From Bacteroidales bacterium (GTDB lineage Bacteria > Bacteroidota > Bacteroidia > Bacteroidales > Marinilabiliaceae), in assembly GCA_024401355.1 (NCBI GenBank), contig JAKSLF010000012.1:17376-81375 (forward strand): a DNA stretch of 64,000 nucleotides. Reading direction: 5' to 3'. Made by a program: the position numbers and the translations under genes. How positions within the stretch are numbered: position 1 is the stretch's first letter; each line of letters starts with the position of its first letter. Positions 1 through 64,000 of the stretch are shown one piece after another. The notes below the pieces were generated by a model. That model was given only the letters and a program-made list of their open reading frames with translations. It was not told the origin of the DNA and did not search any database.

Positions 1-586
1 TTTTAGCCATTTTCATCAGTTCATCACGTGTCCATACTCGTCCTGCCGGATTGTGTGGATTGCATAGCAGAAATACCTTTACTTCATTGTCTGATGCTTT
101 CTTTTCAAAATCCTCAAAGTCAATATCGTATGTAAATCTATTTCCATCTATACTTCGCCTTACCAGCGGGTTTGCTTCCATCTTGCATCCGTTGTTTCTT
201 ATCGATGAGAAAAAGCAGTTATATACTGGCGTCTGTACAAGAACTTTGTCGCCAGGTTTTGTCATCGCTTTTATTATTGCCGATATCGCTGGTACAACAC
301 CGCTGGTATATATGACGTCGTCACGTTTTATTGTCCAGCCATGTCGTCGCGAAAACCATTTTGACGTAGCATCATAATATTCGTCAGGCACTTTCACATA
401 GCCAAATACACCATGTGCCACCCGTTTCTCTAGCGCTCTCTGTATCGCCGGAGCTACACAGAAATCCATGTCTGCTACCCATAATGGTATTACTTCGTCA
501 TCCGATGTCGAATCCCATTTGTATGAACCACTTTGGCGCCGTGATACAGGTCTGTCAAAATATGTGCTGTCAAATTTTTCGGCCAT
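1..586 (-). CDS. MalY/PatB-family PLP-dependent C-S lyase/aminotransferase (3' end off window)
   Basis: Fold-type I PLP enzyme of the MalY/PatB group, which cleaves cystathionine or related thioethers or transaminates. About 195 N-terminal residues are visible, read on the minus strand. They include the family-typical PLWVADMDF near residue 37, a GVFGY segment, and LLCNPHNPAGRVWTRDEL near the window edge, which is the NPHNP motif at the PLP site. The catalytic lysine lies outside the window. The ATG at 586 sits four bases after the stop of the DUF3737 gene, so the two form an operon. Substrate cannot be told from this part. Confidence 0.85.
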   Translation of the reverse strand, partial: MAEKFDSTYFDRPVSRRQSGSYKWDSTSDDEVIPLWVADMDFCVAPAIQRALEKRVAHGVFGYVKVPDEYYDATSKWFSRRHGWTIKRDDVIYTSGVVPAISAIIKAMTKPGDKVLVQTPVYNCFFSSIRNNGCKMEANPLVRRSIDGNRFTYDIDFEDFEKKASDNEVKVFLLCNPHNPAGRVWTRDELMKMAK

Positions 587-590
587 ACTA

Positions 591-1433
591 TCAGCGTGTT
601 ATAATCTGGCAATTAGCTGGTTGCTTGATGTTTTCGTCAAGTATTATCTCACCATACGAATCTGCAACAATACGTCCCGTGCGAGGGTTCTTTACACTTG
701 TCACTTTGCCACGTATGTCTGCATCAACGTCCGAATACTCAAATGCAAGGTCTGCATCTTCACGGAATCGACAGTTTTCAAGCACAAGTCCATCTATATA
801 ACACAATGGCTGCGTCTCACCTATGAGGCAGTTGACAAACTTAACGTTCTTCGAGTGCCATGCCAGATACTCTCCTATTATCTCTGAGTCATAGACTGTT
901 ATGTTTTCCGAGTTCCAGAATGCATCTTTCGAGTATATCTTCGCGTTGTGGATTTCTATGTTTCGGCAATATTGGAACGAATAGTTGCCCGTCTGCTCAT
1001 AGTTGTCTATGCGTATGTTGCTGCAATGCATGAAGATGTATGGAGCATTGTCCACTTTGACGTTGTTGAGTTTTATGTCGTCACAATGCCAAAGTGTCTC
1101 GCCAGCATCCGGTATCTCAACGTTCTCCAATGAAAGACGCTTCATGTCACGGAACATCTTTGGTGCCTCTATTCGACAATTCTTCATCACCAAATCGTTC
1201 GAATACCACAATGCTGCACGCGCCCCTTCCGTAAAGAGCGAGTCGCTTATCTTGAAACCATCCGTAATCCAAAACGGATACTTGCCCTCAAAACGGCAGT
1301 TGCGCGCTTCAATATTGCGCGTCTCTTTCAATGCCGACTCTCCTGCATGGATGGTTACATTATCCAATATAAGATCACTCGTGTGATAGAGTGGTCTCTC
1401 TCCTTCAAATTCCTGGTCTTTTATAATTTGCAT
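591..1433 (-). CDS. DUF3737 family protein, right-handed beta-helix
   Basis: A 280-residue protein made of about ten short strand repeats of the type xxxNCRFEG, IEIHNAKIY, VKFVNCLIG, as in parallel beta-helix proteins of the DUF3737 group. It has no signal peptide, so it is probably cytosolic. An ATG 45 bases further upstream (1478) is open, but it would lie inside the promoter elements at 1456-1486, so the ATG at 1433 is chosen. It is followed after four bases by the MalY/PatB gene. DUF3737 genes often accompany such lyases in other bacteria (from memory). The molecular role is unknown. Confidence 0.8.
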   Translation of the reverse strand: MQIIKDQEFEGERPLYHTSDLILDNVTIHAGESALKETRNIEARNCRFEGKYPFWITDGFKISDSLFTEGARAALWYSNDLVMKNCRIEAPKMFRDMKRLSLENVEIPDAGETLWHCDDIKLNNVKVDNAPYIFMHCSNIRIDNYEQTGNYSFQYCRNIEIHNAKIYSKDAFWNSENITVYDSEIIGEYLAWHSKNVKFVNCLIGETQPLCYIDGLVLENCRFREDADLAFEYSDVDADIRGKVTSVKNPRTGRIVADSYGEIILDENIKQPANCQIITR

Positions 1434-1455
1434 CTTGAGAATGTATATTTTTTGA

Positions 1456-1486
1456 CAAATATAGCAAATATAAAGCATCCTGTCAA
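1456..1486 (-). promoter_or_regulatory. Bacteroidetes-type promoter for DUF3737-malY operon
   Basis: Read on the minus strand, TTG (1484-1486) is followed after exactly 20 bases by TATATTTG (1456-1463). This matches the Bacteroidetes sigma-ABfr pattern TTTG-N19-21-TAnnTTTG. The predicted transcription start, about 7 bases downstream, leaves a leader of roughly 15 bases before the ATG at 1433. A second TATATTTG lies just upstream but has no correctly spaced -33 element. Confidence 0.6.
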
Positions 1487-1665
1487 TTGCGAATGAATAT
1501 ATATTTTCCTTTGCTGACTAATTACATATATCTAATGCCATATTTATTGTCCTTATATATATTTATGGCAGCATTATTCAGCAATATCAATTAGGCACCT
1601 CGTTTTAGATTAAAAGACGTACATTTGAGAATTTTCTACAAACCATTTAATATGCTATTTATATA

Positions 1666-1673
1666 TACTTTTG
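1666..1673 (+). promoter_or_regulatory. -7 box of promoter for GH28 gene
   Basis: TACTTTTG fits the Bacteroidetes -7 consensus TAnnTTTG and lies 26 bases before the GH28 ATG at 1700. No clear TTG is found at the -33 position, so the strength is uncertain. The 220-base gap between the two divergent genes is AT-rich and holds nothing else I can identify. Confidence 0.4.
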
Positions 1674-1699
1674 TACTGTGAATTTTTAATGTAATTGTA

Positions 1700-3106
1700 A
1701 TGAACATTTTTATCAAGGCATTCATATATCTGGCTCCCTTGGTTGTAGCATCTGCAACTGCTGCACAAGATTATGGCAGATTCTATGTCAATACACCTGT
1801 TGAACTCAAGCAGGTGGAGGCTCCTTCTTTTCCCGATCTTACCGTCGATTTGCGAGACTATGGCGCAAAAGGCGATGGCGTGACGCTCTGCACATCCGCT
1901 TTCGAACAGGCTATCTCTTTCCTCAACAAAAAGGGTGGTGGACATCTTATTGTCCCTGCCGGAGTCTGGCTTACCGGACCAATAGCACTCAAGAATAATA
2001 TCGACCTCCATGTCGAAATGGGCGCCATTGTCATTTTGTCACCCGATAAGAGTCTCGCTGTCAAAGAAGGCTCCGAACGTTGCAATCCTGGCATCAGCGC
2101 TTCCAAACGCACCAACATTGCCATAACCGGCCACGGCATTATCGACGGTAACGGCAAATATTGGCGACCAGTAAAGAAATCTAAGGTCAGCGATGTCGAA
2201 TGGAAGGAGTTCAAGGCTCTTGGAGGAACCGAAACCGACGGAGGTAAACTCTGGATGCCATACAACCTCAAGCATTTCGACAACCAGACTACCAACCCTA
2301 AGGACGAAGAGGCTATACGTGCCGATCTTGTCCGCTTCACCGATTGTACCAACGTACTCGTAAAGGATGTGACTATACAGAATTCACCTCGATTCCACCT
2401 CCATCCTGTGCGTTGCTCTAATGTCATCATCGACAACGTGACTGTACGTTGCCCATGGAACGCACAGAATGGCGACGCCATCGATCTCAGCAACTGCCGT
2501 CAGGCTCTTATCGTCAACTCTATTGTCGATGCTGGCGACGACGGTCTCTGCATGAAGTCTGGCACCGCACAAAAAGGTGTCGAAGATGGCCCTTGTGAAG
2601 ATATTCTTATACAAGATTGTAAGGTCTTCCACGCTCACGGCGGTTTCGTCATCGGAAGCGACTGCGCCGGAGGCATGAAGAATATTGTCGTACGCAACTG
2701 CCTCTTCAGCGGAACCGATACAGGACTACGCTTCAAGAGCGCACCAAACCGTGGCGGAAAAACAGAAAACATCTTCATCTCCAACATTGCCATGAACGAC
2801 ATCAAGGACGCAGCCATAACATTCTCCTGCTCCTATGAAGATAAAAAATATGCCGTCAATAACAACGACGATAAGTCTATAGCAAAAAAAGCTCCATTCA
2901 GTCCCGAGTTTACCGACATACACATCGACAATGTCGTATGCCGCGAGTCTTCAATAGCTCTGTTCGCTGAAGGCATGGACGACTTCGACGCCATATATGA
3001 CATCGATATCACCAATTCAACTTTCTTCTTCACCAAGAAGGACAAGGATATCTACGGAGCAAAAATTAATCTCAAGGATGTTCATTTCGTTACTTTCGAT
3101 AAGTGA
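1700..3106 (+). CDS. Glycoside hydrolase family 28 (polygalacturonase-like), secreted
   Basis: A 468-residue pectin-degrading enzyme candidate. Residues 1-22 form a signal peptide ending ATAAQD. The GH28 parallel beta-helix follows, opening with DLRDYGAKGDG near residue 51. The catalytic set can be seen in order: NGDAID near 257 (family form NTDGxD), GDDGLC near 279 with the paired aspartates, HGGF near 312 and RFKS near 343. Length and order fit exo-type bacterial GH28 enzymes of Bacteroidetes. It stands alone, with its own promoter box and terminator and no SusC/SusD pair nearby. Substrate (galacturonan or rhamnogalacturonan) cannot be decided from sequence. Confidence 0.9.
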   Translation: MNIFIKAFIYLAPLVVASATAAQDYGRFYVNTPVELKQVEAPSFPDLTVDLRDYGAKGDGVTLCTSAFEQAISFLNKKGGGHLIVPAGVWLTGPIALKNNIDLHVEMGAIVILSPDKSLAVKEGSERCNPGISASKRTNIAITGHGIIDGNGKYWRPVKKSKVSDVEWKEFKALGGTETDGGKLWMPYNLKHFDNQTTNPKDEEAIRADLVRFTDCTNVLVKDVTIQNSPRFHLHPVRCSNVIIDNVTVRCPWNAQNGDAIDLSNCRQALIVNSIVDAGDDGLCMKSGTAQKGVEDGPCEDILIQDCKVFHAHGGFVIGSDCAGGMKNIVVRNCLFSGTDTGLRFKSAPNRGGKTENIFISNIAMNDIKDAAITFSCSYEDKKYAVNNNDDKSIAKKAPFSPEFTDIHIDNVVCRESSIALFAEGMDDFDAIYDIDITNSTFFFTKKDKDIYGAKINLKDVHFVTFDK

Positions 3107-3138
3107 TGAAATACATTATAGTTTTTTCATGTATTTGG

Positions 3139-3166
3139 GCGATGTCGTGATGACATCGCTTTTTTT
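3139..3166 (+). terminator. Rho-independent terminator after GH28 gene
   Basis: Perfect 8-bp stem GCGATGTC/GACATCGC with a five-base loop, followed by seven T. It starts 33 bases after the GH28 stop codon. Confidence 0.85.
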
Positions 3167-3275
3167 ATCGAACCTTCAAGCTATAATTATCGAATCTTCA
3201 AGCTACAAATGTCGAACATTCACCCTTACAATGTCGAACATTCACCATACTTTTATCGAACCTTCAAGCTACCCA
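3166..3275 (+). repeat. Array of five 22-bp direct repeats
   Basis: Five units begin at 3166, 3188, 3210, 3232 and 3254, an exact 22-base period. Each opens with T(A/G)TCGAA and continues with (C/T/A)(C/A)TTCA. Units 1, 2 and 5 end with AAGCTA; units 3 and 4 end with CCCTTA and CCATAC. The period equals two helical turns, as in iterons or arrays of protein binding sites. No open frame covers it. A related single unit lies inverted at 42771-42788. Confidence 0.8.
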
Positions 3276-3407
3276 TAAGCTACCTTTACTTTTATTATAA
3301 AAAGGAAATGATATAGTGTTTGTGCGTTGAGAGTACGTGTTTTGAAATTCATGAATATCAGCAGTGTTAATTTTAAGCAAATGTTATTTTGATTAGAATA
3401 ATATTTA

Positions 3408-3415
3408 TAACTTTG
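3408..3415 (+). promoter_or_regulatory. -7 box ahead of structured RNA
   Basis: TAACTTTG fits TAnnTTTG. The nearest upstream TTG ends 16 bases before it, shorter than the usual 19-21. Transcription would start near 3422 and run into the structured element at 3474 and the gene at 3688. Confidence 0.4.
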
Positions 3416-3473
3416 TTTCGTTAGTGTCAAATAGACATTATTATATCACATACAAAAGCGTTATGCTTATCTT

Positions 3474-3594
3474 GCGAATGGAGACCTAGGAAATCATCAT
3501 TTTAAATGCGAGATAGCATAGTGGCTTTCACGTTTAACGTGGGCTGCTATTGCCTATTCTTTGCATTTAAGGTTTTTCCTAGGACCTCCATTCC
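3474..3594 (+). ncRNA. Candidate structured RNA (long irregular hairpin)
   Basis: The arm 3476-3494 pairs with 3574-3593: GAATGGAG with CTCCATTC, a small asymmetric loop, then CCTAGGAAA with TTTCCTAGG. Further in, TTAAATGC pairs with GCATTTAA, TAGCA with TGCTA, and an apical CACG/CGTG hairpin closes the element. The result is one ~120-base rod with internal loops. There is no open frame. A hairpin with T-rich tail follows at 3595. The shape resembles 6S-type regulatory RNAs and also a leader attenuator for the gene at 3688. I cannot assign a known family from sequence alone. Confidence 0.55.
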
Positions 3595-3629
3595 AAAGCG
3601 TGGCATATCAGTTCCACGCTTTTGTTTAT
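3595..3629 (+). terminator. Terminator-like hairpin after structured RNA
   Basis: A 9-bp stem AAAGCGTGG/CCACGCTTT with a ten-base loop and the tail TGTTTATA. It lies between the structured RNA and a partial copy of that RNA's 5' arm (3635-3655, CGAATGGGAAGACTAGGAAA). It could end the RNA or serve as the conditional terminator of a leader. Confidence 0.55.
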
Positions 3630-3687
3630 ACAAACGAATGGGAAGACTAGGAAACTTCCTCCTTAGGGACTGAGGAAATAAATAGTC

Positions 3688-4404
3688 ATGAAAAAATTTT
3701 TCATGTTATTATTGCTTTTTGTGAGCATTACTTCTTTAGCTCAAGAAATGCAGGAAGTTGTTTATCTTAAAAATGGTAACATTATTCGAGGAACAATTAT
3801 TGAACAGGTTCCTAATGAATCATTAAAAATAAAAACATCTGATGGTAGTGTTTTTGTATACCAAATGAATGAAATTGCAAAGACGACAAAGGAGCAAAAA
3901 GATTCTTCAAATAATGTTTATCTTCAAAGAGGTTATAGAGGCTTTGGTGAAGTAAGTGCACACATTGGTGTTGGTGATTATGAATATGACAGAGTGTCTT
4001 TTGCAACTGTTCACGGTTTTCAGTTCAATAGGCATTTTTTTCTTGGTGGAGGTATTGCATTACAATCGTACCAAGCAGTTCCAATGGATGTCCCTGATGA
4101 TTTGATTTTAATTCCAGTTTTTGCTAATGTACGTTGTGACTTCTTAAGTAAAAAAGTGACACCATATGCAGATGCTCGTCTTGGTTATACAATGGGAGAT
4201 TTAGTTGGTCCTTATTTTTCTACTGCAGCAGGAATAAGAGTGAAACATTTTAACTTTGCAATAGGATACGAGGTACAACAAACAGATTTGACTATTACAA
4301 AGGAAGTTTTAATTTTCAATAAATTATATAAGTCATATAATACTGAAGAAGTTTTCCTTGGTGGAATAATGTTCAGAGTAGCTTGGGATTGGGGATCAAG
4401 ATAA
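3688..4404 (+). CDS. Putative outer-membrane beta-barrel protein, unknown function
   Basis: A 238-residue protein with a signal peptide (residues 1-18, ending SLAQ). Residues 24-60 read VVYLKNGNIIRGTIIEQVP and then a short strand-turn pattern, as in small beta domains that precede Bacteroidetes barrels. Alternating hydrophobic strands follow, and the protein ends in VAWDWGSR. The gene is visibly more AT-rich than its neighbours and uses different codons, which hints at separate acquisition. It lies 60 bases downstream of the terminator-like hairpin and has its own terminator. I recognise no functional family. Confidence 0.65.
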   Translation: MKKFFMLLLLFVSITSLAQEMQEVVYLKNGNIIRGTIIEQVPNESLKIKTSDGSVFVYQMNEIAKTTKEQKDSSNNVYLQRGYRGFGEVSAHIGVGDYEYDRVSFATVHGFQFNRHFFLGGGIALQSYQAVPMDVPDDLILIPVFANVRCDFLSKKVTPYADARLGYTMGDLVGPYFSTAAGIRVKHFNFAIGYEVQQTDLTITKEVLIFNKLYKSYNTEEVFLGGIMFRVAWDWGSR

Positions 4405-4416
4405 TTTTTTAATATG

Positions 4417-4443
4417 CGGTCGATATAAAATCGACCGTTTTTT
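4417..4443 (+). terminator. Rho-independent terminator
   Basis: Perfect 8-bp stem CGGTCGAT/ATCGACCG with a five-base loop and six T, just after the stop at 4404. Confidence 0.85.
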
Positions 4444-4544
4444 ACCTTAATTATTAAATCTAAGTAGGTGTGAGAATAAAAGCTGAAATATTGTAATGGG
4501 AAAAAACAATTATAATGGCTAATGCCTTTGTAATTTAAAATCAT

Positions 4545-4552
4545 TATCTTTG
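4545..4552 (+). promoter_or_regulatory. -7 box of purD promoter
   Basis: TATCTTTG matches TAnnTTTG and lies 32 bases before the purD ATG. The -33 region shows no good TTG at the usual distance. Confidence 0.45.
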
Positions 4553-4584
4553 CGTGAAATTATTACACGCAAAAAGATTTAACC

Positions 4585-5871
4585 ATGAATATACTCTTAG
4601 TAGGTTCGGGCGGCCGTGAAAATGCCCTCGCTTGGAAAATGGCTCAAAGCCCAAAATGTAACAAGCTCTTTATCGCTCCTGGCAATGCCGGTACTCGCGA
4701 CTATGGCACCAATGTGGCGCTCAACCCTAACGATCATCAGGCTGTCAAGAAGTTCCTTCTCGACGAAAAAATCGACCTCGTTGTCGTTGGTCCTGAAGAA
4801 CCACTCGTAAAAGGACTCCACGACGCAATCCTCGCCGACGCTACAACAGCATCAATTCCTGTCATCGGACCACAGCAGCTCGGCGCCTCACTCGAAGGCA
4901 GCAAGGAGTTCGCCAAGGCTTTCATGATGCGCCACGGAATACCTACTGCACAGTATAAGGCTTTTACTGCCGAAACTGTTGCCGAAGGAGAAAAGTTCCT
5001 CGAAACTCTCAAGGCACCTTACGTTCTCAAGGCCGACGGACTCGCTGCTGGTAAGGGCGTACTCATCCTCGACGACCTCAACGAAGCTAAAAAGGAACTC
5101 CGTCAGATGCTCGACGGCAAGTTCGGAGATGCATCGTCTACTGTCGTTATCGAAGAATACCTCAGCGGCATCGAACTCTCTGTTTTCGTACTCACCGACG
5201 GCAAATCATACGTAATACTTCCAGAGGCTAAGGACTATAAGCGCATTGGCGAAGGCGACACCGGACTCAACACAGGCGGTATGGGCGCCGTTTCACCTGT
5301 TCCTTTTGCTGGCAAAGAGTTCATGCAGAAGGTCGAAGATCGCATCGTTAAACCTACTGTCGCAGGTCTCGCCAAGGACAACATCCCATACAAGGGTTTC
5401 ATCTTCATCGGACTTATGAATTCCGATGGCGATCCTATGGTTATAGAATATAATGTCCGTATGGGCGACCCTGAAACTGAAGTGGTAATGCCACGTATCG
5501 AAAGCGACCTCGTCGATCTCTTCGAGGCTGTTGCCAACGGCAAGCTTGGAGAAAAGACTATCAAGGTCAGCAACAAGACTTGCTGCACCGTGATGATGGT
5601 TGCCGGAGGCTATCCTGAAGCATACAAGAAGGGCGACGTCATGACAGGCTTCGAAAAGGTCGATGGCTCAATCCTCTTCCATGCCGGCACTAAGGTCAAC
5701 GATAAGGACGAAGTGGTAACCAACGGCGGACGTGTAATTGCCGTAAGCTCACTCGGCAATACTAAGGACGAAGCTATTGCCATGTCCTACAAGAATGTCG
5801 AACACATACAGTATGCTGGACGTTACTTCCGTCGCGACATCAGCAAAGACCTCGACAAATACTATAAGTAG
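4585..5871 (+). CDS. purD: Phosphoribosylamine--glycine ligase (GARS)
   Basis: Second step of purine synthesis: joins glycine to phosphoribosylamine using ATP. The 428-residue length is normal. Visible landmarks are the N-terminal LLVGSGGRENALAWK (residues 4-18), VVGPEEPLVKG near 69, the ATP-grasp segment VLKADGLAAGKGV near 147, GDTGLNTGGMGAVSP near 228, and EYNVRMGDPETE near 290. It is followed at 27 bases by a membrane protein gene on the same strand. Codons end strongly in C or T. Confidence 0.97.
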   Translation: MNILLVGSGGRENALAWKMAQSPKCNKLFIAPGNAGTRDYGTNVALNPNDHQAVKKFLLDEKIDLVVVGPEEPLVKGLHDAILADATTASIPVIGPQQLGASLEGSKEFAKAFMMRHGIPTAQYKAFTAETVAEGEKFLETLKAPYVLKADGLAAGKGVLILDDLNEAKKELRQMLDGKFGDASSTVVIEEYLSGIELSVFVLTDGKSYVILPEAKDYKRIGEGDTGLNTGGMGAVSPVPFAGKEFMQKVEDRIVKPTVAGLAKDNIPYKGFIFIGLMNSDGDPMVIEYNVRMGDPETEVVMPRIESDLVDLFEAVANGKLGEKTIKVSNKTCCTVMMVAGGYPEAYKKGDVMTGFEKVDGSILFHAGTKVNDKDEVVTNGGRVIAVSSLGNTKDEAIAMSYKNVEHIQYAGRYFRRDISKDLDKYYK

Positions 5872-5898
5872 ACCTGTCACAACAACTACTCTTTATAG

Positions 5899-6909
5899 AT
5901 GTATAAGTTTTTTGACCGCAATACAGTATTAACCTACGTAGCAATGCCAGTCATACTGGTATTGCTTCGTCTTAGGCTCTTGTTGCGTCCAATGGACGGA
6001 TACATCGCAACTACTATTGGTGATAAAGGACAATTCTCACCGCTCTACCGCATGGTCTTTGGCGACATTGTCAACGGTTCTGTCACTAGCATTGTCTTTT
6101 CGCTAATAGCCACTATTCTGGCAGCATTCATCGTGGCAGCCATTTCCAATAGATTCCACTTTATGGAAAGGCAGAGCGGACTTCCAGGCGCTTTGTTTAT
6201 CATTTTAACAAGCGGATTTGTCATGGCACAGGGACTGTATCCCATACATGTTTTCCTCGTCTTCTTCTTGTGGTCTGTCCACATCTTGTTTGCTGGATCC
6301 GACTGCAATAAGCCTATGGCCCACGTGTTTGGAGGTGCTTTGTTCTTCTCTGTAGCATGCCTTTTCTATGCTAAAGGTATCGTTTTCATTCCGTTCATTT
6401 TCATAGCTATAATTGCAATGAGAATGTTCAACGTCCGAAGCTTCCTCGCCTTGCTGATGGGACTGCTCGCGCCATTCTCCATCATGGCTACTGCCTGTTT
6501 CTATCACGATTCTTTCATGGCAGTTGCCGACGAATGGTGGCAGAGTGTCATCGCTCCAATGATGAATTATCCTGCCGGAAAATATAGCTGGAGCTATCTT
6601 ATTATAATGGGAGTCCTAACCACAATGTCTGTCCTCAGCGCCATAGCCGAAATGCAGAAGCTTAGCATCATCGAAAGCCGACTTGTCAGAGTCATTATCT
6701 GGCTGTTGGTTTTTAGCACAGTATGCGTCATCTTTAGGCAATACTCTTTCGAAATGCTCTATGTTATTGCTTCAAGTGTCGCAATACTTATGTCACCTTG
6801 GTTCCATCGTATGAGGTCTTCTTTGTGGCAGGAAGTTACTGTCTGGATTATACTGGCCATTACCATTTTCATTCAATGGAAGATTCAAGGTATGTCTGTC
6901 ATTGCATAG
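5899..6909 (+). CDS. Polytopic membrane protein, unknown (possibly DUF6427-like)
   Basis: A 336-residue, very hydrophobic protein with about nine predicted membrane spans and short loops. No catalytic motif is apparent. It follows purD by 27 bases. Bacteroidetes genomes often carry an uncharacterised membrane protein of this size next to purD, in the DUF6427 group, and the N-terminal half (loop RPMDGY, then alternating spans) looks compatible. That assignment is from memory and tentative. Confidence 0.6.
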   Translation: MYKFFDRNTVLTYVAMPVILVLLRLRLLLRPMDGYIATTIGDKGQFSPLYRMVFGDIVNGSVTSIVFSLIATILAAFIVAAISNRFHFMERQSGLPGALFIILTSGFVMAQGLYPIHVFLVFFLWSVHILFAGSDCNKPMAHVFGGALFFSVACLFYAKGIVFIPFIFIAIIAMRMFNVRSFLALLMGLLAPFSIMATACFYHDSFMAVADEWWQSVIAPMMNYPAGKYSWSYLIIMGVLTTMSVLSAIAEMQKLSIIESRLVRVIIWLLVFSTVCVIFRQYSFEMLYVIASSVAILMSPWFHRMRSSLWQEVTVWIILAITIFIQWKIQGMSVIA

Positions 6910-6953
6910 ATATTCCGATGTAACCATTTAAATTCTATATATTATTCTTTCAA

Positions 6954-7634
6954 ATGGAGACTTTGCAGAAGATTACAGCCTTCCTCAATAAATATAGGTG
7001 GGCCATCACTTTAGGACTTTTTGTTTGCTGTGTTATGCAGCAATGTACTATTAATACTTTACGCGACGAAATTCATTTCCTTAAGGATAAATATGAATTG
7101 ACTGCCAATACTGCCACTCCCCACTCTTCACCAGCATCTGATGATGTGGTGCAGCACGATTCTGATGGCTTTTCAACTTCATCCGATTTTGAGGAAAGGG
7201 CCAAGGCCAAGAAGATGGTCTGGATCTATGTCGCAGCATTGTCTTTGTGCCTTGTCCTTGTTTGGATTATCTGCGCCAAGTTCTTCTCTCTATGGCCATT
7301 CAATGCCAACGTTAAGGGCAAGTTGTGGCAAGATCTCAATGGACGTGTAGTCTATACGCTTACTGTCAAAAACCGTGGACGGAAAGATATCTCTGTAGGT
7401 AATGCCATTATAGAGTTTATCTCTTTCAAGGAAAAACGTAAGTTCAAGGCTCCTGTGACCGATTTTCCTATCACTCTTTCTAAAGGAACTGCCCATGCAG
7501 TCAATATTCCTATTCAAAAGCTGATCGAACAGCATCGCGAGCTTATGGATTTCAAGGCTATCAGAATGTCTGTCGAATGCAATGGAAAGCAGAAGTTTAC
7601 TCTTCCTGTAGGTGTAAAGTGGAAAACTGCATAG
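6954..7634 (+). CDS. Two-span membrane protein with C-terminal beta domain, unknown
   Basis: A 226-residue protein. One membrane segment lies near residues 16-33 and another near 84-103, separated by a polar Ser/Asp-rich linker. A beta-rich domain follows (residues 115-226) with the strand pattern GRVVYTLTVKNRGRKDISVGN, resembling CARDB- or Ig-like folds. It sits 44 bases after the previous membrane gene and 33 before the MATE gene, so it may be cotranscribed with them. I recognise no family. Confidence 0.6.
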   Translation: METLQKITAFLNKYRWAITLGLFVCCVMQQCTINTLRDEIHFLKDKYELTANTATPHSSPASDDVVQHDSDGFSTSSDFEERAKAKKMVWIYVAALSLCLVLVWIICAKFFSLWPFNANVKGKLWQDLNGRVVYTLTVKNRGRKDISVGNAIIEFISFKEKRKFKAPVTDFPITLSKGTAHAVNIPIQKLIEQHRELMDFKAIRMSVECNGKQKFTLPVGVKWKTA

Positions 7635-7667
7635 CAATGCCATAATATTTTCCCCCAATAAGTCATA

Positions 7668-9119
7668 ATGCTTGATATACTTCGAAATATTGTCAGGAAC
7701 ACCGACAGACTGATGTCTCAGATACGTGAAGGTGGTACTATGGAGCGACACGACAAGATTACTCTTGCCGCATGGCTTAGCCTTCCGTCTATGCTTGCTC
7801 AGTTGTCAACTATTATTATGGAGTATATCGATGCAGCTATGGTCGGAAGTCTCGGAGCTAGCGCTTCTGCTTCTATCGGACTTGTCTCTACTACTATATG
7901 GCTTTTTGGAGGTGTGTGCTCTTCTTGTTCTACCGGTTTCTATGTTCAGGTTGCTCATTGCATTGGTGCCAAGGATATGTCTGGCGCTCGCAATGTTCTC
8001 AGGCAGTCTGTCATGGCTTCATTGTTGGCATCTGTTGTGCTGATGCTCATCGGCATCTCAATTAGTGGCTATCTTCCTATTTGGCTTGGTGGCGAGGCCG
8101 ACATTGTCGACGATTCTTCTTTCTACTTCTTGGTGTTCTGCTTCTCTCTGCCTATTCTCCAGCTCAATTCTCTTGCTGGCGGTATGCTCCGTAGTAGCGG
8201 TAATATGCACGTTCCTTCACTTCTGAATGTTGTGATGTGTATTCTCGATGTTGTATTCAATTTCTTCCTCATTTTCCCTACTCGCGATATTGAAGTTTTA
8301 GGCGTTGCCTTTACTGTTCCCGGAGCCGATATGGGCGTTCGTGGTGCTGCTGTGGCTACTCTTGTTGCTTGTCTCGTCTCCGAGTCTGTTATGATGTGGT
8401 TCCTTTGCTGTAGGTCAAAGATGCTTCATCTTAATGATAGGGATGATGAGGTGAAACGCTACTGGCCTTCATGGTCCGTCGTTCGCAAGGCTCTGCAGAT
8501 AGGTATGCCTATGGGCATCGAACATGCTATTTTCTGTGGCGCTCAGATTGCTGTTACTCGCATTGTCGCTCCACTTGGTACTGCTGCTATCGCCGCCAAT
8601 TCTTTCGGCATAATTGTCGAAAGCCTTTGTTATATGCCTGGTTATGGTATTGCCGAATCGGCTACAACGCTCGTAGGCCAGAGTCTTGGTGCCGGTCGCT
8701 CACAACTGGCTCGCAGTTTTGCTCGTATTACTGTCGGTATGGGCATTGCTGTCATGTCTTTCATGGGCATTATTATGTATATTGGTGCCCCTTTTGTTAT
8801 GCCTTTCATGACGCCCGATTTACTCGTGCAGCAGATGACTATTGATGCTCTCCGCATCGAGGCTTTCGCCGAACCAATGTTTGCTGCGTCTATTGTCGCC
8901 TATGGAGTTTTCGTCGGCGCCGGAGATACTCTCGTCCCTTGCATTATGAATCTTGTTAGCATTTGGACTGTCCGTATTTCTTTGGCTCTGATACTCGTCT
9001 CTTCTATGGGACTCAATGGAGTCTGGATTGCAATGTGCGCCGAGCTATGTTTCCGCGGCATTATTTTCTTGTTCCGACTTTCAAGCGACAGGTGGAGTAG
9101 TGTAAAAATAAAGAAGTGA
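7668..9119 (+). CDS. MATE family multidrug/cation antiporter
   Basis: A 483-residue exporter of the DinF/NorM superfamily with about twelve membrane spans in two related halves. Typical segments are LSLPSMLAQLSTIIMEYIDAAMVG near residue 37, GAAVATLVA in the first half and GYGIAESATTLVGQSLGAG in the second, the usual MATE half-domain signature. The ATG at 7668 gives a 24-residue polar extension; the ATG at 7740 (MERHDK) starts closer to the first span and may be the real start. Substrate is unknown. The gene ends 26 bases before the TonB receptor. Confidence 0.9.
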   Translation: MLDILRNIVRNTDRLMSQIREGGTMERHDKITLAAWLSLPSMLAQLSTIIMEYIDAAMVGSLGASASASIGLVSTTIWLFGGVCSSCSTGFYVQVAHCIGAKDMSGARNVLRQSVMASLLASVVLMLIGISISGYLPIWLGGEADIVDDSSFYFLVFCFSLPILQLNSLAGGMLRSSGNMHVPSLLNVVMCILDVVFNFFLIFPTRDIEVLGVAFTVPGADMGVRGAAVATLVACLVSESVMMWFLCCRSKMLHLNDRDDEVKRYWPSWSVVRKALQIGMPMGIEHAIFCGAQIAVTRIVAPLGTAAIAANSFGIIVESLCYMPGYGIAESATTLVGQSLGAGRSQLARSFARITVGMGIAVMSFMGIIMYIGAPFVMPFMTPDLLVQQMTIDALRIEAFAEPMFAASIVAYGVFVGAGDTLVPCIMNLVSIWTVRISLALILVSSMGLNGVWIAMCAELCFRGIIFLFRLSSDRWSSVKIKK

Positions 9120-9145
9120 TACATTAAACAATTATAGACAACGAT

Positions 9146-11461
9146 TTGAATACTAAATTCTTAATATTATTATTTTATATATCATTCTTTGCCGTATGTT
9201 CTTATGCGCAGAAGGTTTATGGTAACATCTCCGATGCTTCTACCGGCGAACTTCTTGTTGGTGTCGTTGTCGATAATTCCCATAACAAGGCTGTTGTCTC
9301 CGATTACGACGGAAATTATTCTCTTGCTCTCAATAAAGGTGAGTATGATATTTCCTTTTCTTATTTAGGTTATGTCACCAAGGTCATACATGTTACTGTC
9401 AACGGATCCACTAAGCTCGATGTAAAGCTCGATCCTTCTTCAACTTCTATCGACGAGATTGTTGTAACTGCCGATGATAAGAGGGAAAAACTCTCTTCAC
9501 CCGAGATGGGTGTACAGAAGCTTCAGGCTAAGACTATCAAGTCCGTTCCTGTCCTCCTTGGCGAAACCGATGTCATTAAGGTTATGCAGCTTATGCCTGG
9601 TGTACAAGCCGCTAGTGAGGGTAGTACTGGCTTCAGTGTGCGTGGTGGCAATCCCGATCAGAATTTGGTCCTCCTCGATGGCGCAACTATCTATAATGCC
9701 GGACATTTCATGGGATTTTTCTCTGTCTTTAATAATGATGCTATCAATAATGTCAAACTCTATAAAGGCGATATGCCTGCCAATTATGGTGGACGTCTTG
9801 CATCTATGCTCGAGGTTAATATGAACGATGGCGACAAGCAGAAATATCATGTCAATGGTGGTGTCGGACTTATCTCTTCACGACTTACTGTCGATGGCCC
9901 TATCGTCAAGGATAAGACTTCTTTTATGCTCAGTGGACGACGTACCTATTTCGACATCTTTTTGCCTTTCGCTACCAACGAAACTGCTAAAGAGAGTGAT
10001 ATATATTTCTATGATGTCAACGCTCGCATTTCTCATACTGTCAATGACAATAACCACCTCTTCGTAAGCGCTTATCTGGGGCGTGATTTGTTCGATTATC
10101 CTATCGCCGGTATGGAGTTTGGAAATAAGTCTGTATCATTGCGTTGGAGCCATATATTTAATCAAAAGAATTATCTCAATTTAACTGCTCATATCGTCAA
10201 TAGTGACTACCGTATCGCTATGGATTTTGATGCCGCTTCTAAAGCTACTATGGGGTCTGTTATCAAGGATTATGGTCTTAGGGCTGAGTTCAATTCCAAG
10301 GTCGGCGAATCTCATTCTCTCAATTACGGTTTTACTCTGACTAAGCACGATTTCCAGCCAGGATCTGCCAGGGGTAGGGGAGATATGTCTATGTTGGGTA
10401 AGGTCGATATGCCTAAGAATAAGGCTCTCGAAACTTCACTATTTATTGCTAATACCGAACAGGTTTGTACCCCATTGACTCTCAAATACGGACTTCGATT
10501 GTCCACTTTCCATAATTATGGTTCTACTACTGTCTATCGCTACGATAAAGACTACAATGTGTCTGATACTATTAATCAGAGTGGTTTTTATAATACTAAC
10601 ATAGGCCTTGAACCAAGATTTGCATTGTCCTATGTAGTAAATGGTCACTCTTCTGTCAAGGCTGCTTATACACGTAGCTACCAATATCTCCAGCAGGCTA
10701 GCGCTTCCGCTTCAGGTACTCCTATGGATGTGTGGTATATGACTTCTCCTAATGTCAAGCCACAGCTCTCCGACCAGGTTTCAATAGGTTACTTTCATAA
10801 CTTGAATGACAATAATATAGAACTGTCATTTGAAGCTTTTTATAAGGCAATGAAACATACTATTGACTTCAAGGACCATCCAAGGCTTATGCTCAATAAA
10901 TTCCTCGAAGGTGAGTTACGTTTCGGCTCGTCTCGTTCCTATGGACTTGAAATGATGGCTAAGATGGAGTTCAAAAAGTGGAACGGATGGATTAGCTATA
11001 CTCTTTCTAAGGGCGACCGTAAGGTTGAGCAGATTAATAATGGTAATCGGTACATGTCTCCTTACAACCATACCCATGATGTGAGTGTCGTAGGAACTTA
11101 TGTTTTCAACGATCGTATCAGTGTTTCCGGCAACTGGGTTTTCATCAGCGGTGCACCAACTACTTTCCCTGTCGCTCGCTATGAGGTTGGTGGCGATATT
11201 GTGCCGTTCTATTCTTCCCGCAATGACGATAGAATGCCTAATTACCATCGCCTCGATCTTTCTATGACTCTTAAATGTCGCAAAAATCCATCCCGCCGTT
11301 GGAAAGGCGAATGGGTCTTCTCGTTCTATAATGCCTATAATCATCATAATACTTGGGCTATTCGTTTCCAGCGCCAAGAGGATGATACTAATACTATAAA
11401 AGCAAAGAGTGTCTATCTTTTCCCTATTATTCCTTCCGTTTCATATAATTTTAAATTCTAG
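9146..11461 (+). CDS. TonB-dependent outer-membrane receptor with carboxypeptidase-regulatory-like N-domain
   Basis: A 771-residue outer-membrane transporter. A signal peptide (1-21, ending CSYAQ) is followed by a carboxypeptidase-D regulatory-like beta-sandwich (VYGNISDASTGELLVGV to ~105). The plug then carries LMPGVQAASEGSTGFSVRGG near 148 and LVLLDGATIYNAGHF, and the barrel runs to the terminal aromatic SYNFKF. The start codon is TTG at 9146: an in-frame stop lies at 9125-9127 and no ATG precedes the signal peptide. It pairs with the DUF4249 lipoprotein eight bases downstream, not with a SusD. The cargo is unknown. Confidence 0.92.
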   Translation: MNTKFLILLFYISFFAVCSYAQKVYGNISDASTGELLVGVVVDNSHNKAVVSDYDGNYSLALNKGEYDISFSYLGYVTKVIHVTVNGSTKLDVKLDPSSTSIDEIVVTADDKREKLSSPEMGVQKLQAKTIKSVPVLLGETDVIKVMQLMPGVQAASEGSTGFSVRGGNPDQNLVLLDGATIYNAGHFMGFFSVFNNDAINNVKLYKGDMPANYGGRLASMLEVNMNDGDKQKYHVNGGVGLISSRLTVDGPIVKDKTSFMLSGRRTYFDIFLPFATNETAKESDIYFYDVNARISHTVNDNNHLFVSAYLGRDLFDYPIAGMEFGNKSVSLRWSHIFNQKNYLNLTAHIVNSDYRIAMDFDAASKATMGSVIKDYGLRAEFNSKVGESHSLNYGFTLTKHDFQPGSARGRGDMSMLGKVDMPKNKALETSLFIANTEQVCTPLTLKYGLRLSTFHNYGSTTVYRYDKDYNVSDTINQSGFYNTNIGLEPRFALSYVVNGHSSVKAAYTRSYQYLQQASASASGTPMDVWYMTSPNVKPQLSDQVSIGYFHNLNDNNIELSFEAFYKAMKHTIDFKDHPRLMLNKFLEGELRFGSSRSYGLEMMAKMEFKKWNGWISYTLSKGDRKVEQINNGNRYMSPYNHTHDVSVVGTYVFNDRISVSGNWVFISGAPTTFPVARYEVGGDIVPFYSSRNDDRMPNYHRLDLSMTLKCRKNPSRRWKGEWVFSFYNAYNHHNTWAIRFQRQEDDTNTIKAKSVYLFPIIPSVSYNFKF

Positions 11462-11468
11462 TGCTACA

Positions 11469-12308
11469 ATGAGATATATAACATCATTTATACTGTCACT
11501 TCTTTTGATATCATGTTCCGAAGACATTGATCTGACGCTCTCATCAACTTCTCGATTCCTTGTTGTTGATGGACATATCTGCGATAAGGTTTCCCCGTAT
11601 AATTATGTGCGTCTGACTTTCTCTTCCGAGTATTTCAACAATCTTTCTTCTCCTGCTGTTCGTGGAGCTAAGGTAGTTATAAGTGATGGTGAAAATGACA
11701 TTGTTTTCGTTGAAGATGAACCTGGCTTCTATATGGCTCCACCTCAATTTGCCGGTCTTCATGGTAAGGTTTATCATCTTTCTATCTCTGATGTCGATGT
11801 CGACTCCGATGGTACTCCTGAATCTTATTCTGCCGAGGCTACTATGCCACCTACTTATGATATCGATTCTGTTGTCTGTAGTTATGACAAGTTTGTTCAG
11901 GCATATAAGTTGGGTCTCTATGCCCGGGAAGATGTCGATACTCGCAATTTCTATATGTTCGGCATGTCATACAAGGATTCGTTAATTACTGATTCATATA
12001 CTCGTTTTGCATATACCGATGACAGATGGTTTGCCAGCGACTATTGTTGGGGTGCCACTATTTTCATGTTCAATGACGAAAGTATTAAGGGTGGAAAAGT
12101 CGTAGAGGGCGACACCATTACGATGCACGCCCTCTCTATCAATGAAGATTTCTATAAATACGTTAATGCCGTCGACGACATAGATTCTGGCTCCAATCCT
12201 ATGCATAGTAGTACTCCCGCCAATGCCATAGGAAATATCTCTAATGGAGCTCTAGGTTTCTTTACAGCTTTCGCATGGGTTAGTTCTACCACTACTGTTA
12301 AAAGGTAG
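11469..12308 (+). CDS. DUF4249 family outer-membrane lipoprotein
   Basis: A 279-residue lipoprotein with the signal sequence MRYITSFILSLLLISC; the lipobox cysteine is residue 16. The segment RFLVVDGHICDKVSPYNYVRL starts the DUF4249 domain. The frame is open further upstream to 11409, but this overlaps the receptor gene and would spoil the signal peptide. DUF4249 proteins are regularly encoded right after TonB receptors of the preceding type and are thought to be accessory surface subunits (family knowledge). The protein is shorter than many relatives, and the end AWVSSTTTVKR looks abrupt. Confidence 0.85.
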   Translation: MRYITSFILSLLLISCSEDIDLTLSSTSRFLVVDGHICDKVSPYNYVRLTFSSEYFNNLSSPAVRGAKVVISDGENDIVFVEDEPGFYMAPPQFAGLHGKVYHLSISDVDVDSDGTPESYSAEATMPPTYDIDSVVCSYDKFVQAYKLGLYAREDVDTRNFYMFGMSYKDSLITDSYTRFAYTDDRWFASDYCWGATIFMFNDESIKGGKVVEGDTITMHALSINEDFYKYVNAVDDIDSGSNPMHSSTPANAIGNISNGALGFFTAFAWVSSTTTVKR

Positions 12309-12326
12309 CCCAATTTGCCAAAAAAA

Positions 12327-12355
12327 GCGCCATTCCCTTCACAGGGATATGGCGC
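12327..12355 (-). terminator. Terminator of mscL
   Basis: Stem GCGCCAT/ATGGCGC closing a loop that itself holds a short TCCCT/AGGGA stem. On the minus strand it is followed by a run of seven T. The hairpin may also slow transcription from the DUF4249 side. Confidence 0.8.
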
Positions 12356-12395
12356 ACGTATAAAGAAAAATTTTGTCTAGAAGTTTCTATATTTT

Positions 12396-12809
12396 CTACT
12401 TGTTCTTCAACAAGTCACGTATTTCTGTCAAAAGCTTTTCCTCTGCCGATGGTTCTGGTGCAGGCGCTGGCTTCTCCTCTTCCTGCTTCTTGCGAAGGTT
12501 TGTGAGAGCGTTGATGCCCTTGACAAGCATGAAGATTGAGAATGCAACGATAATAAAATCAATTACTACCTGAAGGAAATTACCATAGTTCAATGTAACT
12601 GCATCTACACCTTCTGCTGCTGCTTTCAATGTAATCTTAAGGTCTGAAAAGTTTACACCACCGATAAGTACACCGATTGGAGGCATTATAACGTCTGCTA
12701 CAAGTGATGATACAATCTTGCCGAAGGCACCGCCTATTACTACACCGACTGCCATATCGACTACATTGCCTCGCATTGCGAAGTCCTTAAATTCTTTGAG
12801 CATTCCCAT
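12396..12809 (-). CDS. mscL: Large-conductance mechanosensitive channel
   Basis: A 137-residue inner-membrane channel that opens under membrane tension and releases solutes at hypo-osmotic shock. It opens [30 protein letters not shown], the conserved N-terminal helix and pore-lining TM1. TM2 is near residues 85-105. A charged C-terminal helix ends in [16 protein letters not shown]. It is a single gene with its own terminator. Standard length. Confidence 0.96.
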
Positions 12810-12909
12810 TAGAGTATTCTATTTTTTAGTTGTTATTTTATTAATTTTATATGTTTTGTTCTACGCATCTGTTTGCTTAAAGTTACAATATATAGTCGTT
12901 TTTTGAATG

Positions 12910-13812
12910 TCATTTCATACTCATTTTGTATTTCAAAATTTTAAGGTGGTTTATTATGCGTCTATATATCGAACACCCATATTTTCTTCTGAACGATTTC
13001 TCTATTCTGCTGTCTATTTCTATTCTTTCTACAAATCGATCGCTGTCTATTTTGTCGGTCACTTTTGTCTCATATTTTTCTGTTCTTCTCATGTTCGTAC
13101 CACTTCCGTCTGTTCCAATGTTTCCAACTAGTGAATCCACTGGATATATGGTCGGCTCACCACTTTTATATCCAGCATAGCAAAAGCGTATCGACCATGA
13201 ATGTATCTCCCCAATCCTCTGCCTCAATAACATTGCCGATAGATCTGAACCCGATTTGTCAAATTCTTTTCTCTTTTCTCTGCTGCTTATGAAGGTGTCG
13301 AAGTCTTTTACGTCCCAATCCACTTTATCCCACTTTTTTTTCCATGTTCCCCATCCCCATGAACAGTTTCTGTTTATTGCGTATGTACTATGTTTGTAAT
13401 CTTGTGGTATATCTATATTTGGACTGTATCCAGCCACCGAAAATACTCCTTTGTCTTTATAGTATTCAAGTGCGGCGTTCATATATTTCAAAAAGCCTTC
13501 CGATACTTCCAGGTCATCTTCAAGTACTATCGCTTTCCCATATTTTCCTATTACATCCGTGACGCCTTCTATGATGTTTTGTGCCAAACCTATGTTTTTC
13601 TCTCGTTCTACTATTTCTACATTTGCAAATCCTTCAGTTTTATGCGCTATGTCTCTTACTTCTTCTACTTTTGGGTCTCTTCCATTTTTTGCGCCGTCTG
13701 CATATATTATCAGACAGCTTTCCTTGGCACCGTCACTTTTTTTCAATGCTTCTATTGTACGTAGTGTATGCTTCGGTCTGTTATATACAAATAGTATTAT
13801 AGGTGCGTTCAT
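12910..13812 (-). CDS. Glycosyltransferase, GT2-like (GNT-I-type fold)
   Basis: A 300-residue cytosolic sugar transferase. The N-terminus APIILFVYNRPKHTLRTIEAL opens a GT-A fold. The metal-binding acidic motif is IVLEDDLEVSEGFL near residue 95, and a WGWGTWKKKWD segment near 150 is typical of Bacteroidetes relatives annotated as nucleotide-diphospho-sugar transferases. Its start overlaps the stop of the ThiE-like gene by four bases (ATGA), so translation is coupled. Base composition is AT-rich, as common in polysaccharide genes. Acceptor unknown. Confidence 0.75.
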   Translation of the reverse strand: MNAPIILFVYNRPKHTLRTIEALKKSDGAKESCLIIYADGAKNGRDPKVEEVRDIAHKTEGFANVEIVEREKNIGLAQNIIEGVTDVIGKYGKAIVLEDDLEVSEGFLKYMNAALEYYKDKGVFSVAGYSPNIDIPQDYKHSTYAINRNCSWGWGTWKKKWDKVDWDVKDFDTFISSREKRKEFDKSGSDLSAMLLRQRIGEIHSWSIRFCYAGYKSGEPTIYPVDSLVGNIGTDGSGTNMRRTEKYETKVTDKIDSDRFVERIEIDSRIEKSFRRKYGCSIYRRIINHLKILKYKMSMK

Positions 13813-14447
13813 GGCTTGATATTACTTACTGCGTTTTTGTATTCTTCAAAGCGTTTCATTATGGCTTCCATGTTTTCTTCTTCCGGCTTTTTCCCCCATA
13901 TTCCTCCCAGTACTGCTATCCCTCCAAATCCAATTCTAGATAGTTCTTCAATGTGTTTTGTGCATATTCCTCCCAAGGCTATCACTCTTTCGTTTATTAT
14001 GCCTTTGTCTCTGGCTTTCAACAGTTCATCAATGCTGAATCCCGAATTGTATCCCTCTTTGGATATGCTGTCATATATAGGGCTCAAGAAGCAGTAATCA
14101 TATCTGTCCGAATATTTTTCTACTTCTTCTATGCTGTGGCACGATGCTGCTGTTTTTCCTCTCCATTGTTTTATGTCATTCTTCTGGTGGTTATCCAGCA
14201 TGTTTTCTTCTTTGGCAAAGTTTCTCTCTATGCCCGAGGCACCATACTTTTCAGCCAAATCATAGTAGTAATGTACTGTCACTCTACTTAGTTCTTCCGT
14301 TGTCAATGCTGCCAGAATTTCTTCTGTCCCTGCCTCATCCCCTGGTTTTCTGATGTGTATGCGGTCTGCTCCTTCATCTAGCATCTGCTTGATGATTTCT
14401 ACTTCTTTATCGAACCTTCGAGGGTATGTTACTACTATCATCTTCAT
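13809..14447 (-). CDS. ThiE/TenI-like thiamine phosphate synthase family protein
   Basis: A 212-residue TIM-barrel protein of the ThiE/TenI superfamily. It shows IHIRKPG near residue 31 (family QLRxK) and, C-terminally, VIALGGICTKHIEELSRIGFGGIAVLGGIW, the phosphate-binding end of ThiE. The ThiE residues for pyrophosphate (HLGQ-type) are not conserved: the middle reads AEKYGASGIERN. A true ThiE is encoded at 48078, so this copy may act as a TenI-like thiazole tautomerase or have another role. It overlaps the glycosyltransferase gene by four bases. Confidence 0.7.
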   Translation of the reverse strand: MKMIVVTYPRRFDKEVEIIKQMLDEGADRIHIRKPGDEAGTEEILAALTTEELSRVTVHYYYDLAEKYGASGIERNFAKEENMLDNHQKNDIKQWRGKTAASCHSIEEVEKYSDRYDYCFLSPIYDSISKEGYNSGFSIDELLKARDKGIINERVIALGGICTKHIEELSRIGFGGIAVLGGIWGKKPEEENMEAIMKRFEEYKNAVSNIKP

Positions 14448-14505
14448 GTTAGCAAAGATAATAATTATTCCATTATCTCCATTCCAACTGTTATTCTGAA
14501 ATAAA

Positions 14506-14536
14506 AACGCACTGCTAGTATTTCTAACAGTGCGTT
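14506..14536 (-). terminator. Terminator of pflB
   Basis: Perfect 9-bp stem AACGCACTG/CAGTGCGTT with a 13-base loop. On the minus strand a T-rich tail follows, 24 bases after the pflB stop. Confidence 0.85.
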
Positions 14537-14559
14537 CGTTTTATTTAGGTTTTATCAGT

Positions 14560-16797
14560 TTACAGAGAATGATTGATTGTTCTTGACAATACATCCAACT
14601 GCTGTTCACGTGTCAGCTTTACAAAGTTTACTGCATAGCCCGATACACGTATTGTCAATTGTGGATATTTCTCAGGATGTTCCATCGCATCGACAAGCAA
14701 TTCTTTGTCAAATACGTTTACATTCAGGTGATGACCGCCGTCAGGTGTGAAGTATCCATCCATCAAGTTCACCAGGTTGTTTATCTTTGTCTCCTTCTCT
14801 TTGCCAAGTGTAGATGGCGATATTGCAAATGTATATGATATGCCGTCATGTGCATGCTGGAAAGGAAGTTTTGCTACTGATGCCAATGCGGCTACCGCAC
14901 CCTTCACGTCTCTTCCGTTCATTGGGTTTGCTCCTGGCGCAAATGGCGCACCTGCAGGACGACCGTCTGGTGTCGCACCTGTCTTCTTGCCATATACCAC
15001 ATTCGATGTGATTGTCAATACCGACTGGGTTGGTATCGCATGACGGTATGTCTCATGCTGACGCATGAATTCCATGAATTTCTCTGTTACCATCATTGCT
15101 ATCTTGTCTGTAGCATCGTCATTGTTGCCGTATGGCACGTACGATCCTTCATTCTCAAAGCCAACTGCCAATCCTCTTTCGTCACGCAATATCTTTACTT
15201 TGCCAAACTTAATTGCTGCCAATGAGTCTGTCACTATCGAGAGACCAGCTATTCCTGTCGCACGTGTTCTCTCTACGTCACCATCATGAAGCGACATCTC
15301 AAATGCTTCGTAGTTATATTTGTCGTGCATGTAATGAATTATCTTGAGCGCATTGACGTATGTCTTTGCCAACCAACGCATCATCTGCTCAAATTTGTTC
15401 ATTACGTCCTCATATTCAAGGTAGTCACCAGTGATAGGCGCATATTCTGGAGATACCTGCTCGCCTGTTATCTCGTCTTTACCTCCGTTGATAGCATAAA
15501 GAAGACACTTTGCCAAGTTCGCTCTCGCACCGAAGAACTGCATTTGCTTGCCTATCTTCATTGGACTGACGCAACATGCTATTCCATAGTCATCGCCATA
15601 CTCAACACGCATCAGGTCGTCGTTCTCATACTGTATTGCCGATGTCTCTATTGATATCTTTGCACAGTAGTTCTTCCATGCTTCAGGCAGGTTGGCACTC
15701 CAGAGTACTGTCAGGTTTGGCTCAGGCGCAGGTCCAAGGTTTGTCAATGTGTGGAGGAATCTGAAACATGTCTTTGTTACCAGTGTTCGTCCATCTACAC
15801 CCTGTCCACCAAGACTCTCTGTCACCCATATTGGGTCTCCTGAAAAGAGGTCATTATATTCTGGCGTACGAAGGAATCTGACAATTCTAAGCTTGATTAT
15901 CAGCTGGTCTATGAGTTCCTGAGCTTCTGCTTCTGTCAATTTTCCTTCCTTTATGTCTTTCTCTATGAAGATGTCAAGGAATGTCGATACACGACCTAGC
16001 GACATTGCTGCACCATCCTGGTCTTTTACAGCACCTAGATAGCCGAAATATACAAACTGTACTGCCTCATGTGCGTTCTGTGCCGGACGTGTCACGTCGA
16101 AACCATAGTTCGCACACATCTTCACGAAGTCTTTCAATGCTTTTATCTGCTCCGATGTCTCCTCACGCTGCTGAATGGCTTCTTCTGTCATCTCCTGTAT
16201 GTCGAGACGGTCTAGGAAACGCTTCTTCTCCGCTATCAGGTTGTCTGTTCCATAGAGCGCAATACGACGATAGTCACCTATGATTCGACCTCGTCCGTAT
16301 GCATCTGGCAAACCTGTGATGATGTGCGAATGACGTGCTGCACGTATATCTGCATTATATGCTGAAAATACGCCTTCGTTGTGTGTCTTGCGATGTTTTG
16401 TGTATATCTCTTTTGTTACAGGATCAAGTTTGTAGCCGTATGCCTCAAGTGCCGCCTCTACCATTCTTATGCCACCTCGTGGAAATATTCCTCGTTTCAA
16501 TGGAGCATCTGTCTGAAGACCTACGATTACTTCATTTTCTTTGTCGATGTAGCCCGCACCGTATGATGTCAATGTCTGTGGTATGCGTGTCTCAGCATCT
16601 ACGACTCCTTTCTCACGCTCTACCTTGAACATCTCGGTGAGCTTGTTCCATACTTTGAGGGTTTTTTCTGTTGGTCCGACGAGAAACGATTCGTCGCCTG
16701 TGTAAGGTGTGTAATTGTGCTGTATGAAGTCGCGTACGTTTATCTCACGCTTCCACATGTAGCCATCGAAATGATCTATACAATTTGATAACTTCAT
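14560..16797 (-). CDS. pflB: Formate C-acetyltransferase (pyruvate formate-lyase)
   Basis: Splits pyruvate with CoA into acetyl-CoA and formate in anaerobic fermentation. It is a 745-residue glycyl radical enzyme. The active-site cysteine pair is seen in [14 protein letters not shown], and the radical glycine lies in the C-terminal [14 protein letters not shown]. Length is normal. The gene is single, with its own terminator, and its activating enzyme PflA is encoded 23 kb away at 39399 rather than adjacent. On its own strand, codons favour A/G in third position, including many ATA. Confidence 0.97.
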
Positions 16798-16903
16798 CGT
16801 TGTTGTTTTTTGTTGCTTTTATTCTGACAACAAAGTTAGATTTTTTATTACCCCTATTCATGAAATGAATCCTATATATATATAAAATACATTAAAACAA
16901 AAA

Positions 16904-16933
16904 TGGCCGCCTGCTGTCACAGCAGTACGGCCA
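16904..16933 (-). terminator. Terminator of the ftsX-queA cluster
   Basis: Two stacked stems, TGGCCG/CGGCCA and CTGCTG/CAGCAG, with a three-base loop. On the minus strand TTTTTGTTTT follows. It lies 35 bases beyond the queA stop. Confidence 0.8.
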
Positions 16934-16968
16934 AATAATACATGAAAAAACTATTATTGTGTATTTTA

Positions 16969-18021
16969 TTAGTCTACTATAAGCATTGCATCACCGTATG
17001 CGCCAATCTTGTAGCCCTCTTTCATCGCTACTTCGTATGCGTTCATTACGTTCTTGTATCCGCCAAATGCACATACCATCATCAAAAGTGTCGAATATGG
17101 CTCGTGGAAGTTGCTTATCATCGAATTTGCCACATTGAATTCGTATGGAGGGAAGATGAATTTGTTTGTCCATCCCTCGTATGGTTTGATATGGCCAAAT
17201 GTCGAATATGCTGTCTCCAGTGCACGCATTGTGGTTGTTCCTACTGCACACACTTTTCGTTTGCCGTCTTTAGCTTTATTTACTATGCCACATGCTTCGT
17301 CACCCACAAAAAGCTGCTCGCTTTCCATCTTGTGCTTTGTGAGGTCTTCTACATCTACGTTTCTGAAGTTGCCAAGACCTACATGTGCCGTGATGTTTGC
17401 AAATTCTACTCCTTTTATCTCCAGACGTTTCAACAGTCTGCGGCTAAAATGAAGTCCAGCGGCTGGTGCAGCAACTGCTCCCTCATTCTTTGCATATATT
17501 GTCTGATATGCTTCTGCATCTGCTGGTTCTGGGTCTCGCTCTATATATTCTGGAAGCGGTGTGTGTCCAAGGCTGTAGAGTATGTTCTTGAATTCATCAG
17601 GATCACCATCATACAGAAAACGCAACGAACGTCCACGCGATGTAGTGTTGTCTATTACTTCTGCCACCATCGAGTTGTCCTCGCCAAAGTATAGCTTATT
17701 GCCTATACGTATTTTTCTTGCAGGGTCTACAAGCACATCCCACAGATGCTGTTCCGGTATAAGCTCGCGAAGGAGGAATACTTTGATGTTTGCTCCCGTC
17801 TTTTCCTTGTTGCCGTCAAGGCGCGCAGGAAATACTTTCGTGTCGTTGAATACTATTACGTCTTTCTCGTCAAAGTAGTCAAGTACGTCACGGAAGATCT
17901 TGTGCTCTATTTCGCCAGTCTTGCGATGCAGTACAAGCAGACGTGCCTCCTCACGCTCCTCTCTCGGATACTGTGCAAAGGCGTCGTCAGGTTTTTGGTA
18001 GCCAAACTCCGATAGTTTCAT
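16969..18021 (-). CDS. queA: S-adenosylmethionine:tRNA ribosyltransferase-isomerase
   Basis: Transfers ribosyl from SAM to 7-aminomethyl-7-deazaguanine in tRNA, giving epoxyqueuosine. 350 residues. It shows the N-terminal [18 protein letters not shown] (family P.xxR..RLLV), [15 protein letters not shown] near 53, [18 protein letters not shown] near 177 and the C-terminal [10 protein letters not shown]. Last gene of the minus-strand group ftsX-DUF3098-uppP-truB-queA, 23 bases after truB. The window also carries queD (45414), another queuosine gene. Confidence 0.96.
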
Positions 18022-18044
18022 ATTATATTAATTTACAACGTTTT

Positions 18045-18791
18045 TCATTTATTCTCTTCTGCAACGATCGGTGGCTGCTGCTTTATCAGTGCTTCCACCT
18101 GTTCCATTGTCAGACACTCTTTCTCACTTATTCTTTCGCCATCTGCTGGCTCTATGGCCGTACGGCGCAATGCCGCCAGATGTGCCCCCGAATCCATGGT
18201 TTCACCCAAATCTCGGGCTATCGAGCGTATATATGTGCCTTTCGAACACGATATCCTCACTATTGCATCTATGGTCCCCTCACTGCTCTTTTCGACGCTC
18301 TCCACTTTCATGCTGTTGATAGTTACTTTCCTGCTCTTCATTTCCACGTCTGTCTTTCCCTTGCGTGCAAATTCGTATGCTCTCTTGCCGTCTATCCTTA
18401 TGGCTGAATACATTGGAGGCACCTGTTCTATCTCACCGGTAAATTTCTCGGCTATCACTTTCTCCAGAGCCTCTTTCGTGATGTGCTCTGTAGCATAGCT
18501 TCCTTCCGGCTCTGTCTCAAGGTCACACGATGGTGTCGTCTGTCCAAATCTTACTCGCGCCACATACTCTTTGTCATGGTTCATCAGCTGTTCCAGCTTC
18601 TTTGTCGAACGTCCAGTGCAAACCACCACGATGCCTGTGGCCAAAGGATCAAGCGTTCCGGCATGGCCCACTTTTATCTTCCTTATGCCCATGTAGTTCC
18701 TGAACATCAGACGTATCTTGTTTACTACGTCAAACGATGTCCACTTCAGAGGCTTGTCTATGTATAGTGTTTCTCCAGCTATGAAGTCCAT
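18045..18791 (-). CDS. truB: tRNA pseudouridine(55) synthase
   Basis: Makes pseudouridine 55 in the T-loop of tRNAs. 248 residues. The opening segment IDKPLKWTSFDVVNKIR and the catalytic-aspartate motif GHAGTLDPLATGIVVV near residue 42 are clear, as are YVARVRFGQTTPSCD and the C-terminal GAHLAALRRTAI. Four bases separate it from uppP, and the order is conserved in Bacteroidetes. Confidence 0.97.
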   Translation of the reverse strand: MDFIAGETLYIDKPLKWTSFDVVNKIRLMFRNYMGIRKIKVGHAGTLDPLATGIVVVCTGRSTKKLEQLMNHDKEYVARVRFGQTTPSCDLETEPEGSYATEHITKEALEKVIAEKFTGEIEQVPPMYSAIRIDGKRAYEFARKGKTDVEMKSRKVTINSMKVESVEKSSEGTIDAIVRISCSKGTYIRSIARDLGETMDSGAHLAALRRTAIEPADGERISEKECLTMEQVEALIKQQPPIVAEENK

Positions 18792-18795
18792 TCTA

Positions 18796-19614
18796 TCAGA
18801 GCAGTATGAGTGTCAGTATACCTACTATAGCACAATATATGGCGAAATATATCAGCTTGCATTTCTTCACAAGTGCTATCATCCATTTGCATGCTATGCA
18901 TCCGCTTACAAACGCTGCGATAAAGCCTACAATAATTGCCGATACCGACAACGGTTCACTTGCACCATGCTCTGCCAGATATTCCGCACTTGGAGCTACA
19001 ATATGCTTGAAGTCAAGCAATGCTTCGCCTACTATCGGAGGTATTACCATCAGAAACGAAAACTGGGCCAGGTTTTTCTTGCTGTTGCCTAGCAGAAGTC
19101 CTGTCGCTATTGTCGATCCGCTTCTCGACAATCCTGGCAATACTGCTATTGCCTGAGCTATTCCTATTATCAAGGCATGAACAGGTGATATCTCCTCACG
19201 CTCCTGTGGCTTGTAGAAATGTGTCAGCGCCAGCAGACATGCTGTCACCAGCAGACATACTCCAACTACCATTAGGCTCCCCTCAAATATCTCATCTATG
19301 TAGTCCTTGAAGCAGAATCCTACTATTGCTATTGGTATCATCGATACAATGATGTTCAATGCATATTTCTGCTCGCCATTCAACTGACCGTCCCACTTGA
19401 ACAGACCTTTGAATATCCAGAACACTTCTTTCCACAATACAACCAGCGTAGCAAGCACTGTCGCTACATGCACCACTATGTCAAACGTAAGACCGCCGAC
19501 TTCTCCTGTACCCAATATTGCCTGACCTATCTGCAGATGTCCGCTGCTGCTCACTGGTAGATACTCCGTGAAACCTTGCACAAGGCCCAATATCAATGCT
19601 TCTAATTCCGACAT
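18796..19614 (-). CDS. uppP: Undecaprenyl-diphosphatase (UppP/BacA)
   Basis: Integral membrane phosphatase that recycles undecaprenyl pyrophosphate for peptidoglycan and other surface polymers; confers bacitracin tolerance. 272 residues with about eight membrane spans. Both family motifs are present: [17 protein letters not shown] (residues 15-31) and [19 protein letters not shown] near 158. It sits between DUF3098 and truB on the same strand. Confidence 0.97.
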
Positions 19615-19653
19615 TAACCCAAATCTATTGTTATACGTTAATCTTAAGGTGTA

Positions 19654-19902
19654 CTACTTTTTCATTATTGCATACACCTCAAACACAAAGCCTACCAATA
19701 CTATCATCGGAGCTAGTGTAATATGCTGAAAGTTATATATGCTTTCGTCAAATACGTTCGGATCATCCGATCCGCCACCTACCATCAGCACAAAACCCAG
19801 CACTATAATGGCAAATCCTATCGCCATCAATATGTAGTTCTGCTTCCCTAATGCAAAACCAGACATCTGGTCTTCCTTCTGTTTGTTCTCTTTAACTGCC
19901 AT
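19654..19902 (-). CDS. DUF3098 small membrane protein
   Basis: An 82-residue protein with a charged N-terminus and two predicted membrane spans (about 25-45 and 60-79) joined by a Gly/Asp loop with GGGSDDPNVFDE. DUF3098 proteins occur between ftsX and uppP in Bacteroidetes, exactly as here. The role is unknown; the location suggests the cell envelope or division machinery. Confidence 0.85.
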   Translation of the reverse strand: MAVKENKQKEDQMSGFALGKQNYILMAIGFAIIVLGFVLMVGGGSDDPNVFDESIYNFQHITLAPMIVLVGFVFEVYAIMKK

Positions 19903-19937
19903 AATCCTCTTGTTCTATTTTCTTTCCTCATTACCTT

Positions 19938-20825
19938 TTATACATACAGGTCCGCTGTGCGTATGCTCAGATAACGGTTGACCGACACAAGGGTCGATAT
20001 CAATGTTATTATAATACCTATAATAAATACTATCGCAAAAAGCACTACAACTACCATGATGTTGTCAAAGCCTATCACTCCCGACAATTCTCGTGTCGAC
20101 AGATATATCACACCCGCCAAAAGTAGATTCGCTATGAAACCACCAATCAACCCCTGAGCCACACTCTGACCAACAAATGGACGGCGTATGAATCCATTCG
20201 TCGCACCCACAAGCTGCATCGTGCGTATCAGAAAACGCTTCGAATACACCATCAGTCTCACAGTATTGTTTATCAGAGTTATTGCTACTATTAGCATCAG
20301 ACCCGAAAATGCCAGCAACACCATCGATATGATGTTCACATTCTCATGAATCAGATTCACCATGTCTTTCTGGTAATGCACTTCTTTTACTTCCGGATAC
20401 TCTATCACAAGTGTCTCTATCTGCTTCATTCCCTCTTCTGTCGCAAAATCAGCATATAGCTTTACATCTATCGACGACAGCAATGGGTTATATCCTACAA
20501 AGTCCACAAAATCCTCACCAAGCTCTGCCTTGAGCTGCTCCGCTGCACTCTCCTTGTCCAGATACGTAACCGATTTCACCATCGGCGATGCCGACAGCGT
20601 CTTCTCTATCCTCTTTACCTCAGCTTCTTTGGCGTCATTCTCTATCATCACCATCAGACCAAGGTTCTCCTTTACATAGTTTGAAAGACGATTGGCATTG
20701 AGCAGAAGAAGACCAATCATTCCTAGCAGAAAAAGCACAAGCGATATGCTTATCGTTGTTGTGAAATATGAACTACGCAGCTTACGTGTCGCCGCCTGGT
20801 TGTTTTGTTTTGCCATAATAGCCAT
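19938..20825 (-). CDS. ftsX: Cell division protein FtsX
   Basis: Membrane subunit of the FtsEX complex that signals to peptidoglycan hydrolases at the septum. 295 residues: TM1 near 24-44, an extracytoplasmic domain (about 50-165) with GYNPLLSSIDVKLYADF, then three further spans in the FtsX permease domain containing RTMQLVGATNGFIRRPFVGQ. The start at 20825 gives MAIMAKQ; the ATG at 20816 is equally possible. ftsE is not in this window. First gene of the cluster ending at queA. Confidence 0.93.
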   Translation of the reverse strand: MAIMAKQNNQAATRKLRSSYFTTTISISLVLFLLGMIGLLLLNANRLSNYVKENLGLMVMIENDAKEAEVKRIEKTLSASPMVKSVTYLDKESAAEQLKAELGEDFVDFVGYNPLLSSIDVKLYADFATEEGMKQIETLVIEYPEVKEVHYQKDMVNLIHENVNIISMVLLAFSGLMLIVAITLINNTVRLMVYSKRFLIRTMQLVGATNGFIRRPFVGQSVAQGLIGGFIANLLLAGVIYLSTRELSGVIGFDNIMVVVVLFAIVFIIGIIITLISTLVSVNRYLSIRTADLYV

Positions 20826-20990
20826 TATATACCTTTGTCCATCAGCATGTTCCCTTCCCCCGATATGTAACTATATAATCGTTACCACATCACTAAAGGG
20901 CATACTCTGCCGATATTAGCTACAAAAATAGCCACTAAATGGTTACAAAATACGATATTAACTTTTTTTAATATGCATCAGCCTTGTTAA

Positions 20991-22409
20991 CTACAGGCTC
21001 TCCGCCTTTATCAGATGTGCTTCATTAAGCGTATAGCCAATGCCAAATGCCAGACAGCCCACTTTCTTCATCTTCTCCACCATCGACGCTGTTAGCTTGA
21101 AATCATAATACTCCATCTTGCCGTCCAACGGATACTCCGACAATCCTTCAAAAACTGTCCAGTCACCCGGACGGAATGATATCATCGCATTCTTCTGTAT
21201 ATGGCTGATAGAAAACCTTATCACATCACCTGCCTTTATGTTCTCAAAATATGTAGGCTCAAATCGCTGTGCATGGCTCGACCATTTCGTTGGCATCACG
21301 TTGTTGCCAATCCAGAATGCTGTGCTTGCCTTCTTGTCTGCAGGATAATGTACCAATGCTACCGCACGCAGCTTGAATCCCTCACCACTCACATGTATAT
21401 TCTCCTCATGCATGGCTTTCAGCAGTTCCGTCGTCACATATACCGACAAGTTACACATGTCACTATATATCAATTTTCTGTTCGTGCCAGGCAAATCCAT
21501 CCAGGTTCTGCTGTTCATAAATGTTACCTGAGGCCAGTTCGTACCACCAATATAGTCAAAGCATGCCACAATCTTGTCACCCACTTTTGTGTTGATGAAG
21601 TTCTTCGGAGAAAACATCACACTGTCGCTGTTATGCCAGTTTATTATCTTCTCGCCTCTCCATATTGGCTTCTTCACTTCTACTTTCTTAACCGTAAAGC
21701 CAACACCGCAAATCTTCAGTCCCGACTTCTTCACTTCGTCTATCACCTGCTTGTCTGCTACATACTCAAAAAGCGAATCACCATATATCCATGCTTGGCT
21801 GTCCGGTAAATCACCCCAATTGCATGTGTGTAGCATCAACTCCGCTGTGTCAACAACATTGTTCAGTCTGAATCTCAACACATCGCCTATTTCCAAATTG
21901 TCAAATGTTGTCCTACTTATATTAAGGTATTGCTGCCAGTCATCCAGATGCACATCACCCATCCATACCACATTCTCCGACGTATCCAGCATCTTGTGCT
22001 TGCGTATGCCTATTGCTCTCGCTACATAGCCACCGCCACCAAGAACAAATCCATCTTTCTTTATTACATCTTTCATCTGTTTCGTCACATAAAATGACGA
22101 CTCACTCCTCGAATCATCTACAAGCTCCCTGCTGCTTCCAGCTACACTCTGACCCGTCTTGTCCATCATGCCCACACCTGGGAACGGATCATTGCCCACA
22201 TAGTCAAAACTTACTGCAATCTCATCTCCAACCTCAATGCCTTCAAGCAATTTCGCATCAATCGTGATGCTCTCTTCATTGTTGATCTCCTGACTGCCTT
22301 CCCATAATACAACATCAGCATCCGGCAATCGTCCGCACGATGTCATCAACATCGCCACTAAGGCAATGCATGCAGATAATCTATCCAATATTTGAATTTT
22401 ATGCGCCAT
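20991..22409 (-). CDS. Tetra-repeat lipoprotein, unknown function
   Basis: A 472-residue exported lipoprotein; the lipobox is in VAMLMTSCGR (Cys near residue 25). The mature part is four tandem copies of a ~115-residue module. Each starts with a W(E/M/R/I)G strand (VLWEG, VVWMG, PIWRG, AFWIG), carries F.N(I/L)..GD.(I/L).(F/A) about 25-30 residues later, and contains a W..LPGT- or W..LPDS-type turn and a final V.K.G....G.G.... strand. The pattern suggests repeated beta-sandwich, perhaps carbohydrate-binding, domains. I do not recognise the family. It lies divergently from the TPP-riboswitch operon. Confidence 0.75.
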   Translation of the reverse strand: MAHKIQILDRLSACIALVAMLMTSCGRLPDADVVLWEGSQEINNEESITIDAKLLEGIEVGDEIAVSFDYVGNDPFPGVGMMDKTGQSVAGSSRELVDDSRSESSFYVTKQMKDVIKKDGFVLGGGGYVARAIGIRKHKMLDTSENVVWMGDVHLDDWQQYLNISRTTFDNLEIGDVLRFRLNNVVDTAELMLHTCNWGDLPDSQAWIYGDSLFEYVADKQVIDEVKKSGLKICGVGFTVKKVEVKKPIWRGEKIINWHNSDSVMFSPKNFINTKVGDKIVACFDYIGGTNWPQVTFMNSRTWMDLPGTNRKLIYSDMCNLSVYVTTELLKAMHEENIHVSGEGFKLRAVALVHYPADKKASTAFWIGNNVMPTKWSSHAQRFEPTYFENIKAGDVIRFSISHIQKNAMISFRPGDWTVFEGLSEYPLDGKMEYYDFKLTASMVEKMKKVGCLAFGIGYTLNEAHLIKAESL

Positions 22410-22550
22410 TTGAAATCAACTACAAACACAAAAATATAAAATATAATTTACACAACAACTTTTTCCAACGAAAATATAGTCATCAACCAAACAAATACAT
22501 TTCACAGCCCATCATCCAACAAAAAATTTCCATAATTCGTAATTATTTTC

Positions 22551-22558
22551 TAATTTTG
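22551..22558 (+). promoter_or_regulatory. -7 box of thi operon promoter
   Basis: TAATTTTG fits TAnnTTTG and lies directly before the TPP aptamer; transcription from it would start at or near the first aptamer helix. The -33 site is weak. The AT-rich 140 bases upstream separate it from the divergent lipoprotein gene. Confidence 0.5.
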
Positions 22559-22565
22559 CCGCTGA

Positions 22566-22641
22566 TTGACAAAGGGGTGCCAACAAGGCTGAGAACATAC
22601 CCTCCGAACCTGATGCGGGTAATGCTGACGCAGGGATTGTT
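22566..22641 (+). promoter_or_regulatory. TPP (THI-element) riboswitch
   Basis: The conserved core is plain: GGGGTGC (22574), CTGAGA (22589), ACCTGAT (22608), GGGTAATGC (22617) and GCAGGGA (22630), with a short P1 between GACAA and TTGTT. It lies 113 bases before thiG. Downstream, ATTACC at 22652-22657 can pair either with the aptamer's own GGTAAT (22618-22623) or with a second GGTAAT at 22734-22739 just ahead of the thiG ATG, a plausible expression switch. No strong T-tract terminator is seen, so control of translation is more likely. Confidence 0.95.
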
Positions 22642-22753
22642 GAAACACATCATTACCGTCTACAGCAGTTACTCACGCCACAACAACATCCCACTCGTCA
22701 ACCACTAACTTCAGTTGCCAACAATTTTAATGCGGTAATAAAAAACACATAAT

Positions 22754-25257
<2,504 letters not shown>

Positions 25258-25265
25258 GTCTCAAT

Positions 25266-26702
25266 ATGGTAAGTAAACCTTCTGTTGCCATTTCTCTCAT
25301 CCCTTTGGTGACTCTCATAGGTATGATAGCTCTCACTATATATATCTATGGTACAGATGCTCTTGCCGGAGGTTGTCAGACTGCTCTTCTTGCCGCTACC
25401 GCCATTTGCGTTTGCCTCTCAATGGGACTTTATAAAACCAAATGGCAGCGGTTCGAGGACTCTATTCGCGATACTGTTAGTGGTGCTACGGTTTCTATTG
25501 TTATTCTTCTCGTCATCGGCATGATGTCCGGTGCCTGGATGATTAGCGGTGTGGTCCCTACTCTTATTTGCTATGGCATTCAAATCATGTCACCACAATT
25601 CTTCCTCGTTAGCACTTGCCTTCTTTGTGCTGTCGTCTCTGTCGTTACGGGTAGCTCATGGACTACCATCGCTACTATCGGTGTCGCTATGATTGGTATA
25701 GGTGAAGCTCTCGGTGTCGATGCTTCCTGGACTGCCGGAGCTATTATTTCTGGAGCTTACTTTGGCGATAAGATTTCACCGCTTAGCGATACTACTACTC
25801 TTGCCGCCTCTGTTACTGGTACCGACCTTTTTAAGCATATCCGCTATATGATGCTTACAACAACACCTACCATGGTCGTCTGCTGTACCATCTATTTCAT
25901 TGCCGGTTTTTGGATCGCAGGTAAAGGCGAAATGCATGTCGCCGAATATACCGAGGGACTTCAGAATACTTTCAACATTACTCCATGGACTTTCGTCGTC
26001 CCTCTTATTACTGGAATACTTATCTACAAAAAGGTTCCTTCTCTAATCACATTGTCCGTATCGGCTTTTACAGCCATTGTTACTGCTGTTATTCTCCAAC
26101 AAGATATTATTGCTCAAATTGCCGGAACTGACAATTCTACCAATGTCGTTATCACATACATTAAGGGTTCCATGACTACTCTTTTTACATCCACCAATGT
26201 CGATACAGGCAATGCCGCTCTCAACGATCTTGTCTCTACTGGTGGAATGGGTGGCATGATGGATACTATTTGGCTCATCTTGTGCGCCATGTGTTTTGGT
26301 GGTGCTATGATTGCCAGCAATATGCTCCAGAGCATTACTGCCGCAATTATTGGTCGCATCAAGGGACTTACCGGTCTCGTCGGTGCTACTGTCGCTTCTG
26401 GTCTCGTTATGAATCTTGCCACATGCGACCAGTATATTTCTATAATTCTCGAGGGCAATATGTTCAAGAATGTTTATGCCAGCAAGGGATATGCTAGTTG
26501 CCTTCTGAGCCGTACTTCCGAAGATGCTATTACCGTGACTAGTGTACTTATCCCATGGAGCACTTGTGGCATGACTCAGGCTACTGTTCTTGGCATCGCT
26601 ACTGTCGCTTATATGCCATTCTGTTTCTTCAATTATCTTAGTCCTCTGACATCTATTATCGTTGCCTCTTTGGGTTGGAAAATAGCAAGGACTGACAAAT
26701 AA
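25266..26702 (+). CDS. NhaC-family Na+/H+ antiporter-like transporter in the thi operon
   Basis: A 478-residue membrane protein with about twelve spans of the NhaC group (SGAWMISGVVPTLICYG, VVTGSSWTTIATIGVAMIGIG, GAYFGDKISPLSDTTTLAA). The frame is open to a TTG at 25248 overlapping thiC, but the ATG at 25266 is preferred. Its place eight bases after thiC, behind a TPP riboswitch, suggests that it moves a thiamin precursor or related compound rather than serving simple sodium/proton exchange. That is inference; the sequence alone supports only the family. Confidence 0.85.
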   Translation: MVSKPSVAISLIPLVTLIGMIALTIYIYGTDALAGGCQTALLAATAICVCLSMGLYKTKWQRFEDSIRDTVSGATVSIVILLVIGMMSGAWMISGVVPTLICYGIQIMSPQFFLVSTCLLCAVVSVVTGSSWTTIATIGVAMIGIGEALGVDASWTAGAIISGAYFGDKISPLSDTTTLAASVTGTDLFKHIRYMMLTTTPTMVVCCTIYFIAGFWIAGKGEMHVAEYTEGLQNTFNITPWTFVVPLITGILIYKKVPSLITLSVSAFTAIVTAVILQQDIIAQIAGTDNSTNVVITYIKGSMTTLFTSTNVDTGNAALNDLVSTGGMGGMMDTIWLILCAMCFGGAMIASNMLQSITAAIIGRIKGLTGLVGATVASGLVMNLATCDQYISIILEGNMFKNVYASKGYASCLLSRTSEDAITVTSVLIPWSTCGMTQATVLGIATVAYMPFCFFNYLSPLTSIIVASLGWKIARTDK

Positions 26703-27202
26703 GTTTTTGAACTGAGCTATATTCATGAAAAATGTCATGGACAAGGTCGAAAATCAACTTTGACCAATGACCGTGACCATTCCACGTTTTCTGCATTATA
26801 CTCCAAATAGTTTGTGTTCTTATTAGTTAAAACGCCAATCCACTGTGTTAATTCGAGCGCCTTCCTCTTAATAACATTTAATAATCTTTCACAAAAAAAA
26901 GCGGCCTCGACTTCCGACACTTTTCTCGGAGGGATAACGGTACCTTACCGTACCCTTACCATACCTTTCTGACTCCATCTCAAATGACATTTCTTTAACC
27001 CACGTTAACAATGGTCATGGTCAAAGTTGTCAAACTCGATTTTGACTGTTTTTGCCCTTTTTTTTAATACTTTTTTGTTTTTGTTTTTGTTTTTGTTTTT
27101 GTTTTTGTTTTTGTTTTTGTTTTACTTTGTACCCCTGTAATCATATACTCTATGAATATTAGTTTACCAGGTAAACTTTATAAACCTATAAAAACAATAC
27201 TT
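26703..27202 (+). other. 500-base noncoding region with inverted and short repeats
   Basis: No coding frame of merit. The edges carry inverted TGACC-rich segments: AACTTTGACCAATGACC at 26755-26771 and its complement GGTCATGGTCAAAGTT at 27013-27028. In the middle, 26938-26966 holds GGTACCTTACC, GTACCCTTACC and ATACC, a 10-11-base period. A TTTTTG microsatellite follows at 27072. I see no promoter box with certainty; TTACTTTG at 27122-27129 is a near match 74 bases before the lipoprotein start. Confidence 0.6.
27072..27119 (+). repeat. Hexanucleotide microsatellite (TTTTTG)x8
   Basis: Eight perfect TTTTTG units, 48 bases, then TTTTACTTTGTACC. It lies 83 bases before the lipoprotein ATG at 27203, where a promoter or leader is expected. 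Such tracts are prone to slippage in steps of six. Confidence 0.95.
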
Positions 27203-28576
27203 ATGAACGAAAGAAGATTATTAGCACTGCTCATGCTGGCATTGGTGTCATTCGGTTTTATCGCATGCGAAGAAGAGGATGAATATTCTTGGGATAATTG
27301 CATTGAACGTGTTAGTACTCCTTTGAAGGATGACTACACTATATATTCTCAAGTATTAAACAAAGATGAAGTCGTTGAAGTGATTGCCCGTAAAGGTATG
27401 GATAAGATTGAAACTGGTTGTGAAATGTCCATAGGAACTTCTAAAGACAATATGACAAAATTGACTGATCAAGACTATACTTTAGCTCCATTTTCTCAAT
27501 ATTATGTAACATATACGCCTTATTTCAAAAATGGTGACAATATTATATATGGCGAAGAAAAAACGGTAAAAATTAATGCAATCCCTCCCGGTAAATATTT
27601 TGAAGCAAGATTAAATTATGGAGATGGAGAGTCTGCAGCAAATATTCATTGGAAAGTTATGTATCAATATGATGGAGAAGAAACATATAAACGCTACGAC
27701 GGACCCGTTAAATTTGTAAGTGTGACTCTATCTTCTGATGAGAATGTTCAATATAAAAAAGAACCGATAGAGTTTCCTGCTGAAACAGACTCCTGTTATA
27801 TATCAGAGAGTTCCGATGTTCCTGCATATACATATAGATATTGGAAAGATGGTAAGGCAGTTATGCGATATTTCCCAATCGTATATAATTTCAATGTTAA
27901 AGTTACGATTCCTATAGGTGAAGATGGATATTATAATTTTCATGAAACACTTAAGGGAATTCTATTGGATAAACAACGTTTTATTTGCGATAAAGATTAT
28001 AACCTATACAGGATAGCTAAGATTGGCGATCAGATTTGGACGATAGATAATGCGATTTCTTTGAAAAAGAAAGACAAAGATGCATCTTATACTGTCGCAA
28101 CATCTAATTTTTATGGTGGAGATGAGCTCTTTTTTAGGGATTGGAACTGGATATCTCCAATTTCAGGTTATCACCAAGCCTATGATAAAAATTGGGATGA
28201 ATTATTTTCTTATTATAATATAGAAATGCCACAAGAAAAGATACCATATAATGATGAAGAAATTGAAAAGTTACTAGCTCATGATCCTAGTATGCAGAAG
28301 TATTTTTCAACTAGCAAAAATTGGGATTCTTTATTGTCTGAAATCGGATGGCAAGATGGAAATGACAATTCATTGGCTTTAAAATCAGGTGTCTTCAACG
28401 TTATGCCTACGGGAATTGTTAAACTGGATGGAAAAACAACTTGTGGCGAAAATGAATTTGCCTCTTTGAGCTATGGATCATCCGGAGTTGTTCTTTTTTC
28501 TAAATACTACAACGGAATAGCTTTGTTTGATAGGGGCGGCTTAGCTTCGATTCGATTAGTTAAATATAAAGGGTAA
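27203..28576 (+). CDS. Lipoprotein with C-terminal FISUMP (Fib_succ_major) domain
   Basis: A 457-residue surface or periplasmic lipoprotein; signal MNERRLLALLMLALVSFGFIAC, lipobox cysteine at residue 22. The frame is open from 27152, but the ATG at 27203 gives the proper signal peptide. Residues ~25-130 hold a fibronectin-like beta region. The last third shows FISUMP landmarks: LYRIAKIGDQIWTIDNA, a W..L....GW segment, ALKSGVFNVMPTG and a closing ASIRLVKYKG. The gene is AT-rich compared with its neighbours. Function unknown; FISUMP proteins are typically cell-surface proteins of Fibrobacter and Bacteroidetes. Confidence 0.75.
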   Translation: MNERRLLALLMLALVSFGFIACEEEDEYSWDNCIERVSTPLKDDYTIYSQVLNKDEVVEVIARKGMDKIETGCEMSIGTSKDNMTKLTDQDYTLAPFSQYYVTYTPYFKNGDNIIYGEEKTVKINAIPPGKYFEARLNYGDGESAANIHWKVMYQYDGEETYKRYDGPVKFVSVTLSSDENVQYKKEPIEFPAETDSCYISESSDVPAYTYRYWKDGKAVMRYFPIVYNFNVKVTIPIGEDGYYNFHETLKGILLDKQRFICDKDYNLYRIAKIGDQIWTIDNAISLKKKDKDASYTVATSNFYGGDELFFRDWNWISPISGYHQAYDKNWDELFSYYNIEMPQEKIPYNDEEIEKLLAHDPSMQKYFSTSKNWDSLLSEIGWQDGNDNSLALKSGVFNVMPTGIVKLDGKTTCGENEFASLSYGSSGVVLFSKYYNGIALFDRGGLASIRLVKYKG

Positions 28577-28647
28577 GAATATGAAGTCGATTTTTTTGTC
28601 TGTATTGGAATATGTGCAAAAGTAAGTTTCGTATATGAGAATTATAA

Positions 28648-28680
28648 TGAAGGTCGCTTGAAAATATCAGGCGACCTTCA
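28648..28680. terminator. Bidirectional hairpin between convergent genes
   Basis: Perfect 10-bp stem TGAAGGTCGC/GCGACCTTCA with a 13-base loop, between the FISUMP gene and the dehydrogenase gene that end toward each other. T tracts are weak on both sides. Confidence 0.65.
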
Positions 28681-28715
28681 TTACATTGATAATATAAACC
28701 TCTTACTATGTGTAA

Positions 28716-29735
28716 TTATTTCATCTCTACAAGTATACGGAATACTTTCCCTGGATTCTTGTCCCACCATTCCATGACTTCCTCTGTCTCTTCTGGCTTT
28801 ACAATCTTTGTTATGAGTTCGTCTACCGGACATGTGCCACGCTCTAGGTAACGTATTACACCACGGAAGTCTGCAGGTGTCGCGTTGCGAGAACCACGAA
28901 TGTCGAGTTCCTTCTGGACAAACAATTTCGTTTCAAACGATACATCACTCTTTGAGTAGCCTATGCAGATGACACGTCCTGTGAATGCCACTTCATTTAC
29001 TGCCATCTGATATGTTGCTGGAGCTCCAACAGCCTCGATGATAACGTCTGGTCCATACCCACTTGTTATATCCTCAAGTCGTGCATGAACATCGCTATTC
29101 ATGGTGTTGACTGCGTATGTCGCTCCCATGCGCTTGGCTAGAGCAAGTTTCTCATCATCAATATCGGCAGCGATGACAACTGCTCCTCTTTGAGCAGCTC
29201 TGACGATGGCACCCATACCAACCATACCACAACCTATAACCATTACAACATCAATGTCTGTAACTTCAGCTCGAGATACAGCATGAAAGCCTACACTCAT
29301 TGGCTCGATAAGAGCACAATCACGAGGCGTGATGTCACCTGCTGGAATAATCTTTTCCCATGGAAGGGCTACGTATTCACTCATAGCACCATCGCGCTGC
29401 ACACCTAGAGTCTGGTTGTGCTGGCACGCATTGACACGGCCATTGCGGCATGAGGCACATTTGCCACAGTTCGTATATGGGTTGAGGGTAACGGTCATCC
29501 CTGGCTTCAGAGTCTCTGGCACCTGGCTCCCGACTGCCTCTATTACGGCTCCTACTTCATGACCTGGTATTACAGGCATCTTGGCCATGGCGTTGCGTCC
29601 GCGCCATGTGTTAAGGTCAGATCCACAGAATCCGACATATTTTAGTTTTACGAGTACCTCATTATCCTTTATCTGAGGCTTTTCGATGCTTACTACTTCC
29701 AGTTTGCCTGGTGTAGTGATCTGTACGGCTTTCAT
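28716..29735 (-). CDS. Zinc-dependent medium-chain alcohol dehydrogenase, probable L-galactonate/L-fuconate 5-dehydrogenase
   Basis: A 339-residue NAD(P)-dependent sugar-acid or polyol dehydrogenase. It shows catalytic zinc ligands in GFCGSDLNTW and IPGHEVG, structural zinc cysteines in NCGKCASCRNGRVNAC, and the Rossmann motif VIGCGMVGMGAI near residue 167. The family includes sorbitol, threonine and L-galactonate dehydrogenases. Its place downstream of a symporter, a lactonase-type amidohydrolase and an aldose dehydrogenase, all on the same strand, favours oxidation of an aldonate. Last gene of the cluster; the exact substrate is inferred. Confidence 0.85.
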   Translation of the reverse strand: MKAVQITTPGKLEVVSIEKPQIKDNEVLVKLKYVGFCGSDLNTWRGRNAMAKMPVIPGHEVGAVIEAVGSQVPETLKPGMTVTLNPYTNCGKCASCRNGRVNACQHNQTLGVQRDGAMSEYVALPWEKIIPAGDITPRDCALIEPMSVGFHAVSRAEVTDIDVVMVIGCGMVGMGAIVRAAQRGAVVIAADIDDEKLALAKRMGATYAVNTMNSDVHARLEDITSGYGPDVIIEAVGAPATYQMAVNEVAFTGRVICIGYSKSDVSFETKLFVQKELDIRGSRNATPADFRGVIRYLERGTCPVDELITKIVKPEETEEVMEWWDKNPGKVFRILVEMK

Positions 29736-29768
29736 TGTTTGTTGTATGTTTTTTTGTTCTTGTTCATT

Positions 29769-30953
29769 TTAATCAACAATGTGTCCCTTCCATCCATAAT
29801 ATGCACAGAAGCTAAAGCATATTGCTGGTATTATATATGCTATTTGATAAATATCCGGATTGCTATTCATCACGTAGGCGGTGAACTGTGGCAGGCACGC
29901 GTTGCCGACTATTGCCATGACGAGAAATGCAGAACCACTCTTGGTCTGCTTGCCAAGTCCTGTCAGCGCCATGCTAAATTGTGTAGGGTACATGATGCTC
30001 ATGAAAAACGATATAGCCATCATTGCCCATATTCCAGCCTCGCCTCCCAACGTTGAAACAACAATACATAGAACAACGTTGATGATTGCGTAGGTAAGGA
30101 GCATGTTTTGTGGCTTGAATTGTCCCATGAGCCATGTGCCAATCCAACGTCCAAGGAGGAAGCATAGCATATAGATGCCAAAATATGTTGTCGCTGTCTC
30201 CTCATCAATGCCAGCATACGTGCAGCAATAGACAAGGAATAGGCTGTTGATGGCTGTCTGTCCACCATTATAGAAAAACTGTGCAATCACGCCCCAGCGA
30301 AGGTGGTGATGCTTCAGCACGCTGAAGTCTATAAGTTTACCGTCTTTTTCGTTTTCTTCCATTTGCATCACTTCATCTGCTGTCTTTGGAAGATGTGAGA
30401 AGATAAAGATTACAGCTGCTAAGACGAGTATGCCACCAAGAATGAAATAGACGAGCGAGAAGTTGCCACTTGCCAATACTGCTTTGCTAAGGAACATCGC
30501 AGCAATGAAGGCACCAAGTCCGTTGAATGCCTGTGCAAGATTCAGACGACGAGGGGCCGTCTCGGCATCACCAAGAGCTGTTACGTACGGATTGGCTGCC
30601 GTTTCGAGAAAACACATGCCTGTCGCAATGAGAAAGAATATTGTCAGGTATACTCCATATACGTTAATTGTCGATGCCGGGAAGAATAGGAATGCTCCGA
30701 CTGCAGCCAGACTTAAGCCAAAGATAATACCTGCCTTATAACTGAATCGCTTGAGGAACATCGCAATCGGAATAGGGCAGATGAAATATGCCAGCCAGTA
30801 CGCACTCTCGGTAAATGAAGCCTGAAACGGATTCAAGTCGCATGACTTCATGAGCTGACGTATCATCGTAGGCAACAGGTTACTGCTTATTGCCCACAGG
30901 AAGAAAAGGCTGAACACTAAGGTCAGCGGTAGTAGATATTTCTTGTTTTTCAT
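29769..30953 (-). CDS. MFS sugar symporter, FucP family
   Basis: A 394-residue, twelve-span major facilitator of the fucose:proton symporter type. It opens KNKKYLLPLTLVFSLFFLWAISSNLLPTMIRQLMK, the FucP-like first span, and has FLETAANPYVTALGD near residue 116, the family signature for the sugar site. It overlaps the amidohydrolase gene by four bases (ATGA). L-fucose or the related L-galactose is the expected cargo given the neighbours. Confidence 0.88.
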   Translation of the reverse strand: MKNKKYLLPLTLVFSLFFLWAISSNLLPTMIRQLMKSCDLNPFQASFTESAYWLAYFICPIPIAMFLKRFSYKAGIIFGLSLAAVGAFLFFPASTINVYGVYLTIFFLIATGMCFLETAANPYVTALGDAETAPRRLNLAQAFNGLGAFIAAMFLSKAVLASGNFSLVYFILGGILVLAAVIFIFSHLPKTADEVMQMEENEKDGKLIDFSVLKHHHLRWGVIAQFFYNGGQTAINSLFLVYCCTYAGIDEETATTYFGIYMLCFLLGRWIGTWLMGQFKPQNMLLTYAIINVVLCIVVSTLGGEAGIWAMMAISFFMSIMYPTQFSMALTGLGKQTKSGSAFLVMAIVGNACLPQFTAYVMNSNPDIYQIAYIIPAICFSFCAYYGWKGHIVD

Positions 30954-31837
30954 TCTGACATGTTTTTGATATATGGTAATTCTGGTATTCTGTCAAAGCC
31001 ATAAAGACGCTTGGCATTTCCACCAAGGAATGCCTCTTTTTCAGAGTCTGTCAGTACTTCGCTTTTAATTACAAAGTCATAACTCATTCTGTATGTTATG
31101 GCGGTTATTGTGCGTGGATAGTCTGAGCCCCACATCAGTTTTTCTATTCCTACTTCATCTGCCGCCTGCCTTATGGCTTGCATGGCACTTGGGTATGGAT
31201 AGAACTCGCTGTTGAAGAGCCATGTGATGCCACCACTCTCTACATAAACATTTTTGTGTCGGGCAAGGCGTACCTGATCCATCCAGTTTGGGGTTGTGAC
31301 CATTCCAAAATGACCTATGGCTATGATGAGGTCGGGACATGCCCTGACTATTTCATCAACTTCTCTCAACTGATGGTTGTCTTCATGTAGGCAAAGAGAC
31401 AATATCATACTCTTCTCCTGCATATATTCAAACATCGGTATAAGGTCGGTGAGTGGTGTTTTAATACGATGTCCTGGTATCGCTATTCCACGCAATCCTT
31501 TCTCATATACTTTCTGAGCTTCATCAAGAGAAGATGCCATGCCCATGCAGAAGAATCGCTCTGGATATCGTCGTTGCACTTCCTCTAGATAGTCATTCTG
31601 GTTGCCATCAATGACTTCCTGAACTACTACGGCACCACCAACTTGCGCATAATCCATGTTGCTCAAAAATACTTCGGCTGTATTGCGCCCGTCAATCATA
31701 AATGGCGGAAGCATCTGTCGCTCTTCACCAAAAAATAATGAACGCGACGGATTGCTGTCAAGACTGTGTATAGGTTGTCCGTCAACCACGGTGTCTTGTT
31801 TGAGCCATAAATGGCTATGTGCATCAATTATTAGCAT
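30950..31837 (-). CDS. Amidohydrolase-2 family lactonase (COG3618), probable L-galactono/L-fucono-lactonase
   Basis: A 295-residue TIM-barrel hydrolase. The metal motif is IIDAHSHLW at residues 3-11, further histidines lie in CLHEDNH and GHFGMV, and the C-terminal acid is in LMWGSDYPRT. Members of this group open aldono-lactones, including L-fucono- and L-galactono-1,5-lactone. It lies between the aldo/keto reductase (23-base gap) and the symporter (overlap), consistent with the second step of an oxidative aldose pathway. Confidence 0.8.
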   Translation of the reverse strand: MLIIDAHSHLWLKQDTVVDGQPIHSLDSNPSRSLFFGEERQMLPPFMIDGRNTAEVFLSNMDYAQVGGAVVVQEVIDGNQNDYLEEVQRRYPERFFCMGMASSLDEAQKVYEKGLRGIAIPGHRIKTPLTDLIPMFEYMQEKSMILSLCLHEDNHQLREVDEIVRACPDLIIAIGHFGMVTTPNWMDQVRLARHKNVYVESGGITWLFNSEFYPYPSAMQAIRQAADEVGIEKLMWGSDYPRTITAITYRMSYDFVIKSEVLTDSEKEAFLGGNAKRLYGFDRIPELPYIKNMSE

Positions 31838-31860
31838 TTGACCAACTGATTATTCGTGAT

Positions 31861-32808
31861 TTATGAATTCTTCCAACGTACACGCATCTGGTCACCAATA
31901 ATCTCCTGTACTTCTTTTACTAGATTCCAGTCGATAGGTGCATTCGCATATTCGATGTTCTTCTTGACGTTGTCCGGGTTGGCCGACGAGAAGAGTGTTG
32001 TAGCTATGCGTGGACTTGATATCGCATATTGGATGGCAAGCTTCTCGGCAGGGTAGCCTTTCGCATTACAATGAGCTACAGCCTTGGCACATGCTTCAAC
32101 AAGTGCCTTTGGAGCAGGATGCCAATCTGGAACACCACGTGTGCCAAGCAGACCCATTGAAAGTGGTGACGCGTTGATAATGCCTATTTTCTTTTCTTCG
32201 AAGAAGTCAAAATAGTCGTTGAGAAGTTCGTCATTCAGACTATAATGGCAAAAGCAAAGAACGCTTTCGACGGTACCTGCAGGAACATTTTCTATAACCC
32301 ATTTGAGATTTTCAGGTTGTAGGTCAGTAATGCCGACATGGCTAACAATGCCTTTTTCACGCAGTTCTACAAGTGCTGGTAGAGTCTCTTTGGCAACTTT
32401 TTCAAGTCCCCCAGGAAGTGATGCCTGAAACTCAATGTCATGAACGTTGATGAGGTCGATATGGTCGATGTTAAGGCGCTCCATACTTTCATATACACTA
32501 TCGGTAACACGCTTTGCGCTATAGTCCCAAGTGTTTACTCCGTCTTTGCCATAACGGCCAACTTTTGTTGAAAGATAATATTTGCTGCGGTCAATCTGTT
32601 TCAGTGCTTTGCCAAGGACTGTCTCGGCTTTGTAGTGACCGTAGTAAGGCGATACGTCGATGAAATTCATGCCTCCTTCAATGGCTGCAAAAACAGCTTC
32701 GATGGCTTTGCCTTCGTTGATTTCGTGGAATACACCACCAAGTGACGATGCACCAAACGAAAGGTTGGAAACCTTCATGCCTGTACTGCCAATTTCTTGA
32801 TATGTCAT
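31861..32808 (-). CDS. Aldo/keto reductase, probable L-galactose/L-fucose 1-dehydrogenase
   Basis: A 315-residue AKR barrel. The catalytic tetrad is visible: Asp and Tyr in FIDVSPYYG near 50-58, Lys in YLSTKVGRYG near 80, and His in INVHDIEF near 118. The D-threo-aldose or L-galactose dehydrogenase subgroup has this length and the N-terminal SNLSFGASSLGG. First gene of the minus-strand sugar cluster and divergent from an AraC regulator. Presumed to oxidise the sugar to its lactone. Confidence 0.8.
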   Translation of the reverse strand: MTYQEIGSTGMKVSNLSFGASSLGGVFHEINEGKAIEAVFAAIEGGMNFIDVSPYYGHYKAETVLGKALKQIDRSKYYLSTKVGRYGKDGVNTWDYSAKRVTDSVYESMERLNIDHIDLINVHDIEFQASLPGGLEKVAKETLPALVELREKGIVSHVGITDLQPENLKWVIENVPAGTVESVLCFCHYSLNDELLNDYFDFFEEKKIGIINASPLSMGLLGTRGVPDWHPAPKALVEACAKAVAHCNAKGYPAEKLAIQYAISSPRIATTLFSSANPDNVKKNIEYANAPIDWNLVKEVQEIIGDQMRVRWKNS

Positions 32809-32996
32809 AATATTTTTACTTCGTTTATGGTTGAATTAATCTTGATTACTCAATTTATTTCCGTAAAAATAAGATGAATACAGAAGAAATGTGCACCTTT
32901 GCATAGCAATAGTGATGTATATGTCGATAATAGCATCTATTTTGCCGATATTATACTATTACACACTATGTTTTTATTATGATTTGACTTCATGTC

Positions 32997-33857
32997 ATGA
33001 GTTACAGACCCGAAAATTTCGCTCCATTAGTGCTCAATGTTGGATATGCCATTCACAATGCTGACTGGAATTGGTCCAACGTTCGCAGTCCATTTGCCCG
33101 TCTATATTATGTGACTGAGGGCGAGGCTCATGTTAGTCTGCCTGGTGGTGTTTTAATGTTAAAGCCTGGACATTTGTACTTCATTCCTCCTTTTACACTT
33201 CATACAGATATATGCAGCGGCCATTTCGCACACTATTACATACACCTGTATGAGGAGCCCGACAGCGATAAGCATATATTTGAAGAGTTCGATTTCCCAT
33301 TTGAGGTAGAAGGGTCTTCGTTTGACTGTCAACTTTTTCAGAGACTATGTCAGATGAATCCTGAAATGCGTTTGAAGCAGTCCAATCCTGTTACCTATGA
33401 CAATGCTCCAACTCTTATTGAAAATGTTCGCAAAAGCAAGGTAAGAACTTTTTCAGAACGTTTGGAGTCGCGTGGAATAGTTTTTCTTCTTTTATCGAGA
33501 TTCCTATATGGTGCAAAACCGAAGGTGCAAGTAGGTGATGATCGCATACAGAAAACAGTCAGTTATATACGCAAGAATCTCCGAAGCCATATAGACATCG
33601 AAGTTCTTGCACAAATGGCGTGTATGTCGAAAGACCATTATATCAGAGTCTTCAAACGTGAAATGGGTGAAACTCCTATGCAATATATTACCCAACGTAA
33701 GATTGAATGCGCCGAGATAATGCTCAGTACTGAATCGCAGTCGGTCAAGATTATTGCTGCTTCTCTTGGCTTCACAGACCATTCATATTTCAACAGACTT
33801 TTTAAAAAGACTGTAGGGCAGACACCTCTTGAATATCGTGAGAAGACACAAGTCTAA
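32997..33857 (+). CDS. AraC-family transcriptional regulator
   Basis: A 286-residue regulator. The N-terminal cupin-like sugar-sensing domain (to ~150) contains LYYVTEGEAHVSLPGGVLMLKPGHLYFIPP. The C-terminal double helix-turn-helix has IDIEVLAQMACMSKDHYIRVFKREMGETPMQYI and IIAASLGFTDHSYFNRLFKKTVGQTPLEYR. It is divergent from the aldo/keto reductase gene with 188 bases between, the usual place for its operator, and most likely controls the sugar cluster. Confidence 0.92.
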   Translation: MSYRPENFAPLVLNVGYAIHNADWNWSNVRSPFARLYYVTEGEAHVSLPGGVLMLKPGHLYFIPPFTLHTDICSGHFAHYYIHLYEEPDSDKHIFEEFDFPFEVEGSSFDCQLFQRLCQMNPEMRLKQSNPVTYDNAPTLIENVRKSKVRTFSERLESRGIVFLLLSRFLYGAKPKVQVGDDRIQKTVSYIRKNLRSHIDIEVLAQMACMSKDHYIRVFKREMGETPMQYITQRKIECAEIMLSTESQSVKIIAASLGFTDHSYFNRLFKKTVGQTPLEYREKTQV

Positions 33858-33879
33858 AGCTAACTCTTTCAGATAATTC

Positions 33880-34734
33880 CTAGAACATAAGTCTTGCTCC
33901 AACAGTTATGGCTTTGCCTATAGGACCACGACCATCTTCAAACAAACTTGTTATGCTATATTTTCCATATATTGCAATGTCTTTGCAGCCTATTTGAGCT
34001 ATAAGGTCACACCCAACAGGCAATGTGCGTACGTGTTTTGCTGTATTCTTGCGTGAGTTTCCGTCTTCATCGCTATATTTATTTACAACACGTCTTGCTA
34101 AACGGAAGTCGGCTTGTGTACCAACATAACCATAGAATCCATTGCCACTTTTCTGCTGAAGTTCAAATACCATAGGCAAATTTATGCTGAAGACTCGCAA
34201 TTTGGAATATTTGAGGTCGTATCCCTCAGGGAGTTTCTCTACTGTGACGAATCCTCCGTTTTTGCGCATCCAGCAGTTGTCATCAATCTTATAATTGCGC
34301 CAGTTGAAACCTAAACCAAATGTCAATCCAGTATTGATTGAAAATGGTATTGCTTGTTCACAAAATATGAATCCTAATTCTACCGAACGCCCCATGTTGG
34401 TGTTGAAGTTATCAGCTGTGTTAAGAGCATTTGTAAATCCAACATTAAATCCGCAAATGTGCGACTGAAATTTGTTGATGTGTTTGTTTATTTCAGATGA
34501 GTTATCCTTGTTGCTGTTAATCAAATTGATAAATGGAAGATTAAATGATTCCATTATTGTCCATTCCTCATATTCGGTCTGATATGACGATTCCCCATCG
34601 TTGCCATTGTTTAGAGAGTCGTCTGTTATAGTGACTGTATGTCCATTATATACGATTGTAGTGTCACATACTTCTTCTGCCTTAGCTATTATAGATGTTG
34701 CTATTATGGCAACGGTGTAAATGAATTTATTCAT
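33880..34734 (-). CDS. Outer-membrane beta-barrel protein, end of ECF sigma operon
   Basis: A 284-residue exported protein; signal peptide ends near IIAKAEE. A polar stretch rich in Asn/Asp (25-90) precedes barrel-like strands (GFNVGFTNA, LTFGLGFNWRN, FYGYVGTQADF), and the last residue is phenylalanine in ITVGARLMF, as in outer-membrane barrels. Three bases separate it from the DUF6108-like gene. Being last in an operon headed by an ECF sigma factor, it may be a target or a sensor of that system. I recognise no specific family. Confidence 0.7.
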   Translation of the reverse strand: MNKFIYTVAIIATSIIAKAEEVCDTTIVYNGHTVTITDDSLNNGNDGESSYQTEYEEWTIMESFNLPFINLINSNKDNSSEINKHINKFQSHICGFNVGFTNALNTADNFNTNMGRSVELGFIFCEQAIPFSINTGLTFGLGFNWRNYKIDDNCWMRKNGGFVTVEKLPEGYDLKYSKLRVFSINLPMVFELQQKSGNGFYGYVGTQADFRLARRVVNKYSDEDGNSRKNTAKHVRTLPVGCDLIAQIGCKDIAIYGKYSITSLFEDGRGPIGKAITVGARLMF

Positions 34735-34736
34735 GA

Positions 34737-35186
34737 CTATTTCTTGTTAAGTTTTATATTTACTATTGAATCTAGTGTCTTGTTTCCTTCTATATAAATA
34801 AGCATTGCACTTTGTTCGTCCATTTGGCGAAACAGAACGAAGCGATTGACATTTGCTCCTTCGGCAGGTGGAAGCTGGTAGTAGCATGCTACTGTTACAC
34901 CATCACGTACGATGGTCTTTTGAGCTACTGCTGATTCTCCATCCTTTAGAGCTGCCTGACGCATCTTGTCGACAACATCTCGACTTCGTTGAGATGTTAT
35001 GCTTCTAAAGAGTTCCAAGCCATATTGTCTTACATTGTCGCCAGACATAAACACTTGGTTGTGCTGCTTTGACATCTCTTCAATGTGGTCGAAGATATAT
35101 TCGACATTGAGGTTCTTTTGGGCAAAGGTCTCGGCAGATATCAATATCATGGCCAAGACTATGTATATTTTTGCTATTGTTTTCAT
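34737..35186 (-). CDS. DUF6108-like exported protein
   Basis: A 149-residue exported protein with a signal peptide (1-22, ending TFAQ). The body has an HIEEMSKQHNQVF helix, QYGLELFRSITSQRS, a basic central helix, and a C-terminal LIYIEGNKTLDSIVNIKL. The shape and the place after an anti-sigma gene fit DUF6108 proteins of Bacteroides, recalled from memory. Function unknown. Confidence 0.6.
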   Translation of the reverse strand: MKTIAKIYIVLAMILISAETFAQKNLNVEYIFDHIEEMSKQHNQVFMSGDNVRQYGLELFRSITSQRSRDVVDKMRQAALKDGESAVAQKTIVRDGVTVACYYQLPPAEGANVNRFVLFRQMDEQSAMLIYIEGNKTLDSIVNIKLNKK

Positions 35187-35192
35187 GGTTTT

Positions 35193-35633
35193 CTATTCTA
35201 TAAATATTAATGACAGTTCATCTTCAACACTTATAAAGTCAGCAAATGCCAGTTCAAGGTTTTGCTCCATCTGAGCTGAAGCAATTTCATCGGAATAGAA
35301 TCGGTTGCCATCAATAGATACCCAACAGTCATTGTGACGAGTACTTATTGTTGATATCCCATATCCAGCAAAAGCTAGTACTGCAACAGCTGCTATCGAA
35401 TGCCATATTTTACGATATCTAGTTCTTGCATTTCCAGTGTTTTTTGCCTCTATCTTTTTGCGTGTATGCAAATATGATAATACGGCACGTTCGGCATCCC
35501 ATTCTGGAGTTTGAGCTTCATCGGCATTAAATACATAGTCGGCAAGTTGCTGTTCTTCGTTTTCAGTAGTCTGGCCGTCATAGTATCGTTCACGAAGTTC
35601 ATTCCACTCTTCTTTTGTTCTTTGTATTCTCAT
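35193..35633 (-). CDS. Probable anti-sigma factor, single-span membrane protein
   Basis: A 146-residue protein. The acidic cytosolic N-domain (1-75) contains WNELRERYYDGQTTENEEQQLADYV, the layout of short Bacteroidetes anti-sigma proteins. One membrane span lies near 80-96 (HSIAAVAVLAFAGYGI), and the small C-terminal domain outside ends in ELSLIFIE. Its start overlaps the stop of the sigma factor gene by four bases, the typical coupling of sigma and anti-sigma. No HExxH or zinc motif is seen. Confidence 0.72.
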   Translation of the reverse strand: MRIQRTKEEWNELRERYYDGQTTENEEQQLADYVFNADEAQTPEWDAERAVLSYLHTRKKIEAKNTGNARTRYRKIWHSIAAVAVLAFAGYGISTISTRHNDCWVSIDGNRFYSDEIASAQMEQNLELAFADFISVEDELSLIFIE

Positions 35634-36154
35634 TTGTTCACCTCCAGATAATATTCTCTGATTGTTTTTCTAGCTCGACTGAGATTCATTCTTACTGCAC
35701 TCTCCTCCATGTTGAGTCGTTCGGCAATTTCAGAAATCTCGAGCCCTTCAAATTCCTTCATCTGCATTACTGTTCGTTGTGTTTCGCTCAGTTTTTCGTC
35801 GATGAATCTAGTAACATATTCGAGTTGTTCGCGTGTTTCATAGAGTTTGTCGGCAGCCATATATGGCGTTGCGTCTCGTTCTTCGTCCACACTAACACTC
35901 GGGTGTCGGTTATTGCTCCTTAGTCGGTCGATGCAGATGTTTTTGGCCGTTGTTGTGGCAAGAGCTACTGCTTCGCTACTGTTGGCAATGCTATCACGCC
36001 GTGGCCAAAGTCGGCAGAATGCTTCCTGGATGACATCGGCAGCTTCATCGTGTGACCGGAGCATTCGTCCGATCATTGATGTCATCTGCGTCTTTGCTGA
36101 CAGAAAGGCTTCCGTAATTATGTCGTTATTGTTCGCCATTTTGTTTTTAACCAC
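35630..36154 (-). CDS. ECF-type sigma-70 family RNA polymerase sigma factor
   Basis: A 174-residue sigma factor with regions 2 and 4 only. Region 2 spans about 10-80 (MIGRMLRSHDEAADVIQEAFCRLWPRR, then TTAKNICIDRLRSN). Region 4 has LSETQRTVMQMKEFEGLEISEIAERLNMEESAVRMNLSRARKTIRE. The start may also be at 36139 (MANNND). First of four genes: sigma, anti-sigma, DUF6108-like, outer-membrane protein. Confidence 0.92.
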   Translation of the reverse strand: MVKNKMANNNDIITEAFLSAKTQMTSMIGRMLRSHDEAADVIQEAFCRLWPRRDSIANSSEAVALATTTAKNICIDRLRSNNRHPSVSVDEERDATPYMAADKLYETREQLEYVTRFIDEKLSETQRTVMQMKEFEGLEISEIAERLNMEESAVRMNLSRARKTIREYYLEVNK

Positions 36155-36250
36155 GTTTCATAAGGCATAACGAACAAGTGGGACTTGTGTAACATCGAAA
36201 GGTGGATTTTTTTGAAATTATTTATTGGAAGGGTATAAAACAATACAAAA

Positions 36251-36273
36251 GAAGAGACGCATTGCGCCTCTTC
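36251..36273 (-). terminator. Terminator of pyrH
   Basis: Stem GAAGAG-x-CGC / GCG-x-CTCTTC with a three-base loop. On the minus strand TTTTG and further T-rich sequence follow, 29 bases after the pyrH stop. Confidence 0.7.
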
Positions 36274-36301
36274 CTTTATATATTGATGTTTGTCTTTTAC
36301 A

Positions 36302-37009
36302 CTAGTTGTGAACGTATGTGCCGATTTTTTCGCCACTCATAAGACGTACGAGGTTGCCCTCCTTGTCCATGTTGAAGACTATAATTGGAAGGTTGTTTTC
36401 CTTGCACATTGTTGTTGCGGTAAGGTCCATAACCTTGAGTCCCTTGTTGTATATTTCATCGTATGAGATTTCATCATACTTTGTTGCTGTTGGGTCCTTC
36501 TCTGGGTCGGCTGTATAGATGCCGTCAACACGAGTACCCTTAAGCATAACGTCGGCTTCGATTTCTATGCCTCTCAATGAAGATCCTGTATCGGTTGTGA
36601 AGTATGGGTTGCCTGTACCGCCAGACATAATAACAACTTCGCCATTATTCAGAGCCTCGATGGCTTTTGGCTTTGAGTAGAATTCGCCTACTGGTTCCAT
36701 ACGTATTGCTGTAAGGACGCGTGCCTTCTGTCCGATGCTTTCAAGAGCTGAGCTCAATGCCATAGAGTTGATGACTGTGGCGAGCATACCCATCTGGTCA
36801 CCTTTGTAGCGGTCGAAACCTTTTGATGCACCGCTAAGTCCGCGGAAGATGTTGCCACCACCAATTACTATTCCAATCTGGATTCCTTTATCAGCTATCT
36901 GCTTTATCTGTGATGCATACATGTTGAGGCGATCTGGATCGATGCCGTAACCCTGCTTACCCATTAGCGACTCACCGCTGAGCTTCAGTAATATTCTTTT
37001 GAACTGCAT
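36302..37009 (-). CDS. pyrH: UMP kinase
   Basis: Phosphorylates UMP to UDP in pyrimidine synthesis; hexameric amino-acid-kinase fold, cytosolic. 235 residues. It starts RILLKLSGESLMG and shows IGIVIGGGNIFRGL near 44, GDQMGMLATVINSMAL near 69 and VVIMSGGTGNPYFTTDTGSSLRGIEI near 123, all diagnostic. It lies 21 bases downstream of the short glycogen-synthase-like gene. Confidence 0.97.
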   Translation of the reverse strand: MQFKRILLKLSGESLMGKQGYGIDPDRLNMYASQIKQIADKGIQIGIVIGGGNIFRGLSGASKGFDRYKGDQMGMLATVINSMALSSALESIGQKARVLTAIRMEPVGEFYSKPKAIEALNNGEVVIMSGGTGNPYFTTDTGSSLRGIEIEADVMLKGTRVDGIYTADPEKDPTATKYDEISYDEIYNKGLKVMDLTATTMCKENNLPIIVFNMDKEGNLVRLMSGEKIGTYVHN

Positions 37010-37030
37010 AGTAAAAGTTTCTTTTCGTTG

Positions 37031-37843
37031 TTAACCAAGTATCTGGTCGTAGAATTTGTTGCATGCTTCGGCAAGCTGGTCTTCTGGATGATATTCCATG
37101 ATAGGCTTGCCTTGTGATTTAGCGTATTCGATGAGCTCTGGGTTGACATCTGTGCTTCCGAGTACAATGCCGTCGGCGAAGTCGATAACCATTTTCATCA
37201 AAGATACGTAATCATTGGCCTTGATCTGTGATATAGCTTCTGTGTCAATACCATCGACAAAGAGCTTTCGTTCAATCTGGCCATCCCATTGCTTGTAGAA
37301 TTCGTTGTTATAGAGTGAGACTACGTATTTAGCATGGTTGAAGTGAGGATCGTCCTTCATCAGGTATTTGGCAAATACTGGAATGAAGGCTGTGAACCAG
37401 CCATGGAGATGTATGAGGTCGGACTCCCAACGTAATTTGCGTGCGGTTTCGAGAACTCCGCGTGCAAAGAAAATAGCACGTTCATCGTTGTCGTCAAACT
37501 CGTTGCCATCCGCATCTGTAAATGTTGCCTTGCGCTCGAAGAAGTCATCATTATCGATAAAGTATATCTGCATACGTGCAGCTTGAATGCTGGCAACTTT
37601 GATGAGCAGAGGATGGTCGTTGTCGTCAATGATGATGTTCATGCCAGAAAGGCGTATCACCTCATGGAGCTGGTTGCGTCGTTCGTTGACGTTGCCAAAT
37701 CGAGGCATGAAGGTACGAACTTCCTTGCCGAATTGCATTACACCTTCAGGAAGGTTGCGGCTAATTCGTGAAATCTCACTTTCGGGGAGATATGGCATTA
37801 TCTCCTGCGAGACATAAAGAATCTTTGCGTTTTCCATCGACAC
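37031..37843 (-). CDS. Glycogen/starch synthase N-terminal-domain protein (GT5, short form)
   Basis: A 270-residue protein that matches only the N-terminal Rossmann domain of bacterial/plant starch synthases: AKILYVSQEIMPYLPESEISRISRNLP (with the ADP-glucose-binding KxGGL replaced), VRTFMPRFG near 43, and LIHLHGWFTAFIPVF near 143. The whole C-terminal domain, with the nucleotide-sugar site, is missing, and the gene is intact rather than broken. Relatives of this length are widespread in Bacteroidales (from memory). Catalysis as a full glycogen synthase is unlikely. The start may be at 37837 (MENAK). Confidence 0.8.
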   Translation of the reverse strand: MSMENAKILYVSQEIMPYLPESEISRISRNLPEGVMQFGKEVRTFMPRFGNVNERRNQLHEVIRLSGMNIIIDDNDHPLLIKVASIQAARMQIYFIDNDDFFERKATFTDADGNEFDDNDERAIFFARGVLETARKLRWESDLIHLHGWFTAFIPVFAKYLMKDDPHFNHAKYVVSLYNNEFYKQWDGQIERKLFVDGIDTEAISQIKANDYVSLMKMVIDFADGIVLGSTDVNPELIEYAKSQGKPIMEYHPEDQLAEACNKFYDQILG

Positions 37844-37907
37844 AGATCTGATATTGATTTCGGGCGCAAAAATACTAAAAATTTGTCAAAAAGCGAACGG
37901 ATATGTC

Positions 37908-38546
37908 CTATTTCGTGATAATGTCACTAAAATTTCGTGAATTGATGCCTAAGTCAAATCGACCTTCTTCTATCTTGCAACGTTTTTTAGTGCCTGAATC
38001 GTCTGTAAATTCGCCGGCAAGCGAGAATATACCTGACAAGGCAACTTCTTTCAGACGATTGTTGAGATGTATGCGCTGTACTCGCTTGAAGAACAATTCT
38101 CCCTTGTCTACCATCATGGTGAATGTCGTGTCTTTTTCGTAGTCGTAGCAAATGGTCATGTTGACTATTACGTCGGTTTTGGCAAGGTCTATTTTGACTT
38201 TGTCGAGTTCGGCAAGGTCTTCATACCATTGAAGGTGCTTGAACGGAAATGAAAATTCAAGTCTTTTTACTTTATTGATTTCTGATGGTCCTGTGAGATT
38301 GAATGTAAGTGTGTCGTTTCCTGATTTGATGACATTGTCGTCGAGAGTATAGCTATACCATTCGCCACTTGTGAATGTTTCGTTGTTGATGTAGGCGCCA
38401 AATGTGTTGTATCCCCATTCGGTATACTCTGGAAGTCCAGGATGTGTATCGCTGTCAATCCAGATTGTATTTTCGAGTTCAGAATCGTGGTGACACGAAG
38501 TGAATAGTGCTGTGGCTGCGAGAGCCGATGCTATGTATTTTTTCAT
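37908..38546 (-). CDS. Lipoprotein, unknown function
   Basis: A 212-residue lipoprotein; signal MKKYIASALAATALFTSC with the lipobox cysteine at residue 18. The ATG at 38546 is chosen over 38561 because it starts the signal. The mature part is beta-rich with Thr/Asp-rich turns and ends KCKIEEGRFDLGINSRNFSDIITK. It is 18 bases downstream of an outer-membrane protein gene on the same strand. No family recognised. Confidence 0.65.
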   Translation of the reverse strand: MKKYIASALAATALFTSCHHDSELENTIWIDSDTHPGLPEYTEWGYNTFGAYINNETFTSGEWYSYTLDDNVIKSGNDTLTFNLTGPSEINKVKRLEFSFPFKHLQWYEDLAELDKVKIDLAKTDVIVNMTICYDYEKDTTFTMMVDKGELFFKRVQRIHLNNRLKEVALSGIFSLAGEFTDDSGTKKRCKIEEGRFDLGINSRNFSDIITK

Positions 38547-38564
38547 GTTGTAGCCCTCCATTTG

Positions 38565-39314
38565 TTATTCGTTGAATTGTGGTATGCGAACGCCAAAGGC
38601 AAATCCGAAACCTGTTCCTTTAAGGTCATACATGGAGAATGTGTCGGCATGTCGCATGAAACATGGGAAACTTATTTCGAATGTCATTATGCCGTCGGGA
38701 CCAAACTGTACACCTACACCAGCATTGATAGGTACTGAAAACAGATTTGGTTTGCCCATGACTTCTTCGACATCTTCTTCTATGGTGCTGAGTGCACTGT
38801 TTGTGCAATATGCTTCGTTTTTATATCCAACTCTGAAGTTGAATGACGTACCAAGTTTGAGGAAGACGCTGACATCATCGAGGTCGCAAGGAGCAAAACG
38901 AAGATCGACTGGAATACCCAGGTAGAAACCCTTCTGGTCGAGACGGTCGATTTCTGCCCAGTAGGTGTCGAGACCTCTTTCTCCAATTTTCCATATAGAG
39001 TTGCGTCGAGTTTCACCATAGGAATAGGTGAAACGAAGTCCGGCATCAAATCCGAGAATGCGTGTCAACTGAAATTCGGGTTTGAAACCTATGAACCATT
39101 GGCGGACATGTCCGTCGCGGCCGAAGTCGTGGCAACAATAGTAGTCGTCTTCATATATGCTGCGACGATTCTTGCTTGCTACGAGATCGTCGGAACTGCA
39201 TGCCATGAGTCCCCATTCTATGTCGTAATAGAGTGGTTTGAATTTTTTCTCTGTCTGTGCAAAGATATTGTTAATCGATGCAGATACTAATAATATTATA
39301 AGTAGGTATTTCAT
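38565..39314 (-). CDS. Outer-membrane beta-barrel protein (PorT-like), unknown function
   Basis: A 249-residue protein with signal MKYLLIILLVSASINNIFAQ. Strand pairs (WFIGFKPEFQLTRILGFDAGLRFTYSYG, GFYLGIPVDLRFAP, LFSVPINAGVGVQFG, GTGFGFAFGVRIPQF) follow the Bacteroidetes porin-family outer-membrane barrel pattern. The start at 39314 is chosen because the longer form (39341) puts charged residues before the signal. It is followed closely by a lipoprotein gene, so the two may work together at the outer membrane. Confidence 0.7.
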   Translation of the reverse strand: MKYLLIILLVSASINNIFAQTEKKFKPLYYDIEWGLMACSSDDLVASKNRRSIYEDDYYCCHDFGRDGHVRQWFIGFKPEFQLTRILGFDAGLRFTYSYGETRRNSIWKIGERGLDTYWAEIDRLDQKGFYLGIPVDLRFAPCDLDDVSVFLKLGTSFNFRVGYKNEAYCTNSALSTIEEDVEEVMGKPNLFSVPINAGVGVQFGPDGIMTFEISFPCFMRHADTFSMYDLKGTGFGFAFGVRIPQFNE

Positions 39315-39398
39315 TTTTTCGTATTGTATCGTTTTCCGCAAAGTTATAAATAAATATATATGTTGATGCTATTTGTCATGTAAATATTGTTGTGTACT

Positions 39399-40130
39399 TC
39401 AACTTATTTTACATTTCAGTATTGCAGAAAAAATATCTTTGGCTGTTTGAAGTGATGTTTGTGGAAGGTCATCGACACCTTCGAGTGGATATTTAATTGA
39501 GAGGTTTTCGTATTTATATTTTCCCATAGTATGATAAGGAAGGAGTTCGACACGCTCGACGACAGAATAACCAGAGATGTATCTGGCTACATCGGTAAGA
39601 TGTTTTTCGTCGTCATTGATGCCAGGTGTTATGACATGGCGAATCCAGGTGCGTTTGGCTGTTGTCTCGAGATAGTCCATAGTTGCCATATTGTTGTCTA
39701 TGGAATGTCCGGTCAAGTGTTTATGAAGTTCCTTGTCTGTTGTCTTTATATCAAGGAGCACCATGTCTGACGAGTCAATAAGTTTTTTTGTCTTGTCGTT
39801 GAATATTACACCTGATGTATCAAGTGCCGTATGTATTCCTTTTTCATGGCAAAGGGTGAAAAACTCTATGAGGAAGTCAGCCTGCATCAGTGGTTCGCCT
39901 CCAGTGGCTGTCACTCCACCGCTCTTGATGAAATTCTTGTATTTCATCACTTCATCCATCAGTTGTTCTGCTGTCCATTTGTACGGGACTTTTGCCTGTG
40001 GGTCCCATGTGTCGGGATTGTGGCAAAACATACATCGCATCGGACATCCCTGCATGAAAACGACAAAACGTATGCCTGGACCGTCGACAGTACCGAAACT
40101 TTCGAGCGAATGTATTTTTCCTGTTGTCAT
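39399..40130 (-). CDS. pflA: Pyruvate formate-lyase-activating enzyme
   Basis: Radical-SAM enzyme that creates the glycyl radical on PflB. 243 residues. The [4Fe-4S] motif CxxxCxxC is in MQGCPMRCMFCHNPDTW near residue 29, followed by GGVTATGGEPLMQADFL near 73 and DIKTTDKELHKHLTG. It is 29 bases downstream of the helicase gene and 23 kb from pflB, on the same strand. Confidence 0.94.
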   Translation of the reverse strand: MTTGKIHSLESFGTVDGPGIRFVVFMQGCPMRCMFCHNPDTWDPQAKVPYKWTAEQLMDEVMKYKNFIKSGGVTATGGEPLMQADFLIEFFTLCHEKGIHTALDTSGVIFNDKTKKLIDSSDMVLLDIKTTDKELHKHLTGHSIDNNMATMDYLETTAKRTWIRHVITPGINDDEKHLTDVARYISGYSVVERVELLPYHTMGKYKYENLSIKYPLEGVDDLPQTSLQTAKDIFSAILKCKIS

Positions 40131-40159
40131 GGAAGTGGAAAGGAGTATGCGGTTTATTT

Positions 40160-41461
40160 TTACTTTTTCTTAGGAGAGCTCTTTTTTATGTTCTTCTTAG
40201 GAGGAGTTTTTTTCGAAGATTCATTTTTGGCAAAGGCTTTAGGCTTGATGTCGTCGGCCTTCATCATTTCTTCGGCAAGGAGGTTTTTCCAGTTGGTTGA
40301 ACTGTCGGCACTAAAGTCGATAGTTGCCTGTCGGTCGTCCTTGTCCATGTCGATGACATTGATTTTTTCGCCAAGGTATTCTTCTACATTTTTAAGGTAT
40401 TCGTTTTCCTCAGGAGCGCACATGGTAACTGCATAGCCAAGATTAACTCCTCGTCCGGTTCGTCCAACTCTATGGACATAGTTTTCGGCAATATCAGGGA
40501 CGTCGTAGTTGACTACGTAGTCGACAGCAGGAAGGTCGATACCTCTGGCACTTACATCGGTAGCGATGAGCATTCTGACGCTACCGTTGCGGAATGTTTC
40601 GAGAGCTTCGGTGCGTTCTTTCTGCGACTTGTCACCATGCATGTTGACGGCTTCGATGCCAACTCGTTTCATGGCGGCGAGGACTCGTTCGGCTCTTATG
40701 CGAGTGCGGACGAAAACGATGAAGCGTGATGCTTCGTTCTCGTGGAATATGCGTTCGAGGAAGAATCGCTTGTCGTCCATTCCGACATGTATGAGTGAAT
40801 GAGTGACATTCTTGGCCACCATATTCTTAGGTGAGATGCGGATGTTGACAGGCTTGTAGACAAGCGAGTAGGCAAGTGACTTGATTTTCTGGTCGATAGT
40901 GGCCGAGAAAAAGAGTGTCTGCCTGTGTTTAGGAAGATATTTGACAATTTGTCGGATGTCGTCGATGAAGCCCATGTCGAGCATTCGGTCGGCTTCATCG
41001 AGTATGAGGATTTCGGCTCTGTATGTGGTGAGCACTTCCTGATGGACAAGGTCGAAAAGACGTCCTGGAGTAGCAATGAGAATATCGACGCCTTTTTTGA
41101 GTTTGTCGATTTGTGGCTGCTGGTCGACACCTCCATGAATGGCGAGTACGCTGAGTCCGGTACCTTTGGCAATCTGCTCTACGACCTTGCCAGTCTGCAG
41201 GGCGAGTTCGTGAGTAGGTTCCATGATGAGGCAGCGGACGCCGGTGTAGTCGTCGCGTCGGCTACGGATGAGTAGATTGTCGATAGCAGGTATGGCAAAT
41301 GCAGCCGTCTTGCCGGTACCAGTTTGTGCGATTGCAAGTACATCATCGCCATTCATGATTGGCGGGATGGCTTTGTACTGGATGTCGGTAGGACGGTTGA
41401 AGTTCATCTCAGCGAGATTGGCTTCAATCTGCTTGTCGAGTCGGAAGGCGTCGAATTTCAC
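40160..41461 (-). CDS. DEAD-box ATP-dependent RNA helicase (RhlE-like)
   Basis: A 433-residue RNA helicase for ribosome assembly or RNA turnover. Motifs in order: Q motif RPTDIQYKAIP, AQTGTGKT, PTHELALQ, TPGRLFD, DEAD, SAT, FVRTRIRAERVL, ATDVSARGIDLP, HRVGRTGR. The C-terminal tail from about 395 is lysine-rich (KKTPPKKNIKKSSPKKK), suiting RNA binding. Twelve bases downstream of the PfkB kinase gene. Confidence 0.95.
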   Translation of the reverse strand: MKFDAFRLDKQIEANLAEMNFNRPTDIQYKAIPPIMNGDDVLAIAQTGTGKTAAFAIPAIDNLLIRSRRDDYTGVRCLIMEPTHELALQTGKVVEQIAKGTGLSVLAIHGGVDQQPQIDKLKKGVDILIATPGRLFDLVHQEVLTTYRAEILILDEADRMLDMGFIDDIRQIVKYLPKHRQTLFFSATIDQKIKSLAYSLVYKPVNIRISPKNMVAKNVTHSLIHVGMDDKRFFLERIFHENEASRFIVFVRTRIRAERVLAAMKRVGIEAVNMHGDKSQKERTEALETFRNGSVRMLIATDVSARGIDLPAVDYVVNYDVPDIAENYVHRVGRTGRGVNLGYAVTMCAPEENEYLKNVEEYLGEKINVIDMDKDDRQATIDFSADSSTNWKNLLAEEMMKADDIKPKAFAKNESSKKTPPKKNIKKSSPKKK

Positions 41462-41473
41462 TTTATATGCAGT

Positions 41474-42451
41474 TTAGATCTTCTTAATAGTCTGTCGGAT
41501 TTTATTCCATCTTTGTGTGTCCATCTTGGTGCCGATGACTTCGATGACGTTGCCAGAGATGATGGCTCCGATTTCTCCACATTTTTGAGCTGAGAGTCCG
41601 TTGATCATGCCGTAGATGAATCCAGCAGCATAGAGGTCGCCAGCTCCGGTGGTGTCGATGGCTGTATTGTCGGTAATGCCAACACGGGTTATTTCGTCAT
41701 GTATCTTGATGAGACTTCCGCGGCATCCGAGCTTGACGATAACTGTATCGGCGAGTTCGCCGATTTCGTTGAGTGCGTCGAGGTCTTCCTTGCCGGTGAA
41801 AGCGGTTGCTTCCTCTTCGTTGGCGAAGACGACGTCGACATATTTGCGGATGATGCGTACGAGGAACTCTTTGTTGTCTTCAACGACGTTGTATGAGGCG
41901 AGGTCGAGGCAGCAGATGAGTCCTTTTTCGTGTGCCATGCGGAAGGCTGTTTCGATGAGGTCATAGTTCTGGACGAGATATCCTTCGACATAGAGGTGAG
42001 TGAAACCGTCGAAGAGGTTGTCGTTGATGTCGTTGGCAGTCAGTTCGACAGCGGCTCCGAGGAACGTTGCCATGGTGCGTTCGGAGTCGGGACTGATGAG
42101 CGAGATGCAGTTGCCGGAAGGTGTGTCGGAAGTGATGAGGTGTGTTTCTACACCGCTGTTTTCCATGTCGTTCTTGAAGAGTTTTCCAAGTTCGTCTTTG
42201 CCGATACGTCCGAGCATACCAGTTGAGATGCCGAGGTTGGCGAGTCCATTGATGGTGTTGGATGCAGATCCGCCAGACACGGTCTGAGGATTCATGCCTT
42301 TAATGGCTTCGTAAATCTCAGCTGAATGTTCGCTATCGACGAGTTGCATGCTGCCGCGAGGCAGGTTGAACTGTGACAAAACGTCGTCGTTAGGCATTCT
42401 CACGAGGACATCAACAAGGGCGTTGCCCATGCCAAGAACTTTTGCTTCCAT
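41474..42451 (-). CDS. PfkB-family carbohydrate/adenosine kinase
   Basis: A 325-residue ribokinase-fold kinase. N-terminal VLGMGNALVDVLVRMP, SGGSASNTINGLANLG near 62 and the C-terminal DTTGAGDLYAAGFIYGM with the catalytic aspartate and anion hole. Close in layout to bacterial adenosine kinase-like proteins of Bacteroidetes, but sugar substrates are possible. It heads the minus-strand group kinase-helicase-pflA. Confidence 0.88.
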   Translation of the reverse strand: MEAKVLGMGNALVDVLVRMPNDDVLSQFNLPRGSMQLVDSEHSAEIYEAIKGMNPQTVSGGSASNTINGLANLGISTGMLGRIGKDELGKLFKNDMENSGVETHLITSDTPSGNCISLISPDSERTMATFLGAAVELTANDINDNLFDGFTHLYVEGYLVQNYDLIETAFRMAHEKGLICCLDLASYNVVEDNKEFLVRIIRKYVDVVFANEEEATAFTGKEDLDALNEIGELADTVIVKLGCRGSLIKIHDEITRVGITDNTAIDTTGAGDLYAAGFIYGMINGLSAQKCGEIGAIISGNVIEVIGTKMDTQRWNKIRQTIKKI

Positions 42452-42580
42452 ATATATTATTTAGGTATAGAAAATTTTGTGCAAATATAGTTCTAATATT
42501 TTGGATATTGATGATAATTACTTAATTTTGCAGTGTAATTCAGAGTCAGCGGATTCGTGGATTATCAATAAATTATTTAT

Positions 42581-42654
42581 TCTCCAGTGGCTCAGTTGGT
42601 TAGAGCGGCGGACTGTTAATCCGTAGGTCGTAGGTTCAAGTCCTACCTGGAGAG
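42581..42654 (+). tRNA. tRNA-Asn (GTT)
   Basis: A 74-base cloverleaf: acceptor TCTCCAG/CTGGAGA with discriminator G, D-arm GCTCAGTTGGTTAGAGC, anticodon stem CGGA/TCCG around CTGTTAA (anticodon GTT), and T-arm GTAGG TTCAAGT CCTAC. CCA is not encoded. A terminator follows five bases on. Confidence 0.97.
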
Positions 42655-42658
42655 CAGA

Positions 42659-42688
42659 AGCTTCATCAGTAATGATGAGGCTTTTTTT
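42659..42688 (+). terminator. Terminator of tRNA-Asn
   Basis: A 10-bp stem AGCTTCATCA/TGATGAGGCT (one G-T pair) with a four-base loop and seven T. Confidence 0.88.
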
Positions 42689-42743
42689 GTATGCTTATGG
42701 TTAGTTTTGTTGTATGCTAATGGTCCGTTATTCATTTGTTATT

Positions 42744-42788
42744 CCTATGGTATCCCTACGGTATCCCTATGGTGAAGGTTCGATAAAA
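42744..42788 (+). repeat. 11-bp tandem repeat plus inverted 22-bp-array motif
   Basis: Two GGTATCCCTA(C/T) units of 11 bases follow TATGG. GGTGAAGGTTCGATAAA then continues in phase. On the minus strand the last part reads TTTATCGAACCTTCACC, matching the units of the array at 3166-3275. It lies between tRNA-Asn and dtd. Confidence 0.65.
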
Positions 42789-42828
42789 TGAAGTGTGATA
42801 TTGGGGTCGTTTTTTATTAATTATTTTC

Positions 42829-42836
42829 TATCTTTG
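42829..42836 (+). promoter_or_regulatory. -7 box of dtd operon promoter
   Basis: TATCTTTG matches TAnnTTTG, 26 bases before the dtd ATG. The -33 element is not clear. Confidence 0.45.
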
Positions 42837-42862
42837 CGTTCGACATAAGTAAAAGAAAAAAG

Positions 42863-43336
42863 ATGAGAGTTGTTATTCAGAAAGTAAAGCGGTCGAGTGT
42901 AAGTGTCGATGGCAAAGTGACTGGCGAGATAGGCAAGGGACTGATGGTACTTTTTGCTGTTCATGCGACAGAGAGCATAGAAGATGCGGTGACGCTGAAG
43001 GAGATGGACTGGCTTGTGCAGAAGATAGTCAACCTCAGAATATTTGAGGATGGAGATGGTGTGATGAACCGCTCGGTGCTTGATGAGGACGGTGAGATAC
43101 TGGTAGTCAGTCAGTTTACGCTTTATGCGAAGACGAAGAAGGGCAATCGTCCGTCGTATATTGAGTCGGCAAAGGGAGATGTGGCGACACCATTATATGA
43201 GGAGTTTGTCAGACGTCTGAGTGTGGCAATAAACAAGCCTGTCCCGACAGGAGTTTTTGGTGCTGACATGGAGGTGACGATAATAAACGATGGTCCGACA
43301 ACGATAGTGATGGACACATTGAATAAGGATTTGTAG
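42863..43336 (+). CDS. dtd: D-aminoacyl-tRNA deacylase
   Basis: Removes D-amino acids (and glycine mis-charged on tRNA-Ala) from tRNA. 157 residues. It opens MRVVIQKVKRSSVSVDGKV and shows the catalytic SQFTLYA near residue 82 and the C-terminal NDGPTT motif (family NxGPVT). Codons favour A/G in third position, unlike plus-strand genes of the left half. First of a row dtd-mazG-deoC-methyltransferase. Confidence 0.96.
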   Translation: MRVVIQKVKRSSVSVDGKVTGEIGKGLMVLFAVHATESIEDAVTLKEMDWLVQKIVNLRIFEDGDGVMNRSVLDEDGEILVVSQFTLYAKTKKGNRPSYIESAKGDVATPLYEEFVRRLSVAINKPVPTGVFGADMEVTIINDGPTTIVMDTLNKDL

Positions 43337-43346
43337 TAGGGGAGTC

Positions 43347-43664
43347 ATGGAAAAGGATATTACGTTGCGTGAGGCGCAGAAGATGGTAGACGAGTGGATA
43401 AAGACCACGGGAAAAGGTTATTTTTCGGAACTGACCAACATGGCTGTGCTGACTGAAGAAGTAGGTGAGCTTGCACGGATTATATCCCGAAAGTATGGTG
43501 ACCAGAAGGCGAAGGAAGGTGAGAAGCTTGACTTGCCTGACGAACTTGCTGACGTAATGTGGGTAGTGATGTGCCTGGCAAACCAGACTGGAGTTGACCT
43601 TACGGAAGCCTTGAAAAAGAACATAGAAAAAAAGACTGAAAGGGATTCGAGAAGATTCTGCTGA
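43347..43664 (+). CDS. MazG-like nucleotide pyrophosphohydrolase
   Basis: A 105-residue all-alpha NTP-PPase domain. The metal-binding EEVGELAR (EExxE) near residue 37 and DELADVMWVVMCLAN (ExxD) near 68 are both present. A single short domain of this size hydrolyses nucleoside triphosphates, perhaps as house-cleaning. Ten bases after dtd. Confidence 0.9.
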   Translation: MEKDITLREAQKMVDEWIKTTGKGYFSELTNMAVLTEEVGELARIISRKYGDQKAKEGEKLDLPDELADVMWVVMCLANQTGVDLTEALKKNIEKKTERDSRRFC

Positions 43665-43673
43665 TAGTTAAAT

Positions 43674-44570
43674 ATGAACAATGAAAAAAGAAAAGAGATG
43701 AATGATTTGTTTGGACAATATCCTATGCCAAAGGAACTAGAGAGCATTGGAGCGGCTATAGAGTCGATAAGGAAGGATTCGGAAAAATATTATAACGACA
43801 AAGAGGCGTTGCAGGATATGTTTCATAGCATAGACCTGACGACATTGTCGACATCAGATTCGGCAGCAAGCGTGAAATCGTTTGTGAAGAAGGTGAACTG
43901 TTTTGCTGTGGACTTCCCTCATTTGAAGAATGTGGGTGGCATCTGTGTCTATCCTGTATTTGCACCTGTATTGAAATCGACACTTAATGTTGAAGGCGTG
44001 TGGCGTGCGGTAGTTGCTGCATGTTTCCCATCGTCGCAGACATTTACTGACATCAAGTGTGCTGAGGTGTGTAAAGCGGTAGAGTTTGGTGCCAATGAAA
44101 TAGATATAGTAATATCGGTAGGAGAATTGCTCGAGGGAAATTATGAATTTGTTGGTGCCGAGGTGGCGCAGATAAAGGAAGCATGTGGCGAGGCTCGTCT
44201 GAAGGTGATACTTGAGACGGGTACGCTTGAGAGTGTGGAGAACATCTGGGCGGCAAGTATTGTAGCGATGGAGGCAGGAGCCGACATGATAAAGACATCG
44301 ACAGGCAAGAATGGAGTTGGTGCTACGCCAGAAGCAGCATACGTGATGACTCAGGCGATCAAGGCATATTATGCGAAGAGCGGTCGAAAAGTGGGCTTCA
44401 AGCCAGCAGGTGGAGTACGCACGGTAGAAGATGCTGCACTATACTATAATATAGTAAGGACAGTACTTGGTGAAGAGTGGCGTGGTACGAAGATGTTCCG
44501 CATCGGTGCAAGTGGACTGGCAAATGCATTGTTGTCTGCTATCGTTGGTGAGGAGAAGAAATATTTTTGA
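43674..44570 (+). CDS. deoC: Deoxyribose-phosphate aldolase
   Basis: Class I aldolase that splits 2-deoxyribose 5-phosphate to glyceraldehyde 3-phosphate and acetaldehyde. 298 residues, the longer Bacteroidetes form with an N-terminal helical extension of about 45. The Schiff-base lysine is in GADMIKTSTGKNGVGATPEA, and the second lysine in GFKPAGGVRTVEDA. Nine bases after the mazG gene. Confidence 0.95.
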   Translation: MNNEKRKEMNDLFGQYPMPKELESIGAAIESIRKDSEKYYNDKEALQDMFHSIDLTTLSTSDSAASVKSFVKKVNCFAVDFPHLKNVGGICVYPVFAPVLKSTLNVEGVWRAVVAACFPSSQTFTDIKCAEVCKAVEFGANEIDIVISVGELLEGNYEFVGAEVAQIKEACGEARLKVILETGTLESVENIWAASIVAMEAGADMIKTSTGKNGVGATPEAAYVMTQAIKAYYAKSGRKVGFKPAGGVRTVEDAALYYNIVRTVLGEEWRGTKMFRIGASGLANALLSAIVGEEKKYF

Positions 44571-44598
44571 TAATTACTGTCACTAATAATAATAGATA

Positions 44599-45300
44599 AT
44601 GGACGCATACGGCAAGGCACTTAAGGCATATTATGGTGGTGTGAAGAAGGCGAAGATCAAAGTGGAAAGCAACATCGCCGAGACAGAGCATTGGCCAGTG
44701 AAGGAATTCTTTCACGAGTGGAAGGATATGAGTGCCATCGAGAGGAAGGCGCTTGAGTCGTGTCGTGGTAAGGTGCTTGACGTAGGTGCTGGTTCGGGAA
44801 GTCATGTGTTGTGGCTTCAGAATCAAGGCATTGAGGCACATGCGATAGACATATCGGAGGGAGCAGTGGAAGTGATGGAGCAGAGGGGAATAAAGTGTGT
44901 GGAGAAGATAGACTTCTTTGAGTTGAAAGAGCGTCAGTATGACACATTGCTGTTGCTGATGAATGGTGCTGGTATAGCAGGCACGATAGCGAGATTGCCA
45001 TATTTTCTTGGTCATGCGAAGCAGCTGTTGTCGCCTGGTGGTCAGATAATAATGGATTCATCAGACTTGATATACTTGTATGAGCAGGAAGATGGAAGTG
45101 CGTTGATAGACTTGAATGGTGACTATTATGGTGAGCTGGAATATACGATGAGTTTTGGTGGCGAGAAGGGCGAACCGTTTGAGTGGCTCTTTGTAGATTA
45201 TGACACATTGAGTGCGGTGGCAGAGAGTGTCGGAATGAAAGTGGAGAAGATAATGGAGGACGACCATTATCAATATCTGGCTCGAGTAACAGTGGTGTAG
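44599..45300 (+). CDS. Class I SAM-dependent methyltransferase
   Basis: A 233-residue Rossmann methyltransferase. Motif I VLDVGAGSGSHVLWL near residue 60, acidic loop IDISEGAVEVMEQRG near 84, and a post-motif LLLMNGAGIAGTIARLPYFL near 118. It has no domain that names a substrate. 28 bases after deoC. Confidence 0.82.
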   Translation: MDAYGKALKAYYGGVKKAKIKVESNIAETEHWPVKEFFHEWKDMSAIERKALESCRGKVLDVGAGSGSHVLWLQNQGIEAHAIDISEGAVEVMEQRGIKCVEKIDFFELKERQYDTLLLLMNGAGIAGTIARLPYFLGHAKQLLSPGGQIIMDSSDLIYLYEQEDGSALIDLNGDYYGELEYTMSFGGEKGEPFEWLFVDYDTLSAVAESVGMKVEKIMEDDHYQYLARVTVV

Positions 45301-45413
45301 TGAGTAAAGGGGAAGAGGAAATATCAGGCTTTTCATATTTTTATCAAAAAAAAAGAAAAAATAAAACTTACGGCAAAAAAATACGTAAAACCATTTAATG
45401 TAATAGAGAGAAG

Positions 45414-45857
45414 ATGGCGAAGATAAGACTAACAAAGGAATTTGAATTTGAGATGGCTCATCTCCTAGATGGTTATGATGGATTGTGCCGTAATATTCAT
45501 GGGCATTCATATAAATTGTTTGTCACAGTAAAAGGTGAGCCAGAAAAGGATCCGAAATCGCCAAAAATGGGAATGGTTTTAGATTTCAGTGTATTAAAGA
45601 AGATAGTAAAAGAGGAGATTGTTGACCGTCTGGACCATGCAATGCTAGTAATGCGAGGAACAGAACAAGCGACGATGCTCAAAGGGATAGCAGACAGGAT
45701 ATATGAAGTAGACTATCAGCCAACGTGTGAAAACATGGTGACAGAATTTGCCAACAGGATACGTGCACGATTGCCAAAAAACGTTGAACTACATTGTGTA
45801 AAGTTGCATGAGACCTCTACATCATACGCAGAGTGGTATGCTGAAGACAACAACTGA
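45414..45857 (+). CDS. queD: 6-carboxytetrahydropterin synthase
   Basis: Converts dihydroneopterin triphosphate to 6-carboxytetrahydropterin for 7-deazaguanine (queuosine) synthesis. 147 residues. Zinc histidines lie in FEMAHLL and NIHGHSY, the catalytic cysteine in GLCRNIHGH, and the pterin-anchoring glutamate in LHETSTSYAEW. It is preceded by an AT-rich, promoter-like gap of 113 bases and followed by the sensor kinase gene at 29 bases. queA is at 16969; the other que genes are outside. Confidence 0.93.
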   Translation: MAKIRLTKEFEFEMAHLLDGYDGLCRNIHGHSYKLFVTVKGEPEKDPKSPKMGMVLDFSVLKKIVKEEIVDRLDHAMLVMRGTEQATMLKGIADRIYEVDYQPTCENMVTEFANRIRARLPKNVELHCVKLHETSTSYAEWYAEDNN

Positions 45858-45886
45858 TAGAAATGCCTTTGACAAAATAGAGATAT

Positions 45887-47857
45887 ATGACACGACTGAC
45901 CGTAATACTATGTAGCATAATGATGGCTCTTGCAGCCATTGCTGCACCTAAGGCCACTGAAGAAGATGAAATACTCTTCATCAGTTCGTACAATGCCGAT
46001 ACCTTCTATGCCAATGAGTTTACAAATGACTTTATAAATGCATACACGAAAGTAGGTGGCAAGTGCCATTTGTCAATCGAGATGATGAACTGTAGTTCGC
46101 TAGACCAGCATGAACTATGGATGCCAGCCATGAAAGAGATTTTGAAGAAGCATGAAAATGCAAAAATGATAATCTTGTATGGCGGTGAAGCATGGGCTTG
46201 TTATCTGTCGCTAACAGAAGAGAAATGGCGTAAAGTGCCGATATGTCTTGTAGCATCGCAGATATATGGAGCATGCATGGAATTTAATGATATACCTTCA
46301 ATACACCGAAACGACGACAACAGGTCGATGATAATCAACTTTTCTGAGTGTATGGAAGGTTTCAATGTCAAGATGTGTTACTATTATGAATATGGTATAA
46401 TAGAAGACATACAGGTGATAAAGCATCTTGATGAAAAGATAAATACAATAGCCGTAGTTGGTGATAATTCATACAGCGGTTACAGCATGTTGCGATATAG
46501 CGTTGAGATGCTCAAGAAGAACTACCCAAAACTCAATATTATAGAGATAGATGGTATAAGAGAGGCATCGCAGTCGGCGCAGGAGATAGTAAAAAACTTG
46601 TCTAGTAATGCAGCAATAGTATATTGTGTGTGGCGATATGACCGTAATGGCACATTTTCGTTGAACCTTGACCGCCAGATATTTGGAAGCAGAGATGACA
46701 TACCTGTATTGTCACTTACAGGTCGCGGCTTTGATAGTTGGACACTTGGAGGAAGCAATCCACATTATGACTGGTATGACGGACGTATGCATCCATCTTT
46801 GCTTACATACGAGTTGGTAGACCAGGGAATGGACATCGAACCATATTTCTACAAGTGCCATAACTTCTATCAGTTTGACCTGAAGCTGATGACAAAATAT
46901 GGATATGATCAGGACCTCTTGCCAGATGGAGCGATGCTAATCAACAGCAAGATGTCGTTGTCAAATCTATACGACATGTATAAATCGGAAATAATATTGT
47001 CGATAGCACTTATAGCGGTGTTGTTGTTGACTATAGGTATATTGTCTGTATATTCGGTCAGGATGAGCAAGATGAGAAAAAGTCTGCAAGCTTCTGCCGA
47101 ACAGTTGAAAGTGGACAAGAAACTGCTTGAGGAGAACGAGCATAACCTTATAATTGCCCGTGACAATGCAGAGACATCTGACCGTATGAAGACACATTTC
47201 ATACATAACATATCACACGAGATACGTACACCTCTCAACGCAATACAAGGATTTTCGCAGATAATGCTCGACCCTAGTTTGACCCTTGACGATGAAGCGA
47301 AAGCAAACCTTTCACAGCGAATATGGTCAAACGTTGAGCAGGTGACAACGATAGTTGACGACATACTTGAATATTCTGAACTTGAAGGTGACGAGTATGT
47401 AATAAACAAAAGTTCAATATGTGTAGAAGAATTGTGTTCGGATCTTCAGCCTGTGGTATCATCGCATTTGAAAGACAAAGTGAACTATGAATGTCAGATA
47501 AATCTTCCAGGTGGATTTGAAATAAACACTGATGTCAAGCTGGTCAAAGATGTACTTTTGCAATTCCTCAAAAATGCATGCAAGTTTACCACAAGTGGTT
47601 TTATAAGACTCAGCAGTTCGCTTTCAGAGGACAAGTCGTGTATAAAATTTGAAGTTAAAGATACTGGTCCGGGAGTGCCGGCAAGTCAGGCAACATATAT
47701 ATTTGAACGTTTCAAGAAATTGAATGACTTTGCACAGGGAACGGGACTTGGCTTGAGCATCTGCAAGAAAATTGCTACAAAGTTGTCGGGTGAAGTGTAT
47801 TTGGACACTACATATAAAGAAGGAGCCAACTTCGTATTTACGATTCCGATTAATTAA
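45887..47857 (+). CDS. Membrane sensor histidine kinase with ABC-substrate-binding-like periplasmic sensor (orphan)
   Basis: 656 residues. An exported N-terminus (signal to ~20, ending AIAAP) leads into a periplasmic domain (25-365) that opens ILFISSYNADTFYANEFTNDF, like ABC-type substrate-binding proteins. One span lies near 368-390 and a coiled coil to ~425. HisKA has HFIHNISHEIRTPLNAIQGFSQIM (His near 444). The ATPase domain has LLQFLKNACKF, VKDTGPGVP and GTGLGLSICKKI. There is no receiver domain, and no response regulator is encoded nearby. It lies between queD and thiS with short gaps. Confidence 0.88.
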   Translation: MTRLTVILCSIMMALAAIAAPKATEEDEILFISSYNADTFYANEFTNDFINAYTKVGGKCHLSIEMMNCSSLDQHELWMPAMKEILKKHENAKMIILYGGEAWACYLSLTEEKWRKVPICLVASQIYGACMEFNDIPSIHRNDDNRSMIINFSECMEGFNVKMCYYYEYGIIEDIQVIKHLDEKINTIAVVGDNSYSGYSMLRYSVEMLKKNYPKLNIIEIDGIREASQSAQEIVKNLSSNAAIVYCVWRYDRNGTFSLNLDRQIFGSRDDIPVLSLTGRGFDSWTLGGSNPHYDWYDGRMHPSLLTYELVDQGMDIEPYFYKCHNFYQFDLKLMTKYGYDQDLLPDGAMLINSKMSLSNLYDMYKSEIILSIALIAVLLLTIGILSVYSVRMSKMRKSLQASAEQLKVDKKLLEENEHNLIIARDNAETSDRMKTHFIHNISHEIRTPLNAIQGFSQIMLDPSLTLDDEAKANLSQRIWSNVEQVTTIVDDILEYSELEGDEYVINKSSICVEELCSDLQPVVSSHLKDKVNYECQINLPGGFEINTDVKLVKDVLLQFLKNACKFTTSGFIRLSSSLSEDKSCIKFEVKDTGPGVPASQATYIFERFKKLNDFAQGTGLGLSICKKIATKLSGEVYLDTTYKEGANFVFTIPIN

Positions 47858-47874
47858 CTGACCATAATAAAGAA

Positions 47875-48072
47875 ATGAACGTCGTAGTAAACAACGAAAT
47901 AATAGAACTCATTGGTACAACCATTGATGATTTGGCACGTCAGCTGAAACTGCCTGAGAAAGGAGTTGCAGTTGCGGTCAACATGAAGATGGTGCCACGC
48001 ATGGAATGGGCGGCGACTCCTCTTCAGGAGGGGGCAAAAATCATAGTCATAAAAGCAGCGAGTGGAGGTTAG
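47875..48072 (+). CDS. thiS: Sulfur carrier protein ThiS
   Basis: A 65-residue ubiquitin-like sulfur carrier for thiazole synthesis, ending in the required Gly-Gly (KAASGG). Residues 13-30 (IDDLARQLKLPEKGVAVA) fit ThiS. It is 17 bases after the kinase gene and five before thiE. ThiG, which it serves, is encoded at 22754. Confidence 0.94.
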   Translation: MNVVVNNEIIELIGTTIDDLARQLKLPEKGVAVAVNMKMVPRMEWAATPLQEGAKIIVIKAASGG

Positions 48073-48077
48073 AAGAG

Positions 48078-48737
48078 ATGATGACACAATCGCAAATAAA
48101 TGCCTTTGGACTTCAGTTCATATCTCACCACAACGAACACCTTGATCAGTATAATTCTATACTAAAGGCGCTTGAAGGTGGATGTACGTGGGTACAGCTA
48201 CGTATGAAAGATGCATCGGAAGACGAAGTGGCAAGAACAGGTGAGAAGCTGGTGCCAATCTGTAAAGAATATGGTGCAGTCCTAATCATAGACGACCATG
48301 TTGAAGTATGCAAACAGATAGGAGCAGATGGTGTTCATCTTGGCAAAAATGACATGGATCCACAAGAGGCTCGTGAAATATTGGGCAAAACAAAAATCAT
48401 CGGTGGAACATGTAACACATTTGCTGACATAAGTCGAATACACTCGCAAGTAGACTATATTGGACTTGGTCCGTTCAGATATACAACAACAAAAGAGAAA
48501 TTATCTCCGGTAATTGGTCTGGATGGTTATAGAGACATAATATGGAAATGCCGTGAAAAAGGCATTAACACACCTATAGTTGCAATTGGTGGAATAGTGG
48601 AGGCTGACATAGCAGATATACTTGAGTCGGGACCTAATGGCATAGCAGTATCAGGATTGATAATGAATGCAGCCGATCCGGTAGCCAAGACAACAGAAAT
48701 AGTCAAGATGATACGTCAGAAAACCACTTGGGCCTAA
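48078..48737 (+). CDS. thiE: Thiamine-phosphate synthase
   Basis: Joins HMP-pyrophosphate and thiazole phosphate to thiamin phosphate. 219 residues from the ATG at 48078, five bases after the thiS stop; a longer reading from 48006 overlaps thiS and is rejected. It shows GCTWVQLRMKDA near 34, LIIDDHVEVCKQIGADGVHLGKNDM near 71 and YIGLGPFRYTTTKE, the substrate loop. Unlike the protein at 13809, it keeps the ThiE active-site residues. No riboswitch precedes thiS here. Confidence 0.95.
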   Translation: MMTQSQINAFGLQFISHHNEHLDQYNSILKALEGGCTWVQLRMKDASEDEVARTGEKLVPICKEYGAVLIIDDHVEVCKQIGADGVHLGKNDMDPQEAREILGKTKIIGGTCNTFADISRIHSQVDYIGLGPFRYTTTKEKLSPVIGLDGYRDIIWKCREKGINTPIVAIGGIVEADIADILESGPNGIAVSGLIMNAADPVAKTTEIVKMIRQKTTWA

Positions 48738-48780
48738 CCAAGATAATAATTCATCGCACGAATAGCATTAAAAGACAAAT

Positions 48781-49689
48781 ATGAATATCAAGTCAACAAT
48801 CATAGTCGTATTGACTTTATTTATGTCAATGGCAGCATTTGTCAACTGTAACGCCAATTCAAATGCGGCGAACAGTGACAAAATAGAAGCATCTGACCTA
48901 ATAAAGAAGATGCAGAAGAGTAAGCACCTGACTATAGAAGGGAAACATATTGCGGGTGAGTTAAAACTACATGATGGTGGTGAAGGTGCACGACAGCTTG
49001 AATTGGCTCCATCGTATATCGATTGTGAACTGACATTTGTGAATTGTGTATTTGAAGACAACGTAATAAGCACAGAAACCACAAAAGAAGGAACACAGAT
49101 AGTCTATGGTGACTTTAGAAGAAATGTAACATTCAAGGGTTGCAGATTTATGAAAGACCTGAAGTTGAGCCAAAGCGTGTTTGAAGGAAACTTTTTGCTA
49201 GAGCAGTGCGTAATAAATGGAGTAGCAGACTTGACAGGAGTACATTTTGCGGGTGGATTATCGATGGCGAAGACAGAGATGCAACAGGAAGCAATAATGA
49301 TAAGCACGATAATCGATGTGGAAGCCAACTTCATGAAGAGCAAGTTTGATTATACATGCAACATGCAGAATGCAAGGATCAACTGTCAGGGAATGTTTGT
49401 TGACTCGCGATTTGGTGGCAATGTTGACTTTTCGGGAATCTATGCAATGGGCAAAATGAACTTCACAAATGCTCAATTCTCGGGCAAGACAGAATGCATT
49501 GGCACATACATTGTGGGAACATTATATATGCCAAAATGCCATTTTGTTGGAGATGTGACATTTGAGGGCAGTACAGTACTTGGTGACATAAACCTGAACT
49601 CGGCGACAATGGATGGGAAAGTGAATGCCGACAAGAACTGGATTATGGGGAAATCGGGTGCAGGACTAATAAATGGACTATTGAAATAA
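48781..49689 (+). CDS. Exported beta-helix (pentapeptide-like) protein, unknown
   Basis: 302 residues. A signal peptide or lipoprotein signal (MNIKSTIIVVLTLFMSMAAFVNC) is followed by about ten repeats built on F..C.F and L....G..F (VTFKGCRFMKDLKLSQSVFEGNFLL, ADLTGVHFAGGL, VDFSGIYAMGKMNF), which would stack as a right-handed beta-helix. Six bases separate it from the papain-type gene. Function unknown; the coupling suggests that the two act together at the cell surface. Confidence 0.72.
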   Translation: MNIKSTIIVVLTLFMSMAAFVNCNANSNAANSDKIEASDLIKKMQKSKHLTIEGKHIAGELKLHDGGEGARQLELAPSYIDCELTFVNCVFEDNVISTETTKEGTQIVYGDFRRNVTFKGCRFMKDLKLSQSVFEGNFLLEQCVINGVADLTGVHFAGGLSMAKTEMQQEAIMISTIIDVEANFMKSKFDYTCNMQNARINCQGMFVDSRFGGNVDFSGIYAMGKMNFTNAQFSGKTECIGTYIVGTLYMPKCHFVGDVTFEGSTVLGDINLNSATMDGKVNADKNWIMGKSGAGLINGLLK

Positions 49690-49695
49690 CACGAT

Positions 49696-51483
49696 ATGAA
49701 AAAGAGATTAATACCTGTAACACTGGCAGCTATTATAGCAGGAGGCACATTAGCTTCGTGTGATGAAGACACAATGAATGCTGTGTTGTCAATAATAGAT
49801 ATGGTGCTAACAGACGATGACACAACAATCACAACAGAAGACGGTCATAGTCTTGGTTGGCTTGGTCGTGACGAAGACTGTGAGTCGATAGAGGATGACA
49901 TACAGATTAATCCGGGTGAAGGAAGTGACTTGAGTGACATGACGGGTTTGCCAACAAAAGTAGACCTTTCAGCATATCTTCCACCAGTTGGAGATCAGGG
50001 GCAGTTTGGCACATGTGTGGCATGGGCTGCTGCATATCATGGACGCACATGGCTTTATGCGAAAGAAAATGGCAAGCGAGGAACATCGTTAGGCAAGGAT
50101 CATATCTTCAGTCCGGCAGATGCATTTCAGTCGCTTGAATCGTCGCAGAAGGGAGACAATTGCATGGGAACGAACTTTGAATATGTGCTTGACAACATGG
50201 TGACACGAGGTGTAGCATCATTGCAGGCATCACCAAACATACAGAGCTATTCAGACTGTTCGTGCCAGCCATCGTCGAAGGCTACAACAGATGCGTCGAA
50301 GAATAAGATCAAATCGTACAGAGAGATAAACATTAAAGACGCTACAACAGTAAAACGATACCTTGCAGAAGGCAAAATAGTGTTGTTTGGAGCGAAACTG
50401 GGAGACAACTTCATGATGTCGAACAGTAGTGCTGTATTGTATTCAAATGGAACATTCAAGACGACAGGTATCCATGCCTATCATGCGATAGTGTGTGTAG
50501 GTTATGACGATAACAAAGGTAATAATGGAGCCTTCAAAGTAGTAAACTCGTGGGGCGAGACATGGGGTGACAAAGGATATATATGGATAGACCAGAAATT
50601 CTTCTGCAGCGGTGAATTTGCATACGCAGGATTTATAATGAATGGATTGAACGAAGAGTCGGACATTCCATTTGAAGAAGAAGAGTCGTCGGAGATAGAC
50701 CTTCAGGCATATAAGTGTACAGATGTAGACTATGACGAAAAGGATGACCCGGATTCGGACGACCCTACATGGCGTACATTAATATATGATGTGTATAATG
50801 CTGGTGATGGAACAGTTGATGCTTCAAGCACGTGGGGAATTTGTTATTTGCTTTATAACGCATATAATGCAAATGAATATGAAATAGTATTGTTTGACCT
50901 GTATACAGACAAGTTGGGTGGCATAAAGAAGGGAGAGTATAATGGTGCCTGGAATGAAGACGAGGCATTTAGTGCATTAGGTGTTAAGGCACAGGGATAT
51001 TCGATAAGCAACATAGACATTAAGGGTAAGCAGTCGGTATGTGAGGCCGTAACAGGAAACAAGGGAGAATATTTCTCATGGTCGTATAAGATACCTGAAA
51101 AGTTTAATGGTAGAGAGACGACAGGAAAATATTATCTTGTTCTTATGGCAGATGCATTTGGTGGTGTAACAGAGAGTAACAAGAAAAATAACTATTACTT
51201 CCTGACAACAGCAGACGGCAATCCATTGGACATCAAGAATGGTGTCATAATGAATGAGATAGGCAATAACAAGGCTCTCACAATAAAGGAAGTCCGTGCA
51301 GACAAGAATGCGACATTGCCTCATCAGAGTGCAGTTAACTCGTCTTCTCCAAATACATATTCACCTGAAGAGATTGCATGTATGATCAACGCACATCGAG
51401 AAAACGGCGAGCTTGGGAACAAGGCACTCAGATGGACAGAAGAAAATGGAAAGACAGTAAAAGCAAAGAAAATTTGCAGATAA
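49696..51483 (+). CDS. Papain-family (C1) cysteine peptidase lipoprotein
   Basis: 595 residues; signal with lipobox GGTLASC (Cys near 21). The C1 domain spans about 90-325: the oxyanion glutamine and catalytic cysteine in VGDQGQFGTCVAWAAAY, the histidine in HAYHAIVCVGY and the asparagine in VVNSWGETWGDKGYIWI. A beta-rich C-terminal half (330-560) resembles CARDB-like adhesion modules, and the end is basic. All catalytic residues are present, so it is probably active. Surface-exposed and likely cleaving host or dietary protein, or processing its neighbours (inference). Confidence 0.87.
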   Translation: MKKRLIPVTLAAIIAGGTLASCDEDTMNAVLSIIDMVLTDDDTTITTEDGHSLGWLGRDEDCESIEDDIQINPGEGSDLSDMTGLPTKVDLSAYLPPVGDQGQFGTCVAWAAAYHGRTWLYAKENGKRGTSLGKDHIFSPADAFQSLESSQKGDNCMGTNFEYVLDNMVTRGVASLQASPNIQSYSDCSCQPSSKATTDASKNKIKSYREINIKDATTVKRYLAEGKIVLFGAKLGDNFMMSNSSAVLYSNGTFKTTGIHAYHAIVCVGYDDNKGNNGAFKVVNSWGETWGDKGYIWIDQKFFCSGEFAYAGFIMNGLNEESDIPFEEEESSEIDLQAYKCTDVDYDEKDDPDSDDPTWRTLIYDVYNAGDGTVDASSTWGICYLLYNAYNANEYEIVLFDLYTDKLGGIKKGEYNGAWNEDEAFSALGVKAQGYSISNIDIKGKQSVCEAVTGNKGEYFSWSYKIPEKFNGRETTGKYYLVLMADAFGGVTESNKKNNYYFLTTADGNPLDIKNGVIMNEIGNNKALTIKEVRADKNATLPHQSAVNSSSPNTYSPEEIACMINAHRENGELGNKALRWTEENGKTVKAKKICR

Positions 51484-51509
51484 GAAAAAGTTAATAAAAA
51501 GGAATAGTC

Positions 51510-51818
51510 ATGAAACGTAAAGCAATATTGGCCATAGTTGCAATATGCACAATGGTAATCATTACATCGTGTATGGGTGCAGTAGCGACAACAAAGACTG
51601 CGCCAGCAAAACAGACAACATCGAGAACATCATCGGTACAGACAACAACAAGAACCAATGATGCTCGAGCAAATGCTACCACAAACACAAGTACAAGTGC
51701 AGCCGCAGCTGCGCCTTCTTCGACAAATGCCACTAGCAATAGTGGTACGACAGATACAACGGGACAGGCGAAGTCGGACGGAAAGACATCGAAAGGAAGA
51801 ACAACAGTAAGAAAATAA
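51510..51818 (+). CDS. Small Ser/Thr/Ala-rich lipoprotein
   Basis: 102 residues. The signal ends VIITSC (lipobox cysteine at residue 21). After it the chain is nearly all Thr, Ser, Ala, Asn and Lys with no predicted fold, resembling a disordered, possibly O-glycosylated tether. It lies between the papain-type gene (26 bases) and sppA (48 bases). No family recognised. Confidence 0.65.
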   Translation: MKRKAILAIVAICTMVIITSCMGAVATTKTAPAKQTTSRTSSVQTTTRTNDARANATTNTSTSAAAAAPSSTNATSNSGTTDTTGQAKSDGKTSKGRTTVRK

Positions 51819-51866
51819 AACAACATAAATAATAACCAACCAAATAACTAAACATTAGAAAAACGC

Positions 51867-53615
51867 ATGAAACAGTTTATCATCACAGTTCTTGGAGTTT
51901 TAGTAGGTGGATTCATCCTACTTGTTCTGCCATTTATAATGATTATAATGTTTGCAGGAATAGCTTCAATTTTTACCCCATCAAATGAGAAAGACAACAG
52001 TTTGCTTATATATGATCTTTCTACGATAGTAGAAGACAGAAAAGCAGATGATCCAATGTCTGTTCTAAAAGTGGCGTATGGTGAAAATAGCGGAAGCTTG
52101 GGACTCAACCAGGTTATTGCTGCACTTGACCAGGCAGCGAGCGATGACAAAATTTCAGCACTCATGCTTACAGGAGACGAATCGGGTGCAAACTATTCGA
52201 CAATGAAAGAGATATTGCCGTATATAGAAAAATTTAAGGAATCGGGGAAAAGTGTCTATTACTATAATGAATCGACATCACAAAGTGCTCTATATTTGGC
52301 ATCGGCGGCAGATGCAGTTTATGTTATGCCAGAAGGATCGGTAGCCATCTATGGACTCCAGTCGACCAATATGTTTTATAAAGGTGCCCTTGAGAAATTT
52401 GGTCTAAACATGCAAGTCATTCGTCATGGTAAATACAAGAGTGCAGTAGAGCCATATATGCTTGACAAGATGAGTCCGGCTTCTAAGGAGCAGACACAGA
52501 GAATGGTTGACATTATCTGGTCTGATGTGAAGACGACAATAGCAGAGAACAGAGGTATAGACCCAAAAGTTATCGATGAGTATGCAGATAAACTAGATTT
52601 TGTGACAACAGAATCAGCATTAAGAGACAATCTCATTGATAGTGTAATGTATAGAGATGAATTTATATCGATGCTCAAAGAGGAACTTGGTGTAGACGAA
52701 AAGGACGATATAAACAGCATATCAATAGCAGAGTATAATACAACGACAAGTGATCCGACAGGAAGCGTAGCTGTAATATATGCTGAGGGTGAGATAAACG
52801 CCGGTTCAAACGAAGGAGACCAGCAGAATATATATGGCGATGACCTTGCGAGAACAATACGCAAAGCCAGAAGAGATGACAAGATAAAGGCGATAGTATT
52901 GCGAGTAAATTCACCTGGTGGATCGATAGAAGGTTCGGAAGTGATATGGCGTGAAGTGAAATCGGCTGCGGCAGTAAAACCATTGGTAGTGTCGATGGGT
53001 GAATATGCAGCATCGGGTGGATATTATATATCGTGTCCTGCAGACAAGATATATGCTGAAAACACAACATTGACAGGATCGATAGGTGTATTTGGAGTTG
53101 TTCCTTGCGTGGAAAAGGCAGCAAACAGCATTGGCATAACGTTTGATTCGACAAAGAGCAACAAGAGTGGAATGCCAAGTTTAGTCAATCCTCTTGATGA
53201 AATACAGATGGATTATCTCCAGAAGTCAATAGAACATGGATATGCCACATTTATTGGTCATTGTGCAAGTGGTCGTCATACAACTACAGAACACATTGAC
53301 TCGATAGGTCAGGGTAGAGTGTGGACAGGTGAAGATGCTCTGAAAATAGGTCTTGTAGACGAAATAGGTACACTTAACGATGCAATAGAATATGCAGCAG
53401 CTCAGGCAGAGCTTGGCGATGACTATAGTGTAAGAGAATTGCCATCGCTCGACGATTCGTTTACAAGCATGATGAAAAAGATGGGAATGAATGCTAAGGC
53501 AAGCATTGGTCATTTTATATTTGGCGAGACATACGACATGATGGTGAAAGCCAAGAAAATGGCAAGCAAGCCATCAATAGAGGCACGTATGGAATATGAT
53601 ATTGTGATCAAGTAG
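51867..53615 (+). CDS. sppA: Signal peptide peptidase SppA, 67K type
   Basis: Membrane-bound serine peptidase that degrades signal peptides. 582 residues with a single N-terminal span (6-30) and two S49 domains. The catalytic lysine lies in the first half (MQVIRHGKYKSAVEPYMLDKMS) and the serine in the second (MGEYAASGGYYISCPADKIYAENTTLTGSIGVFG). Length is normal for the duplicated form. Follows a run of exported proteins. Confidence 0.95.
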   Translation: MKQFIITVLGVLVGGFILLVLPFIMIIMFAGIASIFTPSNEKDNSLLIYDLSTIVEDRKADDPMSVLKVAYGENSGSLGLNQVIAALDQAASDDKISALMLTGDESGANYSTMKEILPYIEKFKESGKSVYYYNESTSQSALYLASAADAVYVMPEGSVAIYGLQSTNMFYKGALEKFGLNMQVIRHGKYKSAVEPYMLDKMSPASKEQTQRMVDIIWSDVKTTIAENRGIDPKVIDEYADKLDFVTTESALRDNLIDSVMYRDEFISMLKEELGVDEKDDINSISIAEYNTTTSDPTGSVAVIYAEGEINAGSNEGDQQNIYGDDLARTIRKARRDDKIKAIVLRVNSPGGSIEGSEVIWREVKSAAAVKPLVVSMGEYAASGGYYISCPADKIYAENTTLTGSIGVFGVVPCVEKAANSIGITFDSTKSNKSGMPSLVNPLDEIQMDYLQKSIEHGYATFIGHCASGRHTTTEHIDSIGQGRVWTGEDALKIGLVDEIGTLNDAIEYAAAQAELGDDYSVRELPSLDDSFTSMMKKMGMNAKASIGHFIFGETYDMMVKAKKMASKPSIEARMEYDIVIK

Positions 53616-53645
53616 ACACATGATAGTCCAATAGAAAATGAAGAG

Positions 53646-53678
53646 CCATGTATGTGCATTTTAGGGTTACATACATGG
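53646..53678 (+). terminator. Terminator of sppA
   Basis: Perfect 10-bp stem CCATGTATGT/ACATACATGG with a 13-base loop and TTTCTT. 30 bases after the sppA stop. Confidence 0.8.
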
Positions 53679-53818
53679 TTTCTTCGTGTAGGATAATGTT
53701 AACATTTCGCAAAAGAGTATAAAACGAAAAATAACGGCTCAATATTTTTAATAACTTGCGCCTGTTTTTAGAAAAAAGACGATAACATACAATAAACAGA
53801 GATTAAAAGAAAAGAAAG

Positions 53819-55657
53819 ATGTCTCTAACGAACCTCTTTAACATTGTAGCGGAACAGGAGCCGTTTGCAATAGACACCTTGTCGTGGTGGTTTATTGCGA
53901 TTGTGACTTTTGTATTTGCTGCTGGCGCGTGGTATGGCAAAGGCTATCTCGGCCACTATGAATCGAAGCCTGTACAATTCCGTATGCATTGGCTATCATA
54001 CGCGGTGACATACATAGGAATGATGGTATTGTTTACAACAAACAACATGCTAGTTTTCCTTCTTGGCTGGGAGCTTATGGCCATTGGTTCATTTTTTGCG
54101 GTTATATTTGAGAATGAAAAGCCGTTGGTACTCAAGGCGGGAATAAACTATTTCATTCAGAGCCATGTCGCCGTATTGCTTATAACTGCGGCATTTGGAT
54201 GGGCATGGTCGGTTAGTGGTCTGCTGAACTTTGACGGCATACGATCGTTTCTTGCCCAGGCATCGGAAATGCAGACATTTGTATTTATGATGATGCTTGT
54301 AGCGGGATTTGGATTCAAGGCTGGTATTATACCATTTCACTCATGGCTTCCTCATGCACATCCTTCGGCACCATCGCATGTGTCGGCAGTCATGTCGGGT
54401 GTGATAGTGAAGGCAGGTATATATGGTATAGTTCGTTTTGCGTCGATGATGAGCGTCGGTCAGACAACAGTTGGCGTAACGGTGTTGATATTGGGTGTAA
54501 TGACAGGCTTGTATGGCATATTGAATGCAGCCGTACACCGTGACTTCAAGCGAATGCTGGCATATTGTACAATTGAAAATATTGGTATCATAACAATGGG
54601 AATTGGTGTTGGTCTTATTGGTTGTGGCCGAGGAGACTCAACATTGGCAGTACTTGGTTTTGCAGGTGCATTGCTTCACACTTTAAACCATGCTATTTTC
54701 AAGGCATTGTTATTCTTTGGTGCTGGTAACGTATATGTTGCAACACATACACGAAACATGGAAGAATTGGGTGGACTTATAAAAGTGATGCCACAGACAG
54801 CATTTGTGTTTTTGATAGGCTCGCTTGCTATTGGAGGTCTTCCACCATTCGGTGGCTTTGTTTCGGAATTTGTAATCTATGGTAGTTTCCTTGACGGATT
54901 TGGTGCGGATGGGCTCAGCATACCTGTGTTGATGGCACTTTCTGGAGCATCGTTGGCAATAATAGGCGGAGTGTCGATGCTGACATTTACAAAGAGCTTT
55001 GGTGTTATATTCCTTGGCGAAGCACGAACTCAGCGTCCACATGTTGTGCATGAAGTGAAAAATGGAATGCTTTGGCCATCATATTTGCTCATGTTGCCTA
55101 TGTTGGCGGTTATGTTGATGCCAACATTATTCTTTGGAATGACAACATCGATAGCAGAGTCAACATATAATCTAAATATGGGTGCTGCATCGACAGGAGC
55201 TATAGCGGGATTTGCAGAGATATTAGGCAAGGTATCGATAGGATTTGTAATATTTGCTGTGATTGCGGGCATTGTGGTTGCATTACGTTTCAATGCAGTA
55301 AAGAAAGCTCCTACACATGTGACAAATACTTGGGGATGTGGTTATGGTGCTCCAATCAAAGGAATACAGTATACAAGTAAATCGTTTGCGCGAACACTTA
55401 TAGAACTTTTCAAGGCGGTGCTTCCATCGAGCAGCCGTTATAAAGCAATTACGACAGAGGAGATATTTCCTAAGGACAGGTCGCACATGAGTGCTGATTC
55501 TGATTTTTGGGAGAATAGCCTTGTGAATCCAATAACAAGTGGAATAGGGAAAGTGCTTGACAAATTCCAGTTTATCCAGAATGGTGACCTTCAGAGGTAC
55601 ATCGTTTATGGTTTGGGATATATATTGCTATTGGTGGCAAGTGCTACACTTCTATAA
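53819..55657 (+). CDS. hyfB: Hydrogenase-4 component B-like (NuoL-family proton pump subunit)
   Basis: A 612-residue, roughly fifteen-span subunit of the NuoL/MrpA antiporter-like family, HyfB/HycC type. It shows WYGKGYLGHYESKP near residue 38, FLLGWELMAIGSFF near 79, FGFKAGIIPFHSWLPHAHPSAPSHVSAVMSG near 163 and the lysine/histidine track HTLNHAIFKALLFFGAGNVY near 285. It is slightly shorter than E. coli HyfB at the N-terminus. First of four genes hyfBCEF; no hydrogenase subunits adjoin. Confidence 0.88.
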   Translation: MSLTNLFNIVAEQEPFAIDTLSWWFIAIVTFVFAAGAWYGKGYLGHYESKPVQFRMHWLSYAVTYIGMMVLFTTNNMLVFLLGWELMAIGSFFAVIFENEKPLVLKAGINYFIQSHVAVLLITAAFGWAWSVSGLLNFDGIRSFLAQASEMQTFVFMMMLVAGFGFKAGIIPFHSWLPHAHPSAPSHVSAVMSGVIVKAGIYGIVRFASMMSVGQTTVGVTVLILGVMTGLYGILNAAVHRDFKRMLAYCTIENIGIITMGIGVGLIGCGRGDSTLAVLGFAGALLHTLNHAIFKALLFFGAGNVYVATHTRNMEELGGLIKVMPQTAFVFLIGSLAIGGLPPFGGFVSEFVIYGSFLDGFGADGLSIPVLMALSGASLAIIGGVSMLTFTKSFGVIFLGEARTQRPHVVHEVKNGMLWPSYLLMLPMLAVMLMPTLFFGMTTSIAESTYNLNMGAASTGAIAGFAEILGKVSIGFVIFAVIAGIVVALRFNAVKKAPTHVTNTWGCGYGAPIKGIQYTSKSFARTLIELFKAVLPSSSRYKAITTEEIFPKDRSHMSADSDFWENSLVNPITSGIGKVLDKFQFIQNGDLQRYIVYGLGYILLLVASATLL

Positions 55658-55675
55658 ACAAATGATGAGAAAAGT

Positions 55676-56578
55676 ATGGTAAGTTTTATTTTGATATTGA
55701 TAGCTAGTTTCTTTTTTACAGGAATAGTAGTCAGAGTGAAGAGTCTCGCACAGGGACGAAAGGGCCCTGTAATCCTGCAGCCTATGTATGACATTTGGCG
55801 TTTGCTGCGTAAAGGTTCGGTATTCAGTTCGACAAGTAGTGTAATATTCCAGATAGCGCCGTCGATATATTTTGCATCGGTACTCATGGCGATGTGCGTG
55901 GTTCCGTTGTGTGGCAACCAGGGTCTTGTCTCGTTTGAGGCTGACTTTGTATTCTTTGCATACGTGTTGGCAATCGGAAAATTCTTCACGATAATTGGAG
56001 CTCTTGATACTGGCAGTTCATTTGAAGGAATGGGTGCGGCGCGTGAGGCTTTGTTCTCGATGTTGGCTGAGCCTGCATTCTTCATATTGATAGGCACGCT
56101 GGGTCTTTTGACTGGGAATATGTCTTTTGCGAGCATATTTGAGACATTCCATTTTGGTTCATATACATCGTATGCTTTTGCAGGTATCGCAGCTTTTGTG
56201 TTGCTCATGATATGCATGATAGAGAATAGCCGTATGCCTGTAGACGATCCAAAGACGCATCTGGAGTTGACGATGATACATGAGGTGATGGTGCTTGACA
56301 ACTCGGGTTTTGACATGGGTCTGATAATGCAGGCAACCAACATGAAATTTGCCATGTATAGTGCGCTCATCGCCAACCTGTTTATTGGTAACCTAGAATG
56401 GTATACATCGATAGGTGTATTCTTTGGCGTTGAGATATTGTGTGCAATTGCGGTGGGCATGGTTGAATCGTTCATGGCACGATATAGAATGAGTCACAAT
56501 GCGCAGTTTATCCTTGTGTTGACATCGCTTGCATTGTTGATGTTTTTTGGTGTAATGGCAAGTCAGGGTAGAATTTAA
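55676..56578 (+). CDS. hyfC: Hydrogenase-4 component C-like (NuoH-family subunit)
   Basis: 300 residues with about eight spans. The NuoH signature VKSLAQGRKGPVILQPMYDIWRLLRKG is at 21-47, and the acidic loop DTGSSFEGMGAAREALFSMLAEP near 110 forms part of the quinone or ferredoxin side channel in relatives. It anchors the catalytic arm in hydrogenase-4 and complex I. 18 bases after hyfB. Confidence 0.88.
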   Translation: MVSFILILIASFFFTGIVVRVKSLAQGRKGPVILQPMYDIWRLLRKGSVFSSTSSVIFQIAPSIYFASVLMAMCVVPLCGNQGLVSFEADFVFFAYVLAIGKFFTIIGALDTGSSFEGMGAAREALFSMLAEPAFFILIGTLGLLTGNMSFASIFETFHFGSYTSYAFAGIAAFVLLMICMIENSRMPVDDPKTHLELTMIHEVMVLDNSGFDMGLIMQATNMKFAMYSALIANLFIGNLEWYTSIGVFFGVEILCAIAVGMVESFMARYRMSHNAQFILVLTSLALLMFFGVMASQGRI

Positions 56579-56590
56579 CAATAGAGGAAA

Positions 56591-57220
56591 ATGACAGATA
56601 TATTGCTGATAGTTTTTTCAATCACGCTATTCTATTTTGCAATAGCTAACCGCCTAATGACATACGTGGGTCTGCTGACTATGCAGGGCTTGTTGATATG
56701 TGGCATAGCGATATTTTCGCTTCATGAGATGAATGTAATAAACCTTGGCACGATATTGCTAGAGACACTTGTTGTGAAGGCTATAGCAATGCCGATGTTT
56801 ATCCGTCATGTGATAAAGAAGAACAAGATAACGCGTGAGGCAGAGCCTAGTGTTCCATATTTCGTTTCTTTGATTGTTACGACAGCAATAGTTGTGGCAA
56901 CATTCCTTGTATCGAGAATGGTAGAGGCTGTGAATTTGAACAAGACATTCTTTGTAGTAGCTCTTTCAACGATATTGTGTGGTCTGTATCTGATAGCGAC
57001 ACGTAGAAAGGTGATTACTCATGTTATATGCTATGTCATTGTAGAAAATGGTGCATTCATATTGTCGCTTGCACAGGGCAACGAAATGCCTTTGATGGTA
57101 AACCTTGGTGTGTTGCTTGACGTGTTAGTGAGTGTGTTCCTTCTTGCCATATTCATTAACAAGGTTGGTGATGTGACAGGTGACGGTGATGTGTCACACC
57201 TCAATCAGTTAAAGGATTAA
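56591..57220 (+). CDS. hyfE: Hydrogenase-4 component E-like membrane subunit
   Basis: 209 residues with about six spans and a cytosolic basic loop (FIRHVIKKNKITREAEP). Length and the C-terminal HLNQLKD fit HyfE, which is related to NuoK/MrpC. 12 bases after hyfC. Confidence 0.82.
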   Translation: MTDILLIVFSITLFYFAIANRLMTYVGLLTMQGLLICGIAIFSLHEMNVINLGTILLETLVVKAIAMPMFIRHVIKKNKITREAEPSVPYFVSLIVTTAIVVATFLVSRMVEAVNLNKTFFVVALSTILCGLYLIATRRKVITHVICYVIVENGAFILSLAQGNEMPLMVNLGVLLDVLVSVFLLAIFINKVGDVTGDGDVSHLNQLKD

Positions 57221-57247
57221 GATTAACGATCAAGAAAAAGACAGAGT

Positions 57248-58678
57248 ATGACAATAATATATCTTGCATTGGCGATTATGTTGGGACTTGTTCAGTTCAT
57301 GTTGCGCAACAAGAGTCTCAGCCATATTATATCGACACTTTCAATAATTTTGCAATGGGCGTTCACGGTATATGCATTTAGTGCTAGTGGACAGACAGAG
57401 TACGACTTCTTCTGCTTTGATGGATTGGCGCTTGTGATGCTTGTAGCGTTGAGCATTATTTCGACTGCGGCATTCTGCCATTCTAACCATTATCTGGCAG
57501 CCGATGAGGATACGAGCCGTGTCAGGGCACAATATTATGGTGCGATGCAATTTTTGACGATGGCACTTACAATGGCGGTTGTTTCTGTACACATTGCGAT
57601 GACATGGATATTTGTAGAGATAACCACATTGAGTGCTTCAGCATTGATATTCTACCGACGTAATTCGGGTTCAATAGAGGCGACGTGGAAGTATGTATTT
57701 GCATGTTCAATAAGCCTTGTATTTGTGTATGTCGGTATATTGTTTTTCTCGATAGCAATGGGTGAAAATGCTGAGACGGGATTGACAATAGATGAACTTA
57801 TGGCTCATGCGTCGCAGCTAGATCCATTCTGGCTAAAGCTGGCGTTTACATTTATACTTGTAGGTTATACGGCAAAGATGAGTCTTGTGCCAATGTTTAC
57901 AGCAGGTATTGATGCGAAGGATAAGGCACCAACTCCGGCAGCAGCTATGTTGTCGAGTGTTGTAATGAATGCTGGTTTCGTTGGATTCTACAGAGTGTAT
58001 GGCGTAGTGGCTCATACGGAAGTGAAGAAATGGGCCGACATGGTAGTGCTGATGACAGGTATATTATCAATATTTGTAGCAGCAGTTTACCTTGTAAGAG
58101 TTAAGAATGTGAAGCGTCTGTTTGCCTATTCAAGTGTAGAGCACATGGGTGTTGTCATGTTGGGTATAGCAGCTGGTGGCGTCGGTATATATGCTGGCAT
58201 ATTGCACTTGGTTCTGCATTCGTTCGTCAAGTCGGCTATATTTATGCATATTGGCCAGCTCTACAGAGTCTATGGTTCTAAATATGTTGACTGCATGGGT
58301 AAGTATTTGAACATATCGGGCATGGGCGGTACTATGCTGATATTTGCCATGTTGTGTATTACGGCGATGCCACCTTCGGGTATGTTTGTTACGGAATTCA
58401 TGGTATTCAGATCGATGATAGATGCTGGCCAGTGGATAGTAATGGGTGTGGCGATGATATTGCTGACAGTAATTGTATGGGCAATAGGTCGTGACATGTT
58501 TTCGATACTTTTCATGCATGCATCGTCTGAAAACAGCAAGGCGCCAAAGATTGTGAGTGCACCATGGTATGAGACAATGTTCCAGTGGGTATTGATAATA
58601 TTGAGTATTTGGTTGGGTTTATCTACGCCAGAATATGTATCAACTCTTGTAGAGAATGCTGCTGCACTCGTTGGATAG
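57248..58678 (+). CDS. hyfF: Hydrogenase-4 component F-like (NuoN/MrpD-family proton pump subunit)
   Basis: 476 residues with about thirteen spans of the proton-conducting transporter family. It shows AMTWIFVEITTLSASALIFY with the key glutamate near 119, GYTAKMSLVPMFTAGIDAKDKAPTP near 214 and FAYSSVEHMGVVMLGIAAGGVG near 296. It is the last gene on this strand here. In hydrogenase-4 operons hyfG and hyfI follow at this point, but a convergent gene begins 33 bases on. Confidence 0.87.
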   Translation: MTIIYLALAIMLGLVQFMLRNKSLSHIISTLSIILQWAFTVYAFSASGQTEYDFFCFDGLALVMLVALSIISTAAFCHSNHYLAADEDTSRVRAQYYGAMQFLTMALTMAVVSVHIAMTWIFVEITTLSASALIFYRRNSGSIEATWKYVFACSISLVFVYVGILFFSIAMGENAETGLTIDELMAHASQLDPFWLKLAFTFILVGYTAKMSLVPMFTAGIDAKDKAPTPAAAMLSSVVMNAGFVGFYRVYGVVAHTEVKKWADMVVLMTGILSIFVAAVYLVRVKNVKRLFAYSSVEHMGVVMLGIAAGGVGIYAGILHLVLHSFVKSAIFMHIGQLYRVYGSKYVDCMGKYLNISGMGGTMLIFAMLCITAMPPSGMFVTEFMVFRSMIDAGQWIVMGVAMILLTVIVWAIGRDMFSILFMHASSENSKAPKIVSAPWYETMFQWVLIILSIWLGLSTPEYVSTLVENAAALVG

Positions 58679-58710
58679 TGCAAAATGTCGGACTCACTTT
58701 TTATGAGTGA

Positions 58711-61700
58711 CTATTTTATTGTAGTCGTTATGGTGCAGGTATGTTTGTATTTGAGAGTTCGACCATCATTTGAAAATGCAGATATATAAATAATATACGT
58801 GCCAGGTGACAGGGTGGAACCATCATCAGAATGTCCATTCCAAGTTAGTTCGCCGCTTACTGGCATAGGACGGTTGTTGTATGGTGTAGCGAGAACAATA
58901 CCATCGGCAGAGTATACGTGCATAGTTATAGTCCAGAGTCCGTCACCGAGTGAAGCATCGACAATTACTTCATCATCTATGCCATCAGCATCAGGAGTGA
59001 AACATCGTTGGCGGATGGAGAATTGAGAAGTGGAGGCAAGAGATGAGTTGTCGCGGTTTTGTGAGTTCTGGGCAGTCGGTGTGGCATAAGCATTGATAAA
59101 TGTGGCAGAAGTCCAGTTGGCAGGATCGTTTGTTGTTGAGTTTGTAAGAATACGTTCGAGAGACACATTGTGGGTGTCAGTAATCATGGAAGAATGGAAT
59201 GAAGAAGTGTAGTCAAGTCGGTCGAGTATTGTTCCATCGGCGAGGCAAACTGCTATTGTGCCTTGAGACGGAAGGTTGTTGAAATGACTATTGCCGACGA
59301 CATGTTCGGGGTGAAGAGGATTGTAATGATTGACATGGGCTAGACTATCATCGCAGATGACAATATAGTCGTTGGGGAAGAACGTGCGGCTATATGATGT
59401 GAGTGGATAACAGCTAGTAAGCTTATCATTTGTATAGACGCCAATGCAGAGGTCGCGCATATCGTAGGATTCAGATCCGTGATTATGCAGTTCAACATAG
59501 TCGAATGAAGAAGGAGATGCTTCAGACATGACTTCTGAGATAATAACGTGTGCATCTATTGTTGGGTAAGTGATAGCAATTCGTATGTTATCTGTTTCTT
59601 TTATTGGATTGCCAGCAAGGTCGGTTGCGGAGAGAGAAGTCAAATTATAGATGGTTCCACGCATGAGTGGTTCTGATAGACGGAGAGTAAAATATGAAAG
59701 CGAAACGTCATCGTAAGCAGCAATGTAAAATCCGTAAGTTACACCATTTAGTTTTAGTGAATGACCCAATGAGGTGGGATCTATAGGTTCGGAGAAAAGG
59801 AGGTCAATAGAGTTGCCGTCAGCGCTTAGAATCGCAGAACGTACAGATGGCGGTGTGATGTCGATGAAAGTGCCTGTTTGGCTATTGGATGTTAGAGGTG
59901 TTCCACCCATGGAGTTGTTGGATGGAGCCCAGTTGGCAAGGTCATTGGCTATGTTGTATGGGTCGATACGCTCTAGCGACCATCCGCCGTCCTTTTTGAA
60001 AGAGCCGTCGAATATGGAAGAGGAGTAATCGGTAAAATCTATAACGTCACCATTGGCATTACGAAGAACGACGCGTCCTCCTGAATTTGTAAGCGTAGGT
60101 GCTGGTGATACAGCTACCACATTACCGAGAGCTTGAAGGTGTGGGAATGAGGAGTTGCTACAAAGAAGAGCATATCCACCTGGTGCAATAGTAGAACTTG
60201 GTATGCGACTAACTGTTGAACCAATTTGGATAGTCCATCCAGTCATTACAATGGTAGAGTCAGTTATATTATAAAGCTCGACATATTCACATCGTGGAAG
60301 ACCAAGCAAGCCAGATGGATTGGTCATGAGTTCGTTTATGACAACATCGCCACGCACGGCAGTAAAAGGAGTGAAAGGTTTGTCGGGGATATCAGGAATA
60401 TCGACAGACGGGAGGGAATCGGTTGGACTGAGAGGCGATAGTAATTGGGTCGTCAAATCATGTATGGCATAGTTGCCAACATTTGTCTTGGAGTAGATGG
60501 CTTCTATAGCCATATATTTGCCCGTAGGGACGACTTTTCTGCTGACAGTAATAGAATCCTCATACGTGATTCTTTTACCATCAAAATCGACATTTGCCTT
60601 AACTGTAAAACGCCAATTGTCATCGGCAAGTTGTCGGCGATAGATTTGAGCATCTATCTCGTAAGGGAACATGTTAGGGAGTAGGGTAGTATCGCTTTTA
60701 AGCATAGAGATGTTAGTACCACGCATGAGAGAGATGTTGCGTGAATTTGTACCGATGCGGAGCCATATTGAATTCTTAAGGTCAGTACTATCGGTCATAA
60801 GGTAGAAACGTAGTTGGTTGGCGCTGGATACGTTGCTGGATATAGTGGTGTGTATTGACCATGATCCAATGCTGTCCGATGTTTCGGTTGTTATGATAGA
60901 AGGTGATATTCCACGGATATTTGAAAGTGAATTGTCGGCAAGAATATCAAATGAGCGTGATGTGTTGTGCCATTTGTAGTTGGAGAAAGAGATGATGGAG
61001 TCGGGAAGAGTCTCTATTGCTGGAGTGTCGGGAATGTCTGGTTCATCGGGATTGGGTTCTTCCTCGGTAAATGGCAGCATACGTGTAGTGTCTACGGACA
61101 GGACAAGATATTTGCCAAGTGATGATTTTGAAAAACGTGTTTCGATGCCCATATATGGACCTTGTGGTATATTTTTTTCGTTTACATTTATTGAATCGGA
61201 ATAAGTAGAAGTATATGATGAAGTAGTGACAATAGCGTTAATCTTTAACTTCCATACACCTGATGATGAGAGGGTGCGACTTACTGTAGCAGTAATGTCG
61301 TATGGGTAATGTCCTTCATTAAGCAGAGTGTCGCTATGGAGCATGACTGTTTTTTCACCACGCATAAGGGAAATATTGCGTGCGTTTGTTCCTATTCTGA
61401 CCCATAGTGAGTTTTTAAAGCTGGCATCTTCAGAGAGAAGATGGAAGCGGAGTTGATTGGCACTTGACACATTTGTAGATATGATGGAATGGATAGACCA
61501 TGAAGCTATGCTGTCTGCCTTGGCGTTGGACGTATAAACAATAGAAGGTGAATCTCCACGTTCGACAATCAGGTGTCTCTCAGGTGTGACATTATAGCAT
61601 TGTGAATCGTTGTTCCATTCGTAACCAGAGAAAGTCAGAGTCTTATCGGGGAGTGGTTTTTCGACAGGGATGTCTTCTATGTCGGGAGATTCTGGTTCTG

Positions 61701-62361
61701 TGGTGTTGTCTGGTGAGGTGGCATCATGTTTGACTTCGATGTCGGTAATGGCATATTTGCCTAGTGCATCTTTTGAAAAGGTTGTGATCAATCCCATGTA
61801 GTTTGCTTGCGGGAGAGATGTGGATTTGACAGTTGTGGAGCCACTAGTGGTTCGTTCTGTTCCGTCGGCGCCAATAACGAATGCTTTGAGTGAGTATGTT
61901 ACATTCCCGCTAGCATCAGTAGAAGTGTTGACTGTAGCAGAAACAGCATACGGAAAATTGTCTTTAACCAATATTTCATCACCTTTGATGATAGTGGTTG
62001 TCCCTTTTACGAGTGTTATATTGCGGGAATTGGTACCGATACGAATACATATTCCGTCGGTAAGTTCTGCCGTTGCGGATTGAAGATAGAAACGGAGTTG
62101 GTTGTTATTGGACAGATTTGTAGATATGATTGTTTCAATATGGTAAGAGGAGGTCTTTTCGGGCGTTGGTATGGCTGTATATAATGTTGCTGGTGATGCT
62201 AAAGTAACATTTGTGAGTATATTATCTTCATCGACAGCGTATGCGTTATTGTTGTCTGTCCATTCCAAACCACAGAATGAAATGTTTTGTGCATTCAAAA
62301 AAGCACAAGATAATAGCTGAAATGCTAAAAGATAAAAAAGATGGAGTAAAATTTTTTTCAT
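58711..62361 (-). CDS. Giant exported lamin-tail-domain protein with three N-terminal repeats
   Basis: 1216 residues from the ATG at 62361, which gives the signal peptide MKKILLHLFYLLAFQLLSCA; a longer frame to 62418 is rejected. Three ~210-residue beta modules begin near 28, 240 and 459, each with a SFxGxxW start and a QLRF(Y/H)L..............RIGTN(S/A)RNI(T/S)L core. A lamin-tail domain follows near 667 (VVINELMTNPSG), an Ig-like region, a second lamin-tail domain near 940 (VIISEVMSEASP), and a FlgD-like end (CFTPDADGIDDEV) near 1125. Probably surface-exposed or secreted. Function unknown. Confidence 0.82.
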   Translation of the reverse strand: MKKILLHLFYLLAFQLLSCAFLNAQNISFCGLEWTDNNNAYAVDEDNILTNVTLASPATLYTAIPTPEKTSSYHIETIISTNLSNNNQLRFYLQSATAELTDGICIRIGTNSRNITLVKGTTTIIKGDEILVKDNFPYAVSATVNTSTDASGNVTYSLKAFVIGADGTERTTSGSTTVKSTSLPQANYMGLITTFSKDALGKYAITDIEVKHDATSPDNTTEPESPDIEDIPVEKPLPDKTLTFSGYEWNNDSQCYNVTPERHLIVERGDSPSIVYTSNAKADSIASWSIHSIISTNVSSANQLRFHLLSEDASFKNSLWVRIGTNARNISLMRGEKTVMLHSDTLLNEGHYPYDITATVSRTLSSSGVWKLKINAIVTTSSYTSTYSDSINVNEKNIPQGPYMGIETRFSKSSLGKYLVLSVDTTRMLPFTEEEPNPDEPDIPDTPAIETLPDSIISFSNYKWHNTSRSFDILADNSLSNIRGISPSIITTETSDSIGSWSIHTTISSNVSSANQLRFYLMTDSTDLKNSIWLRIGTNSRNISLMRGTNISMLKSDTTLLPNMFPYEIDAQIYRRQLADDNWRFTVKANVDFDGKRITYEDSITVSRKVVPTGKYMAIEAIYSKTNVGNYAIHDLTTQLLSPLSPTDSLPSVDIPDIPDKPFTPFTAVRGDVVINELMTNPSGLLGLPRCEYVELYNITDSTIVMTGWTIQIGSTVSRIPSSTIAPGGYALLCSNSSFPHLQALGNVVAVSPAPTLTNSGGRVVLRNANGDVIDFTDYSSSIFDGSFKKDGGWSLERIDPYNIANDLANWAPSNNSMGGTPLTSNSQTGTFIDITPPSVRSAILSADGNSIDLLFSEPIDPTSLGHSLKLNGVTYGFYIAAYDDVSLSYFTLRLSEPLMRGTIYNLTSLSATDLAGNPIKETDNIRIAITYPTIDAHVIISEVMSEASPSSFDYVELHNHGSESYDMRDLCIGVYTNDKLTSCYPLTSYSRTFFPNDYIVICDDSLAHVNHYNPLHPEHVVGNSHFNNLPSQGTIAVCLADGTILDRLDYTSSFHSSMITDTHNVSLERILTNSTTNDPANWTSATFINAYATPTAQNSQNRDNSSLASTSQFSIRQRCFTPDADGIDDEVIVDASLGDGLWTITMHVYSADGIVLATPYNNRPMPVSGELTWNGHSDDGSTLSPGTYIIYISAFSNDGRTLKYKHTCTITTTIK

Positions 62362-62387
62362 AATTCTTTTATTTCCGCTGAATTCTA

Positions 62388-62395
62388 TATCTTTG
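62388..62395 (+). promoter_or_regulatory. -7 box of asd promoter (long leader)
   Basis: TATCTTTG matches TAnnTTTG. Transcription would begin near 62402 and give a leader of about 185 bases before the asd ATG, containing an AGGTT/AACCT hairpin at 62438-62453 and a repeated ACATG segment near 62505-62530. The region 62402-62585 holds no gene. A promoter closer to asd cannot be excluded. Confidence 0.4.
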
Positions 62396-62585
62396 CGCAA
62401 TGTTTGGAAATTTAACAACGTGCGAAGTCATTTAACAAGGTTGATTTAACCTCATAGATCAAAACGGTGTCCAAAATTAATCCAAATTTAAGTATTATCC
62501 AAAACATGTTACGGTAAAACATGACATGTGTCGGGAAAAAAGAAAAAAAACTAAACTATAGATAATAACTTAACGCTTAACAACA

Positions 62586-63599
62586 ATGAAAGTAGCAATA
62601 GTTGGTGCCAGTGGCGCAGTAGGCCAGGAGTTCCTTCGAGTACTCGCTGAGCGCAATTTCCCTATCGACGAACTCCTTCTTTTCGGATCATCACGTAGTG
62701 CAGGCAAGACCTATAACTTCCGTGGCAAGGACATCGTTGTGAAGGAACTCACCCACAACCCAGAGGATTTCAAGGGTGTTGATATTGCCTTTACTTCTGC
62801 AGGTGGCGGCACATCTAAGGATTTTGCAGCCGACATCACCAAGTATGGTGCTATCATGATTGATAATTCATCGGCTTTCCGTATGGACAAGGATGTGCCA
62901 TTGGTTGTACCAGAGTGTAATGCAAAAGATGCACTTGTTCGTCCACGTGGTATCATAGCAAACCCTAACTGTACTACAATCATGATGGTAGTAGTACTCC
63001 AGTGCCTCGAGCAGATATCTCATATCAAGCGTATTCATATTGCTTCATACCAAGCAGCTTCAGGTGCTGGTGCAGCAGCAATGGCAGAACTTGAGCAGCA
63101 GTATCGCGAGGTTCTTGACGGTAAGCAGCCAACAGTTGAGAAGTTCGCTTATCAGCTTGCATATAACGTAATTCCTCAGATTGACGTATTCACAGAAAAT
63201 GGTTATACTAAGGAGGAGATGAAGATGTTTAACGAGACTCGCAAGATCATGCATACAGATGCAGCATGTTCTGCAACATGTGTTCGTGTACCTTCACTCC
63301 GTAGCCACTCTGAGGCTGTATGGGTTGAGACTGAGAAGCCTATCTCAGTAGAGGAGGCTCAGAAGGCAATCGCAGCCGGCGAAGGCGTTCAGCTCATGGA
63401 TGATCCTGCAAATAAGGTATATCCAATGCCATTGTTCCTCGCAGGCAAGGACGACGTATATGTTGGTCGTGTACGTAAGGACCTTGCTAATGAGAACGGT
63501 TTGACATTCTGGCTCGTTGGTGACCAGATTAAGAAGGGTGCAGCTCTTAATGCTGTTCAGATTGCTGAGTACCTTATCAAGGAAGGCGTTGTGAAATAA
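62586..63599 (+). CDS. asd: Aspartate-semialdehyde dehydrogenase
   Basis: Reduces aspartyl phosphate to the semialdehyde on the route to lysine, methionine, threonine and diaminopimelate. 337 residues. NADP loop [18 protein letters not shown] (3-20), the catalytic cysteine in [14 protein letters not shown] near 128, [11 protein letters not shown] near 158 and the histidine in [15 protein letters not shown] near 240. Its codons differ from the neighbours' and look like those of a highly expressed gene. A long leader precedes it. Confidence 0.97.
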
Positions 63600-63622
63600 A
63601 CTCGGAAAACGCTATAAATCAA

Positions 63623-63659
63623 AAAGGGATGCTGTCTTATGATGGCGTCCCTTTTTTTT
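63623..63659 (+). terminator. Terminator of asd
   Basis: A 14-bp stem with three G-T pairs, AAAGGGATGCTGTC/GATGGCGTCCCTTT, loop TTAT and eight T in all. Confidence 0.9.
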
Positions 63660-63685
63660 GTGTATATATATGGATAGATACAAAA

Positions 63686-63715
63686 ACTCCTCCAGCTGTA
63701 ACCAGCTAGAGGAGT
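63686..63715 (-). terminator. Terminator of fumarate reductase/succinate dehydrogenase operon
   Basis: Stem ACTCCTCCAGCTG/CAGCT-A-GAGGAGT with a four-base loop. On the minus strand TTTTTG follows. It lies 50 bases after the iron-sulfur subunit stop. Confidence 0.8.
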
Positions 63716-63723
63716 CATTATTT

Positions 63724-63754
63724 AATTGTCAATCGTATATTATCAATTGTCAAT
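63724..63754. repeat. Two AATTGTCAAT direct repeats
   Basis: AATTGTCAAT occurs at 63724-63733 and again at 63745-63754, 21 bases apart, between the two terminators' flank and the iron-sulfur gene. AT-rich and noncoding. Confidence 0.6.
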
Positions 63755-63764
63755 TAGCCGTGGC

Positions 63765-64000
63765 TTAGTCCTTAAGCTTAGCGCAGAGGAACTCGCGGTT
63801 CAAACGAGCGATGTTAGAGATTGAGATGCCCTTTGGACATTCAGCCTCACAAGCGCGTGTGTTTGTACAGTTACCGAAGCCGAGCTCATCCATCTTAGCA
63901 ACCATTGCCTTAACACGACGAGTAGCCTCAACCTGACCCTGTGGGAGAAGAGCGAACTGGCTAACCTTTGCAGAAACGAAGAGCATAGCCGAACCGTTCT
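63765..64000 (-). CDS. Fumarate reductase/succinate dehydrogenase iron-sulfur subunit (5' end off window)
   Basis: The last ~77 residues are visible. [28 protein letters not shown] holds the C-terminal CxxxxxCxxxCP-type cluster ligands of FrdB/SdhB iron-sulfur proteins, and [17 protein letters not shown] precedes it. It couples electron flow between the flavoprotein and cytochrome b subunits in fumarate respiration. The start and upstream genes are beyond the right edge. Confidence 0.9.

Follow-up and report, generated by a model that had tools for sequence, protein, structure and literature searches.

A candidate riboswitch-like leader RNA of an apparently uncatalogued Bacteroidota family, with a predicted pseudoknot at the start codon

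Introduction

In the window, that is, the whole 64,000-nucleotide stretch of Bacteroidales DNA analyzed here, a block of mutually complementary segments separates a putative promoter from the start codon of a gene without a Pfam match. What kind of element is it, and which of its possible pairings matter? An earlier note proposed either a free-standing, 6S-like RNA or a switchable leader, in which the 3' arm of a long stem would exchange its 5' arm for a second, near-copy downstream. The pieces that it listed are present within a base or two, with the 5' arm GAATGGAGACCTAGGAAA at 3476 to 3493 and the 3' arm TTTCCTAGGACCTCCATTC at 3575 to 3593 (Table 1). The computational evidence described below supports the class, structure, pseudoknot pairing, position and portability of a leader RNA. 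On sequence evidence, we consider it probable that this RNA is a riboswitch-like cis leader of a new Bacteroidota class, controlling translation start.

Results

The region from about 3424 to 3681, approximately 260 bases between the promoter and the start codon, is apparently a copy of an uncatalogued Bacteroidota RNA family. No Rfam 15 family matched the window RNA at its gathering score; over positions 3120 to 3800, a search up to E = 10 gave three matches to unrelated families, all far under their gathering scores, and a search of 19 related loci up to E = 1 gave a tRNA as the sole match. These covariance searches bear out the earlier statement that no known riboswitch core is recognizable. 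Elsewhere in the window, clear Rfam matches mark a TPP riboswitch (22563 to 22653) and a tRNA (42581 to 42654).

A DNA search of 61 genomes found seven copies, spread over four genomes and two genera, with a maximum of three per genome and excluding two extra matches of 21 and 28 bases. A covariance model built on those seven copies (R1) matched in 30 of 149 relatives (E <= 0.01), and a second model built on 47 copies (R2) matched in 30 of 296 genomes across the phylum (E <= 1e-3) and in 71 of 198 genomes across the window's order (E <= 1e-4). Copy numbers from these genome searches are lower bounds, and reach at least 13 per genome with R2 in the order-wide sample. A pattern scan of an 84,980-species collection gave at least 80 loci, and R2 matched all 80 listed; among these, 77 bear names placed in Bacteroidota (for some of the named organisms, a placement that we presume) and three are labelled only "uncultured bacterium". 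The genera among the listed loci include Dysgonomonas, Zobellia, Capnocytophaga, Butyricimonas, Alistipes and Porphyromonas. Of 31 IMG/VR contigs selected by pattern, R2 matched 12, and it matched all four fetched plasmid-collection loci (Prevotella, Phocaeicola, Parabacteroides and Bacteroides), whose gene tables carry no RNA genes, so that a blank annotation there is uninformative on novelty. A single query of phage records gave no match. The window's own genome holds a second copy (G000:C34:124271-124454; L057, L080), which precedes a small gene whose N terminus is signal-like, and two weak partial matches on contigs C12 and C45 (E = 0.009).

Table 1. Features of the leader region and the downstream gene, in window positions
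Feature	Position	Strand	Remark
Portable leader module (promoter, RNA, start-site hairpin)	3398..3681	+	84% identical to L002
Promoter box of -7 type, TAACTTTG	3408..3415	+	From position and family enrichment of the box
Small 5' hairpin, GUGUC/GACAU	3424..3438	+	From predicted fold alone
P1, 5' strand, CAAAAGCGU	3453..3461	+	Pairs with 3616-3624
P1b, 5' strand, UAUGC	3462..3466	+	Pairs with GCAUA, 3603-3607
P2a/P2b, 5' strand (5' arm of the earlier note)	3475..3493	+	Pairs with 3575-3594
P3	3505-3510/3562-3567	+	96.1% paired
P4, apical hairpin	3518-3532/3538-3550	+	Tip 98.1% paired
P2b/P2a, 3' strand (3' arm of the earlier note)	3575..3594	+	Conserved internal-loop CC, 3585-3586
Alternative local hairpin, terminator-like, AAGCGTGG/CCACGCTT	3596..3621	+	Competes with P1 and hides UCAGUUCC
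P1b, 3' strand, GCAUA	3603..3607	+	From fold and family swap test
Pseudoknot strand 1, UCAGUUCC	3608..3615	+	Unpaired bulge once P1/P1b form
P1, 3' strand, ACGCUUUUG	3616..3624	+	Partner of 3453-3461
Second near-copy of 5' arm, CGAATGGGAAGACTAGGAAA	3635..3654	+	Lineage specific, unconserved in family
P5 hairpin, TTCCTC/GAGGAA	3656..3677	+	Ahead of start codon; "third stem" of the earlier note
Pseudoknot strand 2, GGGACUGA	3666..3673	+	Six bases inside P5 loop
Downstream gene, 238 aa	3688..4404	+	ATG at 3688; signal-peptide-like N terminus by eye; no Pfam match

The predicted fold of positions 3440 to 3700 has an energy of -85.5 kcal/mol. Its 200 dinucleotide shuffles reach -55.5 +/- 4.5 (z = -6.6), and since none of them was as low, the structure of this region lies well beyond chance. 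For the family, 100 loci hand-picked for spread yielded 104 matches in an alignment fitted to the structure. Across these 104 copies, 48 pairs in nine helices are standard in 91.9% of cases, compared with 67.7% for shuffled partners and 38 to 46.0% for slid ones, with both-sided changes at 41 of the 48 pairs and a covariation score of 0.626 (0.193 shuffled, at most 0.092 slid). Because this alignment was fitted to the structure, the fold was repeated on a sequence-only alignment of 24 closer copies, which recovered P1, part of P1b, P2a, P2b, P3 and the lower part of P4, with both-sided changes at 14 of 41 pairs, for example from CCUAGG/CCUAGG to CGUAGG/CCUACG and CCUGAG/CUCAGG. In the alignment, P1 is 96.3% paired with both-sided changes in three of seven pairs, P2a and P2b change on both sides in all 17 of their pairs, and the helices linking P3 to the tip of P4 are weaker (76.6 to 86.8% paired). 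P1b reads UAUGC/GCAUA in the window and UAGCU/AGUUA elsewhere; in a swap test, its strands form 5.32 bp with their own partners and 4.71 with swapped ones (maximum of 5.10 in 2,000).

One antisense match (L151), included among the 104 copies of the covariation figures, was removed for the counts of orientation, G-U pairs and conservation, leaving 103 copies, split by eye into 88 A-type and 15 type-B. In at least 90% of the 103 copies, the P2 internal loop keeps two unpaired dinucleotides, AA (3483-3484, where the window has GA) and CC, while GG (3571-3572) and UU (3494-3495, where the window has UC) are kept next to P2b. Conservation is as high in much of P4 (CA.G...GCGUGGG) and, at the 3' end, in positions of the CCACG.C..UU type. 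One copy, L045:3172-3343, looks chimeric by eye, its 5' half being that of the neighbor copy at 1723 and its 3' half resembling L041, which suggests gene conversion between RNA copies; its P2b pairing is degraded.

Do these repeats act as RNA or as DNA? G-U cells outnumber A-C cells by 483 to 126, an excess that fits an RNA transcribed from the sense strand. A DNA-level palindrome (a MITE, a REP-like element or a recombination site) would account for the long inverted repeats, the multiple copies, the exchange of modules described below and the antisense model matches (20 to 29 bits with R1, up to 46 with R2). Nevertheless, it is disfavored by the strand specificity of that G-U excess and by sense scores that are far higher (with R1, 163 against 23.5 bits on the window), and the conserved loops and the pseudoknot also speak against it, so that we give a DNA-level palindrome hardly any credence.

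The window RNA has two folds of nearly equal energy. Its best fold (-89.0 kcal/mol) contains seven of the eight pairs of the local hairpin at 3596-3621, without the outermost; with all eight forced, the energy is -88.3, the same as that of the P1-closed fold and 0.7 kcal/mol from the best. Closure of P1/P1b (3453-3466 with 3603-3624) exposes UCAGUUCC. By lenient criteria, and with no control for chance, 46 of 103 copies have a local competitor of at least 5 bp.

Mutually exclusive pairings, as claimed earlier, are present, but the alternatives that the family supports are P1/P1b and the pairing of the bulge with P5 rather than the second copy of the 5' arm. For a switch in which the 3' arm trades its 5' partner for the copy at 3635-3654, the complementarity exists, and the closest relative, L002, retains part of the copy in an altered form (CTAGGAG). 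However, the fold that uses it reaches only -76.2 kcal/mol, 12.8 worse than the best, and with at most one mismatch per half the copy occurs in just two of 88 A-type copies, the window and L155, where it comes from a whole second RNA copy following the first. Compensatory changes in the two arms, which had been named as a test together with conservation of the second copy, are abundant, and the second copy itself is not conserved. On these two grounds, nonconservation and the energy penalty, we reject this arm exchange as the switch and think it extremely unlikely.

The recurrent alternative pairing supported by the family is a predicted pseudoknot between the bulge UCAGUUCC and the P5 loop GGGACUGA. 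In A-type copies, the bulge scores 13.9 with its own downstream partner and 11.6 +/- 0.29 with swapped partners (maximum of 12.6 of 2,000). Pairing between the base that precedes GUYCC and the one that follows GGRRC is seen in 35 of 50 copies, with 25.7 expected and 5 of 10,000 permutations as high; these permutation tests of the pseudoknot and P5 ignore the relatedness of the copies. Matched partners that depart from the consensus occur in L063 (UGCGGUUU/GAGCCGCA), L076 (CAGCUCC/GGAGCUG), L075 (AGCCUC/GAGGCU), L089 (AACCC/GGGUU) and L093, and in L143, L168 and L209, an A-to-U change in the bulge is matched by U-to-A in the partner. The GGRRC loop motif, taken as the first match in range (the wrong site in L002), is present in 54 of 88 A-type copies; single-base shuffles give 8.9 on average and 16 at most. 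A flanking stem of at least 5 bp surrounds it in 34 of these 54, against a mean of 14.0 (maximum of 24) with swapped flanks, and from its end to the start codon there are 17 to 33 nt in 35 of 42 measurable copies. Of the 70 A-type copies that have a GUYCC bulge, 20 gave no such loop within the searched range, including L041; in a few of these 20 (L047, L049 and L051), the bulge pairs via another loop form, and in others it does not. The 15 type-B copies have no visible pseudoknot partner. Missing partners in some A-type and all type-B copies count against a riboswitch-like leader.

The same 3' part of the RNA could instead be a transcription attenuator, in which the P1 3' strand or the local hairpin, with its U-run, ends most transcripts near 3625 and a signal decides on read-through. 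In 88 of 103 copies, a T-run of at least four lies within the 16 nt that begin with the P1 3' strand, and the local hairpin of the window is GC rich and followed by T's. However, the U-run is accounted for by its pairing with an A-rich 5' strand, a terminator scan does not call the hairpin at 3596-3621, and P5 and its pairing would lie downstream of the supposed end. We therefore regard attenuation as improbable.

Upstream of the RNA, TAACTTTG agrees with what we take to be the Bacteroidota -7 consensus, TAnnTTTG, and is identified as a promoter box on that basis. Among the 88 A-type copies, 65 carry a TANNTTTG box no more than 110 nt upstream (shuffled mean of 8.7, maximum of 17 in 100 shuffles), most often about 39 to 61 nt ahead of the core, and this enrichment places the RNA probably at the start of its transcript. 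Several further elements were seen in this region. The window has five direct repeats at 3168-3294, spaced by 22 bp and each beginning TCGAA, upstream of the promoter, which are possibly regulator sites or unrelated to the RNA, and a terminator-like hairpin with a T-run at 3137-3161, which follows the GH28 gene (1700-3106). In 8 of 88 A-type copies (L054, L056, L058, L116, L122, L138, L143 and L148), the sequence CCTATG, then a single codon and a stop, is present upstream of the core, against 0.04 in shuffles, and any ATG-NNN-stop is present in 24 of 88, against 12.9 (maximum of 21); this start-X-stop may be either a mini-ORF or a DNA motif.

Neighboring ORFs were called simply, with ATG as the sole start codon. 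Downstream, the nearest one shares the strand of the RNA in 92 of 103 copies, runs opposite in 9 and is missing in 2; upstream, it shares the strand in 50, runs opposite in 48 and is missing in 5. In 49 of the 92 same-strand copies, the ORF starts 40 to 62 nt past the core. Together with the covariation, this orientation upholds the reading as a structured leader before the downstream gene, and the RNA has the general mark of riboswitches, a conserved structured leader 5' of a same-strand gene. In L069, L126, L155 and L176 (the last with a partner known from the pattern match), tandem RNA copies lie 11 to 45 nt apart before one gene, like tandem riboswitches.

The leader also appears to be portable as a module. 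Window and L002 are 84% identical from the promoter to just before the ATG, with no similarity found in the flanks and unrelated downstream proteins, hence at two loci with unrelated genes. Similarly, L004 and L008 have about 308 nt in common at 90% and differ in their genes; L002 and L004 have both gene and leader in common, at 80%. In genome G148, about 400 to 460 nt of upstream region and RNA are 83 to 86% identical among three contig starts, whose downstream genes are partly alike too. Around the window gene and its homologues (E <= 1e-6; 21 of 61 genomes), 20 loci were fetched, and the RNA was found only at the window's own; the 19 homologue loci without a nearby RNA indicate that it is not a fixed part of this gene's family.

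Among the 92 downstream proteins, 54 Pfam families are represented, most often the TonB-receptor plug (9), carboxypeptidase-regulatory-like domains (9), type-9 sorting tails (4) and BspA-type LRR (3), a diversity unlike that of a classical metabolite riboswitch and thus a second point against a riboswitch-like leader. By a crude heuristic without a control, 54 of the 92 are signal-peptide-like. In L061, two tandem genes carry the RNA and their N-terminal parts look alike by eye. A general defence role was rejected, as no PADLOC model exceeded 3 of the 92 proteins, the commonest being methyltransferases. Among the IMG/VR contigs, 6 of the 12 confirmed have the RNA before a gene with much the same N terminus (L195, L197, L201, L208, L210 and L221); of the 92 proteins scanned, one matches HSDR_N families, and it is presumably that of L201. 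On a Parabacteroides distasonis plasmid (L225:3997-4167), the RNA match stops 15 nt short of a gene with the annotation DUF4433, which we take to be a DarT-like family.

The type-B copies have a setting of their own. In all 15, the neighboring upstream ORF runs on the opposite strand, at 105 to 173 nt in 14, and in 12 it encodes only 73 to 121 aa, several being helix-turn-helix-like by eye. SusC-like receptor genes are found further downstream of many of these copies. More broadly, L085-L106 (type B), L227, L228, L234 and L235 lie beside a divergent, usually small gene and often ahead of SusC/SusD-like operons. Downstream, 14 of the 15 precede a same-strand ORF by 32 to 711 nt and one precedes an opposite ORF. 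These spacings, with the lack of a pseudoknot, would suit a free-standing small RNA, 6S-like or trans-acting, lying before genes by chance, as would the RNA's own promoter and the U-run at the end of the core. Against it stand the orientation and spacing bias toward the next gene, the many copies per genome and the pairing with a start-site hairpin.

The 6S RNAs (RF00013, RF01685), usually present in one or two copies per genome and not tied to a downstream gene, resemble the window RNA in their long rod-like hairpin and similar size, but this family is multicopy, cis-placed and pseudoknotted. Neither model matched the window or any of 19 relatives, even with a permissive E-value, and RF01685 gave no match in the window's own genome, nor in its controls. 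Membership was rejected on the missing match, the copy number of up to at least 13 and the cis bias, leaving the earlier proposal of a 6S-like RNA without support, and we hold a free-standing RNA of any kind to be very unlikely. Bacteroidales-1 (RF01693) is likewise an orphan structured Bacteroidales RNA with a model of similar length (179 positions); covariance searches rejected membership, with no match in the window or its genome and a control that matched in 1 of 14 genomes.

The closest parallel in design is presumably the cobalamin riboswitch (RF00174), as we understand it a large leader in which a long-range loop pairing joins the core to a hairpin just ahead of the start codon. Its core differs, its model matched neither the window RNA nor 19 relatives, and here no single transport or cofactor theme lies downstream. 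The FopS/GibS sRNAs of Bacteroides are, in the excerpts of PMC11697453, likewise a multicopy RNA family of the phylum linked to outer-membrane gene control; FopS is described there as acting in trans and as having a 5' stretch that is single-stranded, together with a terminator hairpin, whereas the window RNA is a closed, pseudoknotted cis leader. The same excerpts state that a model of the family was deposited in Rfam; the window RNA had no match in Rfam 15, a release that may or may not include FopS. HMP2_4205 and HMP2_1032, in the excerpts of PMC8040213, are also palindromic, mostly or entirely of Bacteroidetes and near TPR or TonB genes; they are shorter (132 and 106 bp) and, compared by description rather than by sequence, could overlap with parts of the window RNA. 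Among the Bacteroidetes motifs of 2010 in the excerpts of PMC2864571, those with Rfam numbers fall under the Rfam search, and Bacteroides-2 and the GUCCY-hairpin, without a number there, fall outside it. Long or structured 5' leaders in Bacteroidota, some without Rfam hits, appear in excerpts of PMC9723704 and PMC7366714. The terms Bacteroid, Prevotella, Flavobacteri, Porphyromonas and outer membrane are absent from the text of PMC8632094. Literature searches among CC-licensed PMC papers, without their supplements, gave none that was recognizable as describing the window RNA.

Discussion

Overall, we favor a riboswitch-like leader acting on translation start. Transcription would begin just upstream, probably from the TAACTTTG box, and the RNA would fold into a rod of P1, P1b, P2a, P2b, P3 and P4 with conserved unpaired bases, closed by P1. 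Once P1/P1b had formed, the adjoining bulge YAGUYCC would be free to pair with the P5 loop, and as P5 lies approximately 17 to 33 nt ahead of the start codon, the pseudoknot would sit at the ribosome-binding region. With P1 open, the bulge would be tied up (in the window, in the local hairpin) and P5 released from the core. Capture of the P5 loop by the bulge would thus probably set the accessibility of the start region, and the core would report its folding state, probably set by a bound ligand or protein, to translation initiation. The switching itself, the direction of regulation and the ligand are inferred. According to the excerpts of PMC6847099, Bacteroidetes mRNAs are naturally without Shine-Dalgarno sequences, and initiation in Flavobacterium johnsoniae is tuned by secondary structure and by bases near the start, which makes a start-site pseudoknot a plausible means of control.

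A constitutive 5' element (an mRNA stabilizer, an insulator or a ribosome standby structure) could also travel between genes by giving strong expression, with no switching involved. The promoter and RNA common to unrelated genes, the great diversity of those genes and a compact structure close to the 5' end of the transcript all fit such an element. However, a stabilizer has no need for the conserved unpaired AA (GA in the window), CC (3585-3586) and GG, nor for a pairing at a set distance from the start codon, and two near-equal folds in the window also argue against a constitutive role. We therefore think it unlikely, if less so than attenuation.

How far the riboswitch-like reading extends to a common signal is a separate matter. 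It is possible, though we lean against it, that this orphan phylum-wide class responds to one signal, the same portable module coordinating many unrelated accessory loci (in this scenario, surface lipoproteins, SusC-type receptors, LRR and WG-repeat proteins and restriction-type proteins), with genes joining by acquiring the module. A promoter-to-start-codon module common to unrelated genes would show the growth of a regulon via leader exchange.

Reciprocal mutation of the bulge and the P5 loop would be a direct test, and ligand searches could target the unpaired bases that are conserved in the core. Found in about one third of the genomes sampled from the window's order (71 of 198) and often in multiple copies, the class would represent a large, unannotated regulatory layer in an important phylum.
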